From Peptostreptococcaceae bacterium (GTDB lineage Bacteria; Bacillota; Clostridia; Peptostreptococcales; Acidaminobacteraceae), in contig JAMOQG010000143.1 of the NCBI GenBank assembly GCA_027064135.1, positions 1-64,000 of the forward strand: a stretch of DNA of 64,000 nucleotides. The letters are read 5' to 3'. Below the pieces are notes generated by a model. That model saw only the letters and a program-made list of their open reading frames with translations, was not told the DNA's origin and ran no database searches. Every line of letters starts with the position of its first letter. Within the stretch, counting starts at the first letter, position 1. Positions 1 to 64,000 of the stretch are shown piece after piece. A program made the position numbers and the translations under genes.

Positions 1-16
1 ACTTTTGTAGCCTGAA

Positions 17-47
17 CACTACTAGTATATCAAGTGGTGATTTTTTT
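17..47 (+). terminator. Rho-independent terminator for a plus-strand gene ending left of the window
   Basis: CACTACT / AGTGGTG stem (one G.U) followed by TTTTTTT. Confidence 0.5.
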
Positions 48-131
48 GTATAACTTCCGTTTCCGCACCCGCATAGCGGGTGGTTTTATGTTTCGCACGC
101 TTCGCGAACTCAACTGACTAAAGTCTATAAT

Positions 132-158
132 AAAAAACTACTAGAATAAATCTAGTAG
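132..158 (-). terminator. Terminator of the ctpA-side operon
   Basis: CTACTAGA-ataaa-TCTAGTAG hairpin followed by T-run on the minus strand. Confidence 0.8.
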
Positions 159-165
159 CCTATTA

Positions 166-1368
166 TTAGTTTTCATTTAAAACTTCAATAGCTTTTTGAA
201 GTTGAATATCATCTTCATCAGTTGGATCTTCAATTTCATAGTATTCATCTGGCATCTCAATTACGATATTAGGTTCAATTCCAATGCCATGAATGCATTT
301 TCCATTCGGAGTAAAATACTGCGATGTAGTAAGTTTTATTCCACTTCCATCTTGTAATGGAATTACAGATTGAACAATTCCTTTACCAAATGTTGTTGTA
401 CCAATAATAGTTCCTGAATCTGTATCTTGTATTGCTGCAGTTAAAATTTCAGATGCTGATGCACTTCCTTCATTTACTAAAACAGTGATAGGTATATTAA
501 GTTTCTTATCATCTGAAGTATATTCTTCTTTATGACCCGCCCTATTTTCAGTATAAACAATCATTTGCTCATCAAGTAATCTATCAGCAATTTTAATAAC
601 TTCATATAAAGAACCACCAGGGTTATTTCTTAAATCAATTACTAATCCTTCAATATTTTGATCTAAAAGATTTTGCAAATTATTCTCAAACTCTTCAGAA
701 ACTTTACTATCAAACATTGTAATTCTTATATATCCATATTTATCATCCACAATTCTAGATTTAACTGACTTTAAAACTATAATCTCTCTAGTAATATTTA
801 CATCAAATGTTTCTTCATCTCTTTTTATTTTCAATTTAACTTCTGTATTTGGTTCACCCTTCATAATGTCAATTGCTTTATCAATCTCACTTGAGAAAAC
901 TCGTATTCCATTTGCTTCAATAATTTTATCTCCAGATTTTAATCCTGCTCTTTCACCAGGAGTATCTTCAATTGGCGATACTATTGTAATAAAATCACCT
1001 TTTGACGCGGTTACAATAATACCAATACCACCATAAGAACCATTTGATTGTTCATTAAACTCTTTAAACTCTTTTTGATTCATATAAACTGAATATGGAT
1101 CATCTAAACTATCAAACAAACCATACAAAACTCCATCCTCAATTACTTCATCTGAAATATCTTCATAAAAATTTTCGCTAATAAATTTTTCAAGTCTTTC
1201 TGCTTTTTCGTACTTTAATTCAATATGTTTTAAATTTTCATATGTTTCAATAGGAATTAAAATTTTACTGTCATATCTTATTTGAACTATATTTGTCACT
1301 GTAAAGGTTAAAAAACTAGTCAATGCTACGATTATTATTATTATAAAAAACAATTTTGATTTTTTCAT
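166..1368 (-). CDS. ctpA: S41 family C-terminal processing peptidase with PDZ domain
   Basis: N-terminal TM, PDZ (GGIGIIV..SPIEDTPGERAGLKSGDKI), S41 core (LRNNPGG, NEGSASASEI, TFGKGIVQ). Confidence 0.93.
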   Translation of the reverse strand: MKKSKLFFIIIIIVALTSFLTFTVTNIVQIRYDSKILIPIETYENLKHIELKYEKAERLEKFISENFYEDISDEVIEDGVLYGLFDSLDDPYSVYMNQKEFKEFNEQSNGSYGGIGIIVTASKGDFITIVSPIEDTPGERAGLKSGDKIIEANGIRVFSSEIDKAIDIMKGEPNTEVKLKIKRDEETFDVNITREIIVLKSVKSRIVDDKYGYIRITMFDSKVSEEFENNLQNLLDQNIEGLVIDLRNNPGGSLYEVIKIADRLLDEQMIVYTENRAGHKEEYTSDDKKLNIPITVLVNEGSASASEILTAAIQDTDSGTIIGTTTFGKGIVQSVIPLQDGSGIKLTTSQYFTPNGKCIHGIGIEPNIVIEMPDEYYEIEDPTDEDDIQLQKAIEVLNEN

Positions 1369-1377
1369 ATATACTCC

Positions 1378-2496
1378 CTAATTTTTAAGATATTTTAACG
1401 GATCTACGTAATCACCGTTTATTCTTACTTCAAAATGAACATGTGGTCCTGTTGAAACTCCTGTATTACCGCTTTTAGCAACCGCATCTCCTCTTTGAAC
1501 ATTTTGTCCAACTTTAACATTTATTTTTGATAAATGCGCCGCTAAAGTTACATATCCGCCTCCATGATCAATCATAACCACTTTTCCATAACCACCAAGC
1601 CAATTTGCATATATTACCGTTCCTGTTTGAGCAGCAACTACAGTTGTACCTGATGAAGCAGATATATCAATTCCAGTATGAAGTTTTCTAGTGTGATATA
1701 CAGGATGAATTCTATAGCCAAATGGTGATGTTATTTTATAATGATTTGGAACAGGCCATCCCATTTGTCCTCCAACATATTGTGCTTTAGTTTTTAAATT
1801 TTTAATAATTTCTGTTACTTTATTTGCGTCTTCTTCTAACTTATCTTCCATTGCTTCTAATAATTTTGCATTGTTTTTCAATTCATTTTTTTTAGTCTCA
1901 AGTTTCTTTTCGTTTTCTTTTAAATAATTTTTATTTAATTCAACTTTTGTTTTTAAGTTTATTAATTCTATTTTATCTGTTTCTAATTTTTCTTTTATTG
2001 AGTTTATTTCGTCAATACTTCCTTTAACAATTTTAATTAAATCTTTATCATGCTTAACAATTTTTTTTACGATTTCTACTCTACTAAGCAAATCTTTAAA
2101 ATCTTTCGATCCTAAAAGAACTTCAACATATCCAACATTACCTGTTTTATACATAACTCTTAATCGTTTTGATAAAATTTCTTTCATATTTTCAAGCTTA
2201 GAATTTTTATCTGCTAATTCCATTTCAGCATTAGTAATTGAATCCTTAGTATTAATAATATTTGCATTTAAACTATATAGTTCTGTATCTAATTTTTTTA
2301 TATCACTCTCAATTGAATTAATTTTATCAAGCACTTCATATTGATCAGATTTATTTAATTTAATTTTAGAATCGACTTTCTTTAATTCATCTGAAATTTC
2401 TTTTAATTCTCTTTCTTTTACACCAATATCATTTATTGCCATTGCAAAATTAAACATAAATAATAAAGCTATAAATAAAGCAATTATTTTTTTCAT
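1378..2496 (-). CDS. Murein hydrolase activator EnvC-like, coiled coil + M23 peptidase
   Basis: Signal peptide, long coiled coil, M23 domain (GYRIHPVYHTRKLHTGIDI...GPHVHFEV). Confidence 0.92.
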   Translation of the reverse strand: MKKIIALFIALLFMFNFAMAINDIGVKERELKEISDELKKVDSKIKLNKSDQYEVLDKINSIESDIKKLDTELYSLNANIINTKDSITNAEMELADKNSKLENMKEILSKRLRVMYKTGNVGYVEVLLGSKDFKDLLSRVEIVKKIVKHDKDLIKIVKGSIDEINSIKEKLETDKIELINLKTKVELNKNYLKENEKKLETKKNELKNNAKLLEAMEDKLEEDANKVTEIIKNLKTKAQYVGGQMGWPVPNHYKITSPFGYRIHPVYHTRKLHTGIDISASSGTTVVAAQTGTVIYANWLGGYGKVVMIDHGGGYVTLAAHLSKINVKVGQNVQRGDAVAKSGNTGVSTGPHVHFEVRINGDYVDPLKYLKN

Positions 2497-2503
2497 ATTT
2501 CAC

Positions 2504-3406
2504 CTACACATCTAAATGTTTTCTAATCGAAGTAATACTACCTAATGCTCCAATTCCACAACCAATTGTGATAAACAAAACCATTGAATCAGATAATACT
2601 TTATCCACACCTACAAGATAAACTGCTATTAAAGAATAAAAATCTGAAGTAAGAATTGTATATGTATAATTATATAAAACATACATAATACCAGTAGAAA
2701 TCATAGCTCCAACAAATCCTAAAATAGTACCTTCTAAAACAAAAGGCCATCTAATAAACCAATTTGTAGCTCCAACATATTTCATAATACTAATTTCTGT
2801 TCTTCTTGAATCAAGAGCTAATTTGATAGTATTATTAATAATAAATGTAGAAATAGCAATTAAAATAAGTATCAATATAAACCCAATTGTCTTAATATAT
2901 TCTGAAATAGATATAATTTTAGAAATGAAATCCTTATCATACCTAACTTCTTCTATTCCTTCAATTTCATTTATTTTTTTTACAACATAATCAGCAAATT
3001 CAATTTTTGTAAGAGTAATTACATATGAATTAGGTAAAGGGTTATCGGCGAAACCATCTAATAAATATCCATCTTTGCCCCACTGTTCCTTGTACTCTTC
3101 AAGAGCTCTATTTTTTTCTTTGTACTCAGATAATTTCACACCCTGTAAAGCACTAATTTCACTTCCTATGCTTTCTGTTTCGTTGAAATCAAGGCCATCT
3201 TCAAGATATACTTCAATACTTGTAAATTGATCTTTAGCTCCTTCTGAAACATTGTTTATATTTAGCACTAAAATAAAAATAGTTCCTAAAATAATCAAAG
3301 TAGCAACAACTGAAGTAATAGATGCAAAACTCATTAATCTATTTCTCCATAAATTCTTAAAAGTTTCTTTGAGGGTATAACTAACCTTCATATCCATACC
3401 CCCCAT
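2504..3406 (-). CDS. ftsX: Cell division ABC transporter permease FtsX
   Basis: FtsX-like TM topology, adjacent to ftsE. Confidence 0.92.
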   Translation of the reverse strand: MGGMDMKVSYTLKETFKNLWRNRLMSFASITSVVATLIILGTIFILVLNINNVSEGAKDQFTSIEVYLEDGLDFNETESIGSEISALQGVKLSEYKEKNRALEEYKEQWGKDGYLLDGFADNPLPNSYVITLTKIEFADYVVKKINEIEGIEEVRYDKDFISKIISISEYIKTIGFILILILIAISTFIINNTIKLALDSRRTEISIMKYVGATNWFIRWPFVLEGTILGFVGAMISTGIMYVLYNYTYTILTSDFYSLIAVYLVGVDKVLSDSMVLFITIGCGIGALGSITSIRKHLDV

Positions 3407-4070
3407 TCATTTGATCTCTAATTATTTTTCCGTCATTAAGTTCAATAACTCTTTTTTTCATAATATCAACAACTTCTTTATCATGTGTTATCATTACAAC
3501 TGTAGTACCTCTTCTATTAATCTGTCTTAATATTTTCATAATTTCCCAAGATGTCTCTGGATCAAGATTACCTGTTGGTTCATCAGCAATCAAAACTTTA
3601 GGGTTATTTATTATTGCCCTTGCAATTGACACTCTTTGTTTTTCTCCACCAGAAAGTTGATGTGGTTTCATATTACTCTTGTCTAATAATCCAACAACAC
3701 CTAATACCATACTTACTTGTGATCTAATTTTTCTTTTCGAATATCCGCCAACAATTTCAAGTGTATAAGCCACATTCTCTGCAACAGTCATTTTAGGAAG
3801 TAATCTAAAATCTTGAAAAACTATCCCCAATTTTCTCCTTACATATGGAATTTTCCTTCTATGTAATTTTGTAATGTCATCACCATCTAAAAAAATTCTT
3901 CCTTGCGAAGGTTCAATTTCTTTTAATATCAATTTAACAAAAGTTGTTTTACCAGCACCACTTGATCCAATTAAAAAAACAAATTCACCTTTTTCAATAG
4001 AAATAGTATTATCTCTTAATCCGACAACTCCATTCTTATATCTTTTTGAAACTTGGTTAAATTTAATCAT
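3381..4070 (-). CDS. ftsE: Cell division ATP-binding protein FtsE
   Basis: Walker A GSSGAGKTT, LSGGEKQRVSIARA, overlaps ftsX. Confidence 0.94.
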   Translation of the reverse strand: MIKFNQVSKRYKNGVVGLRDNTISIEKGEFVFLIGSSGAGKTTFVKLILKEIEPSQGRIFLDGDDITKLHRRKIPYVRRKLGIVFQDFRLLPKMTVAENVAYTLEIVGGYSKRKIRSQVSMVLGVVGLLDKSNMKPHQLSGGEKQRVSIARAIINNPKVLIADEPTGNLDPETSWEIMKILRQINRRGTTVVMITHDKEVVDIMKKRVIELNDGKIIRDQMNGGYGYEG

Positions 4071-4160
4071 CTATATCTCCAATCATTTTTATAATTTATT
4101 AACATTACAATTATATCAGACTAACATAGTAAATTGAAGTATTTAAACATTTATTTTGTA

Positions 4161-4196
4161 CATAAAAAATCGAAAATTTCTTCTCGATTTTTTATG
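4161..4196 (-). terminator. Hairpin terminator (possibly bidirectional)
   Basis: CATAAAAAATCGA ... TCGATTTTTTATG. Confidence 0.7.
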
Positions 4197-4809
4197 CATT
4201 CCTAATTCTACTTATTAATTCTTTTGGATATTTTAATATTGTACTATTTTTTTTCTCAGTTGTAACATTCCATTGGAATTTCCTAAATTCATTTAATTCA
4301 CCACTACTAATTAAATCAATTTCTGGAATTTTTGTAAAATCCATCGGGCTTATTAAGCCTCTTTTTTTATCAAATTTATAAATATCTGCTTTTTCAAATA
4401 CTCTTGCTGCAAATTGAGAACAAAAATATGCATTACTTCTATCCAAAGAAATTCCTGCTTTTGCCGATAATAATCCAGCAAAATTATATCTAAATGCCTT
4501 CTTATTTTTTTCAAAATATTTAAGTTCTGCAACTAATTCAGAATATTGTTCCTGTGATATTTCCAATTTATATAGAGCATATTTTGCATTATCAAAACGT
4601 GTATAAACTCCATCTTTTACATTTTCTTGAACAAACCCTGCAATTATTGGATTCCACTCCATTATTCTACCAAAAGAATAAAAAGTCTTAAAAGTATCAT
4701 CTATTCCGATTGATATATGTGAATATTCTAAATCACTAAATCTTTTAATTAAACTACTTACAATCGATCCAGTATAACTCAATAATAAATATATATTTCT
4801 TTTTTCCAT
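4192..4809 (-). CDS. YiiX/permuted NlpC-P60-like (papain-like) protein
   Basis: YSHISIGID and AYFCSQF(A) motifs typical of permuted papain-fold enzymes (His then Cys order). Confidence 0.55.
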   Translation of the reverse strand: MEKRNIYLLLSYTGSIVSSLIKRFSDLEYSHISIGIDDTFKTFYSFGRIMEWNPIIAGFVQENVKDGVYTRFDNAKYALYKLEISQEQYSELVAELKYFEKNKKAFRYNFAGLLSAKAGISLDRSNAYFCSQFAARVFEKADIYKFDKKRGLISPMDFTKIPEIDLISSGELNEFRKFQWNVTTEKKNSTILKYPKELISRIRNA

Positions 4810-4881
4810 AATAACCCCACTTTAAAACATTTAACTTATTTATTATATAACTTTAAATGTTCTAAAACAAGACTTACTTTT

Positions 4882-7305
4882 TTAATTTTCATCTTCTTCA
4901 TTGTTTTTATCAAATTCACCAAGTATTATTAATCTTTTATTAACTAAGTAATTTATAGTTCCTTCAGGAAAATTACCATTTTTATCTTTTTTACCTGCCT
5001 TAACTCCTGTTAAAATTTCTATGCCCTCATCAATATGACTAATTGCATAAATTGAAAACTGCTTATTTTTCACTGCTTCAACAACTTCATCTTTAAGCAC
5101 AAGGTTTTTAACATTTTGTATTGGCATCATAACACCTTGTTTACCATTAAGTCCTTTTAATTTACAAATTTTATAAAATCCTTCAATTTTTTCATTTATT
5201 CCACCTATCGGTTGAATTTCACCACGTTGATTAACTGAGCCAGTAACTGCAATAGACTGATTTATTGGCTTTTCTGCTAAACTTGATAAAATTGCATAAA
5301 GTTCAGTACTTGAAGCACTATCGCCATCTATACCTCCATATAATTGTTCAAAAACAATACTTGCTGTAAAAGCTAAAGGCCTATCTTGTGCAAATTTATA
5401 TCCTAAATATCCTGATAATATTAATACACCTTTATCATGTACACTTCCAGAAGTTTTAACTTCTCTTTCAATATTTATAATTCCAGCTTTACCTTTATAA
5501 GTAGATACAGTGATTCTATTTGGTTTACCAAAACTATGTTGTCCTGTGCTAATTACTGCTAAACCGTTTATTTCACCAATTTTCTCTCCATCTACATCTA
5601 AAAGATAAGTTCCATCCTCAAAATATTCTAAAATTGCTTCTTCATATCTGTTGTCTCTTCTTTCTCTTCTTTCCAGAGTACTTTTTACATGCGTTCTATT
5701 TATAATATGCATATCTTCATTTGCTGCAAAATTATCTGCTTCAACAAGAATATCTGAAACTGTTTTTAATCTAGCTGAAAGCTTATTTTTATTAGCAACG
5801 ATTCTTGAACTATAATCAATAATTTCTTCAACGGCATTTTTATCTAGATGACGAAGACTATTATCTTTACAATATGATGAAATAAATTTTGCCATTTTAT
5901 ATACATTTTCATCATTTCTTAAATTTTCATTATCAAAATCAGCTCTAATTTTAAATAATTTTGCAAATTCTTCATCATAAGCTGATAAAACATTGTAAAT
6001 TCTTGGTGTTCCAACAATAATCACTTTTATATTCAACGGTATTGGCTCCGAAGTAATTGTAGATGCTGAAAAAACTGAATATGTAGGATCCATACTTTCA
6101 ATTGATATTTTTTCATCAAGAAGTGCCCTTTTTAAACCTTTCCATGCAAAAGGATTTGTTAAAATATCTTTAGCAAGTACAATTAAATACCCTCCATTCG
6201 CTCTATGCAAAGCTCCACATTTAATATGTCTAAAATCTGTTTTTCTTACTCCCATTTCAACAGAATATTCAATACTTCCCATTAAATTTTGATAAGTTGG
6301 ATTACTTTCAAATATTACTGGCGCTGAATTCAATCCTGAATTGTCCACTAAATAATTCAATTTATATCTATCGAAAAATCTTTCTTTATTTTTTGGTTTG
6401 AAAAGTCCTACTGTACTGTCTTCATTTTCAGTATCAGAATTTATAAATTCCTTAATATGATTTACAATATCATCTTCCAACAATTCAAGATAATTTAATA
6501 CAGATTTATTATTTTTATATTCATTTCTCATTTCAATGAAATAATAACTAACTATTTTTCTACCAATTGTTTTATTTAATTCAACAATTCTATCTCTATA
6601 ATCTTTTTCAATTTCTCTAATTTTATTAAATAAATCAGCCGTTTCTATTTGAAGTTTTTCAGAATTTTCTTTCATTTCATCATATTCTTCATCATTTAAA
6701 TTATTATATTCTTCTTCACTCATTGGTTCACCCTTTAAAAGCGGTAAACTTATTATACCTTTTTCAGACTGTTTAAATTCAAAATTATAAATTTTTCCAA
6801 TTTCATTTAATTCCTCTATTACTTTATCACTATCTTTTTTATGCCTAGAAAAAATTTGTTTCTTTGCATTTTCATATTCTCTACTTATAAATCTATTCTC
6901 TATCTCTTTTCTTAAAAATGAAATTGCTTGATATACTTTATCAATTAAAAGTTTTGCTTGGCCTGCTTCTGTGCTAATTGCAATTGTATTATGTGCATCA
7001 GCAAAATTATTTGCATATAAGTAATCATCTGGAATAGCTTCATTCATAGCAATTTTTTTAGCAAATTTCTTTACGAATGTCGTTCTACCAGTACCCCACT
7101 GCCCTGCAACATATAAATTAAATCCTTTCTTTTTTATTTCAAGTCCAACTTTTAATGCTTCTTTAGCTCTATCTTGATCGATAATATCGTCAAAATTTTC
7201 TAAAGTCTCTGTAGTTTCAAAATCAAATTTATCCAACGAACAACAATTTTTTAAATCTTCAACATCAACTCTTAATTCATCAATAGTTTTCATAATAGCC
7301 TCCAA
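4882..7305 (-). CDS. Lon-family (LonB-like, COG1067) ATP-dependent protease
   Basis: AAA+ Walker A GQWGTGRTT; C-terminal Lon protease domain with catalytic Ser (GGIDGDSASS) and Lys region. Confidence 0.88.
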   Translation of the reverse strand: MEAIMKTIDELRVDVEDLKNCCSLDKFDFETTETLENFDDIIDQDRAKEALKVGLEIKKKGFNLYVAGQWGTGRTTFVKKFAKKIAMNEAIPDDYLYANNFADAHNTIAISTEAGQAKLLIDKVYQAISFLRKEIENRFISREYENAKKQIFSRHKKDSDKVIEELNEIGKIYNFEFKQSEKGIISLPLLKGEPMSEEEYNNLNDEEYDEMKENSEKLQIETADLFNKIREIEKDYRDRIVELNKTIGRKIVSYYFIEMRNEYKNNKSVLNYLELLEDDIVNHIKEFINSDTENEDSTVGLFKPKNKERFFDRYKLNYLVDNSGLNSAPVIFESNPTYQNLMGSIEYSVEMGVRKTDFRHIKCGALHRANGGYLIVLAKDILTNPFAWKGLKRALLDEKISIESMDPTYSVFSASTITSEPIPLNIKVIIVGTPRIYNVLSAYDEEFAKLFKIRADFDNENLRNDENVYKMAKFISSYCKDNSLRHLDKNAVEEIIDYSSRIVANKNKLSARLKTVSDILVEADNFAANEDMHIINRTHVKSTLERRERRDNRYEEAILEYFEDGTYLLDVDGEKIGEINGLAVISTGQHSFGKPNRITVSTYKGKAGIINIEREVKTSGSVHDKGVLILSGYLGYKFAQDRPLAFTASIVFEQLYGGIDGDSASSTELYAILSSLAEKPINQSIAVTGSVNQRGEIQPIGGINEKIEGFYKICKLKGLNGKQGVMMPIQNVKNLVLKDEVVEAVKNKQFSIYAISHIDEGIEILTGVKAGKKDKNGNFPEGTINYLVNKRLIILGEFDKNNEEDEN

Positions 7306-7385
7306 TAATATATTATAAAAATTTAATACCCAATGAAAACTTAAATATTCAATATTTTTTAAAAAACTTTTATTTTCCCAAAAAA

Positions 7386-7405
7386 AAACTAGCCCTAAGG
7401 CTAGT
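7386..7405 (-). terminator. Terminator downstream of S1-domain gene
   Basis: CTAGCCTTAGGGCTAG followed by T9. Confidence 0.85.
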
Positions 7406-7409
7406 ATTG

Positions 7410-8585
7410 TTATTTTAAGTCAAGATTTGCAAATTTATCTTTGAAAATATCGCCTAAAGTAAGTTCTTCTTCATCAGCTTCCATTTCAAATGCAATTTCC
7501 TCTTCTGTATCTTTCATGCTCAAACCAATTCTTTCTAAGTCTTTTTTGATTTCTAATACTTTTACAGTAACTTTTTGTCCGACTTCAACTACTTCTGAAA
7601 CAGAATTAATATGATCTTCTGAAATTTGAGAAATATGAACAAGACCTTCAAGACCATCTGCAATTTCAACAAAAGCTCCAAAATCAGTTACACGTTTAAC
7701 AGTTCCTTCGATTATTTGGCCTTCTTGAATTTTCTCATTGATTTTTAACCAAGGATTATCATTAAAATTCTCAAGTTTTAATGAAATTCTTCCTTCTTTT
7801 TCATCAACTTTTAAAACTTCAACTTCTACTTTTTGGCCTTCTTTTAAAACTTCACTCGGATCATTAATTCTTTTATATGACATTTGAGAAATATGAATTA
7901 AACCATCAATTCCACCTAAATCTACAAAAGCACCAAATTTAGCTAATCTAGTAACAGTTCCTTCAACAACTTGTCCAACTGATAATTTTGCAAGTACCTC
8001 TGCTCTTTTAACAGCCATCTCTTCTTTTTCAATTGACTTTCTTGAACCAATAATTCTATTGTTTTTAAAATCTAATTCTTCGATTTTAATTTCTAATTCT
8101 TTACCAACATAAACTTTTAAATCTTCAATAAATCTTGTACTTATTAAAGATGCAGGAATAAATAATCTTACTCCTTTATAATCCGCTAATACTCCGCCTT
8201 TAACTTCTTTAACAACACTAACAGTTAATTTAGTCTTTTCGTTAAATGCAGCTTCAACTTCATTTTTTCCAACAATTTCGTCAGCTTTTACTTTAGATAA
8301 AACAACATATCCTTCTTCGCTATCTACATCTAAAACTAAAACATCAATTTGATCGCCTATTTTTAATACATTTAAAGGACTCTCATTTTTATTTGATAAC
8401 TCTTTTCTTTCCAATATTCCTTCAGATGAATAATTAATGTCAAGAATTGCTTCTTTATCGTCAACAGATAAAACTGTTCCTTCTACAACATCACCTTTTT
8501 TAATACTTGAAACTGAGTTCTCAACTTCATCCATGAAATCTTCCATTTTTTCTTCAGTCATTTCAACACCACCTACGATTTCCAA
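7410..8585 (-). CDS. S1 RNA-binding domain protein (30S ribosomal protein S1-like)
   Basis: Four S1 repeats (GTVTRLAKFGAFVDLGGIDGLIHISQMS etc.). Confidence 0.9.
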   Translation of the reverse strand: MEIVGGVEMTEEKMEDFMDEVENSVSSIKKGDVVEGTVLSVDDKEAILDINYSSEGILERKELSNKNESPLNVLKIGDQIDVLVLDVDSEEGYVVLSKVKADEIVGKNEVEAAFNEKTKLTVSVVKEVKGGVLADYKGVRLFIPASLISTRFIEDLKVYVGKELEIKIEELDFKNNRIIGSRKSIEKEEMAVKRAEVLAKLSVGQVVEGTVTRLAKFGAFVDLGGIDGLIHISQMSYKRINDPSEVLKEGQKVEVEVLKVDEKEGRISLKLENFNDNPWLKINEKIQEGQIIEGTVKRVTDFGAFVEIADGLEGLVHISQISEDHINSVSEVVEVGQKVTVKVLEIKKDLERIGLSMKDTEEEIAFEMEADEEELTLGDIFKDKFANLDLK

Positions 8586-8688
8586 TTTTTTCTGAATGCA
8601 AACGCAATCGCCTGCATCTAATACAATCTATTATATTATACCACTAAAATTTTAATTTTCAATTTATTTTTAAATTTTTTTTAAAAAT

Positions 8689-8718
8689 AAAAAAGTATAT
8701 GTAATTAAACATATACTT
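8689..8718 (-). terminator. Terminator of ilv operon
   Basis: AAGTATATG / CATATACTT stem then T-run on minus strand. Confidence 0.8.
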
Positions 8719-8736
8719 CCGTTAAACATTAATTTT

Positions 8737-10416
8737 TTAATGCAATATAAAATCATTTATTGATTTTCCTGGTGGTACTATTGGCAATACATCCTCATCA
8801 ATATCAATATCACATTCAATAAATAAAGGTTCATCTATTTTATAGTTACTCATTGCTTTTTCAAGCGATTTAATAGAATTAACTTTTTCTCCTTTAATAT
8901 TGAAAACTTCAAGAAGCTTTACAAAATTCAAATCATCGTCAACATCTGTTTCAGCAAATCTTCCACCTTGAAACATCTTTTGCCATTGTCTAACCATACC
9001 AAGAGTGTTATTATTAAAAAGTACTATTAATATTGGTAAATCGTATTTTTTTATAAGAGCTAATTCATTAAAATTCATTCTAAAACTTCCATCACCTGTG
9101 ACTAATAAAACAGGTCTTTCTTTATTTCCAGCTTTAACACCTATTGCCGCACCAAGACCATATCCCATTGTACCTAATCCACCAGAAGTGATAAAAGTAT
9201 CTGAATATTTAAAATTAAAATATTGCGCTACCCACATCTGATGCTGTCCAACATCAGTTACAGCTATAGTATCTTCAGGCATTTTACTATTTATAACTTT
9301 CAAAATATTTTTTGGATGAAATTTATTTTCATCAATATTATCATTTTCTTTAAAGGATTCAATTTCATTTAACCATTCAGATCTATTAATATCCTCTTTA
9401 ATATCATTTAGTATTTCATTCAGTACTGTTTTAGCATCTCCCGCTAATTTAATTTCAGAATAAATATTTTTATCAAGTTCAGTTGAATCAATATCAATAT
9501 GAACTATTTTAGCATTCTCAGCAAATTTTTTAGGATTACCTATAACACGATCACTAAATCTTGCTCCAATTGCTATAATTAAATCAGATTTCATAATAGC
9601 TATATTTGCTTCAGGAAATCCATGCATACCAACAAGCCCTAAAGAAAGTTTATGATTTCTTGGAAAAGCTCCAAGCCCCATTAAAGTATTTACAACAGGA
9701 ACATCAAATCTAGTAGAAAATTCCAAAAGTTCTTTTTCAGCTTTGGAGTTTTTAATTCCCCCACCAGCATAAATCATAGGTCGTTTAGAACTCTTTATAA
9801 GCTCAACTACTTCTTCCATTTTAGTTCTGCTGATTGTTTTAAATTCATTATTTTCTTCAATATCTATTTCTATATTTTTATATTCACAAGCAGAAGTAAA
9901 AATATCCTTTGGAATATCAATTAAAACCGGACCTGGTCTTCCACTTTTAGCAATTGAATATGCTTCTTTAACAATTCTCTCAAGATCATTTACACTTTCA
10001 ACTAAATAATTATGTTTTGTAATAGACATTGTAATTCCAGTGATATCTATTTCTTGAAATGAATCTTTACCTAAATAACTCGAAGGAACTTGTCCTGTTA
10101 TTACTAATAACGGTACAGAATCCATATAAGCAGTAGCAATCCCAGTAATTGTATTTGTTGCTCCAGGACCAGAAGTAGCAAAACAGACTCCAACTTTATC
10201 AGTTGTTCTTGCATATCCATCAGCCGCATGAACAGCCCCTTGTTCATGTGAGGATCTATAGTGATTAAATTTATCATATTGATCAAAAAGTTCATTATAT
10301 AAAGGAATAACTGCTCCACCTGGATATCCGAATATGTCTTTTGTTCCTAGTTCTTCTAAGGCTTTTAATATTATTTTCCCTCCATTTAGAACCATAAATT
10401 TTCCTCCTATATACAA
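8737..10416 (-). CDS. ilvB: Acetolactate synthase large subunit
   Basis: TPP enzyme; [29 protein letters not shown]; ilv context. Confidence 0.95.
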
Positions 10417-12062
10417 ACAGCACCTTCAGCTGCAGAAGATACAATTTTTCTATACTTACTTAAATAACCTTTAAGTTTTGTTTCTTTTATTACTAATTTA
10501 GATCTTCTTTCATCTAAAACTTTATCATCAACTAATAAATTAATTGCTCCTTTTTCAATATCGATTTCAATTAAATCACCATTTTCAACTAGCGCAATCA
10601 TACCTTCATCATAAGCTTCAGGCGAAATATGACCAACAGCAGCACCTTTAGTTCCACCAGAAAATCTACCATCAGTAATAAGTGCAACTGAATCATCTAG
10701 CCCCATACCTGCTAAAGTAGATGTTGGAGTTAGCATTTCTCTCATTCCCGGTCCACCTTTAGGTCCTTCGTATCTAATTACAATTACATCACCTTTATTA
10801 ATTTTATTATTAAGTATTGCTTCAACACTTTCTTCTTCACTATTAAATACTTTTGCAGGCCCTTTTGTATAATACATATTCTCATTAACAGCTGATTTTT
10901 TAACAACAGATCCATCCGGTGCAATATTCCCTTTAAGTATTTTAAGTCCTCCCGTTTCAGAATATGGTTCTTCAACAGTTTTTATAACATTTCTATTTTT
11001 TATTCTTTTATTTTTTATTCTATTTCCAATCGTATCCCCATCAACAGTCATACAATCAAGATTAATTAAATCTTTTTTACTTAATTCATTCATCACTGCG
11101 CTTAAACCGCCAGCATGATATAAATCTTGCATATGATAAGGACCTGCAGGTGAAAGTTTACATAAATTCGGTGTTTTTTCACTAAATTCATTAAAAATAT
11201 CAAGATCAATATGAACTCCAGCTTCATTTGCAATTGCCATTAAATGAAGTACAGTGTTTGTAGAACAACCTAATGCCATATCTACAACAAGCGAATTTTG
11301 AAAAGCTTCTTTTGTCATAATATCACTTGGTTTAATATCAGCTCTTAATAAATCCATAACTTTCATTCCAGCTTTTTTAGCTAAAAGTTTTCTTTCAGAA
11401 TAAACAGCAGGCATTGTTCCATTATCTTCTAAACCCATACCAATAACTTCCGTCATTGAATTCATTGAATTTGCAGTAAACATTCCGGCACATGATCCAC
11501 AAGTAGGACACGCAGTATCTTCAAGATATTTTAATTCTAATTCTGTCATTGTATTATTTTGCAATTTTCCAATTCCTTCAAAAACAGTTGTTAAATCAGT
11601 ATTTTCATATCCAGCAAGCATTGGTCCTCCACTCACTATTACTGTTGGCACATTAATTCTTGCAGCAGCCATTAATGCTCCAGGTACAGTTTTATCACAA
11701 TTTGGAACAATTACAAGACCATCAAGTGCATGTGCTTTTGTCATAATTTCAATTGAATCTGCAATTATCTCTCTACTAACAAGAGAATATTTCATTCCTT
11801 CATGGTTCATTGCTATCCCATCACATACTGCAATTGCAGGAAATTCAAGAGGTGTTCCTCCGTTCATTAGCACACCTCTTTTAACAGCTTCATTTACATC
11901 TCTTAAATGCACATGCCCTGGTACTATTTCATTAAAGAAATTTACAACACCAATTAACGGTCTATCTATTTCAAAATCAGTTAATCCAGAAGCTTTAAGA
12001 AGCGATCTGTGAGGGGATTTATCAAATCCCTTTTTCATAACATTACTTTTCATCTTTACCAT
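10407..12062 (-). CDS. ilvD: Dihydroxy-acid dehydratase
   Basis: [46 protein letters not shown]. Confidence 0.96.
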
Positions 12063-13065
12063 CTACTTTTAACCAACTCATCATAGATCTTAATTCTTTA
12101 CCAACTTTTACTATATCATGATCAAGTTCATGTGCTTTTGATGAATTAAATACAGGTCTATTTAATTTATTTTCCATTAACCAATCTCTTGCAAATTCAC
12201 CTGATTGAATTTCACTTAAAACTTTCTTCATTTCTTTTTTAGTATCATCATTAATTATTCTTTTACCTACCATATAATCTCCATATTCAGCAGTATCACT
12301 AATTGAATATCTCATATTCTCAAATCCACCTTCATAAAACAAATCTACAATTAATTTCATTTCATGAAGACATTCAAAATATGCAATTTCTTTTTGATAT
12401 CCAGCTTCAACTAATGTTTCAAATCCTGTTTTTATAAGTTGAGTAACTCCACCACAAAGAACAGCTTGCTCACCAAATAAATCAGTTTCAGTTTCTTCTT
12501 TAAAAGTTGTCTCTAACACTCCTGCACGTGTTGCACCAATACCTTTAGCATAAGCTAAAGCTAAATCTTTACAATTTCCAGTAGCATCATTTTCTACTGC
12601 TATTAATGCTGGAACACCTTTTTTATCTTCATAAACTCTTCTAACTAAATGTCCTGGTCCTTTTGGTGCAACCATAAATACATTAACATCTTTTGAAGGT
12701 CTTATTTGATCAAACCGAATATTGAAACCATGTGCGAATGCTAAAGCGTTTCCTGCTTCTAAATTTGGTTCAATATCGTTTTTATATATGTCAGCCTGTA
12801 ATTCATCAGGCACAAGCATCATCACTACATCACCTAATTTAGCAGCTTCAGCAGTTGTATAAACTTTAAGACCATAATCTTCAGCCATTTTTCTTGACTT
12901 ACTTCCTTCTCTAAGTCCAACTACTACATCCACTCCACTATCTTTTAAATTCATTGAATGAGCATGTCCTTGTGATCCAAAACCAATTACAGCTACTGTC
13001 TTTCCTTTAAATAAATCCAAATTTGCATCATTATCATAGTACATTTTCATATAAATCTCCTCCAT
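12043..13065 (-). CDS. ilvC: Ketol-acid reductoisomerase
   Basis: [31 protein letters not shown]. Confidence 0.96.
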
Positions 13066-13068
13066 TAA

Positions 13069-13302
13069 TTAATCAATAATTTCTACTTTTTGTAGACAAT
13101 ATAATTTCTCCAACATTTTTTTAACTGCTTTTGCAGCATTATAGTCTTTATCTTTAAGAGTAATGAAAATATCTGAATAATCATTTTCAATATCCTTTGA
13201 ATAAACATCTAAAACATCAACCTGTTTCCTTCTTAAAGTTCCTAAAGTTCTAATTAATGTATCCATCCCGTAATCGCCTTTAACATAAACTTGTGTATTC
13301 AT
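13069..13302 (-). CDS. ACT-domain acetolactate synthase small subunit-like, 77 aa
   Basis: ACT-like protein as first gene of the ilv operon; much shorter than IlvN/IlvH. Confidence 0.7.
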   Translation of the reverse strand: MNTQVYVKGDYGMDTLIRTLGTLRRKQVDVLDVYSKDIENDYSDIFITLKDKDYNAAKAVKKMLEKLYCLQKVEIID

Positions 13303-13371
13303 AATCCCTCCTTATAAACAAAACTTAAAATAATTTCCCTTAATGTTAAATTCAACTATAATGTGATATAA

Positions 13372-13657
13372 AAAAAAGACTTTTTCATCACCATAAAACA
13401 TTTAATGTCTTATAGAGATGAAAAAATCTTTTTTCACGATACCACTCTATTTATAGGTAAAATACACCTATCTCCTCGATTCGAATCTAACAATTCTAGC
13501 ACTTTTAACGGATGCACCCGACTAAGTCTACTAATTTCGACTTAACTATTCAGAGGTGATTTGCTAATATGGTTTTATTGTCAATTCACACCAACCATTG
13601 ACTCTCTTCAAATAATTGACCAATTCGCTGTCCTCTTCAAAATATTTTTTTATATTA
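13372..13657 (-). promoter_or_regulatory. T-box leader, isoleucine (AUC) specifier, upstream of ilv operon
   Basis: T-box AGAGTGGTATCGTGAA (13433-13449); terminator GATTTTTTCATC..GATGAAAAAGTCTTTTTTTT; Stem I AGAGG/CCTCT pairing brackets the specifier ATC (minus strand, 13558-13560). Confidence 0.9.
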
Positions 13658-13663
13658 AAACTT

Positions 13664-13692
13664 ATTATAGAGCTTTAAAATACAAATGTCAA
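13664..13692 (-). promoter_or_regulatory. Sigma-A promoter of the T-box/ilv transcript
   Basis: TTGACA - 17 bp - TATAAT. Confidence 0.85.
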
Positions 13693-13777
13693 ACCTTTTT
13701 TTGAATTTTCTGAAAATTAATAAATTCAATTCTATCTCAAATTATTGTATAAACAATTCGAATAAATTTCCACTTAA

Positions 13778-14866
13778 TCAGTGAAAATTTATTAATTCAT
13801 TAATTTTCTTTATACTAACTAAATATTTTCCCTTCAAATCATTAATTTTCGATTCAAAATGTTTTATTTCACCATTTGAACAATTAAGTCTATTCTGCAT
13901 TTCTTTTTTTAAAACATCAGCATTGAAATCCTTAATATCAAATAATGCATTCATTTCAAGTTCATGTAAAAAATAATCAATTTTCGGATCATATGATATT
14001 CCAATAATTGGTGTTTTAACTACAGCTGCAAAAATAAGGGAATGAAGTCTAACCCCTATCAATAAATTCATTGCATTTATTAAACTCAGCATTTTATCCA
14101 CTGAATATTTCTCGCACAAAAACAGTATATGTTCATCTTTATAAATCTCTCGCATTATTTCTATTATTTTCATATCTTGTTGCATATGAAATGGTAAAAA
14201 AACAATATTTACTTCTTGTTTCACAACATCCACAAACCTTTTTAACTCATTAATTTTTTCTTTACTTTGAAAATCAACACTTCTAATTGAAATGCCAACA
14301 CATGGTAATTCATTATTAAAATAATTAGCAATTAAATTTTTACCAAAATCTAAATCATCGCATACTAAATCAATAACAGGATCGGCAGTAACTACAATTT
14401 CCTTTTTTACGTTTAATTTTATTAAATCACTTTTAGAATGATTTTCTCTAACCGAAATATAATCAACACGGCTAAGAATATTTTTCGTTAAAAATCTATT
14501 AACAACATTATTTACTGGTCCAAAGCCATGGCTTAATAACATTATTTTCTTATTAAAAACTACACCAAGAAAAATAATAGCCAAATAATAGTAAAGACTT
14601 CTTGGGCTTGTAACATCCTGCAATAAACTTCCACCTCCGCTAATTACAAGGTCTGTATTATAAACAGTTTTTAAAGTGCTTATATATCTATTTCTATTAA
14701 CCACTTTAACATTATATTCACTTTTCGTTTGTTCAGCATTTGCAGTCAATACTGTTATTTCAACATTTTCATACATATTTCTTATATCAGAAACTAAAGA
14801 TTTTAAAATGGCTTCATCACCTTGATTTTCAAATCCATAATAGCCTGAAATCAATATTTTTTTCAT
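13778..14866 (-). CDS. csaB: Polysaccharide pyruvyl transferase CsaB
   Basis: ISGYYGFENQGDEAILKSL, GVRLHSLIFA. Confidence 0.9.
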   Translation of the reverse strand: MKKILISGYYGFENQGDEAILKSLVSDIRNMYENVEITVLTANAEQTKSEYNVKVVNRNRYISTLKTVYNTDLVISGGGSLLQDVTSPRSLYYYLAIIFLGVVFNKKIMLLSHGFGPVNNVVNRFLTKNILSRVDYISVRENHSKSDLIKLNVKKEIVVTADPVIDLVCDDLDFGKNLIANYFNNELPCVGISIRSVDFQSKEKINELKRFVDVVKQEVNIVFLPFHMQQDMKIIEIMREIYKDEHILFLCEKYSVDKMLSLINAMNLLIGVRLHSLIFAAVVKTPIIGISYDPKIDYFLHELEMNALFDIKDFNADVLKKEMQNRLNCSNGEIKHFESKINDLKGKYLVSIKKINELINFH

Positions 14867-16995
14867 ATCTGTACCCGCTTAACTAATTTAATAATTATAT
14901 TCATTAATACTATACCTATTGCACCAATAATAATACCAAATAAAACTGAATAACCTACTCTATATAAAGAAAGATATACAGGTGTTCTTAAATGACAAAA
15001 CGTATTAATTATTGATGTATATCCAATTGCTCCAATAAATGCAAAAGGGAATACAAATTTTTTATAACCTTGATAAGCAAAATTTAATGCCATCATCAAT
15101 GATGGAAAAGCTATTAAAAATTCTTTTGTTCTAGGCCTTGCAATTATATTATATTCAAGAAAATTCCTAAATATCATTTCATAATCACTTGGTTTTAATG
15201 ATGTTTCATGTCCAGCTCTTGAAATATAAACATAACCTATTCCCATTAATACAGAAAGGTACATAATATGTTTAGCTTTGATATTTATGTCGAAAAATTT
15301 AAGTAAATCTTTATAATATAATTTATCTTCAGATAATTCTTCAATTTTATTATTATATCCAAACTTAATAATATATATGATTCCGAATAAAATAAGCGGC
15401 AAAATTTCACTAAGTAAAACACCACGAAATATTTCTATCTCCAATAAATATTTTGAATGTGATAATAATATATTGACATATAACCCACCGAAAACTGAAA
15501 TCATCAAAGTAGAAAATAATATAATTGAACTCATAATAATTATTTTAAAACTTCCTTGCACTTTATACTTATAAGCATTATTAATATTTTCAATAAAATA
15601 ATATATTGCAGTAGTAGAAAAAACAATTGCACCAGCAAATGAAAACAATATTAAACTAAGATTCGGAATAATATAAGAAAAACTTAAAATCCCAAGTGTT
15701 AAAAAAATCGCCAAATAATACATATATTTTGAATTTATTTTAAACAACATTAGTAAAAGCCATAAACCTACTGCAAGTGCACCAAAAACAGTTAACGTCA
15801 GTAATATCCTATTTGGATTGTTAAATTTCATCGGTACTGCTTTTCCAAGTGTAATATTATGCTTTAGTAATCTTTCACTTAAACTTTCAAAAGTATCTTG
15901 GTAGTATCTTACATCTGTAACATAAACTTTTTCATCACTTTTAAAAGGTCTAAAATAAACAAGTCTTATATTTCTCTCAGTAATCGCACGATATAAAGTG
16001 TTTTCTATTTCTTCAGCACCATTATAATTATAAAATTTAAATCTATTTTGAATATAATTCATAACAGAAAAAAGTCTTACTGTTTCATAATCAAAATCTT
16101 CAACTAAAGGTAGTAACCCAGATTGTTCAATATTACTTCTTTGTACTGATGATTCAATAAGTGCAGGCATAATATTTTTACTTTTCATGAATTTAGAAAG
16201 TTCATCTGTAAAATTAGGATAACCTACAACTTCACTTGAAAATATAAAATAATTTGGTATTAAATTATTATCTTCGATATACTTTAAAAAATAATCTAAT
16301 TTTTCTTTTGCATATCTCGAATAATTCCCTGGTCTTAAATTGACATCTAATCCTGCATTTTTAACAATTTCAATTTTATTTTCATCAAAACCGAGACCAA
16401 TATCAAAAAGTTTTGAAGAATTTATTTCTTCCACTCTTTTAACATTCTCTCCTTCAAAATCTGTTAATACATTATCTTCACGATAATAACTATCTTCTAT
16501 AGTACCATCTAAAACTATAATCGAAAGTTTTTCTCCAATAAATCCATTATAAAACTCATCAGGATAAATTTGACTTAATCTCTTCATTACAAATTCAAAT
16601 AAACTTTTTTCATATATTTCAATAATAACATCATCTTTATCAACCGAATTACTTTTCAAATACTCAATTGCATTTTCTGGATATAATAATAACCAACTTA
16701 AATTTTCACCAAGTTCTGGAAATACTTTTGCATCAACAAATGAATTGTTTTCAATTAGAGAATTAAGAGTGATTTCATTAATACTAACAGTATTTATACT
16801 CATTTTTTTAAATTCTTTAAGCCAATACTCCATATCTTGATCTGATTGTTTTACCATTTCGTCAATATCATCATAGGATAAAATAATTTCTGCAATATTA
16901 CTAGAGCGTTCTGCATTTACTTTATCATACATCAAAATACTACCACTTATTAAACTTATTATTACCATTAAAATTAATATATATTTAAATTTCAA
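14863..16995 (-). CDS. DUF5693 family multi-TM protein
   Basis: Large extracytoplasmic domain + multiple C-terminal TMs, next to csaB. Confidence 0.75.
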   Translation of the reverse strand: MKFKYILILMVIISLISGSILMYDKVNAERSSNIAEIILSYDDIDEMVKQSDQDMEYWLKEFKKMSINTVSINEITLNSLIENNSFVDAKVFPELGENLSWLLLYPENAIEYLKSNSVDKDDVIIEIYEKSLFEFVMKRLSQIYPDEFYNGFIGEKLSIIVLDGTIEDSYYREDNVLTDFEGENVKRVEEINSSKLFDIGLGFDENKIEIVKNAGLDVNLRPGNYSRYAKEKLDYFLKYIEDNNLIPNYFIFSSEVVGYPNFTDELSKFMKSKNIMPALIESSVQRSNIEQSGLLPLVEDFDYETVRLFSVMNYIQNRFKFYNYNGAEEIENTLYRAITERNIRLVYFRPFKSDEKVYVTDVRYYQDTFESLSERLLKHNITLGKAVPMKFNNPNRILLTLTVFGALAVGLWLLLMLFKINSKYMYYLAIFLTLGILSFSYIIPNLSLILFSFAGAIVFSTTAIYYFIENINNAYKYKVQGSFKIIIMSSIILFSTLMISVFGGLYVNILLSHSKYLLEIEIFRGVLLSEILPLILFGIIYIIKFGYNNKIEELSEDKLYYKDLLKFFDINIKAKHIMYLSVLMGIGYVYISRAGHETSLKPSDYEMIFRNFLEYNIIARPRTKEFLIAFPSLMMALNFAYQGYKKFVFPFAFIGAIGYTSIINTFCHLRTPVYLSLYRVGYSVLFGIIIGAIGIVLMNIIIKLVKRVQI

Positions 16996-17015
16996 AAAAT
17001 CAACTCCCAGTATTT

Positions 17016-17870
17016 CTAACTTTTAAATCCTTCACCTAACACTTCGTGTGTTGTTGAAATCATTATAAATGCATTTTCATCTATTTCTCTAACAATATCT
17101 TTAGCTTTTGCAACTTGTGCTCTATTAACAACACATAAAAGAACTTCTTTCTCTTTTTTGGTATACATTCCTGTTCCTTTTAAAGCAGTAACACCTCTAC
17201 CTAATTTTTTAATTAACTCTTTACTTATTTCTTCTGATTCGCAACTAACTATATAGAACATTTTGGAATAATCTAAACCTTCAACAATAAAATCAGCAAC
17301 TTTTACAATAATATAAAGTGAAATTATTGAATAAAGTGAAGTTTCCACACTTTTATTAACTACACCTGCAAAAACAACAATTATTAAATCTACTATCATC
17401 ATCAATTTTGGAATACTTAAAAAAGCAAAATAATTATTTAAAATTGCACCAATTAAATCAGTCCCACCAGTTGTTCCTCCAGCTCTAAAAACCAAACCAA
17501 TGCCAACTCCCGATAGTATTCCTCCAAATACAGAAGCAAGCAGAATATCATTTGTTCCAACAACTCCATTAAAATAAGTTTCTATAATCATCAAAAATAT
17601 TGACAAACTAACAGTTCCATATGCTGTTTTAATACTTGCATTTCCACCTAAAACAATAGTTCCTATAATGAATATGGGTATATTTATTACAAGCATCATA
17701 ATAGATATTCTAAAACCGAACAATTTATTTAAAACTACAGTAATGCCAGTTACCCCACCCGGAGCAATAGTATTAGGACTCAAAAACAAGAATATGCCTA
17801 CAGCAAGTAAAACAGTACCAGCCGTAATCAAGGCATATTCAGTAAATTTCTTTATTTTTTTATTTTTCAT
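17016..17870 (-). CDS. YitT family membrane protein (DUF161/DUF2179)
   Basis: PNTIAPGGVTGITVVLN, GGTTGGTDLIGAIL. Confidence 0.92.
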   Translation of the reverse strand: MKNKKIKKFTEYALITAGTVLLAVGIFLFLSPNTIAPGGVTGITVVLNKLFGFRISIMMLVINIPIFIIGTIVLGGNASIKTAYGTVSLSIFLMIIETYFNGVVGTNDILLASVFGGILSGVGIGLVFRAGGTTGGTDLIGAILNNYFAFLSIPKLMMIVDLIIVVFAGVVNKSVETSLYSIISLYIIVKVADFIVEGLDYSKMFYIVSCESEEISKELIKKLGRGVTALKGTGMYTKKEKEVLLCVVNRAQVAKAKDIVREIDENAFIMISTTHEVLGEGFKS

Positions 17871-17873
17871 TTA

Positions 17874-18629
17874 TTAACTCTCCATCATTTCTTTATTTGT
17901 AATTACTCTAAACAAAAATCTTGGTATTGCAAATAACCTTATTAATCTTGTAGGCTGTTTTAAAAATCTATAGAACCATTCTAAATTCATTTTAATAAAA
18001 ACTTCAGGCGCTCTTTTCACATCGCCCGCCCAAACATCAAGACATCCTCCAACACCCATCGCAATTGAAGTATCCAAAATTTTTCTGTTTTTTTCTATCC
18101 ATTTTTCCTGTTTTGAAGCACCTAAAGCCACAAAAAGAATATCTGGTTTCTTTTCATTTATTAAATCAAGCACTTTATATCCTTCTTCCTCAGAAAAATA
18201 TCCATCATGTGTACCAACAATATTTAAATTTTTATATGTTTTATTAATATTTTTTTGAGCTCTTTCAGCTACTTTAGGTTTTCCACCTAATAAAAAAACT
18301 TTCAACTTTCTTCTATTTGAATACTCAAGCATATTTTCCATTAAATCAAACCCCGTTACTCTTTCAACAAGTCCCAATTTATAAATATTTGACGCAAAAA
18401 TTAATCCAATACCATCTGGAACAACTAGATTTCCATTAAATAATGCATCATTTAATTCTTTATCTTCTTGTGCCATCATAACCATTTCAGGATTTGGAGT
18501 ATATATTGTCGACGTAGCATCACTTTTTAATAGTTCAACAAAAACATCAAAAGCCTCTTTATTATCAACTTTATTAATTTTTACTCCCAAAATTTTTACA
18601 CTTTTAATACTTTCATTATCTAATTTCAT
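17874..18629 (-). CDS. WecG/TagA/CpsF family glycosyltransferase
   Basis: TPNPEMVMMAQ, VPDGIGLIFA, LFVALGASKQEKWI. Confidence 0.93.
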   Translation of the reverse strand: MKLDNESIKSVKILGVKINKVDNKEAFDVFVELLKSDATSTIYTPNPEMVMMAQEDKELNDALFNGNLVVPDGIGLIFASNIYKLGLVERVTGFDLMENMLEYSNRRKLKVFLLGGKPKVAERAQKNINKTYKNLNIVGTHDGYFSEEEGYKVLDLINEKKPDILFVALGASKQEKWIEKNRKILDTSIAMGVGGCLDVWAGDVKRAPEVFIKMNLEWFYRFLKQPTRLIRLFAIPRFLFRVITNKEMMES

Positions 18630-19068
18630 ATTGCCCCTTAATCATTATCCAAATATCCGTATTTGCTAAAATTCCTCTACCATCATTTCTTGGAATTAAT
18701 ATTAAATTATTCAACTGGACATTTTCACCTGTTTTCAAATCAATTCCTGTAGTTAAATTAGCTAGTCCTCCATTTGCACTTGCAATAGCAGAAGCTTCTC
18801 CAGCTCTTAAAATGAATTCTAAGCTTTCTGAAGTAAATATAACTTTATTACCTGCTTTAATATTTAAAACTTCAAATTTTCCATTTTCCGAACCACTATC
18901 GGATATTTTATAATCAACATATTCTTTAAATTCAACAAATCTTTTTTCAATATATGATAAAGTAACAAGCGGATCATCAATTCCATTTTCAGCAGCCATA
19001 GATAAACTAACTGTAAATTGAATAGTCACAATTAACAATAGTAAAATAATTACAATATTTTTTTTCAT
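18616..19068 (-). CDS. Conserved secreted hypothetical protein
   Basis: Signal peptide and small domain; overlaps the glycosyltransferase ORF. Confidence 0.6.
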   Translation of the reverse strand: MKKNIVIILLLLIVTIQFTVSLSMAAENGIDDPLVTLSYIEKRFVEFKEYVDYKISDSGSENGKFEVLNIKAGNKVIFTSESLEFILRAGEASAIASANGGLANLTTGIDLKTGENVQLNNLILIPRNDGRGILANTDIWIMIKGQYEIR

Positions 19069-19130
19069 TTTACCTCCAATTTTATCAGATTCAAAAAAAT
19101 AAAACAGAAATGTAATTATACAAAACCGTT

Positions 19131-19487
19131 CTATTTTGTATCAGATAATCCTAATGAAATTCCTAAACAATTATCAACAATTTTCATAGTTGGTAAAGAA
19201 ATTTCTCCGATTTTTTCATCTAACCTTGATTTATCAATTGTTCTTATTTGTTCAAGCAATATAACAGAATCTTTAATTAATCCCACTTCATCTTTTTTCA
19301 CTTCAACATGAGTTGGTAATTTAGCTTTTGAAATTTTCGCAGTAATAGCCGCAACAATAACAGTTGGGCTATATCTATTACCTATATCGTTTTGGATAAT
19401 TAGTACCGGTCTAATTCCGCCTTGTTCAGAACCTAAAACAGGATTTAAATCCGCTAAATAAACTTCTCCTCTTTTTACAACATTCAT
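19131..19487 (-). CDS. mazF: MazF/EndoA-type mRNA interferase (PemK/MazF family)
   Basis: [55 protein letters not shown]. Confidence 0.93.
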
Positions 19488-19557
19488 TATAAATATCCTC
19501 TATTTCATTTAAATTGCTACATGTTGATATTTTATTAACTCAACTTCATCGATTACC

Positions 19558-19586
19558 ATTATACAATAATTAAACTAAATTATCAA
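19558..19586 (-). promoter_or_regulatory. Putative sigma-A promoter of mazF embedded at alr 3' end
   Basis: TTGATA - 17 bp - TATAAT. Confidence 0.6.
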
Positions 19587-20730
19587 TAGCATTGACAATC
19601 TCATTATCTTTAATATAAACTCTTGGAACTCTTCTTGATATCATACATACCATTTCATAGTTAATTGTTCCAATTAAATCTGCAATTTCTTCAACCGGTA
19701 AAGTCGCCTTATTATTTTCTCCAAATAATATAACTTCATCTCCAACTTCAGCTTTGCTATTTTCAAGATCAATCATCATTTGATCCATACATATCTTACC
19801 AACAACTTTTCTTCTATTAACACCAACCAAAACAGATGATTTTGAAGTAAGCATTCTAGTATATCCATCTGCATAACCAACTGGTAAAGTTGCTATCTTC
19901 TTATTTTTATCAGTTTTATAAATCAGTCCATAACTTATTCCTTCATTTTTATCAACATTTTTTATATATGCAATTTTAGTTTTGAAAGTCATAACTGGTT
20001 TCAAGCTAACATTATCTCTTCCAACTTCAGCAGAAGGATATAATCCATAAAGCATAATACCAGCTCTAACCATATCGTAACTGAATTCTGGCAAATCAAT
20101 AATAGCAGCCGAATTTGAAACATGCTTAATAGGAACTGTTATTTTATTATCTTTTAACGCTTTAATTACTTTATTATATCTATTATATTGTAAAACTGTA
20201 AAAGCTTTTTCTGCTTCATCAGCTTTTGCAAAATGAGTATAAATTCCTTCAAAATCTAAATTTTTTAAATCAAATAATTTAATTAATGTATCTGTATCAT
20301 CCCATTTAAATCCAAGTCTTCTCATACCGGTATCAATCTTAATATGAACTTTTAATTTCTTGCCTAGTTTAGAAGCTATTTCATCAAAATAATCAGCTTG
20401 CTCTTTACTATAAATTGTTTGAGTTATATTGTTATCAATAAGTTCATTAGCATATTCATTAGGAGTATAACCTAAAATCAAAATATCAACGTCTTTATAT
20501 TTAGTTCTTATTTCCAAAGCTTCATTTATTCTAGCAACAGCAAGCCTATTTGCACCATTTTCAAGCAGAGTATCTATAACACCCAACGCACCATGCCCAT
20601 AAGCATCAGCTTTTACTACTGCAGTAACTATAACTTTCTTACCGGAAACACGTCTAACTTCTTCGATGTTATTCTTTAAATTGTCTAAATTGATTTCAAC
20701 CCATGTAGGTTTAGTTATAATATTTTCCAT
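19570..20730 (-). CDS. alr: Alanine racemase
   Basis: VVKADAYGHGA, IDTGMRRLGF, CMDQMMIDL. Confidence 0.95.
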   Translation of the reverse strand: MENIITKPTWVEINLDNLKNNIEEVRRVSGKKVIVTAVVKADAYGHGALGVIDTLLENGANRLAVARINEALEIRTKYKDVDILILGYTPNEYANELIDNNITQTIYSKEQADYFDEIASKLGKKLKVHIKIDTGMRRLGFKWDDTDTLIKLFDLKNLDFEGIYTHFAKADEAEKAFTVLQYNRYNKVIKALKDNKITVPIKHVSNSAAIIDLPEFSYDMVRAGIMLYGLYPSAEVGRDNVSLKPVMTFKTKIAYIKNVDKNEGISYGLIYKTDKNKKIATLPVGYADGYTRMLTSKSSVLVGVNRRKVVGKICMDQMMIDLENSKAEVGDEVILFGENNKATLPVEEIADLIGTINYEMVCMISRRVPRVYIKDNEIVNAIDNLV

Positions 20731-20748
20731 ATTTCCCCCTCATATACG

Positions 20749-22290
20749 TTATGCTAATTCTTTAAAGACTTTATTTATTCCTCTTACAATATCACCTGCT
20801 ACCAATCCATATTCTCCAAACTTATCAGCCATTAAGTCACCAGTATACCCATGTATATAAACACCCAAGATAGCAGCATTTTCCGGCTCAACTCCTTGAG
20901 CCACCAAAGATGTAATGATACCAGTAAGCACATCACCACTTCCAGCTGTCGCCATACCCGAATTGCCATTCATATTAATATAAATTTCTCCATTTGGAAA
21001 ACCCACAACAGTTCTTGCGCTTTTTAATACTAAAACCACATTATATTCTTTAGAAAAATTTCTAACAATTTCAATTATATTTTTATTTATTTCTTCAATT
21101 GAAACATCAATTAATTTTGACATTTCAGCAATATGAGGAGTTAAAATGATTTTAGCTTTTTTATTTTTAATAATTTCTATATCTTTTGAAAGTGCATTTA
21201 ATCCATCAGCATCAATAATAACTGGTTTCTCAGATTCAAATATAATTCTTTTTACAATTTCAAAAAGTTCATTTGAATTTCCACACCCTGGCCCTATTGC
21301 AACAACATCTGACTTTTCAATTCCATTTATAATACTTGCAATACTACTTATTCCAATTACACCTTTTCTTGTTTCTTTTAAAGGAAATGTAATTGCCTCT
21401 GCTAAATTAGATGAAATAATCGAATCAATACTTTCAGGTACAAATAATTCAATAAGTCCAACTCCAGATCTTAATGCCGATCTACATGTTAATATAGCAG
21501 CACCTGTATATCCAAGCGAACCTGCAATAATTGCAGCACGTCCGTAGCTTCCTTTATGTGAGTTTTTCAATCTAACCGGTAAAAGTTTCTTAACATCACA
21601 TTCTTTAATCAAATTAATTTTCACATGAAGTTTATCTACAATTTTCCAACTAATGCCTGTATTTCCAATAATCAATTCGCCATTATAATCCGCTCCCGGA
21701 AATAATACATTTCCTAATTTAGGAAGCATTAACGATATTGTTTTATTCGCTTTAATAGCAACACTTCTTACTTCGCCTGTATTCCCATCAACACCAGTTG
21801 GTATATCAATAGAAATTTTAGTATTTGAAAATTCATTAATTGCTTCAACAACCATTTTTAAATTGTCTTTTATTTCATCCTTAATACCTATGCCTAAAAT
21901 TGCATCAATTAACAAATCATCTTTATTTACTATATTTTTTAATTTATTAATACCACCTATATCATTAATATTGTTAATTTTAATATTTAATTTTTTTAAT
22001 ATTTCTAAGTTTATTAATGCATCTCCAGTAATTTTTTTAGGATCTCCAACAATTATCATTTCAATTTTAAAATCATTATTATATAACTGTCTTCCTAATG
22101 CAAAACCGTCTCCACCATTATTCCCTATTCCACACAATATTACAACACGGTTAAACTCGTTTTCTATTTTAATAATTTCATCATAAACACTTCTAGCAGC
22201 ATTTTCCATTAATACGACACTTGAAATTCCATAATCATTAATAGCAATTTCATCTAACTTTCTTATTTCATCACTTGAAACAACTTTCAT
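20749..22290 (-). CDS. Bifunctional NAD(P)H-hydrate epimerase / ADP-dependent dehydratase
   Basis: GIGNNGGDGFALGR (NnrE) and GSGDVLTGII (NnrD). Confidence 0.94.
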   Translation of the reverse strand: MKVVSSDEIRKLDEIAINDYGISSVVLMENAARSVYDEIIKIENEFNRVVILCGIGNNGGDGFALGRQLYNNDFKIEMIIVGDPKKITGDALINLEILKKLNIKINNINDIGGINKLKNIVNKDDLLIDAILGIGIKDEIKDNLKMVVEAINEFSNTKISIDIPTGVDGNTGEVRSVAIKANKTISLMLPKLGNVLFPGADYNGELIIGNTGISWKIVDKLHVKINLIKECDVKKLLPVRLKNSHKGSYGRAAIIAGSLGYTGAAILTCRSALRSGVGLIELFVPESIDSIISSNLAEAITFPLKETRKGVIGISSIASIINGIEKSDVVAIGPGCGNSNELFEIVKRIIFESEKPVIIDADGLNALSKDIEIIKNKKAKIILTPHIAEMSKLIDVSIEEINKNIIEIVRNFSKEYNVVLVLKSARTVVGFPNGEIYINMNGNSGMATAGSGDVLTGIITSLVAQGVEPENAAILGVYIHGYTGDLMADKFGEYGLVAGDIVRGINKVFKELA

Positions 22291-22299
22291 ATAAAACCC

Positions 22300-22665
22300 C
22301 TATTCAATCATGCAATTTGCAATTGCATGTTCTTTATTATGCGATATTGAAATCTGTATGTTTTTACAATCCATCTCATTATATATTTTTTTCGCCATAC
22401 CACTTAAAACAACATATGGTTTTCCATCTTCATTTCTCAATATTTCAATATCCTTCCAACTAAAAATCATTCCCGTTCCCAATGCTTTTGAAACCGCCTC
22501 TTTAGCAGCAAAATTTCCCGCAATAGATTCCACTCTGTAATTTCTAGATCTAAAAAGGATTTCTTCTTTCTTAGTAAATAGCCTTTCAATAAAAGACTCT
22601 CTTTTTTCTAAAGCTTTTTTTATTCTTTCAATTTCAATAATATCTGTCCCAACACCTTTTATCAT
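22300..22665 (-). CDS. acpS: Holo-ACP synthase
   Basis: GVGTDIIEIERIKKAL, FAAKEAVSKALGTG. Confidence 0.94.
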   Translation of the reverse strand: MIKGVGTDIIEIERIKKALEKRESFIERLFTKKEEILFRSRNYRVESIAGNFAAKEAVSKALGTGMIFSWKDIEILRNEDGKPYVVLSGMAKKIYNEMDCKNIQISISHNKEHAIANCMIE

Positions 22666-23621
22666 TATTTATAAACCAAATTAATTGGTTCGCCTCCTTC
22701 AAGAATTCTAATTATATTTTTTGCAGCAATAGATGCCATCATTTCTCTTGTCTCTTTAGAAGCACTTCCAATATGAGGCAAAAGAACAACATTATTTAAC
22801 TTAAAAAATCTGCTATTTACATTAGGTTCATCTTCAAAAACATCTAATCCTGCCCCATAAATTCTTTTATTTTCAAGAGCTTCTATTAAATCATCTTCTT
22901 TTATAACACTTCCTCTTGAAGTATTTATAAGAATTGAATCTTCTTTCATAAGATTAATTTCTTTTTTAGTAATCATATATCTTGTTTCCTCAGTAAGAGG
23001 AACATGAATTGTTACAACATCACTTCTTTTTAATAAATCATCTATTTCACAATATTCAGCATTAAAACTTTTCTCAAAACATAAATCGCGATTTCTATTA
23101 TTATAAAGTATTTTCATATGAAAGCCTCTAAGTTTTTCAGCAAATCTATGTCCAATTCTTCCCGCTCCAATTATTCCTAGCGTTTTATTATATATGTCTT
23201 TGCCCAATAAAAGTTTTGGTGAAAATCCTTCCCAATTTCCATCTCTTACAAATCTATCCGCTTCAACGATTCTTCTTGAAACAGCAAACAATAAAGATAT
23301 TGCAGTTTCAGCAGTAGTATCACTTAATACACCTGGAGTATTTGTAACAATTATATTTTTTTCTTTAATATAATCAATATCAAAATTATTAAACCCAACT
23401 GCATAATTTGCAAATATTTTTGTTTTAGTACATTTTGATAATGTATCCTTATCAAATATATTGGTAAGTGATGATAAAATCGCATCATATTCACATCCAA
23501 TCTTAATCAAATCTTCTTTTGATAAAAATTTATTATCTGTATTTACAACAACTTCAAATTGCTTTTTCAGTAATTCTTCAGCAATATCCGGGATATCAGT
23601 TGTAATATATACTTTTTTCAT
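22665..23621 (-). CDS. D-isomer-specific 2-hydroxyacid dehydrogenase (glyoxylate/hydroxypyruvate reductase-like)
   Basis: GIIGAGRIGHRFAEK, NTSRGSVIKEDDLIEAL, LLPHIGSA. Confidence 0.9.
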   Translation of the reverse strand: MKKVYITTDIPDIAEELLKKQFEVVVNTDNKFLSKEDLIKIGCEYDAILSSLTNIFDKDTLSKCTKTKIFANYAVGFNNFDIDYIKEKNIIVTNTPGVLSDTTAETAISLLFAVSRRIVEADRFVRDGNWEGFSPKLLLGKDIYNKTLGIIGAGRIGHRFAEKLRGFHMKILYNNRNRDLCFEKSFNAEYCEIDDLLKRSDVVTIHVPLTEETRYMITKKEINLMKEDSILINTSRGSVIKEDDLIEALENKRIYGAGLDVFEDEPNVNSRFFKLNNVVLLPHIGSASKETREMMASIAAKNIIRILEGGEPINLVYK

Positions 23622-23716
23622 AAGTCACCAATCCTTTATATATATTATATTATATTATATAATAATTAACACACTGTATTCAAATATAAATAAATATTAT
23701 TTATTTTAAAATAGAT

Positions 23717-23740
23717 ACCCATCCGGATATCTATTCAATC
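23717..23740 (-). terminator. Terminator of alpha-glucosidase gene
   Basis: AATAGATAtCC / GGgTATCTATT hairpin on the minus strand just after the stop. Confidence 0.6.
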
Positions 23741-25411
23741 TTATTTTATGAAAATTATTCCTTCATAAGGTTTTAATAAAATTTCATTATTAATAATTTC
23801 ATTTTTACTATAATTTGATATTAAAATGTTATACTCATTTAAATTTTCAAATTCTTTATTAATTGCTCTATCACTAAAATTCAGAACTATTAAAAACTCA
23901 TTTTCATTTCCTACTCTTTTATATGAAAATATGTTTTCATCATCAATATCAATTGGTAAAAAATCATTATATACAAGTCCTAAATTATCTTTTCTAATAT
24001 TTATCATTTCTTTATAAAAACTTAACACAGAATTTTTATCGTTAGTCTGTGCTTCTACATTTATTTCAGAATAATTAGGATTAACATTTATCCAAGGCTT
24101 TCTATTAGTAAACCCTGCAAATTCATTAGCATTCCATTGCATTGGAGTTCGCGAATTATCTCTACCTATTTTTTTAATAGCATTAAAGAATTCATCATAA
24201 TCAAGTTTTTTTTCTTTAACAACTTTATATCTATTAAATACTTCTATATCTCTACACTCTTCAATAGTTTTAAAAGGATAATTTGTCATTCCAATTTCAT
24301 CACCCTGATATATATATGGCGTACCTTTCATTGAAAGCGAACACATACATAAAAGTTTTGCAGATTCATTTAAATATTCTTTATCATTACCAAATCTAGA
24401 AACTGATCTTGGTTGATCATGATTCATAAAATAAATACTATTCCAACCTTGTTTATTTAAATCCACTTGCCATTTAAATAAATTTTTCTTTAATTTCATA
24501 AAATCCATTTCTTTTGTAGACCATTTTCCCTTTTCACCATAATCTAAACCCACATGTTCAAACTGAAAAACCATGCTTAGTTCATTTCTAGTTTCATCCG
24601 AGTAATCTATTGCATCATTAGTAGAAACTCCTGGTGTCTCACCGACAGTCATAATATCATATTTTGATAATACCTCTTTATTCATTTCTTTTAAAAACTC
24701 ATGAACTCTAGGACCATTTAAATAATAAGGGCTTCCATCGCCAAGTCCTGTATCTCTTTTTACAAAACCATCCATATAGCTTTGGTTCTTACTTATCATA
24801 TTTATAACATCCATTCTAAAACCATCAATACCTTTATCAAGCCAAAATTTGATTAAATCATAAATTTCATATCTTAGATCTTTATTTTCCCAATTTAAAT
24901 CTGGTTGCTCTTTAGTAAATAAATGTAAATAATACTCATTTGTATTTTCGTCTAATTCCCATACAGATCCGCTAAAAAAGGATTCCCAATTGTTTGGAGG
25001 ATTCCCATTATTTCCTTCTTTCCAAATATAATAATCTCTATATTTATTATCTTTTGATTTTTTAGATTCTAAAAACCATTTATGTTCAAATGATGAATGA
25101 TTTACAACTAAATCCATAATTAATTTAATATTTCTTTTATGCAATTCATCAAGTAACTTTTCCCAATCCTCAAGTGATCCAAAATCATCCATTATATCTT
25201 TATAATCACTAATATCGTAACCATTATCATAATTAGGAGATTTATACACTGGATTTAACCAAATTGCATTGACACCCAAAGATTCAATATAATCTATTTT
25301 TTCTATAATACCTTTCAAATCACCGATTCCATCACCATTTGAATCTTTAAAACTTCTAGGATATATTTGATATACGATAGCTTCTTTCCACCATTTCTTT
25401 TTCATATTCAC
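23741..25411 (-). CDS. GH13 alpha-glucosidase / oligo-1,6-glucosidase
   Basis: WWKEAIVYQIYPRSFKDSNGDGIGDLKGI, GFRMDVINMI, FMNHDQPR. Confidence 0.93.
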   Translation of the reverse strand: MNMKKKWWKEAIVYQIYPRSFKDSNGDGIGDLKGIIEKIDYIESLGVNAIWLNPVYKSPNYDNGYDISDYKDIMDDFGSLEDWEKLLDELHKRNIKLIMDLVVNHSSFEHKWFLESKKSKDNKYRDYYIWKEGNNGNPPNNWESFFSGSVWELDENTNEYYLHLFTKEQPDLNWENKDLRYEIYDLIKFWLDKGIDGFRMDVINMISKNQSYMDGFVKRDTGLGDGSPYYLNGPRVHEFLKEMNKEVLSKYDIMTVGETPGVSTNDAIDYSDETRNELSMVFQFEHVGLDYGEKGKWSTKEMDFMKLKKNLFKWQVDLNKQGWNSIYFMNHDQPRSVSRFGNDKEYLNESAKLLCMCSLSMKGTPYIYQGDEIGMTNYPFKTIEECRDIEVFNRYKVVKEKKLDYDEFFNAIKKIGRDNSRTPMQWNANEFAGFTNRKPWINVNPNYSEINVEAQTNDKNSVLSFYKEMINIRKDNLGLVYNDFLPIDIDDENIFSYKRVGNENEFLIVLNFSDRAINKEFENLNEYNILISNYSKNEIINNEILLKPYEGIIFIK

Positions 25412-25451
25412 TCCTTATCTATTTTAATAAAAGTATATCATAAATAAGCAC

Positions 25452-25605
25452 AAAAAAATAAGTGATTATTATATATAATAATCACTTATTCAATCCGAAT
25501 ATCTTTATTCAAATATATTCTACACTTATAACGGGGGGGAATAAATGTATGTAAACAGTTTTAACACTGTTTATAACTTGTTTTATTGGTTTGTTTCTTG
25601 CCAAC
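25452..25605 (-). ncRNA. Candidate small RNA, about 150 nt, C-rich
   Basis: Promoter TTGACG-17-TAATAT with extended TGg at 25612-25640; internal hairpin TAAACAG..CTGTTTA; C7 tract (25533-25539); terminator 25457-25490; no convincing ORF. Confidence 0.5.
25457..25490 (-). terminator. 34-bp perfect palindrome terminator
   Basis: AATAAGTGATTATTATATATAATAATCACTTATT, T-run on the minus-strand side. Confidence 0.85.
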
Positions 25606-25611
25606 TTAGAT

Positions 25612-25640
25612 ATATTACCACTAATAAAAACATACGTCAA
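25612..25640 (-). promoter_or_regulatory. Sigma-A promoter just after psuG stop
   Basis: TTGACG - 17 bp - TAATAT preceded by TGg. Confidence 0.65.
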
Positions 25641-25674
25641 GCCTTTTTCAAAATATTTTTTCGTTTTTTTTACT

Positions 25675-26589
25675 TTATAGTTTTCTATATTCAACAGCAA
25701 TTTTTGCTCCAACCATTGCGTTATTATATACTAATTTAATATTAGATTCTAAACTTTTACCTTCAGTTAAATCTTTTACTTTACCAAGTAAATAAGGAGT
25801 TATATTTTTCCCTTTAATACCTAATTTTCCTGCTTCAAAAAGCGCATCATTTATTGCATTAGTTATTTCTTCATGATTCATCGCATCCTCTTCCTTAATA
25901 GGATTCGCAATAATCATACCACCTTTTAAGTCCATTCCCCATTTAGTTTTTAATGCTTCTGCTATTTCTTTTGGATTTTCAGCTTTATAATCAACAGAAA
26001 AGCCACTTCTTCTACTATAAAAAGCGGGCATTTCTTTAGTTTTATATCCAACTACAGGTACACCATTTGTTTCTAAATATTCTAAAGTAAGTCCAATATC
26101 TAAAATTGATTTAACACCTGCACATACTACAGCAACATCAGTTTTTGAAAGTTCCTGTAAATCTGCTGAAATATCAAATGATTCAGAAGCGCCTCTATGA
26201 ACACCACCTATTCCACCAGTAACAAATACTTTTATACCTGCAAGATTAGCTATTATCATAGTTGAAGCTACAGTTGTTGCACCATCTAATTTTTTTGAAA
26301 CTATAAAAGGAATATCTCTTCTTGAAGCTTTTACAATACCTTTTTCTTTTCCAAAATACTCTAATTCTTCATCTGTCAAACCTGCTTTAAGACGGCCGTT
26401 AATTATAGCTATAGTCGCAGGAATAGCACCATTCTCTCTTACTATTTCTTCAACTCTTCTTGCCGTTTCAACATTTTGGGGATATGGCATACCATGTGAA
26501 ATTATAGTAGATTCTAATGCTACTACTGGCCTTCCTTCATCAAGCGCTTTTTTTACTTCAGGGTTAATATCTAAATATTTTTCATACAT
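25675..26589 (-). CDS. psuG: Pseudouridine-5'-phosphate glycosidase
   Basis: [37 protein letters not shown]-like motif. Confidence 0.94.
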
Positions 26590-27677
26590 TTTTTTTGCTC
26601 CTTTACACTTTCTAAAATTCTTTTTTCAGAAATTAAATCACTAATTGTTTTTTCACTTTCTAAAGCAAACTTCGACATTTCCATCGAAATGTTAATTGCT
26701 TTGTCTAATTCAATATCCTTCATATATGAATAAACAAGTCCAGCCATAAAAGCATCACCTGCACCAGTTGAATTAACGATATCTATTTTTTTAGTTTTCT
26801 TATTAAAAACACCTTTATAATTCCCATAATGAATATTTTTTGACCCATTTGAAATTATAACTTGTTTTACTCCTAATTTTAAAAATTTTTCTACAGCATT
26901 TTTCATATCACTATCATCATTAATTTCAATATTAAGAAGTTTTTCAGCTTCAATTTTATTTGGTTTTAATGTATATATTTTATTTAAATGCTTTTTTATT
27001 TTAATCGCTTTCACTGTGGAAACAGTATCAACAAATATCTTTTTATCTGAAAAAACATTAAAAATATAATCTATTACATGCTCATCCATATTTGTATCTA
27101 TTACCAAAGCTTTAGCTCTTAAAATAAGCTCTTTATGATTCTCAAGATATTCTATAGATATTTCACTGCTTATAACCATATCAGAAATCGCAAGCTTCAT
27201 ATCGCCATCATTGTCCATTACCGATAAATATGTAGACGTTGGATTATTGTGTGAAACATATACACTATCCATATCAATACCAATTATTCTTGATTCATCT
27301 ATTATTTTTTCCCCATAAATATCTCTTCCAACTACAGATAAAAGTTTTGTATTTATATTTACTCTAGCTAAATTCTCTGCAATATTTCTTCCAACTCCAC
27401 CCAATGAAATTTTCAAACTTCCAGGATTTGAGTCATTTAAAATTATACGTTCATCAGAGAAACCTGTAAGATCGATATTTGAGCCCCCTATTACTATTAC
27501 ATAATCATTTTGATTTAAAATATAACATTTTCCTTTTACTTTACCTTTTTTAATCAAATTTGCAATATGAACTCCAACAGAAGACCTTTTTATTCCAACT
27601 TTTTCTGCAATCTCTTTTTGACTTATAAACGGATTATTTTTTATTAAATTATAAATTTCTATTTCTCTTTTCGTCAT
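26571..27677 (-). CDS. PfkB-family (pseudouridine) kinase with N-terminal wHTH
   Basis: N-terminal helix-turn-helix, PfkB motifs [13 protein letters not shown] and [13 protein letters not shown]; overlaps psuG. Confidence 0.88.
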
Positions 27678-27715
27678 CTCACCACCACTTTTGCTTACTC
27701 TTTAAGCATATGTTT

Positions 27716-27744
27716 ATATTACAACTATTGCTCATATTTGTCAA
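27716..27744 (-). promoter_or_regulatory. Promoter of psuK-psuG
   Basis: TTGACA - 17 bp - TAATAT; downstream dyad GCTTA-aagag-TAAGC. Confidence 0.75.
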
Positions 27745-27788
27745 CAAAAAAGAAACTCTTTACTAAAGAATTTCTTTTAAATTTACAT

Positions 27789-28559
27789 TTATATTTTCAT
27801 CTTATTTTTCTCATTATTCACAATATAAAACTCATCATTTAAATAATTTGTTTTTTTATAATTAATTTTTTTATCATTTAATAGCTTTAATACTCCACCA
27901 GCTTCTTCAATAATAATTTGCATAGCTGCAGTATCCCATATACATGTTGGTCCAAAACGATAATAAACATCTTGTTCACCAGCTGCAATTCTACAACCTT
28001 TAAGCGAACTACCTAATCTATCAACTTTGATAATATTTTCTTTATTGTCTTCTAAGAGGTTAATACTTCTTTCACTTTGATGAGATCTACTAATAAGTAC
28101 ATTTACTTTTCCAACTCTATTAGAAACGTTTATTTTTTTCAAAATCCCATCTTTCTCTAAAAACGCACCTTCATCTTTTATAGCATAGTACATTTCCTTT
28201 AAAACAGGAGCATAAACAACACCTAATACCAATTCATCATTTTTTAACATTGCAATATTTACCGTAAATTCACCATTTTTCTTAACAAATTCCTTTGTTC
28301 CATCAATTGGGTCTATAATAAAACAAACATTTTTATCACAAAATTGTTTATGTTTTACACTTTCTTCAGAAACTAATAAATAATCAAATTCATTTTTTAA
28401 TCCTGTTATTATTATTTTATTTGCTTCTATATCAGCTATTGTAATAGGAGATTTATCTTTCTTTCTCATAACTTCAAAATCAGTATTATATATCTCTAAA
28501 ATTTTTTCACTCGCTTCAAGTACAACCTCTTTACAAATTTTCAATTCTTTTTCATACAT
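27789..28559 (-). CDS. cysQ: Inositol monophosphatase-family 3'(2'),5'-bisphosphate nucleotidase CysQ
   Basis: IDPIDGTKEFVKKNGEFTVNIA, WDTAAMQIIIEEAGG. Confidence 0.85.
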   Translation of the reverse strand: MYEKELKICKEVVLEASEKILEIYNTDFEVMRKKDKSPITIADIEANKIIITGLKNEFDYLLVSEESVKHKQFCDKNVCFIIDPIDGTKEFVKKNGEFTVNIAMLKNDELVLGVVYAPVLKEMYYAIKDEGAFLEKDGILKKINVSNRVGKVNVLISRSHQSERSINLLEDNKENIIKVDRLGSSLKGCRIAAGEQDVYYRFGPTCIWDTAAMQIIIEEAGGVLKLLNDKKINYKKTNYLNDEFYIVNNEKNKMKI

Positions 28560-28581
28560 AATACAATCTCCTATTCATATA

Positions 28582-30021
28582 TTATAGATTTAATATTTTT
28601 TCGGAATTATCCTCAAAATATCTAATCTTAAAATTATAAGTTTTTAAATTTGCTTCTAAAATAGCATATTGTTCTCTATCAATCCATTTTACAATTAATT
28701 CATTTTTAGACTCTGAATCAATTATTTCCATTTTACCATCAAATACTTTAAATTCGTTTCTAAATTTCATTAATTTTAATAAACTTTGAACAATAGGTCT
28801 TTTAACTTCATTTTCTATTTCATTTAAACTATAAAAATGTCTATTTATATCTCTACCCATTTTTGTTTTTTCTAATAATTCAATATCATTTTTTCCTGCC
28901 ATTAAACCCACATAATATACTTGAGGTATTCCAGGCGAAAAAAATTGAATGGCTCTAGATAATAAATATGCTTTCTCATTATCACCAAGTGCAGAATAAT
29001 AAGTGCAATTAATTTGATATATATCTAAATTATTATATTTTTCCGAACTATATATTTTCTTAGCACTACCACCATTTGAATATAATGCTTCTTTCGTAAA
29101 TTCCACATCTTTATCACTCATTAAGTCTTTAACATCAACTACCCCAATACCATCATGCGTATCTAATGTAGTAAATTGATTTTTAGGTGCTATTTTCATC
29201 CAGTTAATTAAATTTTCTTTATTATTACTATATAACGCATGTAAAACTAACATAGGGAGTGCAAAATCATATACATAATATCCTTTTTCAGCCAATTTTA
29301 ATTGAATTGAATAATGTTCATGTATCTCTGGTAAAATAATAGCTCCATTATCTTTAGCTATGTTATTGACATACTCAAGTATTTCCCATGTATCCGGTTC
29401 AACAAAAAAACAATTTGTATCAACTTTTTTAGTTACATATGCAAAAGCATCAATTCTAATAATTTTTGCTCCATTTTTGCATAATCCAATTATTGATTCT
29501 TTAATAAATTCTCTTGTTGCCTCTTTTGTAATATCTAAATCAACTTGTTCTTCAGCAAAAGTACACCAAACTTTATCTTTTGATCCATCCTTAAATTCAA
29601 CATTAATATATGGTGCTCTAGGTTTTCTTTTATAAATTAGATCAATTTGCTCTTGAGTCGGTTCACCATTAGGCCAAAATTCACTGTACTTAATAAAATA
29701 ATCATAAAACTCAGATTTATTTTTATTTTTTATAAAATCAGAAAAATATTTTGATGATCTTGAGATATGATTCAACATTATATCATACATTAATATGAAA
29801 TCATCACTTATTCCTAATAAATCGTTCCAATTCCCAAATTTTTTATCAACTTCTTCATATGTTGTTGGTGCAAAACCTCTATCAGCTGATGATGGATAAA
29901 AAGGCAATACATGGACTCCTTTTACTGCATCTTTAAAATAATTTTTAAGTACATAATCAAGTTCATTCAAATTTTTTCCTAAACTATCAGGATAAGTAAT
30001 TAACATAATTTCATTTTTCAT
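28582..30021 (-). CDS. GH13_18 sucrose phosphorylase-like enzyme
   Basis: LITYPDSLGKNL, GVHVLPFYPSSADRGFAP, RIDAFAYVTKK, DTHDGIGVVD. Confidence 0.85.
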   Translation of the reverse strand: MKNEIMLITYPDSLGKNLNELDYVLKNYFKDAVKGVHVLPFYPSSADRGFAPTTYEEVDKKFGNWNDLLGISDDFILMYDIMLNHISRSSKYFSDFIKNKNKSEFYDYFIKYSEFWPNGEPTQEQIDLIYKRKPRAPYINVEFKDGSKDKVWCTFAEEQVDLDITKEATREFIKESIIGLCKNGAKIIRIDAFAYVTKKVDTNCFFVEPDTWEILEYVNNIAKDNGAIILPEIHEHYSIQLKLAEKGYYVYDFALPMLVLHALYSNNKENLINWMKIAPKNQFTTLDTHDGIGVVDVKDLMSDKDVEFTKEALYSNGGSAKKIYSSEKYNNLDIYQINCTYYSALGDNEKAYLLSRAIQFFSPGIPQVYYVGLMAGKNDIELLEKTKMGRDINRHFYSLNEIENEVKRPIVQSLLKLMKFRNEFKVFDGKMEIIDSESKNELIVKWIDREQYAILEANLKTYNFKIRYFEDNSEKILNL

Positions 30022-30034
30022 TTTTTCCTCCTTT

Positions 30035-30048
30035 GTAACCGGTTACAT
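30035..30048. promoter_or_regulatory. Perfect palindromic operator, LacI/CcpA-like
   Basis: TGTAACCGGTTACA immediately 5' of the sucrose phosphorylase SD. Confidence 0.7.
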
Positions 30049-30059
30049 ATTCTTTAAAA

Positions 30060-30086
30060 AATAAGATTCCAAGTAGGAATCTTATT
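30060..30086 (-). terminator. Terminator of pyk operon
   Basis: AATAAGATTCC / AGGAATCTTATT then T6 on minus strand. Confidence 0.88.
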
Positions 30087-30095
30087 CTGTAATTA

Positions 30096-31901
30096 TTATA
30101 ATACTCTTGTTCTACCAGCGTAAACAATACCTTTTTCTGAGTCTAAAGTAACCAATGCTCCATCTTTTATAATTTCAGTTACATTACTAGCTCCAACTAT
30201 TGCAGGTATTCCAAGTGATACAGCTACAACAGCAGCATGAGAAGTATATCCGCCTTCTTCAACAATTAAACCAGCTGCATTTTCGATATACATCATAAGA
30301 TCTTTATCTGTAGCATTAGTTGCAATAATATCGCCTTTATTAAATTTATCTTTTGCATCTTGAGCACTTTTTATTACACATACATTTCCAGTAATAACCT
30401 CTTTTCCAAGTCCAGTTCCTTTAGTTAAAATATCTCCAATTAAATGAACTTTCATTAAGTTAGTTGCTCCAGCTACACCAACAGGTACTCCAGCTGTAAT
30501 TACTACTAAGTCGCCATGTTTTACATACTTAGCTTCTTTAGTTTTCTCTATTACCATATCAAATATTTCATCTGAAGTTTCAGCCTCATCAATTAGCACT
30601 GATTCAACGCCCCAAACTAAAGATAATTTTCTTCTTACAGCTTCACTAGGAGTACCTGCAACAATTACTGATTTTGGTCTTAATTTAGCAATTTTTCTAG
30701 CAGTAAATCCTGAAGCAGTAGCTGTCAATATTGCACTTGCTTCTAAGTCTAAAGCAGTGGTACAAGTTGCATGAGAAACAGCAAATGTAACTCCTGTTTC
30801 AACCGCTTTAGTAGCTCTATCTTTTAATAATTTTTTATAATCTATTGCATTTTCAGCGCATTTTGCAATCGAAACCATTGTTTTAACAGATTCAACAGGA
30901 TAATTACCCATTGCTGTCTCACCTGAAAGCATAATTGCATCTGTCCCATCAAAAATTGCATTTGCAACGTCTGTAGTTTCAGCTCTTGTTGGTCTTGGAT
31001 TTCTAATCATTGAATCAAGCATCTGAGTTGCAGTTACAACAGGCTTACCTTGAATATTACATTTTTCAATCATCATTTTTTGTGCAATTGGAACTTGCTC
31101 AATTGGAATTTCAACTCCTAAATCTCCTCTTGCAACCATAATTGCATCAGAAACCTCGATTATTTCATCTATATTGTCAACACCCTCTTGATTTTCTATT
31201 TTTGAAATAATATGAATATCATGAGCGTCATTATCTTCTAATACTTTTCTTATTTCTAAGACATCACTTGCTTTTCTAATAAATGAAGCAGCGATAAAAT
31301 CTATTCCATTTTCAATACCGAATATTATATCAGATTTATCTTTATCTGTAATAGCTGGTAAATTAATGCTAACTCCCGGCACATTTACACCTTTATAGTC
31401 TTTAACAGGACCATCATTTAATACTTTACATTTAATATCTTTATCATCAAGTTCAACCACTTCTAACCCAACTAAACCATCATCTATTAAAATTGTATCT
31501 CCTATAACAACGTCGTTAACTAAGTTTTTATACGATAAAGTACATCTTTCTTGATCACCTTCGATATCATCACTTGTAAAAGTAAAAAAATCTCCAGTTT
31601 TTAAATTAACAACATCTTCTTTAAATATTCCTGTTCTAATTTCAGGACCTTTTGTATCTAAAAGAAGAGCCACAGGCATATTTAATTCTTCTCTTACTTC
31701 TTTAATCATATTTAATTTCCCTAATTGTTCTTCATGTGAACCATGAGAAAAATTAAGTCTTGCAACATTTAAACCGCTTCTTACCAATTCCGCAAATATT
31801 TCTTTATCAGAACTTGCAGGTCCAATAGTACAAATTATCTTTGTTTTTTTCATTTCAATCTCCTTATAATCTTTAAATTCTTCCATTATAACATAATACA
31901 T
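30096..31901 (-). CDS. pyk: Pyruvate kinase with C-terminal PEP-utilising domain
   Basis: KTKIICTIGPASSDKE, MVARGDLGVEIP, C-terminal EEGGYTSHAAVVAVSLGIPAIVG. Confidence 0.95.
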   Translation of the reverse strand: MYYVIMEEFKDYKEIEMKKTKIICTIGPASSDKEIFAELVRSGLNVARLNFSHGSHEEQLGKLNMIKEVREELNMPVALLLDTKGPEIRTGIFKEDVVNLKTGDFFTFTSDDIEGDQERCTLSYKNLVNDVVIGDTILIDDGLVGLEVVELDDKDIKCKVLNDGPVKDYKGVNVPGVSINLPAITDKDKSDIIFGIENGIDFIAASFIRKASDVLEIRKVLEDNDAHDIHIISKIENQEGVDNIDEIIEVSDAIMVARGDLGVEIPIEQVPIAQKMMIEKCNIQGKPVVTATQMLDSMIRNPRPTRAETTDVANAIFDGTDAIMLSGETAMGNYPVESVKTMVSIAKCAENAIDYKKLLKDRATKAVETGVTFAVSHATCTTALDLEASAILTATASGFTARKIAKLRPKSVIVAGTPSEAVRRKLSLVWGVESVLIDEAETSDEIFDMVIEKTKEAKYVKHGDLVVITAGVPVGVAGATNLMKVHLIGDILTKGTGLGKEVITGNVCVIKSAQDAKDKFNKGDIIATNATDKDLMMYIENAAGLIVEEGGYTSHAAVVAVSLGIPAIVGASNVTEIIKDGALVTLDSEKGIVYAGRTRVL

Positions 31902-31942
31902 TTTTTAAAAAATAACACTGTAAGTTCCTATGAATTTTTAAA

Positions 31943-32902
31943 TTAAATAGCTAGGATTTGAGTTAATTTATACAAATCCTCATCTATTTCTCTAGGAATT
32001 TCTAAAGCTTCCTTAATATTCAAAGAAATAATTTTATTGCCTTTTATACCAACAACTTTTCCAGCATCACCATTAATTAACAAGTTAACAGCTTCAGCTC
32101 CAAATCTACTAGCTAAAACTCTATCATAAGGAGTTGGGGTTCCTCCTCTTTGTAGATATCCAATAACGCTAACTCTTGTTTTTGTTCCCGTTTTTAGTTC
32201 AAGCTCTTCTGCAAGCTCATACGGTTTTCCTACGCCTTCAGCAAGCAAAACAATACTAGACAATTTACCTCTATTTTTCCCTCTTATAATATTTTCTGAT
32301 ATTTCATCAATATCAAAATCAATTTCAGGAATTATTATACTTTCAGCACCACCTGATAATCCAGCATAAAGTGCAATATCTCCACAATTTCTACCCATTA
32401 CCTCAATAATATTTGTTCTGCCATGTGCTGTGGAAGTATCTCTTACATTACCAATTGCATTTACAACAGTCATTAATGCTGTAAAAAATCCAATTGTATA
32501 ATCAGTATAACCTAAATCATTATCAATTGTTGCAGGAATACCAATAGTAGGAATACCATTTTCACATAATTTTGCTGCTCCTCTAAAGGAACCATCACCA
32601 CCAATTACAACTAGACCATCAATTTTAAATGTTTTTAATACATTAATCGCTCTATTAAAACCTTTCTCAGTTTTAAATTCCAAAGATCTAGCAGATCTTA
32701 ATTTTGTTCCTCCTCTATGAATTATATCTCCAACAGAAGAAACATCCATATTAATAACGTCGCCTTCAATTAAACCTTGATACCCTCTTTTAATACCTAC
32801 AACTTCTAGTCCATTATAAATAGCTACTCTTACAACAGCTCTAATTGCCGCATTCATTCCAGGAGCGTCTCCTCCACTTGTTAAAACACCAATTTTTTTC
32901 AT
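31943..32902 (-). CDS. pfkA: 6-phosphofructokinase
   Basis: [44 protein letters not shown]. Confidence 0.95.
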
Positions 32903-32933
32903 ATTATCACTCCAATTATAAACTGCACATACT

Positions 32934-32962
32934 ATATTAAACTATTTTTACAAAACATTCAA
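32934..32962 (-). promoter_or_regulatory. Promoter of pfkA-pyk
   Basis: TTGAAT - 17 bp - TAATAT. Confidence 0.55.
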
Positions 32963-32996
32963 TAATTTTAATCGACTACTTAAAAATATCCTTGAC

Positions 32997-35900
32997 TTAA
33001 CAATATTTTACAGAATTTTCACCAGTAATTTTCTCTAAATCAATTTTTAGTTTTTCAGAATAAGCAACTAAAAAATTACCATCAAGTTCAAGCTTCTCTT
33101 TTTTACTTTCCAAATATATTACAACTTTTTTCTCGCCTTTACTAGCATTTAATACCCTCTTTATAAGTTTTATATCATCAATTTTGTAATTTTTTATTTT
33201 AATATAAAGTTTTTTATTATTTTCGTTCATTTTCTCAATTAAACTATCATTTATTTTCTCAATTTTCAAAGCAATTATTTTAGGAACTTCAGTTTCATCA
33301 TAACTAATTTTTCCTCTTACAATAATTGGATTGCCAACTTTTAAAATATTCTTATTACTATAATAAACTTTAGGAAAAACAATTATTTCTTGCTCATTAT
33401 AAATATCCTCAATTGTTAAAAAAGCCATTTCATTCGAATTTTTTGTTACTTTTAAATTCATTTTAGAAATCATGCCAATTAAAACAGTTTGCTTAGAATC
33501 ATATTTTTCTTCTTGATTCTTAACTTTTTCAATAAACTCATTAATGTTCTGAATTTTTAAATTTTCAAACTTTTTTCTCCATTTGCTAAAAGGATGATTA
33601 CTTAAATATATTCCAAGTACTTCTTTTTCAAATTGTAAAAGAATATCATCATTTAATTCGTTAATATTGGGAATATCATAATTAATTATTGAATCATTTC
33701 CAATCGAATTATTTCCTTCAAAAAGTGAAACTTGTCCTCTTACATTTTTTCTTGAATTTGTATGAACACTTGAAACAACTCTATCAAATATTGCTAAAAG
33801 TTGTGATCTATATAAATTAAATCCATCAAAAGCACCTGATTTTATTAAGCTTTCAATATCGCGTTTATTTAACTCAGAAGATTCAATCCTTTCGCAAAAT
33901 TCTACAAATCCATTAAATAGTTTATTTTTCCTTTTGCTTTCAATTTCTTTTATAATTCCAGTTCCAACATTTTTTATTGCGAGTAATCCATATCTAATAT
34001 TGCCATTTTCAACTGCAAAATTTTTATATGATTTATTTATATTTGGACTTAAAAGTTCAATTCCAAGATCTTTTGAATTTTGAATATAAAGTGATAATTT
34101 TGAGTGATTTCCCAATACACTTGTCATTAATGCCGCCATAAATTCAACAGTATAATGTGTTTTTAAATATGCTGTCTGGTATGCAATAACAGCATATCCA
34201 GCTGCATGAGATTTATTAAATGCATACTTTGCAAAATCGACCATATCATCAAATATTATATTTGCAATTTCCTTATTTACGCCTCTTCTTATGCAACCTT
34301 CAACTATTACTCTTCCATTTAAATCAACTTGCCCATATATAAATATTTCACGTTCTTTTTTCATTACTTCAATTTTTTTCTTACCCATCATACGTCTTAC
34401 CAAATCACTTCGTCCATATGAATAACCAGCAAGTTTCCTAACTATTTCCATTACTTGTTCTTGATACACCAATATTCCATATGTTACTTCTAAAATTGGT
34501 TTCAATAAAGGATGAAGGTAAGTAATATTTTCAGGATTATTTTTATTTTTTATATATATTGGAATTGATTCCATTGGCCCTGGTCGATAAAGTGAAAGAC
34601 CTGCTATAATATCCTCAATATTTTTAGGCTTCAATTGTTTCATAAACTTCTGCATTCCAGATGATTCCAATTGAAAAACCCCAAGAGTATCTCCTTTTGA
34701 AATTAATTCATATGTTTTAGCATCTTCTATATCAATGTCCTCAATAACAATTGTTTTATTTAAATTTTTTTCAATAAGTAAAATTGAATTCTTTATTATA
34801 GTTAAAGTCCTAAGTCCTAAAAAATCCATTTTTAATAAACCAAGTTCTTCAAGTAATGTCATATCATATTGTGTTGTAATACTATGGTCTTGCATATACA
34901 AAGGCACATAACTATCAACAGATTTTTTTGAAATCACAACACCAGCTGCATGTGTTGAAGCATGTCTTGGCACTCCCTCAAGTCTTTTAGCAAATTTAAT
35001 AAGTGTTTTTATTTCATCATCTTGCCGAACTAATTTTTTCAATTCTATATTATTTTTTAATTCCTCTGTTAAAGTATTCATTCTATTTATTGTTTTTGCT
35101 ACTTTATCAACTTTTGAATAAGTAATATTTAAAACTCTTCCAACATCTCTTACAGCAGCTCGAGCTGCCATTGTACCAAATGTAATAATTTGTGAAACAT
35201 TGTCAATTCCATATTTATCAATTACATAATCAATAACTTCATGTCTTCTTGTATCTTCAAAATCAATATCAATATCAGGCATTGTAATTCTTTCAGGATT
35301 GAGAAATCTTTCAAAAATCAATCCATATTTTATTGGATCAACATCAGTGATTTTTAAAGAATATGCAACTAAAGAACCACCCGCACTACCTCTACCTGGC
35401 CCTACATAAATTCCTTTTTCTTTAGCAACTTTTATAAAATCCCATACAATTAAAAAATAATCTTCAAAACCCATTTGTTTTATAACATTAAGTTCATTTT
35501 GAAGTCTTAATTTCAATTTTTCATCTATTATTTCATATCGTTCCTTAAGTCCATCAACACAAAGCGCTTTTAAGTATTCATAACTTGTAAGATCAGATTC
35601 TATTTTATAAACAGGTAAATGCATTTTTGAAAAATCAAAATCATAATTACATTTGTTTGCAATTTCAACCGTATTATCTAAACAGTTTTCAACATTTTCA
35701 AATATTTCATACATTTCATCATAACTTTTTAAATAAAATTCATTTGATGGAAATTTCATTCTATCAGTTTCTTCCATAATTTTTCCGGTTTGTATACATA
35801 ATAATGCATCATGAATTATACTATCCTCTTTATTTAAATAATGTACATCATTAGTAGCTACTAATTTAACATTTATTTCTTTAGAGAGTTTAATTAATCC

Positions 35901-36485
35901 ACGATTTACTTTTTTTTGTCTTTCAATATTGTGGTCTTGCATTTCTAAATAAAAATCATCTTTAAATATTCTTTTAAAATTTAAAGCTATTTCTTTAGCT
36001 TTCTTATAATTATCATTTAATATTTCTTTCTGAATTTCTCCAGCTAAACAACCGCTTAATACAACAAGTCCTTCAGAATATTTTTCAATTATTTCGTAAT
36101 CAACTCTCGGTTTATAATAAAAACCTTCTTTATAACTTATAGAAACAAGTTTAATTAAATTTTGATATCCAATATCATTTTTTACAAGCATAATTAAATG
36201 ACCAATAGATTTATCCCTTGCAGCATTTTTATCTGAAAGTTTTCTTTGGGCAGTATATAACTCACAACCAATAATTGGCTTAATATTATTTTTTTTTGCT
36301 AATTTATAAAATTTCACTACACCAAACATAGATCCATGATCTGTAATTGCTACTGCATCCATATTTAAATCTTTTACTTTTTGAAATACTTCATTTAATT
36401 TTACAAAGCCATCAAGAAGACTATACTCTGTATGTAAATGAAGATGGATAAATTTTTTACTTAACATATTCACTCCACAATTCAT
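32997..36485 (-). CDS. dnaE: DNA polymerase III subunit alpha (DnaE)
   Basis: PHP domain FIHLHLHTEYSLLDG, GPGRGSAGGSLVAY, PDIDIDFED; true start may be the internal MLSKK. Confidence 0.95.
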   Translation of the reverse strand: MNCGVNMLSKKFIHLHLHTEYSLLDGFVKLNEVFQKVKDLNMDAVAITDHGSMFGVVKFYKLAKKNNIKPIIGCELYTAQRKLSDKNAARDKSIGHLIMLVKNDIGYQNLIKLVSISYKEGFYYKPRVDYEIIEKYSEGLVVLSGCLAGEIQKEILNDNYKKAKEIALNFKRIFKDDFYLEMQDHNIERQKKVNRGLIKLSKEINVKLVATNDVHYLNKEDSIIHDALLCIQTGKIMEETDRMKFPSNEFYLKSYDEMYEIFENVENCLDNTVEIANKCNYDFDFSKMHLPVYKIESDLTSYEYLKALCVDGLKERYEIIDEKLKLRLQNELNVIKQMGFEDYFLIVWDFIKVAKEKGIYVGPGRGSAGGSLVAYSLKITDVDPIKYGLIFERFLNPERITMPDIDIDFEDTRRHEVIDYVIDKYGIDNVSQIITFGTMAARAAVRDVGRVLNITYSKVDKVAKTINRMNTLTEELKNNIELKKLVRQDDEIKTLIKFAKRLEGVPRHASTHAAGVVISKKSVDSYVPLYMQDHSITTQYDMTLLEELGLLKMDFLGLRTLTIIKNSILLIEKNLNKTIVIEDIDIEDAKTYELISKGDTLGVFQLESSGMQKFMKQLKPKNIEDIIAGLSLYRPGPMESIPIYIKNKNNPENITYLHPLLKPILEVTYGILVYQEQVMEIVRKLAGYSYGRSDLVRRMMGKKKIEVMKKEREIFIYGQVDLNGRVIVEGCIRRGVNKEIANIIFDDMVDFAKYAFNKSHAAGYAVIAYQTAYLKTHYTVEFMAALMTSVLGNHSKLSLYIQNSKDLGIELLSPNINKSYKNFAVENGNIRYGLLAIKNVGTGIIKEIESKRKNKLFNGFVEFCERIESSELNKRDIESLIKSGAFDGFNLYRSQLLAIFDRVVSSVHTNSRKNVRGQVSLFEGNNSIGNDSIINYDIPNINELNDDILLQFEKEVLGIYLSNHPFSKWRKKFENLKIQNINEFIEKVKNQEEKYDSKQTVLIGMISKMNLKVTKNSNEMAFLTIEDIYNEQEIIVFPKVYYSNKNILKVGNPIIVRGKISYDETEVPKIIALKIEKINDSLIEKMNENNKKLYIKIKNYKIDDIKLIKRVLNASKGEKKVVIYLESKKEKLELDGNFLVAYSEKLKIDLEKITGENSVKYC

Positions 36486-37674
36486 AAATTATATTTTTAA
36501 CATCACTATTTATCTCAGGTATATAATAATCAACTAATTCATCATATTTAATTGAAGTATATTTTACTTTTACACTTTTAATAAATTGTAATTCAATACT
36601 TGGCATACTTTTAAAATCAACAATTGGAAGTTTATTAAGTTTTGTATTTCCATATATAACACCTTGAGTTTTACCACTAATAATATCGTTTAAAACAACA
36701 AGCGAAGCAGATTTATTATTTGATTTATTTAACACAGCAAAATAATCAACATCACCTGTAGTACCTTCATCAATAACAAAAGTATTACACCCTTTAGGAA
36801 ATATTGAATCAGCAATGTTTTCAGCAACTCTATTGTAGTCCATTGACATTGAGAATAAAAGTTTATTTTCACTTAAAAGTTTATCCATATCATCATCTGA
36901 TTCTGGATATGATTCGCCCTTATTATATAAATATGGATCAAGTTCAATAAGATAATCAATTCCTGGTTTTACATATTCATAAATAGTATCCTTATCAATA
37001 TCTATTTGATTTAGTTCTTCAAAATCAACTTTTGACAAGATAGCTGATAAAATAAACGCCATTCCAGTTTTAGTCTTTGGATCTGGATAAGTTATCATGC
37101 CTTTATTTTTTTTTGCAATTTCTAATAATTCATCATATGTTACTGGCGTTTCATATAATATATCCTCATTATTAATGAAAACTAATTGATCTTTAAAAAT
37201 AGGAACTTCATAATTATCAATTTTAATTCCTTGATCATATTCTGAAATATATTCTTTGTTTTTCAAATTTGTATAATAATTAGGAAGTTTAATTAAAACA
37301 TCAGGATATAAATACTCATTTTCTTTTAATTCTTTAAATCCATAATCAGATAAATATATTAAATCATATTCTGATTCTTCATCATTTTCCTTTAATTCAA
37401 ACAATAATTCACTTATTTCAGAAAATTTCATATAAGTAAACCGCATTTCAATATTATATTTAATTTTAATATCTTTCCTAAAATCATTTTTAAGCCAGTC
37501 AACAATTTCTTTATCATCAGAATAATATAATACATTCAAAATTGTATTATCCGCACTCTCAACTATTGTTTCCCATTGCTTAGAAGTTATTTCCGGATTC
37601 GGAACCACTTCATTACTAGTAGAGCATCCTGTTAACAAAAGCATAAAAACAACAGCAATTATTATTTTTTTCAT
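36457..37674 (-). CDS. Extracellular solute-binding lipoprotein
   Basis: Lipobox LLLTGCS; SBP-like fold pattern; no transporter genes adjacent. Confidence 0.65.
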   Translation of the reverse strand: MKKIIIAVVFMLLLTGCSTSNEVVPNPEITSKQWETIVESADNTILNVLYYSDDKEIVDWLKNDFRKDIKIKYNIEMRFTYMKFSEISELLFELKENDEESEYDLIYLSDYGFKELKENEYLYPDVLIKLPNYYTNLKNKEYISEYDQGIKIDNYEVPIFKDQLVFINNEDILYETPVTYDELLEIAKKNKGMITYPDPKTKTGMAFILSAILSKVDFEELNQIDIDKDTIYEYVKPGIDYLIELDPYLYNKGESYPESDDDMDKLLSENKLLFSMSMDYNRVAENIADSIFPKGCNTFVIDEGTTGDVDYFAVLNKSNNKSASLVVLNDIISGKTQGVIYGNTKLNKLPIVDFKSMPSIELQFIKSVKVKYTSIKYDELVDYYIPEINSDVKNIIYELWSEYVK

Positions 37675-37685
37675 AATATTCCCCT

Positions 37686-38789
37686 CTACAGTTTAAGATA
37701 ATTAATGTCATATATTTCGGTATCACATTTAGACAAATCTAAAAGTTTTCTCTGATTAATTTTTTCCATTTTGTTAGTATGAGTTAATCTTACTCTAGGT
37801 TCAAATCCATCTTCTTTTTCAACCACTCCAAAATACCCATTATTTAAAATAACATTAGTTCCATTTGGATAATGTCCAACAATTTTAATGAAATTTTTAA
37901 TAATATATTTATCAAATTTAGTATTAACATTGGCTATTAATATCTTTGTTGCGTCATATCTAGATAATTTTTTTCTATAATGTCTATTTGATAAAAGCGC
38001 ATCATATACATCACAAACTGCACATAATTTCGCTGACAATGGAATTTCAGAACTTTTTAACCCTTTTGGATATCCTGAACCATCTATGTTTTCATGATGA
38101 TATAAAACTGCATCTAAAGTTTCCTGTTGAATCTCTGAAGTTTTTGATAATATATCATAACCAAATTCTACATGTTTTTGAACCATTTCATACTCTTCAT
38201 CAGTTAATTTTCCCTTTTTAGTTAATAATTCATTTGGAACTTTCTCATAACCAATATCATGAATAATAATACCCATTGCAATTTTTCGAATCAAATCTCT
38301 GTTTAATCCTAAAACCATACAAGTTCCAACCGCTAATACCGTTGAATTTATAGCATGTTCAAAATAATACTCGCTTAATGATTTTAAATTATCAAGATTT
38401 AAAATTATCGCATCCATATCTAGAATTTCAACAAATATTTCATCAATTACTTGTTTGTATTTTTCAAGATTAATTGTACTATCATAGATAATATCGTTAA
38501 TAATTTCCTTTGTTATTTTTTTCGTTTTCTCTGTACTTTCATAGAATCTGTTTTCTGCTGGATCTTTCTCTGTTTCAAATAATTCAACAACTTTTTCTTT
38601 TATATGAACATAGTCAATACCAACATTTTCTATTTTAGTAATCATTCTTTTGCTTAATTTAGTATCAGCAACAAGTAATTCATTACCATTTTCATCAAAT
38701 ATTGCTTTAGCAAGTATTTGGCCTTCAATTAAATCAGTTACTGATTTAATTACAATTCCCATACATTTCCCCCTTTTATTACATGTCAA
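37686..38789 (-). CDS. HD-GYP domain protein (putative c-di-GMP phosphodiesterase)
   Basis: IIHDIGYEKVPNELL, YHHENIDGSGYPKGLKSSEIPL. Confidence 0.9.
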   Translation of the reverse strand: MTCNKRGKCMGIVIKSVTDLIEGQILAKAIFDENGNELLVADTKLSKRMITKIENVGIDYVHIKEKVVELFETEKDPAENRFYESTEKTKKITKEIINDIIYDSTINLEKYKQVIDEIFVEILDMDAIILNLDNLKSLSEYYFEHAINSTVLAVGTCMVLGLNRDLIRKIAMGIIIHDIGYEKVPNELLTKKGKLTDEEYEMVQKHVEFGYDILSKTSEIQQETLDAVLYHHENIDGSGYPKGLKSSEIPLSAKLCAVCDVYDALLSNRHYRKKLSRYDATKILIANVNTKFDKYIIKNFIKIVGHYPNGTNVILNNGYFGVVEKEDGFEPRVRLTHTNKMEKINQRKLLDLSKCDTEIYDINYLKL

Positions 38790-39042
38790 TTAAGTCTTCT
38801 TCAAGCAATTTTTTTATTGCAACAAGCGCCTCGTTTTCATCATTTCCACTAATTGCAACATCAATTTCATCACCTTTTTTAATTCCTATTGATAATAATC
38901 CCATAATGCTTTTACCATCAAAAGTACAATCTTCAATCGTTACAATAATTTCTGATTCAAATTTATTTGTAATTTCAACAAATTTTGCTGCAGCTCTTGC
39001 ATGTAATCCTAGCTCGTTTTTAATAACAAATGTTTCTTTCAT
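38779..39042 (-). CDS. HPr family phosphocarrier protein
   Basis: NELGLHARAAAKFVEI, KSIMGLLSIGIKKGD. Confidence 0.92.
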   Translation of the reverse strand: MKETFVIKNELGLHARAAAKFVEITNKFESEIIVTIEDCTFDGKSIMGLLSIGIKKGDEIDVAISGNDENEALVAIKKLLEEDLIDM

Positions 39043-39043
39043 T

Positions 39044-39985
39044 TTATTCCCCCTTATTAATCTTTTCGGATATTTTCTCTATTTTCTTTAATTTATAATT
39101 CACACTTGATTTTGAGATATCTCCATTATAAAGCTTTACAAGTTCAACAAGACTACATTCTTGATTTGCGAGTCTTAAAAGTGCAAGCTCTTGCAATTCA
39201 GTATCAAGATAATCTAAACCTTTTTTACTCATAATATTTTCAATTGCTTCTACTTGCCTATATGCTGCATTTACAGTTTTAGTTAGATTCGCAGTTTCGC
39301 AATTTACAAGTCTATTAACGTTATTCCTAACCTGTTTCAAAGTTCTTGCATTTTCGAATTCAAATAATGACTTATGAGCACCAATTACATTTAAAAATGT
39401 AACAATATGGTCGCCTTCTTTCATGTAAATCACAAAATTTCTTTTTCGAGAAATCATTTTACTTTTTAATTCAAATTCATTTAAAAGATTAATAATACTT
39501 TCTCCAAAGATTTCATTATGCACATTTAATTCTAAATGATATTCTTTTTTAGGATTATTTACTGAGCCTCCACCTAAAAATATTCCTCTCAAATATGCTT
39601 TCTTAGCATCAACCGATTCAACAAGGTTTGAATTAATTGTATTTGTAATCTGATAGAAACCTTTCGCATTTGTTAGAATATGAAGATCACCCAATATTTT
39701 TGTAGAATTATTAATACTTATTAAATATATGTTTTTTTTATTCTTTCTAAAATTTTTTTTAGTTTGAATTTCAACATTAACATTAAAACATTTTTTAACT
39801 AAAGTAAAAATCAACCTAGCAATTGCAGCGTTCTCAGATTTTATAGAGAGATTCGTTTTATTTCCTCCTAAAATGTGTATTTGGCCATTAGTTCTAACTA
39901 TTGCAGAAAGTTCGGCTTTTTGACATTCTAAGCTTTCAGATTTAATTCTACATAAATTTTTTTTCATTTCTGATGCAAACGACAT
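39044..39985 (-). CDS. whiA: DNA-binding protein WhiA
   Basis: SFASEMKKNLCRI, LRGIFLGGGSVNNPKKEYHLE, C-terminal HTH. Confidence 0.95.
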   Translation of the reverse strand: MSFASEMKKNLCRIKSESLECQKAELSAIVRTNGQIHILGGNKTNLSIKSENAAIARLIFTLVKKCFNVNVEIQTKKNFRKNKKNIYLISINNSTKILGDLHILTNAKGFYQITNTINSNLVESVDAKKAYLRGIFLGGGSVNNPKKEYHLELNVHNEIFGESIINLLNEFELKSKMISRKRNFVIYMKEGDHIVTFLNVIGAHKSLFEFENARTLKQVRNNVNRLVNCETANLTKTVNAAYRQVEAIENIMSKKGLDYLDTELQELALLRLANQECSLVELVKLYNGDISKSSVNYKLKKIEKISEKINKGE

Positions 39986-40027
39986 TTTATCACCTTTTCA
40001 TATATATTACCTTCTACATTATATACA

Positions 40028-40063
40028 AAAAAATAAGAAATTCCTATTGTTTTAGGAATTTCT
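40028..40063 (-). terminator. Terminator of tryptophanase gene
   Basis: AAAGAAATTCCTAAAACAATAGGAATTTCTT then T-run on minus strand. Confidence 0.8.
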
Positions 40064-40083
40064 TTAAAATTTTATAGAATTCT

Positions 40084-41463
40084 CTATTTTAACGGCTCAA
40101 GTTTTGCAGTGAAATGTCTTAATACTTTAGGTTCCCAAGTAATTCTATAACCCTTCATTTCTGAAGCACGTTTTTTAATTTCTTTTAAAGCTTCAACAAT
40201 TACATCAAAATGTGCCTGAGTATAAACACGTCTTGGAACAGCAAGTCTTGTGAACTCCATTTTTGATTCAAGCTGTTCACCAGTTTCAGGATCAACTCCT
40301 AATAGATAAGAACCAATATCACAGCATCTTACTCCAGCTTCCAAATACATTTCACAAGCCAATGCTTGACCAGGGAATTCATAATATGGAATATGAGGTA
40401 ATAATGCTTTAGCATCTAAAAATACAGCATGTCCTCCAACAGGATACTGAAATGGTATACCTGCTTCTTTTAATTTATCTCCTAGATACTCGATTTGACC
40501 TATTCTATAATAAAGATAATCTTCATTAATCCCTTCTTTCAAACCAATTGCCAATGCAGATAAATCTCTACCAGCAAGCCCGCCATACGTAACGAAACCT
40601 TCATAAGGAATAGTCATACCTTTTACAGCTTTAAATAATTCTTCATCATCTTTAACCCCAATTGCACCCCCCATATTTACAATTGCATCTTTTTTAGCAC
40701 TCATCGTGAATGCATCTGCATAACTAAATGTTTCTTTAACAATTTCAGAAATCGATTTGTTCTCATATCCTTTTTCTCTTTGTTTTACAAAATATGAATT
40801 TTCAGCATATCTTGCAGCATCTATAATTACTTTTAATCCATTTGCTTTTGCAATTTCACTTGCTGCTTTTACATTTGCAACTGATACAGGTTGTCCACCC
40901 GCACTATTATTTGTAAGAGTCATTACTACTGCATCGATATTCTCTTTTCCAACTTCTTCAATAAATTCTTTCATTTTTTCTAAATCCATATTACCTTTAA
41001 AATCAGCATATGTTTTAGTATCAAGTGCTTCAGGACAAACTAAATCCATAGCCTTACCACCTGCAAGTTCAACATGAGCGCGAGTTGTATCAAAAAACAT
41101 ATTTGAAATTACATAATGACCTTTTTTAACAATTAATGGAAAAAGTACTTTTTCAGCACCACGCCCTTGATGAACTGGTTGTACAAATTTATAATCAAAT
41201 ATTTCATGTACTGCATCTTCTAATTCAAAGAATCCTCTTGCTCCTGCATAAGCTTCGTCACCAGTCATCATACCTGCCCATTGCTTATCACTCATTGCAC
41301 CAGTACCACTATCAGTTAACATATCGATATACACATCACCTGAGTTAAGAGCAAAAACATTATAATTAGCTTTTTTCAATAACTCTTCTCTTTCTTCTCT
41401 TGTTGTCATTTTAATTGTTTCTACCATCTTAATTTTAAACGGTTCAGCCACATATTTCTTCAT
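40084..41463 (-). CDS. tnaA: Tryptophanase (beta-eliminating PLP lyase)
   Basis: [64 protein letters not shown] (Ile where tyrosine phenol-lyase has the tyrosine-specific Arg). Confidence 0.85.
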
Positions 41464-41491
41464 TTTTTTCCTCCCAATCTACTGTTTCTCT

Positions 41492-41520
41492 ATTATATAT
41501 ACCATATCATTTAAAGTCAC
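41492..41520 (-). promoter_or_regulatory. Promoter of tryptophanase
   Basis: GTGACT - 17 bp - TATAAT. Confidence 0.65.
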
Positions 41521-41541
41521 GACTGTATAGAGTCTTTAAAT
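41509..41541. promoter_or_regulatory. Candidate operator dyad between divergent tnaA and regulator genes
   Basis: ATTTAAAG (41509-41516) and CTTTAAAT (41534-41541) inverted arms, inner GACT/AGTC. Confidence 0.45.
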
Positions 41542-41594
41542 TGACTTTTATTATTTTTTAATATAAACTTTAAACATATTAAGGAAGTGATAAA

Positions 41595-42923
41595 ATGGAC
41601 TTAAACTTAGGAATAATTGGTCATTCAAGAAGCATAAAAATCATCAATAATATTATTGATGAAAATTTTTCTGATATTTCGTATAGCAATATTAAATTTG
41701 AAAATACCACAGAAATTTCAAATTTAATAAAATTGATTAAAATTCAAGAAAGTAGTTTAGATGCATTACTTTTTACAGGAAAAATTCCATATACAATAAT
41801 TAACGCTGCTATGCTCTCGACACTTCCATGGGTTTATATTAGAAATGATGAAAGCCAACTTTTAACCGCTCTTTTAAAAGCAAATATTATTAATAATTAC
41901 GATATTTCAAATATCAGTATAGATTCATATAATAAAGAATCAATTAATAAAATTTATAAAAATATTGGTTTTGATGAATCTAAAATAAATATTTTCATTC
42001 CAAGCTCTGATGTTTTTAAAGGGAATATAATTGAATCCTTAGAATCATTTCATATGGAAAACTATTATTCTAATAATGTTTCTTGTTGCATTACAGGTTT
42101 ATCAAGTGTGTATATTTCACTAAAAGAAAAAAATATTCCATGTATCAAGCTTGATCCAACACTAGATATAATAAAGCAAACAATTAGACATTTAGAATTA
42201 AAAAGAGAAGCCAAAATTAATGAAAAAAGCCAAACAGTTGTAATTTCAATAGAAATTGATCCAATTAATGAATTTTCTTTAATTAACGAAAATGAATATC
42301 AAATGCTTCTTGAAAAAACAAATGTAACTCAAGAAATATATATTTTTGCGCAAAAAATCCAAGCAACAGTTGTTGAGGTTGGTTTAAAACAATATCTTTT
42401 ATTTTGTACTAAATCAATACTTGAAACTGAAACTCAAAGTTTTCAAAATTTAGATATTATAAGCGATGTATCTAAAAACACTTCAAGTACTATAAGTATC
42501 GGTATTGGATATGGTATTACTGTTAGAGAAGCAAAATACAATGCTCAAAAAGGAATGAAAAAAGCAAAAAATTCAAATGGCAATATGGCTTTTATAGTGT
42601 ATAATAAAAAAATCATAGGTCCAATTGTTTCAACTGAGAAAAACATTGAAGATGATAATATGATAATTGATAAAAAATATAATGAAATTGCTTCTAAAAC
42701 AAATATAAGCATTAATACAATTTTTAAACTTCACTGTTTAATTGATGAACTAAAAAAGAAATCATTCACTTCACATGAACTTGCTAATCATTTAGAAATT
42801 TCACCAAGAAGTATGAATAGAATTATAAATAAACTGGAATTAAATGGCTATTCTAAAATAATAGGGAAGAAAATTATTTCTAAAGCAGGTCGCCCTAGTA
42901 GAATCATAAAATTAATGTTCTAA
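41595..42923 (+). CDS. Putative transcriptional regulator: PrpR-N-like sensor + degenerate GGDEF/cyclase-like domain + C-terminal winged helix
   Basis: SIGIGYGITVREAKYNAQKGMKKAKNSNGNMAF cyclase-like signature; C-terminal HTH LANHLEISPRSMNRIINKLELNGYSKIIGKK. Confidence 0.6.
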   Translation: MDLNLGIIGHSRSIKIINNIIDENFSDISYSNIKFENTTEISNLIKLIKIQESSLDALLFTGKIPYTIINAAMLSTLPWVYIRNDESQLLTALLKANIINNYDISNISIDSYNKESINKIYKNIGFDESKINIFIPSSDVFKGNIIESLESFHMENYYSNNVSCCITGLSSVYISLKEKNIPCIKLDPTLDIIKQTIRHLELKREAKINEKSQTVVISIEIDPINEFSLINENEYQMLLEKTNVTQEIYIFAQKIQATVVEVGLKQYLLFCTKSILETETQSFQNLDIISDVSKNTSSTISIGIGYGITVREAKYNAQKGMKKAKNSNGNMAFIVYNKKIIGPIVSTEKNIEDDNMIIDKKYNEIASKTNISINTIFKLHCLIDELKKKSFTSHELANHLEISPRSMNRIINKLELNGYSKIIGKKIISKAGRPSRIIKLMF

Positions 42924-42939
42924 TTGAAAGGAAACTCAT

Positions 42940-43602
42940 ATGAGTACAAAAGATAAAATAATTGCATCATCATTAAAAAATTTTTTAACAAAAGGTTATG
43001 AAAATACCACAATGAATTTAATTGCTGCAGAATCTGGTATAAAAAAAGCTTCACTTTATTATCATTATAAAAATAAAGAAGATATATTTATTACTTGTAT
43101 AGGATACTTACTTGATTCAATTGAACATCATATTGAAAGTTCTCAATCTGAATTAGATAATCCTAAAGATAAAATTCTAACTTTATTTTCATCAATAATT
43201 GAATTTAATACAAATCTAGCTTATAGATATAATAAAAATTATTCCAAACCATTAAATTTTCATCAAATGTTAAAAGTTGGATCTTCAAAATTTATTTTTG
43301 TTAGAGAAAGAATTGATCAATATTATGATTTTTTAAAAGATACAATTATGGAAATAATTGATGAAGGAAAGAAAGAAAAACTTATAGTTAACAATATTAA
43401 TACTGATATTTTAGCATTTCAGTTTATTTCAATACTTGAAGGATATCTTGCACTTTCTGAAATCTATTCTTCAATTACTGCAAATAAAATAAGAAATCAA
43501 CTTAGAGACTCTATATGGTCTTCAATTTCTATAAAAGAAAATTTACAAAATGCAAATAAAAAATCAACCATTACCAAAACATTTCTTGGTGCTAGATGGT
43601 AA
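42940..43602 (+). CDS. TetR/AcrR family transcriptional regulator
   Basis: N-terminal HTH KDKIIASSLKNFLTKGYENTTMNLIAAESGIKKASLYYHYKNKEDIF. Confidence 0.93.
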   Translation: MSTKDKIIASSLKNFLTKGYENTTMNLIAAESGIKKASLYYHYKNKEDIFITCIGYLLDSIEHHIESSQSELDNPKDKILTLFSSIIEFNTNLAYRYNKNYSKPLNFHQMLKVGSSKFIFVRERIDQYYDFLKDTIMEIIDEGKKEKLIVNNINTDILAFQFISILEGYLALSEIYSSITANKIRNQLRDSIWSSISIKENLQNANKKSTITKTFLGARW

Positions 43603-43635
43603 AAAATCCTACAAATTAATTGCAGGATTTTTTTA
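43603..43635. terminator. Bidirectional terminator between convergent genes
   Basis: AAAAAATCCT..AGGATTTTTTT. Confidence 0.8.
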
Positions 43636-43646
43636 GCTATATTATG

Positions 43647-45107
43647 TTATTTTATTTCTTTTAATACTTCAACTAAGAAATTATATACTCTTTCAGTTGA
43701 AGAAATACTTAAATGCTCATCTGGCGTATGTACATCGTAAATATTTGGTCCCATTGAAATCATATCAATATCTCCAACTTTTTCTTTTAAAAGACCGCAT
43801 TCAAGACCAGCATGAATTGCATCAACTTTTAATTCTTTATTATATAATGTTTTATATCTTTCAATCATTAAATCTCTAATTGGAGAATCAATTTTATATT
43901 CCCACTCAGGATAATCTGCTTCCAGACAATTAGTCGCTTTTACTAAATCAGAAATTTCTTTAATTCTATTAATAATTTCATCTTTTAAACTTTTTACAGA
44001 ACTTCTTATTGCATTAATTATATATATTTCATTTTCTTTTGTTTCAATAACACCTAGATTATTTGAACTTTCAACAAGTCCAACCATTTTTGAACTCATT
44101 GTTTGAACACCTTGAGGTATTAATCTTATTAAAGAAATTAGTCTGTTTTTATCATTTTCATTAATATAAAATTCTTCATTCTCTATCTTCTTAATGTAAA
44201 TTTTTATTTCAGGATCTGATATTTCAAATTCACTAGAAAAAACATTTTGCATTTCATTTAATAAATTTTCTAGTACCTTTATTTCATTATCATTTATAGA
44301 AATTATCGCACTGCATCTTTTAGGAATAGCGTTCATTTTTTCGCCACCATTGATGCTCGACAAGTTATAATCCATTTTATTATCAATTTTTCTTAAAAGT
44401 CTTCCCATTAATTTAATTGCACTTGCGCGGTTTTTATTGATTTCAATTCCAGAGTGGCCGCCAATAAGACCTTTTATTGATATTTCATAAGTTTCTTTGT
44501 CATTTTTCACTTTATCATATGACATATGAATATTGCTATTAACACCACCTGCACATGAAGATAAAACTGTTCCCTCTTCTTCTGAATCAATATTAATTAG
44601 TAAATCGCCTTTTATACTTTCAGAATTCAAAAGTAAAGCTCCATCCATTCCAGTTTCTTCAGAAATTGTAAATAAAGCTGATATTTCCGGATGTTCAATT
44701 TCATTTGATGCTAATATAGCCATTGACATTGCTACTGCAATCCCATTGTCTGCACCAAGTGTAGTACCTTTTGTTCTAATAAAATCACCATCAATAACAA
44801 GTTCAATTGGATCTTTTTCAAAATCAAATTCATAATCTTCATTTTTAGCACATACAATATCCATATGTCCTTGAAGAATTACTCTTTTTCCGTTTTCATA
44901 TCCTTTTGTTGCACTTTTTTTAATTATAACATTCTTACATTCTTCTTGAATATATTCCAAATTATTTTTCTTCGCAAATTCAACTAAATAATCGCTTACT
45001 TCGCCTTCATTTCCAGAACCTCTTGGAATTCTTGTTAATTCTTCAAAATATGTAAAAACATCATTTGGTTTTAAATTTCCTAAAACATTCTTCATTTTAT
45101 TCTTCAC
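43647..45107 (-). CDS. pepD: Aminoacyl-histidine dipeptidase (PepD-like, M20)
   Basis: LQGHMDIVCAKN, TLGADNGIAVAMSMAI, GLIGGHSGIEI. Confidence 0.92.
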   Translation of the reverse strand: MKNKMKNVLGNLKPNDVFTYFEELTRIPRGSGNEGEVSDYLVEFAKKNNLEYIQEECKNVIIKKSATKGYENGKRVILQGHMDIVCAKNEDYEFDFEKDPIELVIDGDFIRTKGTTLGADNGIAVAMSMAILASNEIEHPEISALFTISEETGMDGALLLNSESIKGDLLINIDSEEEGTVLSSCAGGVNSNIHMSYDKVKNDKETYEISIKGLIGGHSGIEINKNRASAIKLMGRLLRKIDNKMDYNLSSINGGEKMNAIPKRCSAIISINDNEIKVLENLLNEMQNVFSSEFEISDPEIKIYIKKIENEEFYINENDKNRLISLIRLIPQGVQTMSSKMVGLVESSNNLGVIETKENEIYIINAIRSSVKSLKDEIINRIKEISDLVKATNCLEADYPEWEYKIDSPIRDLMIERYKTLYNKELKVDAIHAGLECGLLKEKVGDIDMISMGPNIYDVHTPDEHLSISSTERVYNFLVEVLKEIK

Positions 45108-45109
45108 TC

Positions 45110-45448
45110 CTATTTAGCTAAAGTATATTTGTTTTTTAAGTCCCTTTCAATTAATTTCTTTTCAACTAAATCATTAATTAAACTTATTGAAATACTTTTT
45201 GGTTCAACTATTTTTAACTTGCTTTTAGACCAATACAAACTCGCTTTAGTATCTTTAATCATTTCTTCGATTTTATGTTTTGTAATCGTTTCATTTTCTT
45301 TTAAATAATCAATTATTCTAATTTCAGCATTATTTATTAACTTTTTAAAAAGCAAATTATTTTTCTTCTGCTGTTTTATATAACCCCAAGCTAATAAAAT
45401 AGTCATTGCAATTGCAAAAAACAAAATTTCCGATATTAATTTTATCAT
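45110..45448 (-). CDS. Small single-TM hypothetical protein
   Basis: N-terminal TM; C-terminal helix-rich wHTH-like region; overlaps PqqD-like ORF. Confidence 0.6.
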   Translation of the reverse strand: MIKLISEILFFAIAMTILLAWGYIKQQKKNNLLFKKLINNAEIRIIDYLKENETITKHKIEEMIKDTKASLYWSKSKLKIVEPKSISISLINDLVEKKLIERDLKNKYTLAK

Positions 45449-45807
45449 TATTCATCAACTCTATTTAACTTAATAAATTCATTATTACTAAGAAGTCTAA
45501 TAAATGATGATAATCTATCGTATAACGGATCTGCATCAGCTCCAAATTTATTTTTTATGATTTTCGAAATATCATAAAGATTTCTTTCATTGTCAATTGC
45601 ATTCCATACGCCGCTACCTAATGAATCAAGACTAATTACTTTTTTATCTGGTGTTCTAGCAATTTTTCTTATTAAACTATCAAACCAACCATCTCTTGGT
45701 ATAATAATGTCTACTAAACCATTATCATTAATATAAGTCTCAATTTTTTCAACTTTCACTGGCACGTAATCTAATAAATTATCTTTTTCACTTATTTTCT
45801 TTTTCAT
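45448..45807 (-). CDS. PqqD-like peptide chaperone domain protein
   Basis: SLDSLGSGVWNAIDNERNLYDISKIIKNKFGADADPLYDRLSSFIRLLSNNEFIKL. Confidence 0.7.
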   Translation of the reverse strand: MKKKISEKDNLLDYVPVKVEKIETYINDNGLVDIIIPRDGWFDSLIRKIARTPDKKVISLDSLGSGVWNAIDNERNLYDISKIIKNKFGADADPLYDRLSSFIRLLSNNEFIKLNRVDE

Positions 45808-45869
45808 TTAGTACACTCCTCGTATAATAGGCAGCTACTAAAAAGTAGCCACCTAAATGAACATTATAA

Positions 45870-47771
45870 TTATTTTTCTTTTGAAAATACTGAATGTTGT
45901 AATAATGTAATTGTTAATAAACCAAATGCAATTACTGCACCAATTTGTCCAAAATTCATTCCAATATTTAAATTAATACCTAATACTGCAGCTCCAGCAA
46001 GTGCGATTCCAATTAAACCTTCACCAGCAATCAAACCTGAAGCATATAATATACCTTCTTCAATTTGATTTTTAACTTTATTATCATTTAATTTTTCTTG
46101 TTTATTATCTAAGTAACCTCTGATAATACCACCAACCATAATTGGAGTACTTAAGTGGATAGGTAAATATAAACCAATTGCTATAGGTAATACAGGAAGA
46201 CCTAATAATTCAATTGCTACACCAATACCAACACCGACAAATATTAATGACCATGGTAATGTTCCGCCCATTACACCTTCAATTACTAACCTCATCAAAG
46301 TAGCTTGTGGAGCAGGTAATTCCGTTGAACCGAATCCCCACGCATTATTTAATAAAGTTAAAACTCCACCAATTGCTATAGCAGCAGCAACTGCACCAAT
46401 TATCTCACCATATTGCTGTTTCTTTGGAGTAGCTCCAACTAAGAAACCGGTTTTTAAATCTTGAGATGTATCTCCAGCCATAGCTGCAATAATACAAACA
46501 ATTGAACCAATTGTTAAAGTTGCAATCATTCCTGCATGCCCATCATTTCCAGTCATTTTAAATATTATAGCAACAATTACTAAAGTTGCAATTGTCATAC
46601 CTGAAACTGGATTTGAAGAAGATCCTACTAAACCAACAATTCTTGAAGAAACTGTTGCAAAGAAAAAACCAAATATTGCAATTAATAATGCTCCACCAAA
46701 TCCAACTGGAATTACTGGTAACATAGCCATAGCTAATACTATAGCTAATATTGCTATTAAAACAATTTTCATTGACATATCTTGATTTGTTCTTACAGAA
46801 TTTGATTCGCCATTTTTAGAACCATAATCACTCATCGCATCTTTAAAAGTAGTAATAATTAATGGTAAAGATTTAATTAAACTAAATATACCGCCGAAAG
46901 CAACTGCTCCAGCACCAATATATCTAATATAATTATCCCAAATTCCCCAATGCCCTAATTCAGAAATTGGAACTGAAGCAGGATACATAGTAATATCTGC
47001 TATACTACCAATTTTAGCAATCATAGGAATAAAACCAAACCAACCTATTACAGCACCCGCTAACATATAAGAAGAAATTTTCTTGCCTATTATAAATCCT
47101 ACCCCTAATAATGCTGGCATAACATCCATACCTATTGCAGCGCCATCAAAACCTTTAACAGTCGTTTCAATTTCACCTTCAAACATTCCAAGTCCACTAT
47201 TAACGAACTTGTAAACTGCACCAATTCCTAAACCTGTAAATGTTGCTTTTGCTTTTGATCCACCTTCTTCTCCTGCTAATAATACTTCAGCACAAGCAGT
47301 TCCTTCTGGATATGGTAAAACACCATGTTCTTTAACAATTAATGCTTTTCTTAAAGGTACCATAAAAAATACACCAAGTAATCCACCAACCAAAGCTATT
47401 GATACTATAGTCATATAATTAGGAGCACCCATGTTCCATTCTTCAAGCCAAATATATAATGCAGGTAAAGTAAAGATTGCTCCTGCAGCTAATGATTCAC
47501 CAGCCGATCCAATAGTTTGAACCATATTGTTTTCCAATATTGAATCTTTTTTCATAATTCCTCTAATAATTCCCATTGATATTACAGCTGCTGGTATTGA
47601 CGCACTAATTGTCATCCCAACTTTTAATCCAAGGTAAGCGTTTGCTCCACCAAATATTATTGACATTATAATACCTAAAATAATTGATGTAGCAGTAAAT
47701 TCCGGCATTACTTTGTCAGCAGCAATAAATGGTTTAAATTCATCATTTAATTTTTTTGCACTAGTAGACAT
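45870..47771 (-). CDS. OPT family oligopeptide transporter
   Basis: Multi-TM, NAYLGLKVGMTISASIPAAV, GDTSQDLKTGFLVGATPKKQQ. Confidence 0.93.
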   Translation of the reverse strand: MSTSAKKLNDEFKPFIAADKVMPEFTATSIILGIIMSIIFGGANAYLGLKVGMTISASIPAAVISMGIIRGIMKKDSILENNMVQTIGSAGESLAAGAIFTLPALYIWLEEWNMGAPNYMTIVSIALVGGLLGVFFMVPLRKALIVKEHGVLPYPEGTACAEVLLAGEEGGSKAKATFTGLGIGAVYKFVNSGLGMFEGEIETTVKGFDGAAIGMDVMPALLGVGFIIGKKISSYMLAGAVIGWFGFIPMIAKIGSIADITMYPASVPISELGHWGIWDNYIRYIGAGAVAFGGIFSLIKSLPLIITTFKDAMSDYGSKNGESNSVRTNQDMSMKIVLIAILAIVLAMAMLPVIPVGFGGALLIAIFGFFFATVSSRIVGLVGSSSNPVSGMTIATLVIVAIIFKMTGNDGHAGMIATLTIGSIVCIIAAMAGDTSQDLKTGFLVGATPKKQQYGEIIGAVAAAIAIGGVLTLLNNAWGFGSTELPAPQATLMRLVIEGVMGGTLPWSLIFVGVGIGVAIELLGLPVLPIAIGLYLPIHLSTPIMVGGIIRGYLDNKQEKLNDNKVKNQIEEGILYASGLIAGEGLIGIALAGAAVLGINLNIGMNFGQIGAVIAFGLLTITLLQHSVFSKEK

Positions 47772-47865
47772 ATTTCCCCCTATTTAAATAATTCAATTTT
47801 GTAATTTCACATAATTTTCTTAAAACTTAAAGGCCTTTTCAAGTTTTGTTATTTTTACAATAATC

Positions 47866-47894
47866 ACTTTAACAATCAAAATTGACCATGTCAA
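47866..47894 (-). promoter_or_regulatory. Promoter of OPT transporter
   Basis: TTGACA - 17 bp - TAAAGT. Confidence 0.65.
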
Positions 47895-47927
47895 GAAGTA
47901 TAAAGTGTCTTTTAGTCCGTTTTTCTA

Positions 47928-47943
47928 TACCGTACGTACGGTA
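47928..47943. promoter_or_regulatory. 16-bp perfect palindrome, TetR-type operator candidate
   Basis: TACCGTACGTACGGTA upstream of the OPT promoter. Confidence 0.65.
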
Positions 47944-47992
47944 GGTATGAAAAACCTGTATTTTTCAATTAACTATTAAGAAAATTTAACAA

Positions 47993-48020
47993 AAAAATGT
48001 AGATTAGTTTATCTACATTT
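47993..48020 (-). terminator. Terminator of yvcK-rapZ operon
   Basis: AAATGTAGAT..ATCTACATTTTTTT. Confidence 0.85.
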
Positions 48021-48022
48021 AG

Positions 48023-49009
48023 TTATTTATCATATATTTTTATCTCAATCAAACTATTTATCATATTTGCAACCTTTACTGAATCATGTCTTACATAACC
48101 TTTAACAACTTCTAATAAATTGTCTTCAATAATTTCAATATTATTTTCATTAAAATACTCTCTATCTTCATCAGTTACAATTAAAAATTCAGAATTTTCC
48201 TTATGATATCTTTTTCTATCATTATCGTTTATTTCACCACTATTAACAACTACATAATCATAAATATTTTCACCAATATGTTTAATTGATGCTTCAACAT
48301 GATCTTTAATATTATAGTCGTCAGTTTCTCCATGTTGAGTCATCAAATTAGTAACATATACTATTTTTGATTCTGTTTTTAAAAGTGCATTTTTTACATC
48401 TTCGATTATTAAACATGGCATTATACTCGTATAAAGACTACCAGGCCCAACTAAAATAATATCGGCTTCCATTATTGCTTTAGGAACAGCCTGAACAGAT
48501 CTTACATTCTTTTTATTGTATTCTATTCTTTTAATTTTAGAATTTTCTTTTATTACTTGACTCGGAATATTTGATTCACCATTTATTATAGATCCGTTTT
48601 CCAAATAAGCAACTAAATTTACATCTTCATTTGATACTGGAAGAACTTTTCCAGTAACAGCAAGTATATCACTTATTTTTTCAATTGCATATTCAAAATT
48701 TTGACTTATACCATTCATTGCAGCAATAAATAAATTTCCAAAGCTTTGTCCTTTTAATCTTCCTTCTTCAAATCTATATTTTAATAATTTCTCCATAACA
48801 GGTTCAGTATTTGCTAATGCAAGGATACAACTTCTAATATCACCTGGTGGAAGCATCCCTAAATCCTCTCGAAGCACTCCCGAACCGCCGCCATCATCAG
48901 CAACAGTTACTATTGCTGTAATATTTGAATATCTTGTTTTTAATCCTTTTAATAAAATCGAAAGGCCTGTCCCCCCTCCAATTACTACAATTTTTAATTC
49001 GCTTTCCAT
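48023..49009 (-). CDS. yvcK: YvcK/CofD-like gluconeogenesis factor
   Basis: VVIGGGTGLSILLKGLK, VADDGGGSGVLREDLGMLPPGDIRSC. Confidence 0.95.
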   Translation of the reverse strand: MESELKIVVIGGGTGLSILLKGLKTRYSNITAIVTVADDGGGSGVLREDLGMLPPGDIRSCILALANTEPVMEKLLKYRFEEGRLKGQSFGNLFIAAMNGISQNFEYAIEKISDILAVTGKVLPVSNEDVNLVAYLENGSIINGESNIPSQVIKENSKIKRIEYNKKNVRSVQAVPKAIMEADIILVGPGSLYTSIMPCLIIEDVKNALLKTESKIVYVTNLMTQHGETDDYNIKDHVEASIKHIGENIYDYVVVNSGEINDNDRKRYHKENSEFLIVTDEDREYFNENNIEIIEDNLLEVVKGYVRHDSVKVANMINSLIEIKIYDK

Positions 49010-49016
49010 TTTTCAC

Positions 49017-49871
49017 CTACTTAGTAATATCTCTATGTACTTTAATCACATTTTTATGTTTTTTTGACATTTCAAAATACAACTCATTTATAAAAGTAAC
49101 TGATCTATGATGCCCACCAGTACAACCTATTGCTATTATTACTTGTTTTCTTTCATTTTTTCTACATATATCAGTTGCATAATCAATTAAATCCTTAATT
49201 TTTTTATAAATTTTTTTTGATTCTTTAAAACTCATTACATAATCTCTAACTTCTTTATCGTTTCCAGTCTTAAATCTTAATTCTTCAACATAATATGGAT
49301 TTGGTAAAAATCTCACATCAAAAACATAATCTGCATCTAAAGGAATTCCTTTTTTAAATCCAAAAGATTTGAAAACAACATTCATTTCTTTATGCAAATT
49401 TTCATTTAAAAATATTTCATTTATACGATTTTTAAGTTCTGTTAAATTTAAATTATCTGTTTTTAAAATATAATCTGCTTTCTCTCTTAATACAGATAAT
49501 ATTTCTCTTTCTTCATTAATTGCTTTTTCAATACTACCATTTGGTCTTAAAGGATGTGTTCTTCTTGTCTCCTTATATCTATTTATTAAAGTTTGAGTAT
49601 CAGCTTCTAAAAATAATATAGTATAATTAAAATTATTTTCCTTAAGTTTGTCTAAATTTGAAGATAGATTTTGGAAAAATTGTTTATTTCTTACATCAGA
49701 AACAAGTGCAACTTTATTTATCTCCTGAATATTATTGTCGCATAAATTAATAAAATCGCTTATTAGTTCAGGTGGTAAATTATCAATGCAATAATATTCA
49801 TTATCTTCAAATATTTTCTTCGCTTGACTTTTGCCTGCACCAGACAACCCAGTAATTATAACAAATTCCAT
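49017..49871 (-). CDS. rapZ: RNase adapter RapZ / YvcJ P-loop protein
   Basis: ITGLSGAGKSQA, CIDNLPPELI, IGCTGGHHRSV. Confidence 0.95.
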   Translation of the reverse strand: MEFVIITGLSGAGKSQAKKIFEDNEYYCIDNLPPELISDFINLCDNNIQEINKVALVSDVRNKQFFQNLSSNLDKLKENNFNYTILFLEADTQTLINRYKETRRTHPLRPNGSIEKAINEEREILSVLREKADYILKTDNLNLTELKNRINEIFLNENLHKEMNVVFKSFGFKKGIPLDADYVFDVRFLPNPYYVEELRFKTGNDKEVRDYVMSFKESKKIYKKIKDLIDYATDICRKNERKQVIIAIGCTGGHHRSVTFINELYFEMSKKHKNVIKVHRDITK

Positions 49872-50617
49872 TATTTATCTCCTTCATAATTTACAACTCT
49901 TCTTAAATCTAAACCCGCTTCTTTAACTCTATTAAGTGCATCATTATAAACACCAATATGTTCATAGAAATGTGCATCTGATGAAATTATAAATTTCACA
50001 TCATATTTCATTGCAATTTTAATTTCTTCAACCGTTAAATGGGTATGACGTTCATTAATCTCGAGTTTTGTTCCAGTTTTAGCAGCTACTTGTGCAACTA
50101 AATCTATGTCTACTTTTCCTTTATCTCCAGGATGCGTTAAAACATCAATATTATATTTTTCCATTGCATTAATAAGTGCCATTGTATTTTCATTTACTAT
50201 TTTATTTCTAAAATATTTAATTTTTAAACCTAAAAGATTATACATATGAATTCTCATATCTCTACAAAATTTAGACGGACGTGAGCCAAAGTGATAACCA
50301 GCTATTAAAATATCAATATTTTCCTCAACTAAATCAGTTAAATCAATTTTACCATCTGCTCCTAAAATATTTGCTTCAATTCCTAATAAAATTTGAATTT
50401 GAGGATATTTTCTTTGTAAATCATTTACTTCTTCTCTTAATTTTAGAATATCTCTTTCTTTTATACCATAAACCAGATGCCCAGGACCATGGTCTGTAAT
50501 AGCAATTATATGAAGATCTTTCTTAATTGCTTCTTTTACATTTTCTTCCATTGTACTTTTACCATCGCTATATTTTGTATGCATATGAAAATCATATTTA
50601 ATAGCCAAATTAATCAC
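49871..50617 (-). CDS. PHP domain phosphohydrolase (YcdX-like)
   Basis: YDFHMHTKYSDGKSTMEEN, AITDHGPGH, SSDAHFYEHIG. Confidence 0.9.
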   Translation of the reverse strand: MINLAIKYDFHMHTKYSDGKSTMEENVKEAIKKDLHIIAITDHGPGHLVYGIKERDILKLREEVNDLQRKYPQIQILLGIEANILGADGKIDLTDLVEENIDILIAGYHFGSRPSKFCRDMRIHMYNLLGLKIKYFRNKIVNENTMALINAMEKYNIDVLTHPGDKGKVDIDLVAQVAAKTGTKLEINERHTHLTVEEIKIAMKYDVKFIISSDAHFYEHIGVYNDALNRVKEAGLDLRRVVNYEGDK

Positions 50618-51518
50618 GTCCTAATATTCTAACTTCCCTTTCCAATTTCACTTCAAATTTATCATAAACTATTTTTCGAACCATATCAATAAGATCAAGT
50701 ACATCTTCACAAGTAGCTTCCCCACGATTTACAACAAAACCACAATGTTTTTCACTAATTTGTGCATCTTTATATCTAAATCCTCTAAGTCCAGAGTCAT
50801 CAATTAATTTACCTGCATAATAACCAACAGGTCTTTTAAATGTTGAACCAGCCGATGGCAAATCCAGAGGTTGTTTTGATATTCTTTTTTCATCTAATTC
50901 ATTCATTTCATTTATAATATCATCTTTATTCCCATGTTTTAATTCAAAACACACATTTAAAACAATATAATTATTTTTACTTATTATAGATGTTCTATAG
51001 CCTAATTCTAAATCCTCATTTGAAATTTTAATTATATTTCCATCATTATCAAGTACTTCTGCATATTTTACAATGTCTTTCATTTCTCCACCATATGCTC
51101 CTGCATTCATATAAATAGCTCCACCAATTGTTCCAGGAATTCCAGAAGCAAATTCAAAGCCAGATAATGATTCTTTTAAAACTTTTTTAGCCAAAGTTGA
51201 TAAAAGCATTCCTGCATTTGCATATACTTGATTATCTTTTATTTCATAATTATTAAATTCATTTGAAATTTTTATTATTACTGCATCGAGCCCTTCATCA
51301 GGAACTAAAAGATTTGTACCATTTCCAAGTATATAATAATCAATATTATTTTTTTTACATATCTCGATAATATATTTAATTTCATCTATCGATTCAATAT
51401 TAATTAAAAGTTTTGCAGGACCACCAATCTTAAAATTCGTATGATTTTTTAGCATCTCATTTTTTAAAACTCTTTCTTTATCAATCATTTTTATTAATTC
51501 ATTATATATAAATTCCAT
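50610..51518 (-). CDS. murB: UDP-N-acetylenolpyruvoylglucosamine reductase
   Basis: NHTNFKIGGPA, GIPGTIGGAIYMNAGAYGGEM, PSAGSTFKRP. Confidence 0.95.
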   Translation of the reverse strand: MEFIYNELIKMIDKERVLKNEMLKNHTNFKIGGPAKLLINIESIDEIKYIIEICKKNNIDYYILGNGTNLLVPDEGLDAVIIKISNEFNNYEIKDNQVYANAGMLLSTLAKKVLKESLSGFEFASGIPGTIGGAIYMNAGAYGGEMKDIVKYAEVLDNDGNIIKISNEDLELGYRTSIISKNNYIVLNVCFELKHGNKDDIINEMNELDEKRISKQPLDLPSAGSTFKRPVGYYAGKLIDDSGLRGFRYKDAQISEKHCGFVVNRGEATCEDVLDLIDMVRKIVYDKFEVKLEREVRILGRD

Positions 51519-51589
51519 AATACTCCATTCTTTTCTACATATTTACACATTTATTATAACATATTGAGTTATAAAAACGAAAAATAAAA

Positions 51590-51608
51590 ACAGAAGAATA
51601 CTCCTCTG
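51590..51608 (-). terminator. Terminator of mgtC-SBP-HK-RR operon
   Basis: CAGAGGAGTATTCTTCTG then T5 on minus strand. Confidence 0.75.
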
Positions 51609-51609
51609 C

Positions 51610-52413
51610 TTACGATTTCTTATTTTTAATATATAAATTAACATTCATAAATTCAGTTGGTGAATGCTTCAAATATTTTTTAAAAACTTTTGAGAAATAT
51701 TTATATTCAGTGAATCCAACTAATTCAGCAATTTCATATATTTTCATATTATCTTCATTTATTAATTTAATTGCTTTCTGAATTCTATATTTATTTAAAA
51801 AAGCATTAAAAGTATGTTTTGTTTCATTTTTAAATTTTTTACTTAAATAGGTTGCACTTACTCTTAATTCATCAGCAATTTCATTAATATTTGCTTTTCT
51901 AGAATAATTTTTACTAATATACTCCATAACTTTCGGAATCATCCATGATTCATAGTTTGAATTATGAAAATACAATTCTAAATCAAGTAACACTATTTCT
52001 GAAAAATCTTTAATATTTTCTGATATAGTATTAATCATTTTTTTATCACAAATTTTTTTAGTTATTTTTTGAATTACATTCCCTAATTCATTATGATCCA
52101 AAGGTTTTAACATAAATTCCGAAACATCATATTCAATTGCTTTTTTTGCATAATCAAATTCTGCATATCCAGAAATAACTATAGTTTCAAAATCTCTTTT
52201 TTCAAAACTTCCTAACATTTCTAATCCGTCTAATAGTGGCATTTTAATATCTGTTATAACAATATCAGGTTTTTTCTCATTAATTAATTCATAACCTTCT
52301 TTACCATTTCTCGCTTCACCGATTACAACACAATCATAATTTATCCAATTAAAAGTATATGCTAATCCTTTTCTAATTAATTCTTCATCTTCTACAATTA
52401 ATATTTTAAACAT
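51610..52413 (-). CDS. YesN-type AraC-family response regulator
   Basis: REC domain (VEDEE, DIVITDIKMPLLDG, KPLD) + AraC HTH. Confidence 0.93.
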   Translation of the reverse strand: MFKILIVEDEELIRKGLAYTFNWINYDCVVIGEARNGKEGYELINEKKPDIVITDIKMPLLDGLEMLGSFEKRDFETIVISGYAEFDYAKKAIEYDVSEFMLKPLDHNELGNVIQKITKKICDKKMINTISENIKDFSEIVLLDLELYFHNSNYESWMIPKVMEYISKNYSRKANINEIADELRVSATYLSKKFKNETKHTFNAFLNKYRIQKAIKLINEDNMKIYEIAELVGFTEYKYFSKVFKKYLKHSPTEFMNVNLYIKNKKS

Positions 52414-52425
52414 ATAACCTCCAAT

Positions 52426-54135
52426 TTAAGTTAATGATTCATTTATTTTAGGTATTTTAATTGTAACTATAGTTCCAATATTTTCTTCGCTTTCAATAAA
52501 TATACCATATTTTTCACCAAACAATAGTTTTAATCTTCTATGGATATTTGATAATCCAATATTGTTATTTTCAATACTATTATCATCTAGTTTAAGCATA
52601 ATTTCATTTAATCTTGATTTTGTTATTCCATCGCCGTTATCCTTAACAACCATAATAAGTTCATTATTTATAATTGAAATATCTAAAACTATATGTAATG
52701 ACTCTTTTCTTTTATAACTATGATTAATACAATTCTCAATAATTGGTTGCAAAATCAATTTAGGTACAATTAGTTTTTTTGAATCCTCTTCAATATTCAT
52801 TTCATAAGTAAGCCGATCATTATATCTAAATTTCTGTATAGTCAAATAATTATTTAAATAACTAATATCCTGTTCTAATTTAATTGTTTTATTTTCATAA
52901 TCAATACTATATCTTAAAATATTTGCAAATTTTATTATCATTTCTGTAGCTTTTTCTTTATCAATTGCAATCATATATTTTAATGTTTCTAAAGTATTAA
53001 AAATAAAATGTGGATTAAACTGCGATTCTAATTGTTTTATTTCTGCAATCTGATTTCTATTTGTCAATTCTAAATTTTTATTAATTAATAATTCAAGTCT
53101 ATTTAACATTTTATTAAAATGTTTACCAATTAATTCAAATTCATCACCACTTTTAATATCTAAAAATGCATTTAAATTTCCATCTTGAACTTGATTTATT
53201 GAATTAATTAACAACTCAATAGATTTTGTTTTCTTTTTAGCAATATAATCCGCCATTATAATTGTAATAATAAATAAACCTAGCATTGTAATAAATGCAA
53301 ATAAAATTGTTGTAGCTAATAAATCATTAATGGAATTAAGTTCAGATAAAGTATAAATTATAATTGTGCCATTAAAAAGATTAGATACATTGTAATAATA
53401 TATTTTATCATTAAATTCAATTGTAGATTTAACATTATTAAATTTAGATTTCAATGAAAATTTTCCGATATCATCTAAAAATACATTATTAGTTGCTAAT
53501 ATAGCATTATTATATTTATCAGTAATAACTAACGTTTCAACATCAGTATTTAAAATTTCCTTTTTTAATTCACTCTCAAGAATATCAAATACTAAATAAC
53601 CTTTAATTTCACCATTTATCATTATTGCTTTACCAATAGAATATATTGTTCTTTTTGTTAAATCAATTTGAATTTTATTATTCATATATACAATATTCTT
53701 CGGATTATTCTTAAGCTGCTTAAACAAACCTGAAATGAAAATTTCATAGCTGTTATATGGAGAATCAACATAATTACTTGTTAATAAAGTGTCTCCTTTA
53801 GTATCTACAATATAAAAAACACTTTTTAGTTTTGTACTATTAATAAATTTATACATTTCATCATACACTTCCGATTGATTTTTGCCGGTTAAAAAATATT
53901 TAGAAATTGTTTGGTCTTTTTCAAAATCATAAATTTTATCTTCATAGGCTTTAATTCCATTAAATAAAATCGTATTAGTAAATTCATTATATTTTTTATT
54001 ATTAACAGTCACAATATGCTTAGAATAAATTTGCAAAAAGGCATAAAACAAAATTACAATTATTATAATAAAACTTATTCCATAAAGTATTAACATTTTT
54101 TTTAGATCATCTTTGTAATAATGGTTATATTTCAT
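52426..54135 (-). CDS. YesM-type sensor histidine kinase
   Basis: Two TMs, HAMP, QFNPHFIFNTLETLKYM, HATPase. Confidence 0.93.
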   Translation of the reverse strand: MKYNHYYKDDLKKMLILYGISFIIIIVILFYAFLQIYSKHIVTVNNKKYNEFTNTILFNGIKAYEDKIYDFEKDQTISKYFLTGKNQSEVYDEMYKFINSTKLKSVFYIVDTKGDTLLTSNYVDSPYNSYEIFISGLFKQLKNNPKNIVYMNNKIQIDLTKRTIYSIGKAIMINGEIKGYLVFDILESELKKEILNTDVETLVITDKYNNAILATNNVFLDDIGKFSLKSKFNNVKSTIEFNDKIYYYNVSNLFNGTIIIYTLSELNSINDLLATTILFAFITMLGLFIITIIMADYIAKKKTKSIELLINSINQVQDGNLNAFLDIKSGDEFELIGKHFNKMLNRLELLINKNLELTNRNQIAEIKQLESQFNPHFIFNTLETLKYMIAIDKEKATEMIIKFANILRYSIDYENKTIKLEQDISYLNNYLTIQKFRYNDRLTYEMNIEEDSKKLIVPKLILQPIIENCINHSYKRKESLHIVLDISIINNELIMVVKDNGDGITKSRLNEIMLKLDDNSIENNNIGLSNIHRRLKLLFGEKYGIFIESEENIGTIVTIKIPKINESLT

Positions 54136-54145
54136 TTTTTCACCT

Positions 54146-55159
54146 TTATCTATTATAATTAATTTGATTAAAAAGCTTTTTATATTTTGCTATTATTTCA
54201 TCTTTATGTATTGAAACATAATTATGATCATCTTCTTCTAAAACTATATCTTCATATGGCACTAAATTTGAAGCTTGCATAACATCATCTCTAGCCGATC
54301 TTCTATTTAATTCAGTTGCAATAAAAGTCTGAATTTCTTTGCTTGTTACAAAATCAATGAACATTGCCGCTTCATCATATTTATCAGTTCCTTTGATTAT
54401 TGAAACACCATCTGGTCTAAAAATTGTACCTTCTATAGGATAAACAATTTTAATTGGTGCTCCATCATCTAGAAATTTTGCTGCTGGTTCTTCGAAAGTT
54501 AAACCCACAATATACTTTCCTTCAACAACTCCATTATATACGGATGATGAGCTTTCTAATAAATTATTATCTAAATTAATAATTAATTCATAAATATAAT
54601 TCCATCCTTCATAAATGTCACCATTTCCCATTGCACTAAGTTGATTAAGTAATTGTTCAAAAGATGATGATGATTTTGAAGGATCAGCATATGCAATTTT
54701 ACCTTTTAACTTTTTATTTAATAAATCCTTATATCCTTCGATTTTAATATTGCCTATCAAATTTGAATTTATCATAATAACACTTGGCATCATAGTAAAT
54801 CTTGTAATATAACCATCTTCATTTTTATAAATAGCATGATCTTCATTTTTTGAATAATATTTTTCAAAAAGTTCTTTATCGCTTTCAATAGTTGTTAAAG
54901 AACCACCCCATAATACATCGCAGACAGGATTATCTTTTTCAGAATCTATTCGATTTAATAACTCACCAGTTCCAGAAACTACTACTTCAACAACAATACC
55001 AGTTTCATTTTCAAATTCTCCTATAATAGGATCAATAAATTCTAATGGATGCGGAGAATAAATTACTAAAACTTCGTTTTCAGCGATTGTTTCTTTATTT
55101 TGACAACCATTTAAAATAATTATTAACAATATTAAAAAAATAAAAATTATTTTTTTCAT
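54146..55159 (-). CDS. Periplasmic-type substrate-binding lipoprotein (PgtC/AfuA-like)
   Basis: Lipobox ILNGCQ; LVIYSPHPLEFIDPIIGEFENETGIVVEVV..GTGELLNRI; in operon with HK/RR. Confidence 0.85.
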   Translation of the reverse strand: MKKIIFIFLILLIIILNGCQNKETIAENEVLVIYSPHPLEFIDPIIGEFENETGIVVEVVVSGTGELLNRIDSEKDNPVCDVLWGGSLTTIESDKELFEKYYSKNEDHAIYKNEDGYITRFTMMPSVIMINSNLIGNIKIEGYKDLLNKKLKGKIAYADPSKSSSSFEQLLNQLSAMGNGDIYEGWNYIYELIINLDNNLLESSSSVYNGVVEGKYIVGLTFEEPAAKFLDDGAPIKIVYPIEGTIFRPDGVSIIKGTDKYDEAAMFIDFVTSKEIQTFIATELNRRSARDDVMQASNLVPYEDIVLEEDDHNYVSIHKDEIIAKYKKLFNQINYNR

Positions 55160-55872
55160 TAGTCCTCCAAATTAAACTGTTTTTCAGATACAGATATAAC
55201 CGATTCTCTATTTGCAAAATTACTTACAACTTGTTTTAAATTCCTTATTTTACCAGTATACATTATAAATACACAAACCTTTATTTTTTCTGTGCTTTTT
55301 TCTAAATATTTAATATCTCTTATTTGTAATTTATTTTTTCTAAAATACTCCACTGAATCTTCAATAAAATTAGGATTATCTCCCTCATATGAAACTTCAA
55401 TTCTACTTTTAAACTTTCTATTTTTTGCAATAATTTCCAATCTTTTAAGTACATGCATAATAAATATTACCATTATTGCAGCCACTATTGATATTTCATA
55501 ATATCCAAGTCCAACTGCAATACCAATACATGCAACTACCCACAAAGTTGTTGCAGTAGTAAGACCTTTAATCGCTCCTTTATCAACCATGATTGTACCA
55601 GCACCTAAAAATCCTACACCAGTTACAACTTGAGCTACAACTCTTCCAATATCAGCTTTTAAAGCATTAGCTAAGTTCGGATTACTATTAATTAATATAA
55701 TTGTATCATGAATCATTTGTACCTGAATTAATCCAACAACAGTAGCTCCAACACAAACTAAAATGTGTGTACTAAAACCAGCTGGTCTATTTTTTATTTC
55801 TCTTTCGTATCCAATGAATCCGCCAATTATAATTGCTAATCCAATTCTAATAAAAATTTCAACTACTTCCAT
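55159..55872 (-). CDS. MgtC/SapB family protein
   Basis: GGFIGYEREIKNRPAGFSTHILVCVGA, QVVTGVGFLGAGTIM, GLTTATTLWVVACIG. Confidence 0.95.
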   Translation of the reverse strand: MEVVEIFIRIGLAIIIGGFIGYEREIKNRPAGFSTHILVCVGATVVGLIQVQMIHDTIILINSNPNLANALKADIGRVVAQVVTGVGFLGAGTIMVDKGAIKGLTTATTLWVVACIGIAVGLGYYEISIVAAIMVIFIMHVLKRLEIIAKNRKFKSRIEVSYEGDNPNFIEDSVEYFRKNKLQIRDIKYLEKSTEKIKVCVFIMYTGKIRNLKQVVSNFANRESVISVSEKQFNLED

Positions 55873-55956
55873 TTAAATCATCTTCCAATAATAAATACAC
55901 ATTAGATTTTGTAATATTGTTTCTGATAGTCTAATAGCGTAACTAGTTAACTCCAT
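55873..55956 (-). CDS. Candidate 27-aa leader/small protein upstream of mgtC
   Basis: SD AGAGAGGTGAT then ATG; MELTSYAIRLSETILQNLMCIYYWKMI*; stop TAA immediately followed in frame by the mgtC ATG. Confidence 0.55.
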   Translation of the reverse strand: MELTSYAIRLSETILQNLMCIYYWKMI

Positions 55957-56219
55957 ACTATCACCTCTCTATAAGTCTTCTTCTGTAGCACCTATACCCG
56001 GTTTATTTGACTTTATCACATAAGCATTTTATTCTTTGATTAATTATTTGTAAGAAATATATATTTCTTTCCATTTTTTTTAATTTATTAATACTTTCAA
56101 AGTGAATAGTAAAAAAAAGCAAATAAACATAATCCATCACTATATAAGTAAATTTCATCTGCTATCCGCTCTCAATAAGTTATTCAATTCTTCATAACTG
56201 AAACGATGTTAAAATAATA

Positions 56220-57281
56220 TTATAACAGATGTAATGAAGACTCATCAAATCCAATACTCATTTCTTGATTTAATTCATATTCAATTTTACCAAATGGATT
56301 AGATTGACTTATTTGAATTACTTTTCCATCCCAATTAACTTCATATTCATGGTTTTCACCCATAAAAATACTTTTTGTCACAACAGTTTTATAACTTTCT
56401 TTACCAATTATAATACTTTCAGGTCTTATAATTAATCCTACATTATCTCCAACCGAATATTTTCTATCACTTTTAACATTATATGTAATTCCTTTAATAT
56501 CAATTACATAACCTTCTTCAGTTTTAGATTGAATAGTACCGTTAATATCATTTGCTCTTCCAATAAAATTAGCTACAAAACTATTAGCCGGTCTTTGATA
56601 TATTTCTTTTGGAGATCCAACTTGCTGAATAACCCCATCTTTCATAATTACTACCCTGTCAGATAATCCCATTGCTTCCGATTGATCATGTGTTACATAA
56701 AGTGATGTAATACCAACTTCTTTTTGTAATTTTCTAATTTCATCCCTCATATGAATTCTTAATTTAGCATCAAGATTAGAAAGCGGCTCATCAAATAATA
56801 AAACTCCCGGCTCCATAACTAAGGCTCTTGCTAATGATACTCTTTGCTGTTGTCCCCCTGACATTTGAGAAGGAACTCTATATGCAAAATCATTCATTTT
56901 CATTAAATCCAATATTTTTTGAACTCTTTCAGTAATTTCTTTTTTTGGTAATTTTTGTAATTTTAAGCCATATGCAATATTATCATATACATTTAAATGA
57001 GGAAATAATGCATAATTTTGAAATACTAATGCAGTATCCCTTTTATCAGGCGTTAATTTAGCAACATTTTCTTCACCAATTAAAATTTTCCCTTCAGTTA
57101 ATGTTTCAAAACCTGCAACCATTCTTAAAAGTGTAGTTTTACCACACCCTGATGGTCCTAATAAAGTAACAAACTCACCAGGTTGAACTTCTAAATTCAC
57201 ATTGTTTACAGCTACAACATTTTTATCATTGTTTATTACAAATATTTTAGTCATATCTTTAATTGAAATACCTTTTTTCAT
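56220..57281 (-). CDS. ABC importer ATP-binding protein (PotA/FbpC-like)
   Basis: GPSGCGKTTLLRMVAGFE, MSGGQQQRVSLARAL, C-terminal TOBE. Confidence 0.93.
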   Translation of the reverse strand: MKKGISIKDMTKIFVINNDKNVVAVNNVNLEVQPGEFVTLLGPSGCGKTTLLRMVAGFETLTEGKILIGEENVAKLTPDKRDTALVFQNYALFPHLNVYDNIAYGLKLQKLPKKEITERVQKILDLMKMNDFAYRVPSQMSGGQQQRVSLARALVMEPGVLLFDEPLSNLDAKLRIHMRDEIRKLQKEVGITSLYVTHDQSEAMGLSDRVVIMKDGVIQQVGSPKEIYQRPANSFVANFIGRANDINGTIQSKTEEGYVIDIKGITYNVKSDRKYSVGDNVGLIIRPESIIIGKESYKTVVTKSIFMGENHEYEVNWDGKVIQISQSNPFGKIEYELNQEMSIGFDESSLHLL

Positions 57282-57291
57282 TTTTTGCCTC

Positions 57292-58998
57292 CTAGTTATC
57301 TATTTTACCTGTACTAGTACCCATTTTTTTAAGAGCATAACTCATTATAGCAATTATTGATCCAACAATAACTATTAATATTGTTGAATAAACATAAGCA
57401 ACTCCAATTTTACCTTGATCTATTTGACTCATAGTAGTAACAGTTAATAAACTATATTTAGCAGAAACTAAAAATATTATTGTACTAACTAACGTCATAC
57501 TTCGTGCAAATGCATAAACTAACCCACTAAAAAATGCTGGCTTAATCATTGGTAAAGTCACTGAGGTAAATACTTTTTTACTATCTGCACCTAAAACACA
57601 TGCAGCTTCCTCAATAGAAGGATCAATTTGTTGCAATGCTGCCATTCCAGATCTTATACCTACTGGCATAGATCTCATAACAAATGCAATAATTAAAATG
57701 ACTCCTGTTCCAGTTAAAACAATTGGTGGTTTATTAAATGTAATAACATATCCTAAACCAACAACAGTTCCTGGGATTGCTATAGATAACATCGTCGTAA
57801 AGTCCATATACGTTCTCCCCAAAAATTTCTTTCTAACAACTAAGAAAGCAACTATCATTGATAATATACCTGTAATAGGTGTAGCAATTAATGCTAATCT
57901 AGTTGTATCATAAATTGGTTTAAATCCAATATTAAATACATATTTATAATGATCTAAAGTAAGAGAATAATCAACTCCCCATAATTTAACAAAAGATCCT
58001 ATTGGTATTAATATATACATCATTCCTACCAAAATGCTTATAAGTATTATAATAATACTAATAGGTTTAACAATTTTTTTATCATCAATCAATACTCTAG
58101 CTCTTGAAACTTTTCCTGTCACTGTAATATAAGATTTTTTTCCAATATAATATTTTTGCAATAAGAATGCAAATACAGAAATTAACAATAACATTATAGC
58201 TAATGCTGTTGCTCCACTCATATTTAAGCTTCCAATACCTTGCATATATATTTGAACAGCCATTGTAGTATAATTACCACCTATAACCATTGGATTTCCA
58301 AAATCAGCTACAGATTGAATAAATACTAAAAGTCCAGCATTTGCAATTCCCGGTACCATTAAAGGCAATGTTACAGTTGAAAACACTTGATATCTTGATG
58401 CTCCAAGATCTCTTGCAGCTTCTTCAACAGAAGGATCAATTTCTTGAAGTAAACCTACCATCACAAGATATGCTACTGGAAAAAAAGTTAATACTTGAAC
58501 TAATACAAGTCCTCTAAATCCATAAATTTCAGCATTTTCAAATCCAAATATTCCTCTTGATATTAAACCAATTCTACCAAATAACAATATTGCAGATAAA
58601 CCTACCACAAATGGTGGAGAAATAATTGGCAATATTGCAATAGCATTTAACATTTTTTTATTTGCCATTTTTAAATATGCAGATGCATATGCAAATAAAA
58701 ATCCAATTATTGTTGAAATTATACTTACAACAATTCCTAATTTTAATGTATTAAAAATAATTTCTTTATTATATGTCAATCTAAATATTTCTGTATAATG
58801 ATGCAATGATAAATTTCCTTCATAAAGGAAACTTTCTTTTAAAATGTTTATTAATGGTAAAACAATGAACATAGTAATTGCAAGTAATATTGTAAGTATT
58901 GTAATAAATAATACCGGATCATGTGTAACATTTATCATATTTGCAATTTCTGATTTCATTTTTAACGATTTATTGCTTTGTTTCTTTTTTTCAGCCAT
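57292..58998 (-). CDS. ABC importer permease, fused two-domain (FbpB-like)
   Basis: Two BPD permease EAA-type loops (EEAARDLGASRYQVFSTVTLPLM; EEAACVLGADSKKVFTSVTLPMI). Confidence 0.93.
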   Translation of the reverse strand: MAEKKKQSNKSLKMKSEIANMINVTHDPVLFITILTILLAITMFIVLPLINILKESFLYEGNLSLHHYTEIFRLTYNKEIIFNTLKLGIVVSIISTIIGFLFAYASAYLKMANKKMLNAIAILPIISPPFVVGLSAILLFGRIGLISRGIFGFENAEIYGFRGLVLVQVLTFFPVAYLVMVGLLQEIDPSVEEAARDLGASRYQVFSTVTLPLMVPGIANAGLLVFIQSVADFGNPMVIGGNYTTMAVQIYMQGIGSLNMSGATALAIMLLLISVFAFLLQKYYIGKKSYITVTGKVSRARVLIDDKKIVKPISIIIILISILVGMMYILIPIGSFVKLWGVDYSLTLDHYKYVFNIGFKPIYDTTRLALIATPITGILSMIVAFLVVRKKFLGRTYMDFTTMLSIAIPGTVVGLGYVITFNKPPIVLTGTGVILIIAFVMRSMPVGIRSGMAALQQIDPSIEEAACVLGADSKKVFTSVTLPMIKPAFFSGLVYAFARSMTLVSTIIFLVSAKYSLLTVTTMSQIDQGKIGVAYVYSTILIVIVGSIIAIMSYALKKMGTSTGKIDN

Positions 58999-59029
58999 CT
59001 TTTACTCCTCTCATAATATAATTATTGTA

Positions 59030-59055
59030 AAAGCACCCATTTAGGATGCTTTTAT
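59030..59055 (-). terminator. Hairpin between SBP and permease genes
   Basis: AAAAGCATCC-taaat-GGgTGCTTTTA. Confidence 0.65.
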
Positions 59056-59064
59056 ATATTTTCT

Positions 59065-60153
59065 CTATTCTGTTGGAGGAGTTGTTTTTGTAAGCTCCAT
59101 AAATTTTTCTAAAAATTCGCTTCTATTGTCAGCAGCCCATTTAAAATCATAATCAATTAATTTAGTATCTTTAATACTTAAAGCTTGCTCTGGTGGTACT
59201 GCATCAGGATTAGTCAAGAATTGGAATGAACCAACTGTTTTACCAAGTTCTTGAGCTTCTTTAGTTAAACACCAATCAATAAACATTTTTGCAGCTTCTT
59301 GATCTGGACCATCTTTAATAATTGCAGCAGCACCTATTTCATAACCAGTTCCGCCTTCTGGAGCAGTGAAAATTAAATCTTTATATCCTTCTTCTTGATA
59401 TTTAATAGCATCATGAATAAATCCAATTGCTATTGGAGCTTCGCCCATTCCACACATTCTACCAGGCGCACTACCTGATTTAGTATATTGACGAACTTGA
59501 CCATTAAATTTTTGCATATATTCAAATCCTGCATCTTCGCCTTTTATTTGTAAAATTGTAGCTAATAAATTATAAGCAGTACTTGATGAACCTGGGTGAG
59601 CTACAACAATATTTCCTTTAAATTCAGGTTTTAATAAATCATCAAATGTTTTAGGTAATTCATAACCATTATCATCTAACCATTTTTTATTTCCTTCAAT
59701 TCCTAAATATCCAACATATATTCCAGTCCAAGCTCCATTAGGATCTTTTAACTGTGGTAAAATATTTGCTGCATTTGGAGAAATATAATGTTCTAATAAT
59801 CCTTCGTTTTCAGCAGCCATAAAAGTTAAAGCTCCACCACCATACCAAACACTTGCAGATGGATTTTCTTTTTCAGCTTTAATTCTTGAAAAAATTTCTC
59901 CACCACTCATACGAACCATTTGAGTTTTTACGCCTGTAGCTTTTTCAAATTCTTTTACAGCTAATAATGCGTGATCTTCCATTAGTCCAGCATAAATTGT
60001 TAATTCTAAATCTTTCTTTTCAGGTGCAGGAGCTTCTGTTTTTTCTTCAGCTTTTGCAGCTGGTTCTTCAGTTGCTTTTGGTGCACATCCTACAACGGAA
60101 AAAACTAATACTATTACTAACATTAACATTAACATTTTTTTCATTAAATACAT
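59065..60153 (-). CDS. ABC substrate-binding lipoprotein (FbpA/AfuA-like)
   Basis: Lipobox VVGCAP; LTIYAGLMEDHALLAVKEFEKATGVKTQMVRMSGGEIFSRIKAEKENP. Confidence 0.88.
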   Translation of the reverse strand: MYLMKKMLMLMLVIVLVFSVVGCAPKATEEPAAKAEEKTEAPAPEKKDLELTIYAGLMEDHALLAVKEFEKATGVKTQMVRMSGGEIFSRIKAEKENPSASVWYGGGALTFMAAENEGLLEHYISPNAANILPQLKDPNGAWTGIYVGYLGIEGNKKWLDDNGYELPKTFDDLLKPEFKGNIVVAHPGSSSTAYNLLATILQIKGEDAGFEYMQKFNGQVRQYTKSGSAPGRMCGMGEAPIAIGFIHDAIKYQEEGYKDLIFTAPEGGTGYEIGAAAIIKDGPDQEAAKMFIDWCLTKEAQELGKTVGSFQFLTNPDAVPPEQALSIKDTKLIDYDFKWAADNRSEFLEKFMELTKTTPPTE

Positions 60154-60193
60154 CCTCCCTAAATCAATACAATAATCGAAAAACGTTTTCCTA

Positions 60194-60207
60194 CGATAAC
60201 ATTATCG
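60194..60207. promoter_or_regulatory. Dyad CGATAACATTATCG, candidate operator upstream of SBP
   Basis: CGATAA-ca-TTATCG inverted repeat in the 5' region. Confidence 0.4.
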
Positions 60208-60291
60208 ATCTCTAATTTTTCCTATCTTAGCTCTAAAGTAATTATACCTAATTATTATTATTTTAAACATCCTAAAATACTATTATTTTAT

Positions 60292-61842
60292 CTATTTTTT
60301 ATTAATTATTTTCTTTTCAAATATAATAAGTACAATTTTAGTTATTGCAAACATCAAAAATGTCAATAATGACATTGAAAACCAAAATCCAAATGAACTA
60401 AAGAAATTTATATTAATTGGATTTATTGTATCTATTGAATGAAATTTACTTTGGAATATATTAATTCCCAATAATCCTGTTACAAAAGTTGGAACTAATA
60501 ACCATTTATTTAAGTTTTCAATCATTTCAAGTGACTTTTGAGATTGATCAGAATTTGAAAGTCTAGCATATTCATGAAGTGATTCCATCTCTTTATTTAA
60601 ATCTTCTATTAGTAATAATATGTCAGATTTGCTAAATAGTGTATTATATAATTCTATTCCTTGTTCTTGAGCAGAAACTTGTCTAAAAAACATTCTATTT
60701 GAGAATTGAAGATAATTTTGATATAAATTTAAAATACGTTTAGAATCTTTTTCATCAAGTCTAGAAATTCTTGATATTTCATCAGAAAAATTTAATAAAC
60801 TGACTCTTTGTGCTAATACTAATGCAACCATTTCAAAATATAATGTTTCCATATGGTTATTTAATGCATCCATTTGATTGTCTTCTTTTAAAAGCACAAA
60901 TGAGTATCTACTAATTCCAAACACACTTTTTTTATCAATCCATCTTTTATATGTAGATTCTTTTAAAGATTTATTTAGCATTTTTTTATTTTGACATTTT
61001 AATTTTCCTGAATCTATAAATATAAATTTATAAAGATATTCATCATTATTAATAACTTCATCAAGATCAGAAACATTTTCATATTTATTAAAATAACCTA
61101 ATTCATTATTTACACTCATAACAAACATTCTATGATCAATTAAAGGAAGTATTTCTATTTTGCTGCCAAAGCTACCAAATCCTAAAATATCAGTAATAAT
61201 ATTCGAAAGTTTAATTGTATCTTTACTATATTTTTCACCAAATTCAAAATCTTCTTTTGTATTTTTACCATTTAATCCTGTGATTTCAATATACTCCGGT
61301 ATTTCACCAGCTTCTTTTGCTTCAATAAATGGTAAATATACATTTCTACCAAGTGCATTTATTTTTAAAATATCATCTTTATCATATTCTTCATTATAAT
61401 TATCTAAAAAGAAACTTAATACTCCTACACCAGTTTCAAATATTTTTAATCCTATTTTCTTTATATCAAGGATATATTCTTTATCAAATGTTTTAATATG
61501 ATATTTAGGATCTTCATTTATTTTATAATTATAATTAAGAATTATTTCATCAGATAAAGATTCCGGATCATCTTTATTAAAATATGTAAATATAGCATTT
61601 CTTACACTTTCATAAAAATAAAGTTTTGTATTATAACTTAAATCAATTTTCTTTTCATCATAACTTGAAAATAAATCAGAATATGTTTCAAGCATCCATT
61701 CTCCATTTTCTTTAATTATACTATTTACTAAATCAAGATCTGTTTTCTTTTTAAATGAATAATACGTAACTGCATTTTCTTTAATATTTTCAATTTTAAA
61801 AGGAAATATAAAAATATGTTTACTTCTTAATTCTTTTTCCAT
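60292..61842 (-). CDS. CorA-like divalent cation channel/transporter family membrane protein (divergent)
   Basis: Long cytosolic domain with helix-rich C-terminal half, WLLVPTFVTGLLGINIF (degenerate GMN as GIN) and a second C-terminal TM. Confidence 0.6.
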   Translation of the reverse strand: MEKELRSKHIFIFPFKIENIKENAVTYYSFKKKTDLDLVNSIIKENGEWMLETYSDLFSSYDEKKIDLSYNTKLYFYESVRNAIFTYFNKDDPESLSDEIILNYNYKINEDPKYHIKTFDKEYILDIKKIGLKIFETGVGVLSFFLDNYNEEYDKDDILKINALGRNVYLPFIEAKEAGEIPEYIEITGLNGKNTKEDFEFGEKYSKDTIKLSNIITDILGFGSFGSKIEILPLIDHRMFVMSVNNELGYFNKYENVSDLDEVINNDEYLYKFIFIDSGKLKCQNKKMLNKSLKESTYKRWIDKKSVFGISRYSFVLLKEDNQMDALNNHMETLYFEMVALVLAQRVSLLNFSDEISRISRLDEKDSKRILNLYQNYLQFSNRMFFRQVSAQEQGIELYNTLFSKSDILLLIEDLNKEMESLHEYARLSNSDQSQKSLEMIENLNKWLLVPTFVTGLLGINIFQSKFHSIDTINPININFFSSFGFWFSMSLLTFLMFAITKIVLIIFEKKIINKK

Positions 61843-62963
61843 AAAATCATCTCCACTTTCTTCTGAAGTTCATTAATATCTCCTGTAAATATTATTACAT
61901 TTATATTCATTTCTTCTGCTCTTTTTAAATCATCTTTAAATTCAGGTTCTTCAGTAGTAATAATTACTCTTAAAGCGCTATCTCCTCCAATTTTTTGACT
62001 ATATACTTCTATTTCATTAAAGGCTTCTTTACCATATCTTTTAGTATCTTTACATGATATGCACATTAATAATTGATCTTTAATTGCAAGTACATCTAAT
62101 TCATTTCGTACATTACTATTGTCATCCCATAAGAACTCAACACTAGTTTTAATATCATTAAATATTTTCATTTCTTTTAATGTTCTAAAAATTAGTGCTT
62201 CTAACCAAGTTCCTGGCTTTTTCATAAGTTCTTTCAATCCAATATCATGATAATTAATAAATATTTTATTTCTAATAATTTTATAATCTAAATATTTCTT
62301 TTCTTTTAATAAATTAATTAAATCCATCAAAATATATTCTTCATAATCATTAATTTTATTTTTTAATATAGTTGAAATATTTGGAGTTTTTTTATCATTT
62401 ATAAAAATATTATTTCTTTTAAATACATTTTTATTAATTTTTTTAAAATTTCCATAGTTTTTTATTATCCAATTAAGAAATTCATTCACTGCATCTGAAT
62501 TATAAATCGATGATTGATCAATTGCTATTGAACCTCCAAAACTATTTATTAAATCTTTAATGTTTAAATCTATTTTTTTAATATCATGCTCAATTATTTG
62601 ATCATTACTAAATTCATACATCAGTCCTTTTTTCTCAGAAATTAATAATCTTTTAATATCCATTTCTTTTGCATTATCAAAAAGAATAAATTTATTTAAA
62701 TTTGCTTCTCCATCAAAGTAAGCAAATGATTCTCCGTCATATTTTTTAATTATGTTTTTAATATCGCTATAATGCTTAATTACTCTATCTTCTATTACAA
62801 TATCTTTAAATTCACTTTCAATATATTCCTTAAAATTATAAAAATCTTCTAAATTACTTTTCCCTTTTTCTCTAAGCATAATAACTTTATCAATTTTATA
62901 GAAAGAAATAGGAATAACAATAGGTAAATAATAGTCATCGTAAAAATAAAACAAATTCTTCAT
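61827..62963 (-). CDS. DUF1887 / Card1-Can2-like protein: CARF-like N-terminus + PD-(D/E)xK nuclease domain
   Basis: GTWLEALIFRTLKEM...NELDVLAIKDQLLMCISCKDTKRYGKEAFNEIEVYSQKIGGDSALRVIITTEE is a DUF1887-type nuclease signature; length 378 aa. Confidence 0.72.
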   Translation of the reverse strand: MKNLFYFYDDYYLPIVIPISFYKIDKVIMLREKGKSNLEDFYNFKEYIESEFKDIVIEDRVIKHYSDIKNIIKKYDGESFAYFDGEANLNKFILFDNAKEMDIKRLLISEKKGLMYEFSNDQIIEHDIKKIDLNIKDLINSFGGSIAIDQSSIYNSDAVNEFLNWIIKNYGNFKKINKNVFKRNNIFINDKKTPNISTILKNKINDYEEYILMDLINLLKEKKYLDYKIIRNKIFINYHDIGLKELMKKPGTWLEALIFRTLKEMKIFNDIKTSVEFLWDDNSNVRNELDVLAIKDQLLMCISCKDTKRYGKEAFNEIEVYSQKIGGDSALRVIITTEEPEFKDDLKRAEEMNINVIIFTGDINELQKKVEMILWKKN

Positions 62964-63003
62964 ATCAGCTCCCTTTAAACTTATTTATTTTATTTTATTG
63001 TAC

Positions 63004-63051
63004 AAAATCGCTTCGCAATGGTGAATCTTAATCACTATTTCGAAGCGATTT
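63004..63051. repeat. Long imperfect inverted repeat / hairpin
   Basis: AAAATCGCTTCG c AATGGTGA..TCACTATT t CGAAGCGATTTT. Confidence 0.8.
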
Positions 63052-63276
63052 TTATGTATTGATAGTAGACCTTTTTTAGAAATTGTATTATTGTTAAGTT
63101 ACCACACAAAGCAATTACAATAAACCAAGAAAGGTGCTACTACCATTATGATTTTATCATCTTTAAACATCAACTACAATTACATATTATTATTTTTTTA
63201 TTCTCGAGGTCCTCCAACTTTTAAATTTCAATTATTATTTACTACAATTAATTTATAGGTCTTAAGGAGGACACAA

Positions 63277-64000
63277 ATGATTAGAAAAAAATATTCAAAA
63301 TATATTGCTAAATTTAACGAAATTTTAACTATACGTGATTTAACTAAAAATACTGTTATTAATTACACATCTTTTCTTATTCAATATTTAACTTGGGTTG
63401 ATTCCGAACTTTCTAAACCACTTGAAGATGTATCTTATGAGGAATTAAGAATTTATATTTTACATTTAAAAAATATTAGAAAACTAAGTGCTAGTACTAT
63501 TAATGCTCATATTTCTCAATTAAGGTTTTTATATATTTATATTTTAATGAAACCTTTTGATAAATATCAAGTTCCTTTTATGAAAACTATTAAAAAAATA
63601 CCTACAATTTATTCTAAAGAAATCATTTTTCAATTTATTGATTCTTTGGAAAATATAAGACATAAGGCTTATGCTGCACTTCTTTATTCCTCTGGTATTC
63701 GTGTTTCTGAACTTCAGTATCTTAAATATGAAGATGTCAGTCGAAAAAATATGTTACTCTATATTAGAAAAACTAAATCAAGAACTGATCGTTATGCTAT
63801 TTTGTCTAAAAAGGCTTTAACTATTTTAACTCAGTATTGGTTTGCTGCTGGTAAGCCAAAGGAGTTTTTATTTCCTGGATACCATGATAGAACTAAGCCG
63901 GTCTCTAAATTCACTATTAACCGTGCTATTAATGATCATGCTAAAGTTTTTAACATTCATTTAACTCCCCATTTATTTCGCCATCACTTCGGATGTCATA
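63277..64000 (+). CDS. Tyrosine recombinase/integrase, truncated by window end
   Basis: SD AAGGAGG, ATG; my translation gives MIRKKYSKYIAKFNEILTIRDLTKNTVINY..., catalytic SSGIRVSELQYL, KTKSR, HLFRHHFGCH; not in the supplied ORF track because no stop is reached. Confidence 0.85.
   Translation, partial: MIRKKYSKYIAKFNEILTIRDLTKNTVINYTSFLIQYLTWVDSELSKPLEDVSYEELRIYILHLKNIRKLSASTINAHISQLRFLYIYILMKPFDKYQVPFMKTIKKIPTIYSKEIIFQFIDSLENIRHKAYAALLYSSGIRVSELQYLKYEDVSRKNMLLYIRKTKSRTDRYAILSKKALTILTQYWFAAGKPKEFLFPGYHDRTKPVSKFTINRAINDHAKVFNIHLTPHLFRHHFGCH

Follow-up and report, generated by a model that had tools for sequence, protein, structure and literature searches.

A free-standing, overlapping pair of CARF nuclease and CRISPR-type CorA genes with altered sensor sites in a Peptostreptococcaceae bacterium

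Orphan DUF1887 nucleases, CorA proteins of the CRISPR type and the co-occurrence of the two in type III-B loci are already known. A 2014 study noted that CARF genes of the DUF1887 family need not be linked to CRISPR (PMC4012209). Within this family, Can2 shares with Can1 a set of residues that hold cA4 (S19, T42, K99 and Y118 of SthCan2), while the orphan VC1899 of Vibrio cholerae, which carries D, D, R and V at these four positions, is not regulated by cA4 (PMC7969007). On the membrane side, CorA-1 of B. fragilis belongs to a Cmr system, is activated by SAM-AMP and consists of an N-terminal sensor domain followed by two C-terminal membrane helices. Two conserved pairs in it, R152-R153 and D219-D220, are required for immunity; this agrees with binding of SAM-AMP, although the authors do not exclude a structural effect of their exchange (PMC10600005). 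A DHH phosphodiesterase accompanying corA is likewise known (PMC10600005).

In this study, we analyzed positions 1-64,000 of contig JAMOQG010000143.1 from a Peptostreptococcaceae bacterium (the window, to whose coordinates all positions refer unless marked as contig), in which genes for a DUF1887-type nuclease and a CorA-like membrane protein overlap. What is new is the free-standing nuclease-corA pair with both sensor sites altered, of which we observed one instance and for which no report was found in the open-licence literature.

The nuclease and its CARF domain

The nuclease gene (61827-62963, minus strand, 378 aa) and the corA-like gene (60292-61842, minus strand, 516 aa) overlap by 16 nt, as an earlier note on this DNA had described, and both frames are fully open across 2.67 kb. 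Each start codon follows a good Shine-Dalgarno-like ribosome-binding site; AGGGAG at 62969-62974 precedes the ATG of the nuclease gene, and GGAG at 61851-61854, which lies within the nuclease gene, precedes that of corA (both on the minus strand). The G+C content of the pair is 21.6%, compared with 27.2% for the window, and the two genes match one another closely (21.1 and 21.9%).

The upstream protein belongs with the CARF-PD-(D/E)xK nucleases VC1899, Can2 and Card1. Pfam Card1_endonuc (PF09002) matches residues 251-371 with an E-value of 1e-13, and the PADLOC model CARF4--CARF_PDDEXK (PDLC01881) matches residues 7-374, the full length of the protein, with 260 bits. The DUF1887 signature that had been read from the translation is borne out, with GTWLE at residues 251-255, NELD at 287-290, SCK at 303-305 and GG at 328-329. 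G251, E255, N287, E288, D290, C304 and K305 are invariant in an alignment of 24 sequences, and the nuclease domain (61851-62213, minus strand) thus retains E255, E288, D290 and K305 intact. An AlphaFold model built from the same alignment (pLDDT 91) has the CARF-nuclease fold, and its top Foldseek matches, at E-values of 5e-21 to 1e-15, are VC1899, Can2, Cdn1 and Card1, among them PDB entries 1xmx, 7bdv, 8bao and 6xl1. The protein therefore has the two-domain fold, CARF plus PD-(D/E)xK, of the cA4-activated Can2/Card1 nucleases by Pfam, PADLOC and structure comparison alike, and it shares their intact catalytic residues.

The sensor domain departs from this likeness. The loop FDGEANLNKF (residues 83-92; 62688-62717, minus strand) indeed stands where CARF proteins carry (N)xTGGTK, with N88 at the position of the lysine. 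In a profile alignment to Can2 (7bdv) combined with row comparison, D9, E32, N88 and approximately I108 of the nuclease align to S19, T42, K99 and Y118, the last correspondence being the least certain of the four. By the profile alignment, all four cA4-contact residues of Can2, which are conserved between Can1 and Can2, are missing from this CARF domain. In this respect the nuclease resembles VC1899, which is also an orphan and is its best structural match (14% identity in the Foldseek alignment); in both, three of the four contact positions are occupied by acidic or aliphatic residues. It differs from VC1899 in being paired with a CorA-type membrane protein, a pairing not reported for VC1899 in PMC7969007.

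The CorA-like protein and its putative sensor site

The 516-aa protein belongs, over its whole length, to the type III CRISPR CorA family. The PADLOC CorA model PDLC01174 matches it with 350 bits over 439 of 446 model positions, a second PADLOC model of type III CRISPR CorA does so with 330 bits, and both cover its full length; its identity to most CorA proteins linked to type III-B systems is 27-38%. The earlier note's recognition of both proteins as members of families found in type III systems was thus correct, and the type III-B (SAM-AMP) heritage of the CorA-like protein is well supported.

Structure comparison agrees with the fold, weakly. The AlphaFold model (pLDDT 87) ends in two long helices, residues 408-468 and 476-515, and its likeness to CorA is limited to a Foldseek E-value of 1e-3 at a probability of 0.99 and a low TM-score, which is expected because the N-terminal domain differs. 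The two predicted C-terminal membrane helices with GIN in place of the CorA GMN motif were confirmed by reading frame, alignment and model (residues 459-461; 60460-60468, minus strand), the motif lying between the two helices. GIN is not unusual in this family; among 53 aligned sequences, the middle residue of G-x-N is M in 28 and I in nine.

These C-terminal helices also bear on whether the protein could be an ordinary Mg2+/Co2+ transporter unrelated to CRISPR-type signalling. A profile of the 53 sequences finds solved CorA transporters through the helices (E-value 7e-8), with resemblance to CorA of Thermotoga, and transporters of the CorA family are widespread. We nevertheless regard this explanation as scarcely credible, given that the type III CorA models match the protein over its full length, that no Pfam family, CorA included, matches it, and that the CRISPR-linked family can be aligned with the whole of its N-terminal domain.

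Like B. fragilis CorA-1, then, the protein combines an N-terminal sensor domain with two C-terminal membrane helices, and it is in the sensor that the two part. R166-N167 (61342-61347, minus strand) occupies the position of the RR pair with the second R lost, and D236-H237 (61132-61137, minus strand) that of the DD pair with the second D lost. The correspondence to the B. fragilis pairs is a probable one, drawn from alignment columns, since in the 53-sequence alignment no neighbouring columns other than 166-167 and 236-237 show a conserved RR or DD, and the spacing is similar. The second R is kept in 47 of the 53 sequences and the second D in 50, while N at the former and H at the latter occur in this protein alone; the first residue of each pair is retained. 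By this alignment, the protein lacks complete RR and DD pairs at the putative SAM-AMP site. In the corA tree it sits on a long branch (1.51; median 0.64) within an unresolved, Bacillota-rich group, and its placement is poor.

Genomic surroundings and relatives

The earlier note had seen no CRISPR-Cas around the pair, and this extends to the whole draft genome (158 contigs, 97.87% complete). Profile searches with positive controls found no RAMP protein and no Cas1 in the genome, nor was Cmr2 found by a search that recovers it in a control genome (G041). Seven proteins match the Cas10 palm weakly, but every one of them carries GGDEF or GGEEF, and for this reason they were not accepted as Cas10. 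A spaced GAAAC repeat-end pattern had eight matches in the genome, compared with seven in a reversed control, and thus stayed at background, this pattern representing a single common repeat type. The 64-kb window contains no direct repeats, and no CRISPR-Cas was seen there or on the rest of the 75.7-kb contig. Among the ORFs flanking the pair, no ring nuclease and no SAM-AMP-degrading enzyme (NrN, DEDD or lyase) was recognized. The locus differs from that of B. fragilis CorA-1 in having no Cmr complex and no recognized NrN, DEDD or lyase neighbour.

Short-read assemblies often lose CRISPR loci. The organism might accordingly possess a type III-B locus that is missing from the draft, with the pair as its ordinary ancillary genes placed elsewhere. 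The assembly falls short of full completeness, and in genome G528 corA and Cmr2 lie on different contigs. We consider this very unlikely all the same, in view of the negative RAMP, Cmr2 and Cas1 searches, the changed sensor residues and the complete flanks of the pair, with transporter genes on one side and a mobile element and housekeeping genes on the other.

On the upstream side, a divergent tyrosine recombinase gene (284 aa; plus strand, from 63277 to the end of the window at 64000, ending at contig position 64131) is followed by an IS91-type Y2 transposase gene (contig 64137-65333; family match to Y2_Tnp and Zn_Tnp_IS91), past which apparently ordinary housekeeping genes continue to the end of the contig. 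The genes downstream, in the same direction, form an iron-type ABC transporter operon, to judge by their ORF translations. The stretch 52426-60153 holds this operon, a second periplasmic-binding protein, an MgtC-like protein and a sensor kinase, with no link to the pair; elsewhere in the window, a T-box leader (Rfam RF00230) lies at 13411-13649 on the minus strand. Acquisition of the pair by horizontal transfer is supported by its sporadic occurrence, its low G+C content and the adjoining mobile element. corA is absent from the other 40 of the 41 genomes of the bacterium's family, and neither viral contigs nor phage records yielded relatives (of CorA and of the nuclease, respectively).

A lack of any Cas10, Cas1 or CRISPR signal in the genome would also be expected of a decaying relic, in which the effector genes outlived the type III-B machinery and were left with neither trigger nor function, their sensor sites drifting. 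The two substitutions seen in no other CorA of the 53 speak for this, and the long branch and poor placement of corA could fit decay as well. Against it stand the open frames with their overlap and good ribosome-binding sites, the intact catalytic residues of the nuclease and domain architecture of the CorA-like protein, and the fact that the sensor-pair changes are substitutions within otherwise complete proteins; on balance we judge a relic somewhat unlikely.

Solo DUF1887 nucleases are ordinary in the order to which this bacterium belongs, since matches occur in 31 of 395 genomes (its own included), mostly without a RAMP. Leaving out the pair's own genome, 18 of 19 nuclease-bearing genomes had no RAMP gene; in the loci examined, no relative had a CorA-family neighbour, and neighbours were conserved only among close relatives. 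A second case of a nuclease beside a channel occurs on a megaplasmid of Peptoclostridium acidaminophilum (L202:3146-5122), where a solo DUF1887 CARF gene follows a co-oriented potassium-channel-family gene at a distance of 39 nt; the annotation of this stretch shows no CRISPR genes. The closest relatives of the pair's nuclease are stand-alone clostridial homologues (21-27% identity).

Among relatives of the CorA-like protein, cmr genes stand beside corA in about 70 of 80 CorA-family loci from named genomes, and most of the remaining loci end within 2 kb of corA. In three type III-B loci of Campylobacterota (L100, L103 and L138), a DUF1887-type nuclease gene, corA and cmr1-6 follow one another in the same orientation; such a nuclease also lies near corA in a fourth (L111), and the annotation of an Arcobacter plasmid (CP134857) shows a DUF1887 CARF gene, corA and cmr genes in a stretch of 17 kb. 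The pair described here shares with L100, L103 and L138 both protein families and their order and direction. It differs in having no type III-B locus and in its nuclease, those of Campylobacterota belonging to another subfamily (PDLC01891), and the CorA proteins of the three loci have normal RR and DD pairs.

In other Campylobacterota loci, a gene beside corA encodes a fusion of a CARF-PD-(D/E)xK nuclease with a DHH (NrN-type) phosphodiesterase (L099:5112-6926 and L146:8392-10266, and by HMM score and length likewise L107, L144 and L168), which suggests a joint cOA and SAM-AMP logic in one locus. The 250-aa genes upstream of corA in L119 and L171, flagged by the nuclease HMM, were rejected as DUF1887 nucleases, being DHH phosphodiesterases (PADLOC DHH_CorA). 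CorA-like genes L092-L096 were also set aside, since they lack RR and DD and form a distant clade whose branch measures 4.25 changes per column; found in a related family, at a conserved chromosomal position near apparent feoA/feoB genes, they are possibly non-CRISPR cousins of CRISPR CorA.

Given how common solo nucleases are, the two genes could be chance neighbours, a nuclease of this kind beside an independently acquired corA and no joint function. That the nuclease relatives examined lack a CorA neighbour, and that no second stand-alone pair was found among relatives or the 80 CorA loci, is in keeping with this. Against it, the genes overlap by 16 nt, the corA ribosome-binding site lies within the nuclease gene, the low G+C of the two genes matches and the gene order is the same in Campylobacterota type III-B loci; we hold it to be unlikely.

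Interpretation and significance

The earlier note had offered two readings of the pair. As a stand-alone abortive-infection system it fails the test of conservation in other genomes, because no second stand-alone pair was found; that it is a Cas10-free, two-gene immune or stress module, both of whose proteins sense a nucleotide other than cA4 or SAM-AMP made by a cellular enzyme or a phage, appears to us doubtful. The other reading, a detached type III effector pair with a new ligand, fared better in its first half, since the CorA family occurs mostly beside cmr genes and some type III-B loci have a nuclease upstream of corA. The new ligand finds some support in the altered sites, which also fit a loss of function.

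We therefore favour, at roughly even confidence, a detached type III-B effector pair, working or recently working, with changed ligand specificity. The open frames and catalytic residues favour activity, and the two changed sensor sites favour another ligand or loss; together with the lack of a detectable CRISPR system, the latter point to a different signal or a leftover. On this reading of a detached pair, the operon of a CARF nuclease and a CorA-1-type effector would represent the effector arm of a type III-B system minus its Cmr/Cas10 complex, acquired horizontally beside the IS91-type element and retained in a genome without detectable Cas10. The nuclease would cut nucleic acid when its CARF sensor is occupied, and the CorA-like protein, when its own sensor is occupied, would perturb the membrane, so that the cell is slowed or killed. 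Because both sensor sites have diverged from those that serve cA4 and SAM-AMP, the trigger would most likely be another small molecule, or have been lost. These activities, the trigger and any role in defence are predictions. Nuclease and corA may have left one type III-B locus together; they may also not share one type III source, since the nuclease is nearer to solo clostridial homologues than to CorA-linked ones, and the CorA-linked nucleases of Campylobacterota best fit a different PADLOC model. The favoured reading is further weakened in that neither a ring nuclease nor a SAM-AMP-degrading enzyme was recognized beside the pair, and by the long, poorly placed branch of corA.

CRISPR-type corA genes also occur singly, as orphans, in other Clostridia in whose genomes no Cmr2 was found; we found no report of such orphans in the open-licence literature. 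Two of them (L188:9112-10458 in G736 and L190:8747-10147 in G589) keep RR and DD and form one clade (support 100/99), the former sitting behind a cluster of protein-kinase and AAA-helicase genes. A third (L090:9874-11454 in G096) scores 402 bits against the PADLOC model, above the CorA-like protein of the pair, and has a fumarylacetoacetate-hydrolase gene on one side and an apparent two-component system on the other.

It is assumed that type III CRISPR effectors rely on Cas10 to provide their signal. A pair that is detached and has altered sensors would offer a natural test of their capacity to be re-wired to other signals, and the orphan CorA proteins that keep RR and DD in other Clostridia (L090, L188 and L190) pose the cleaner question of who makes the ligand.
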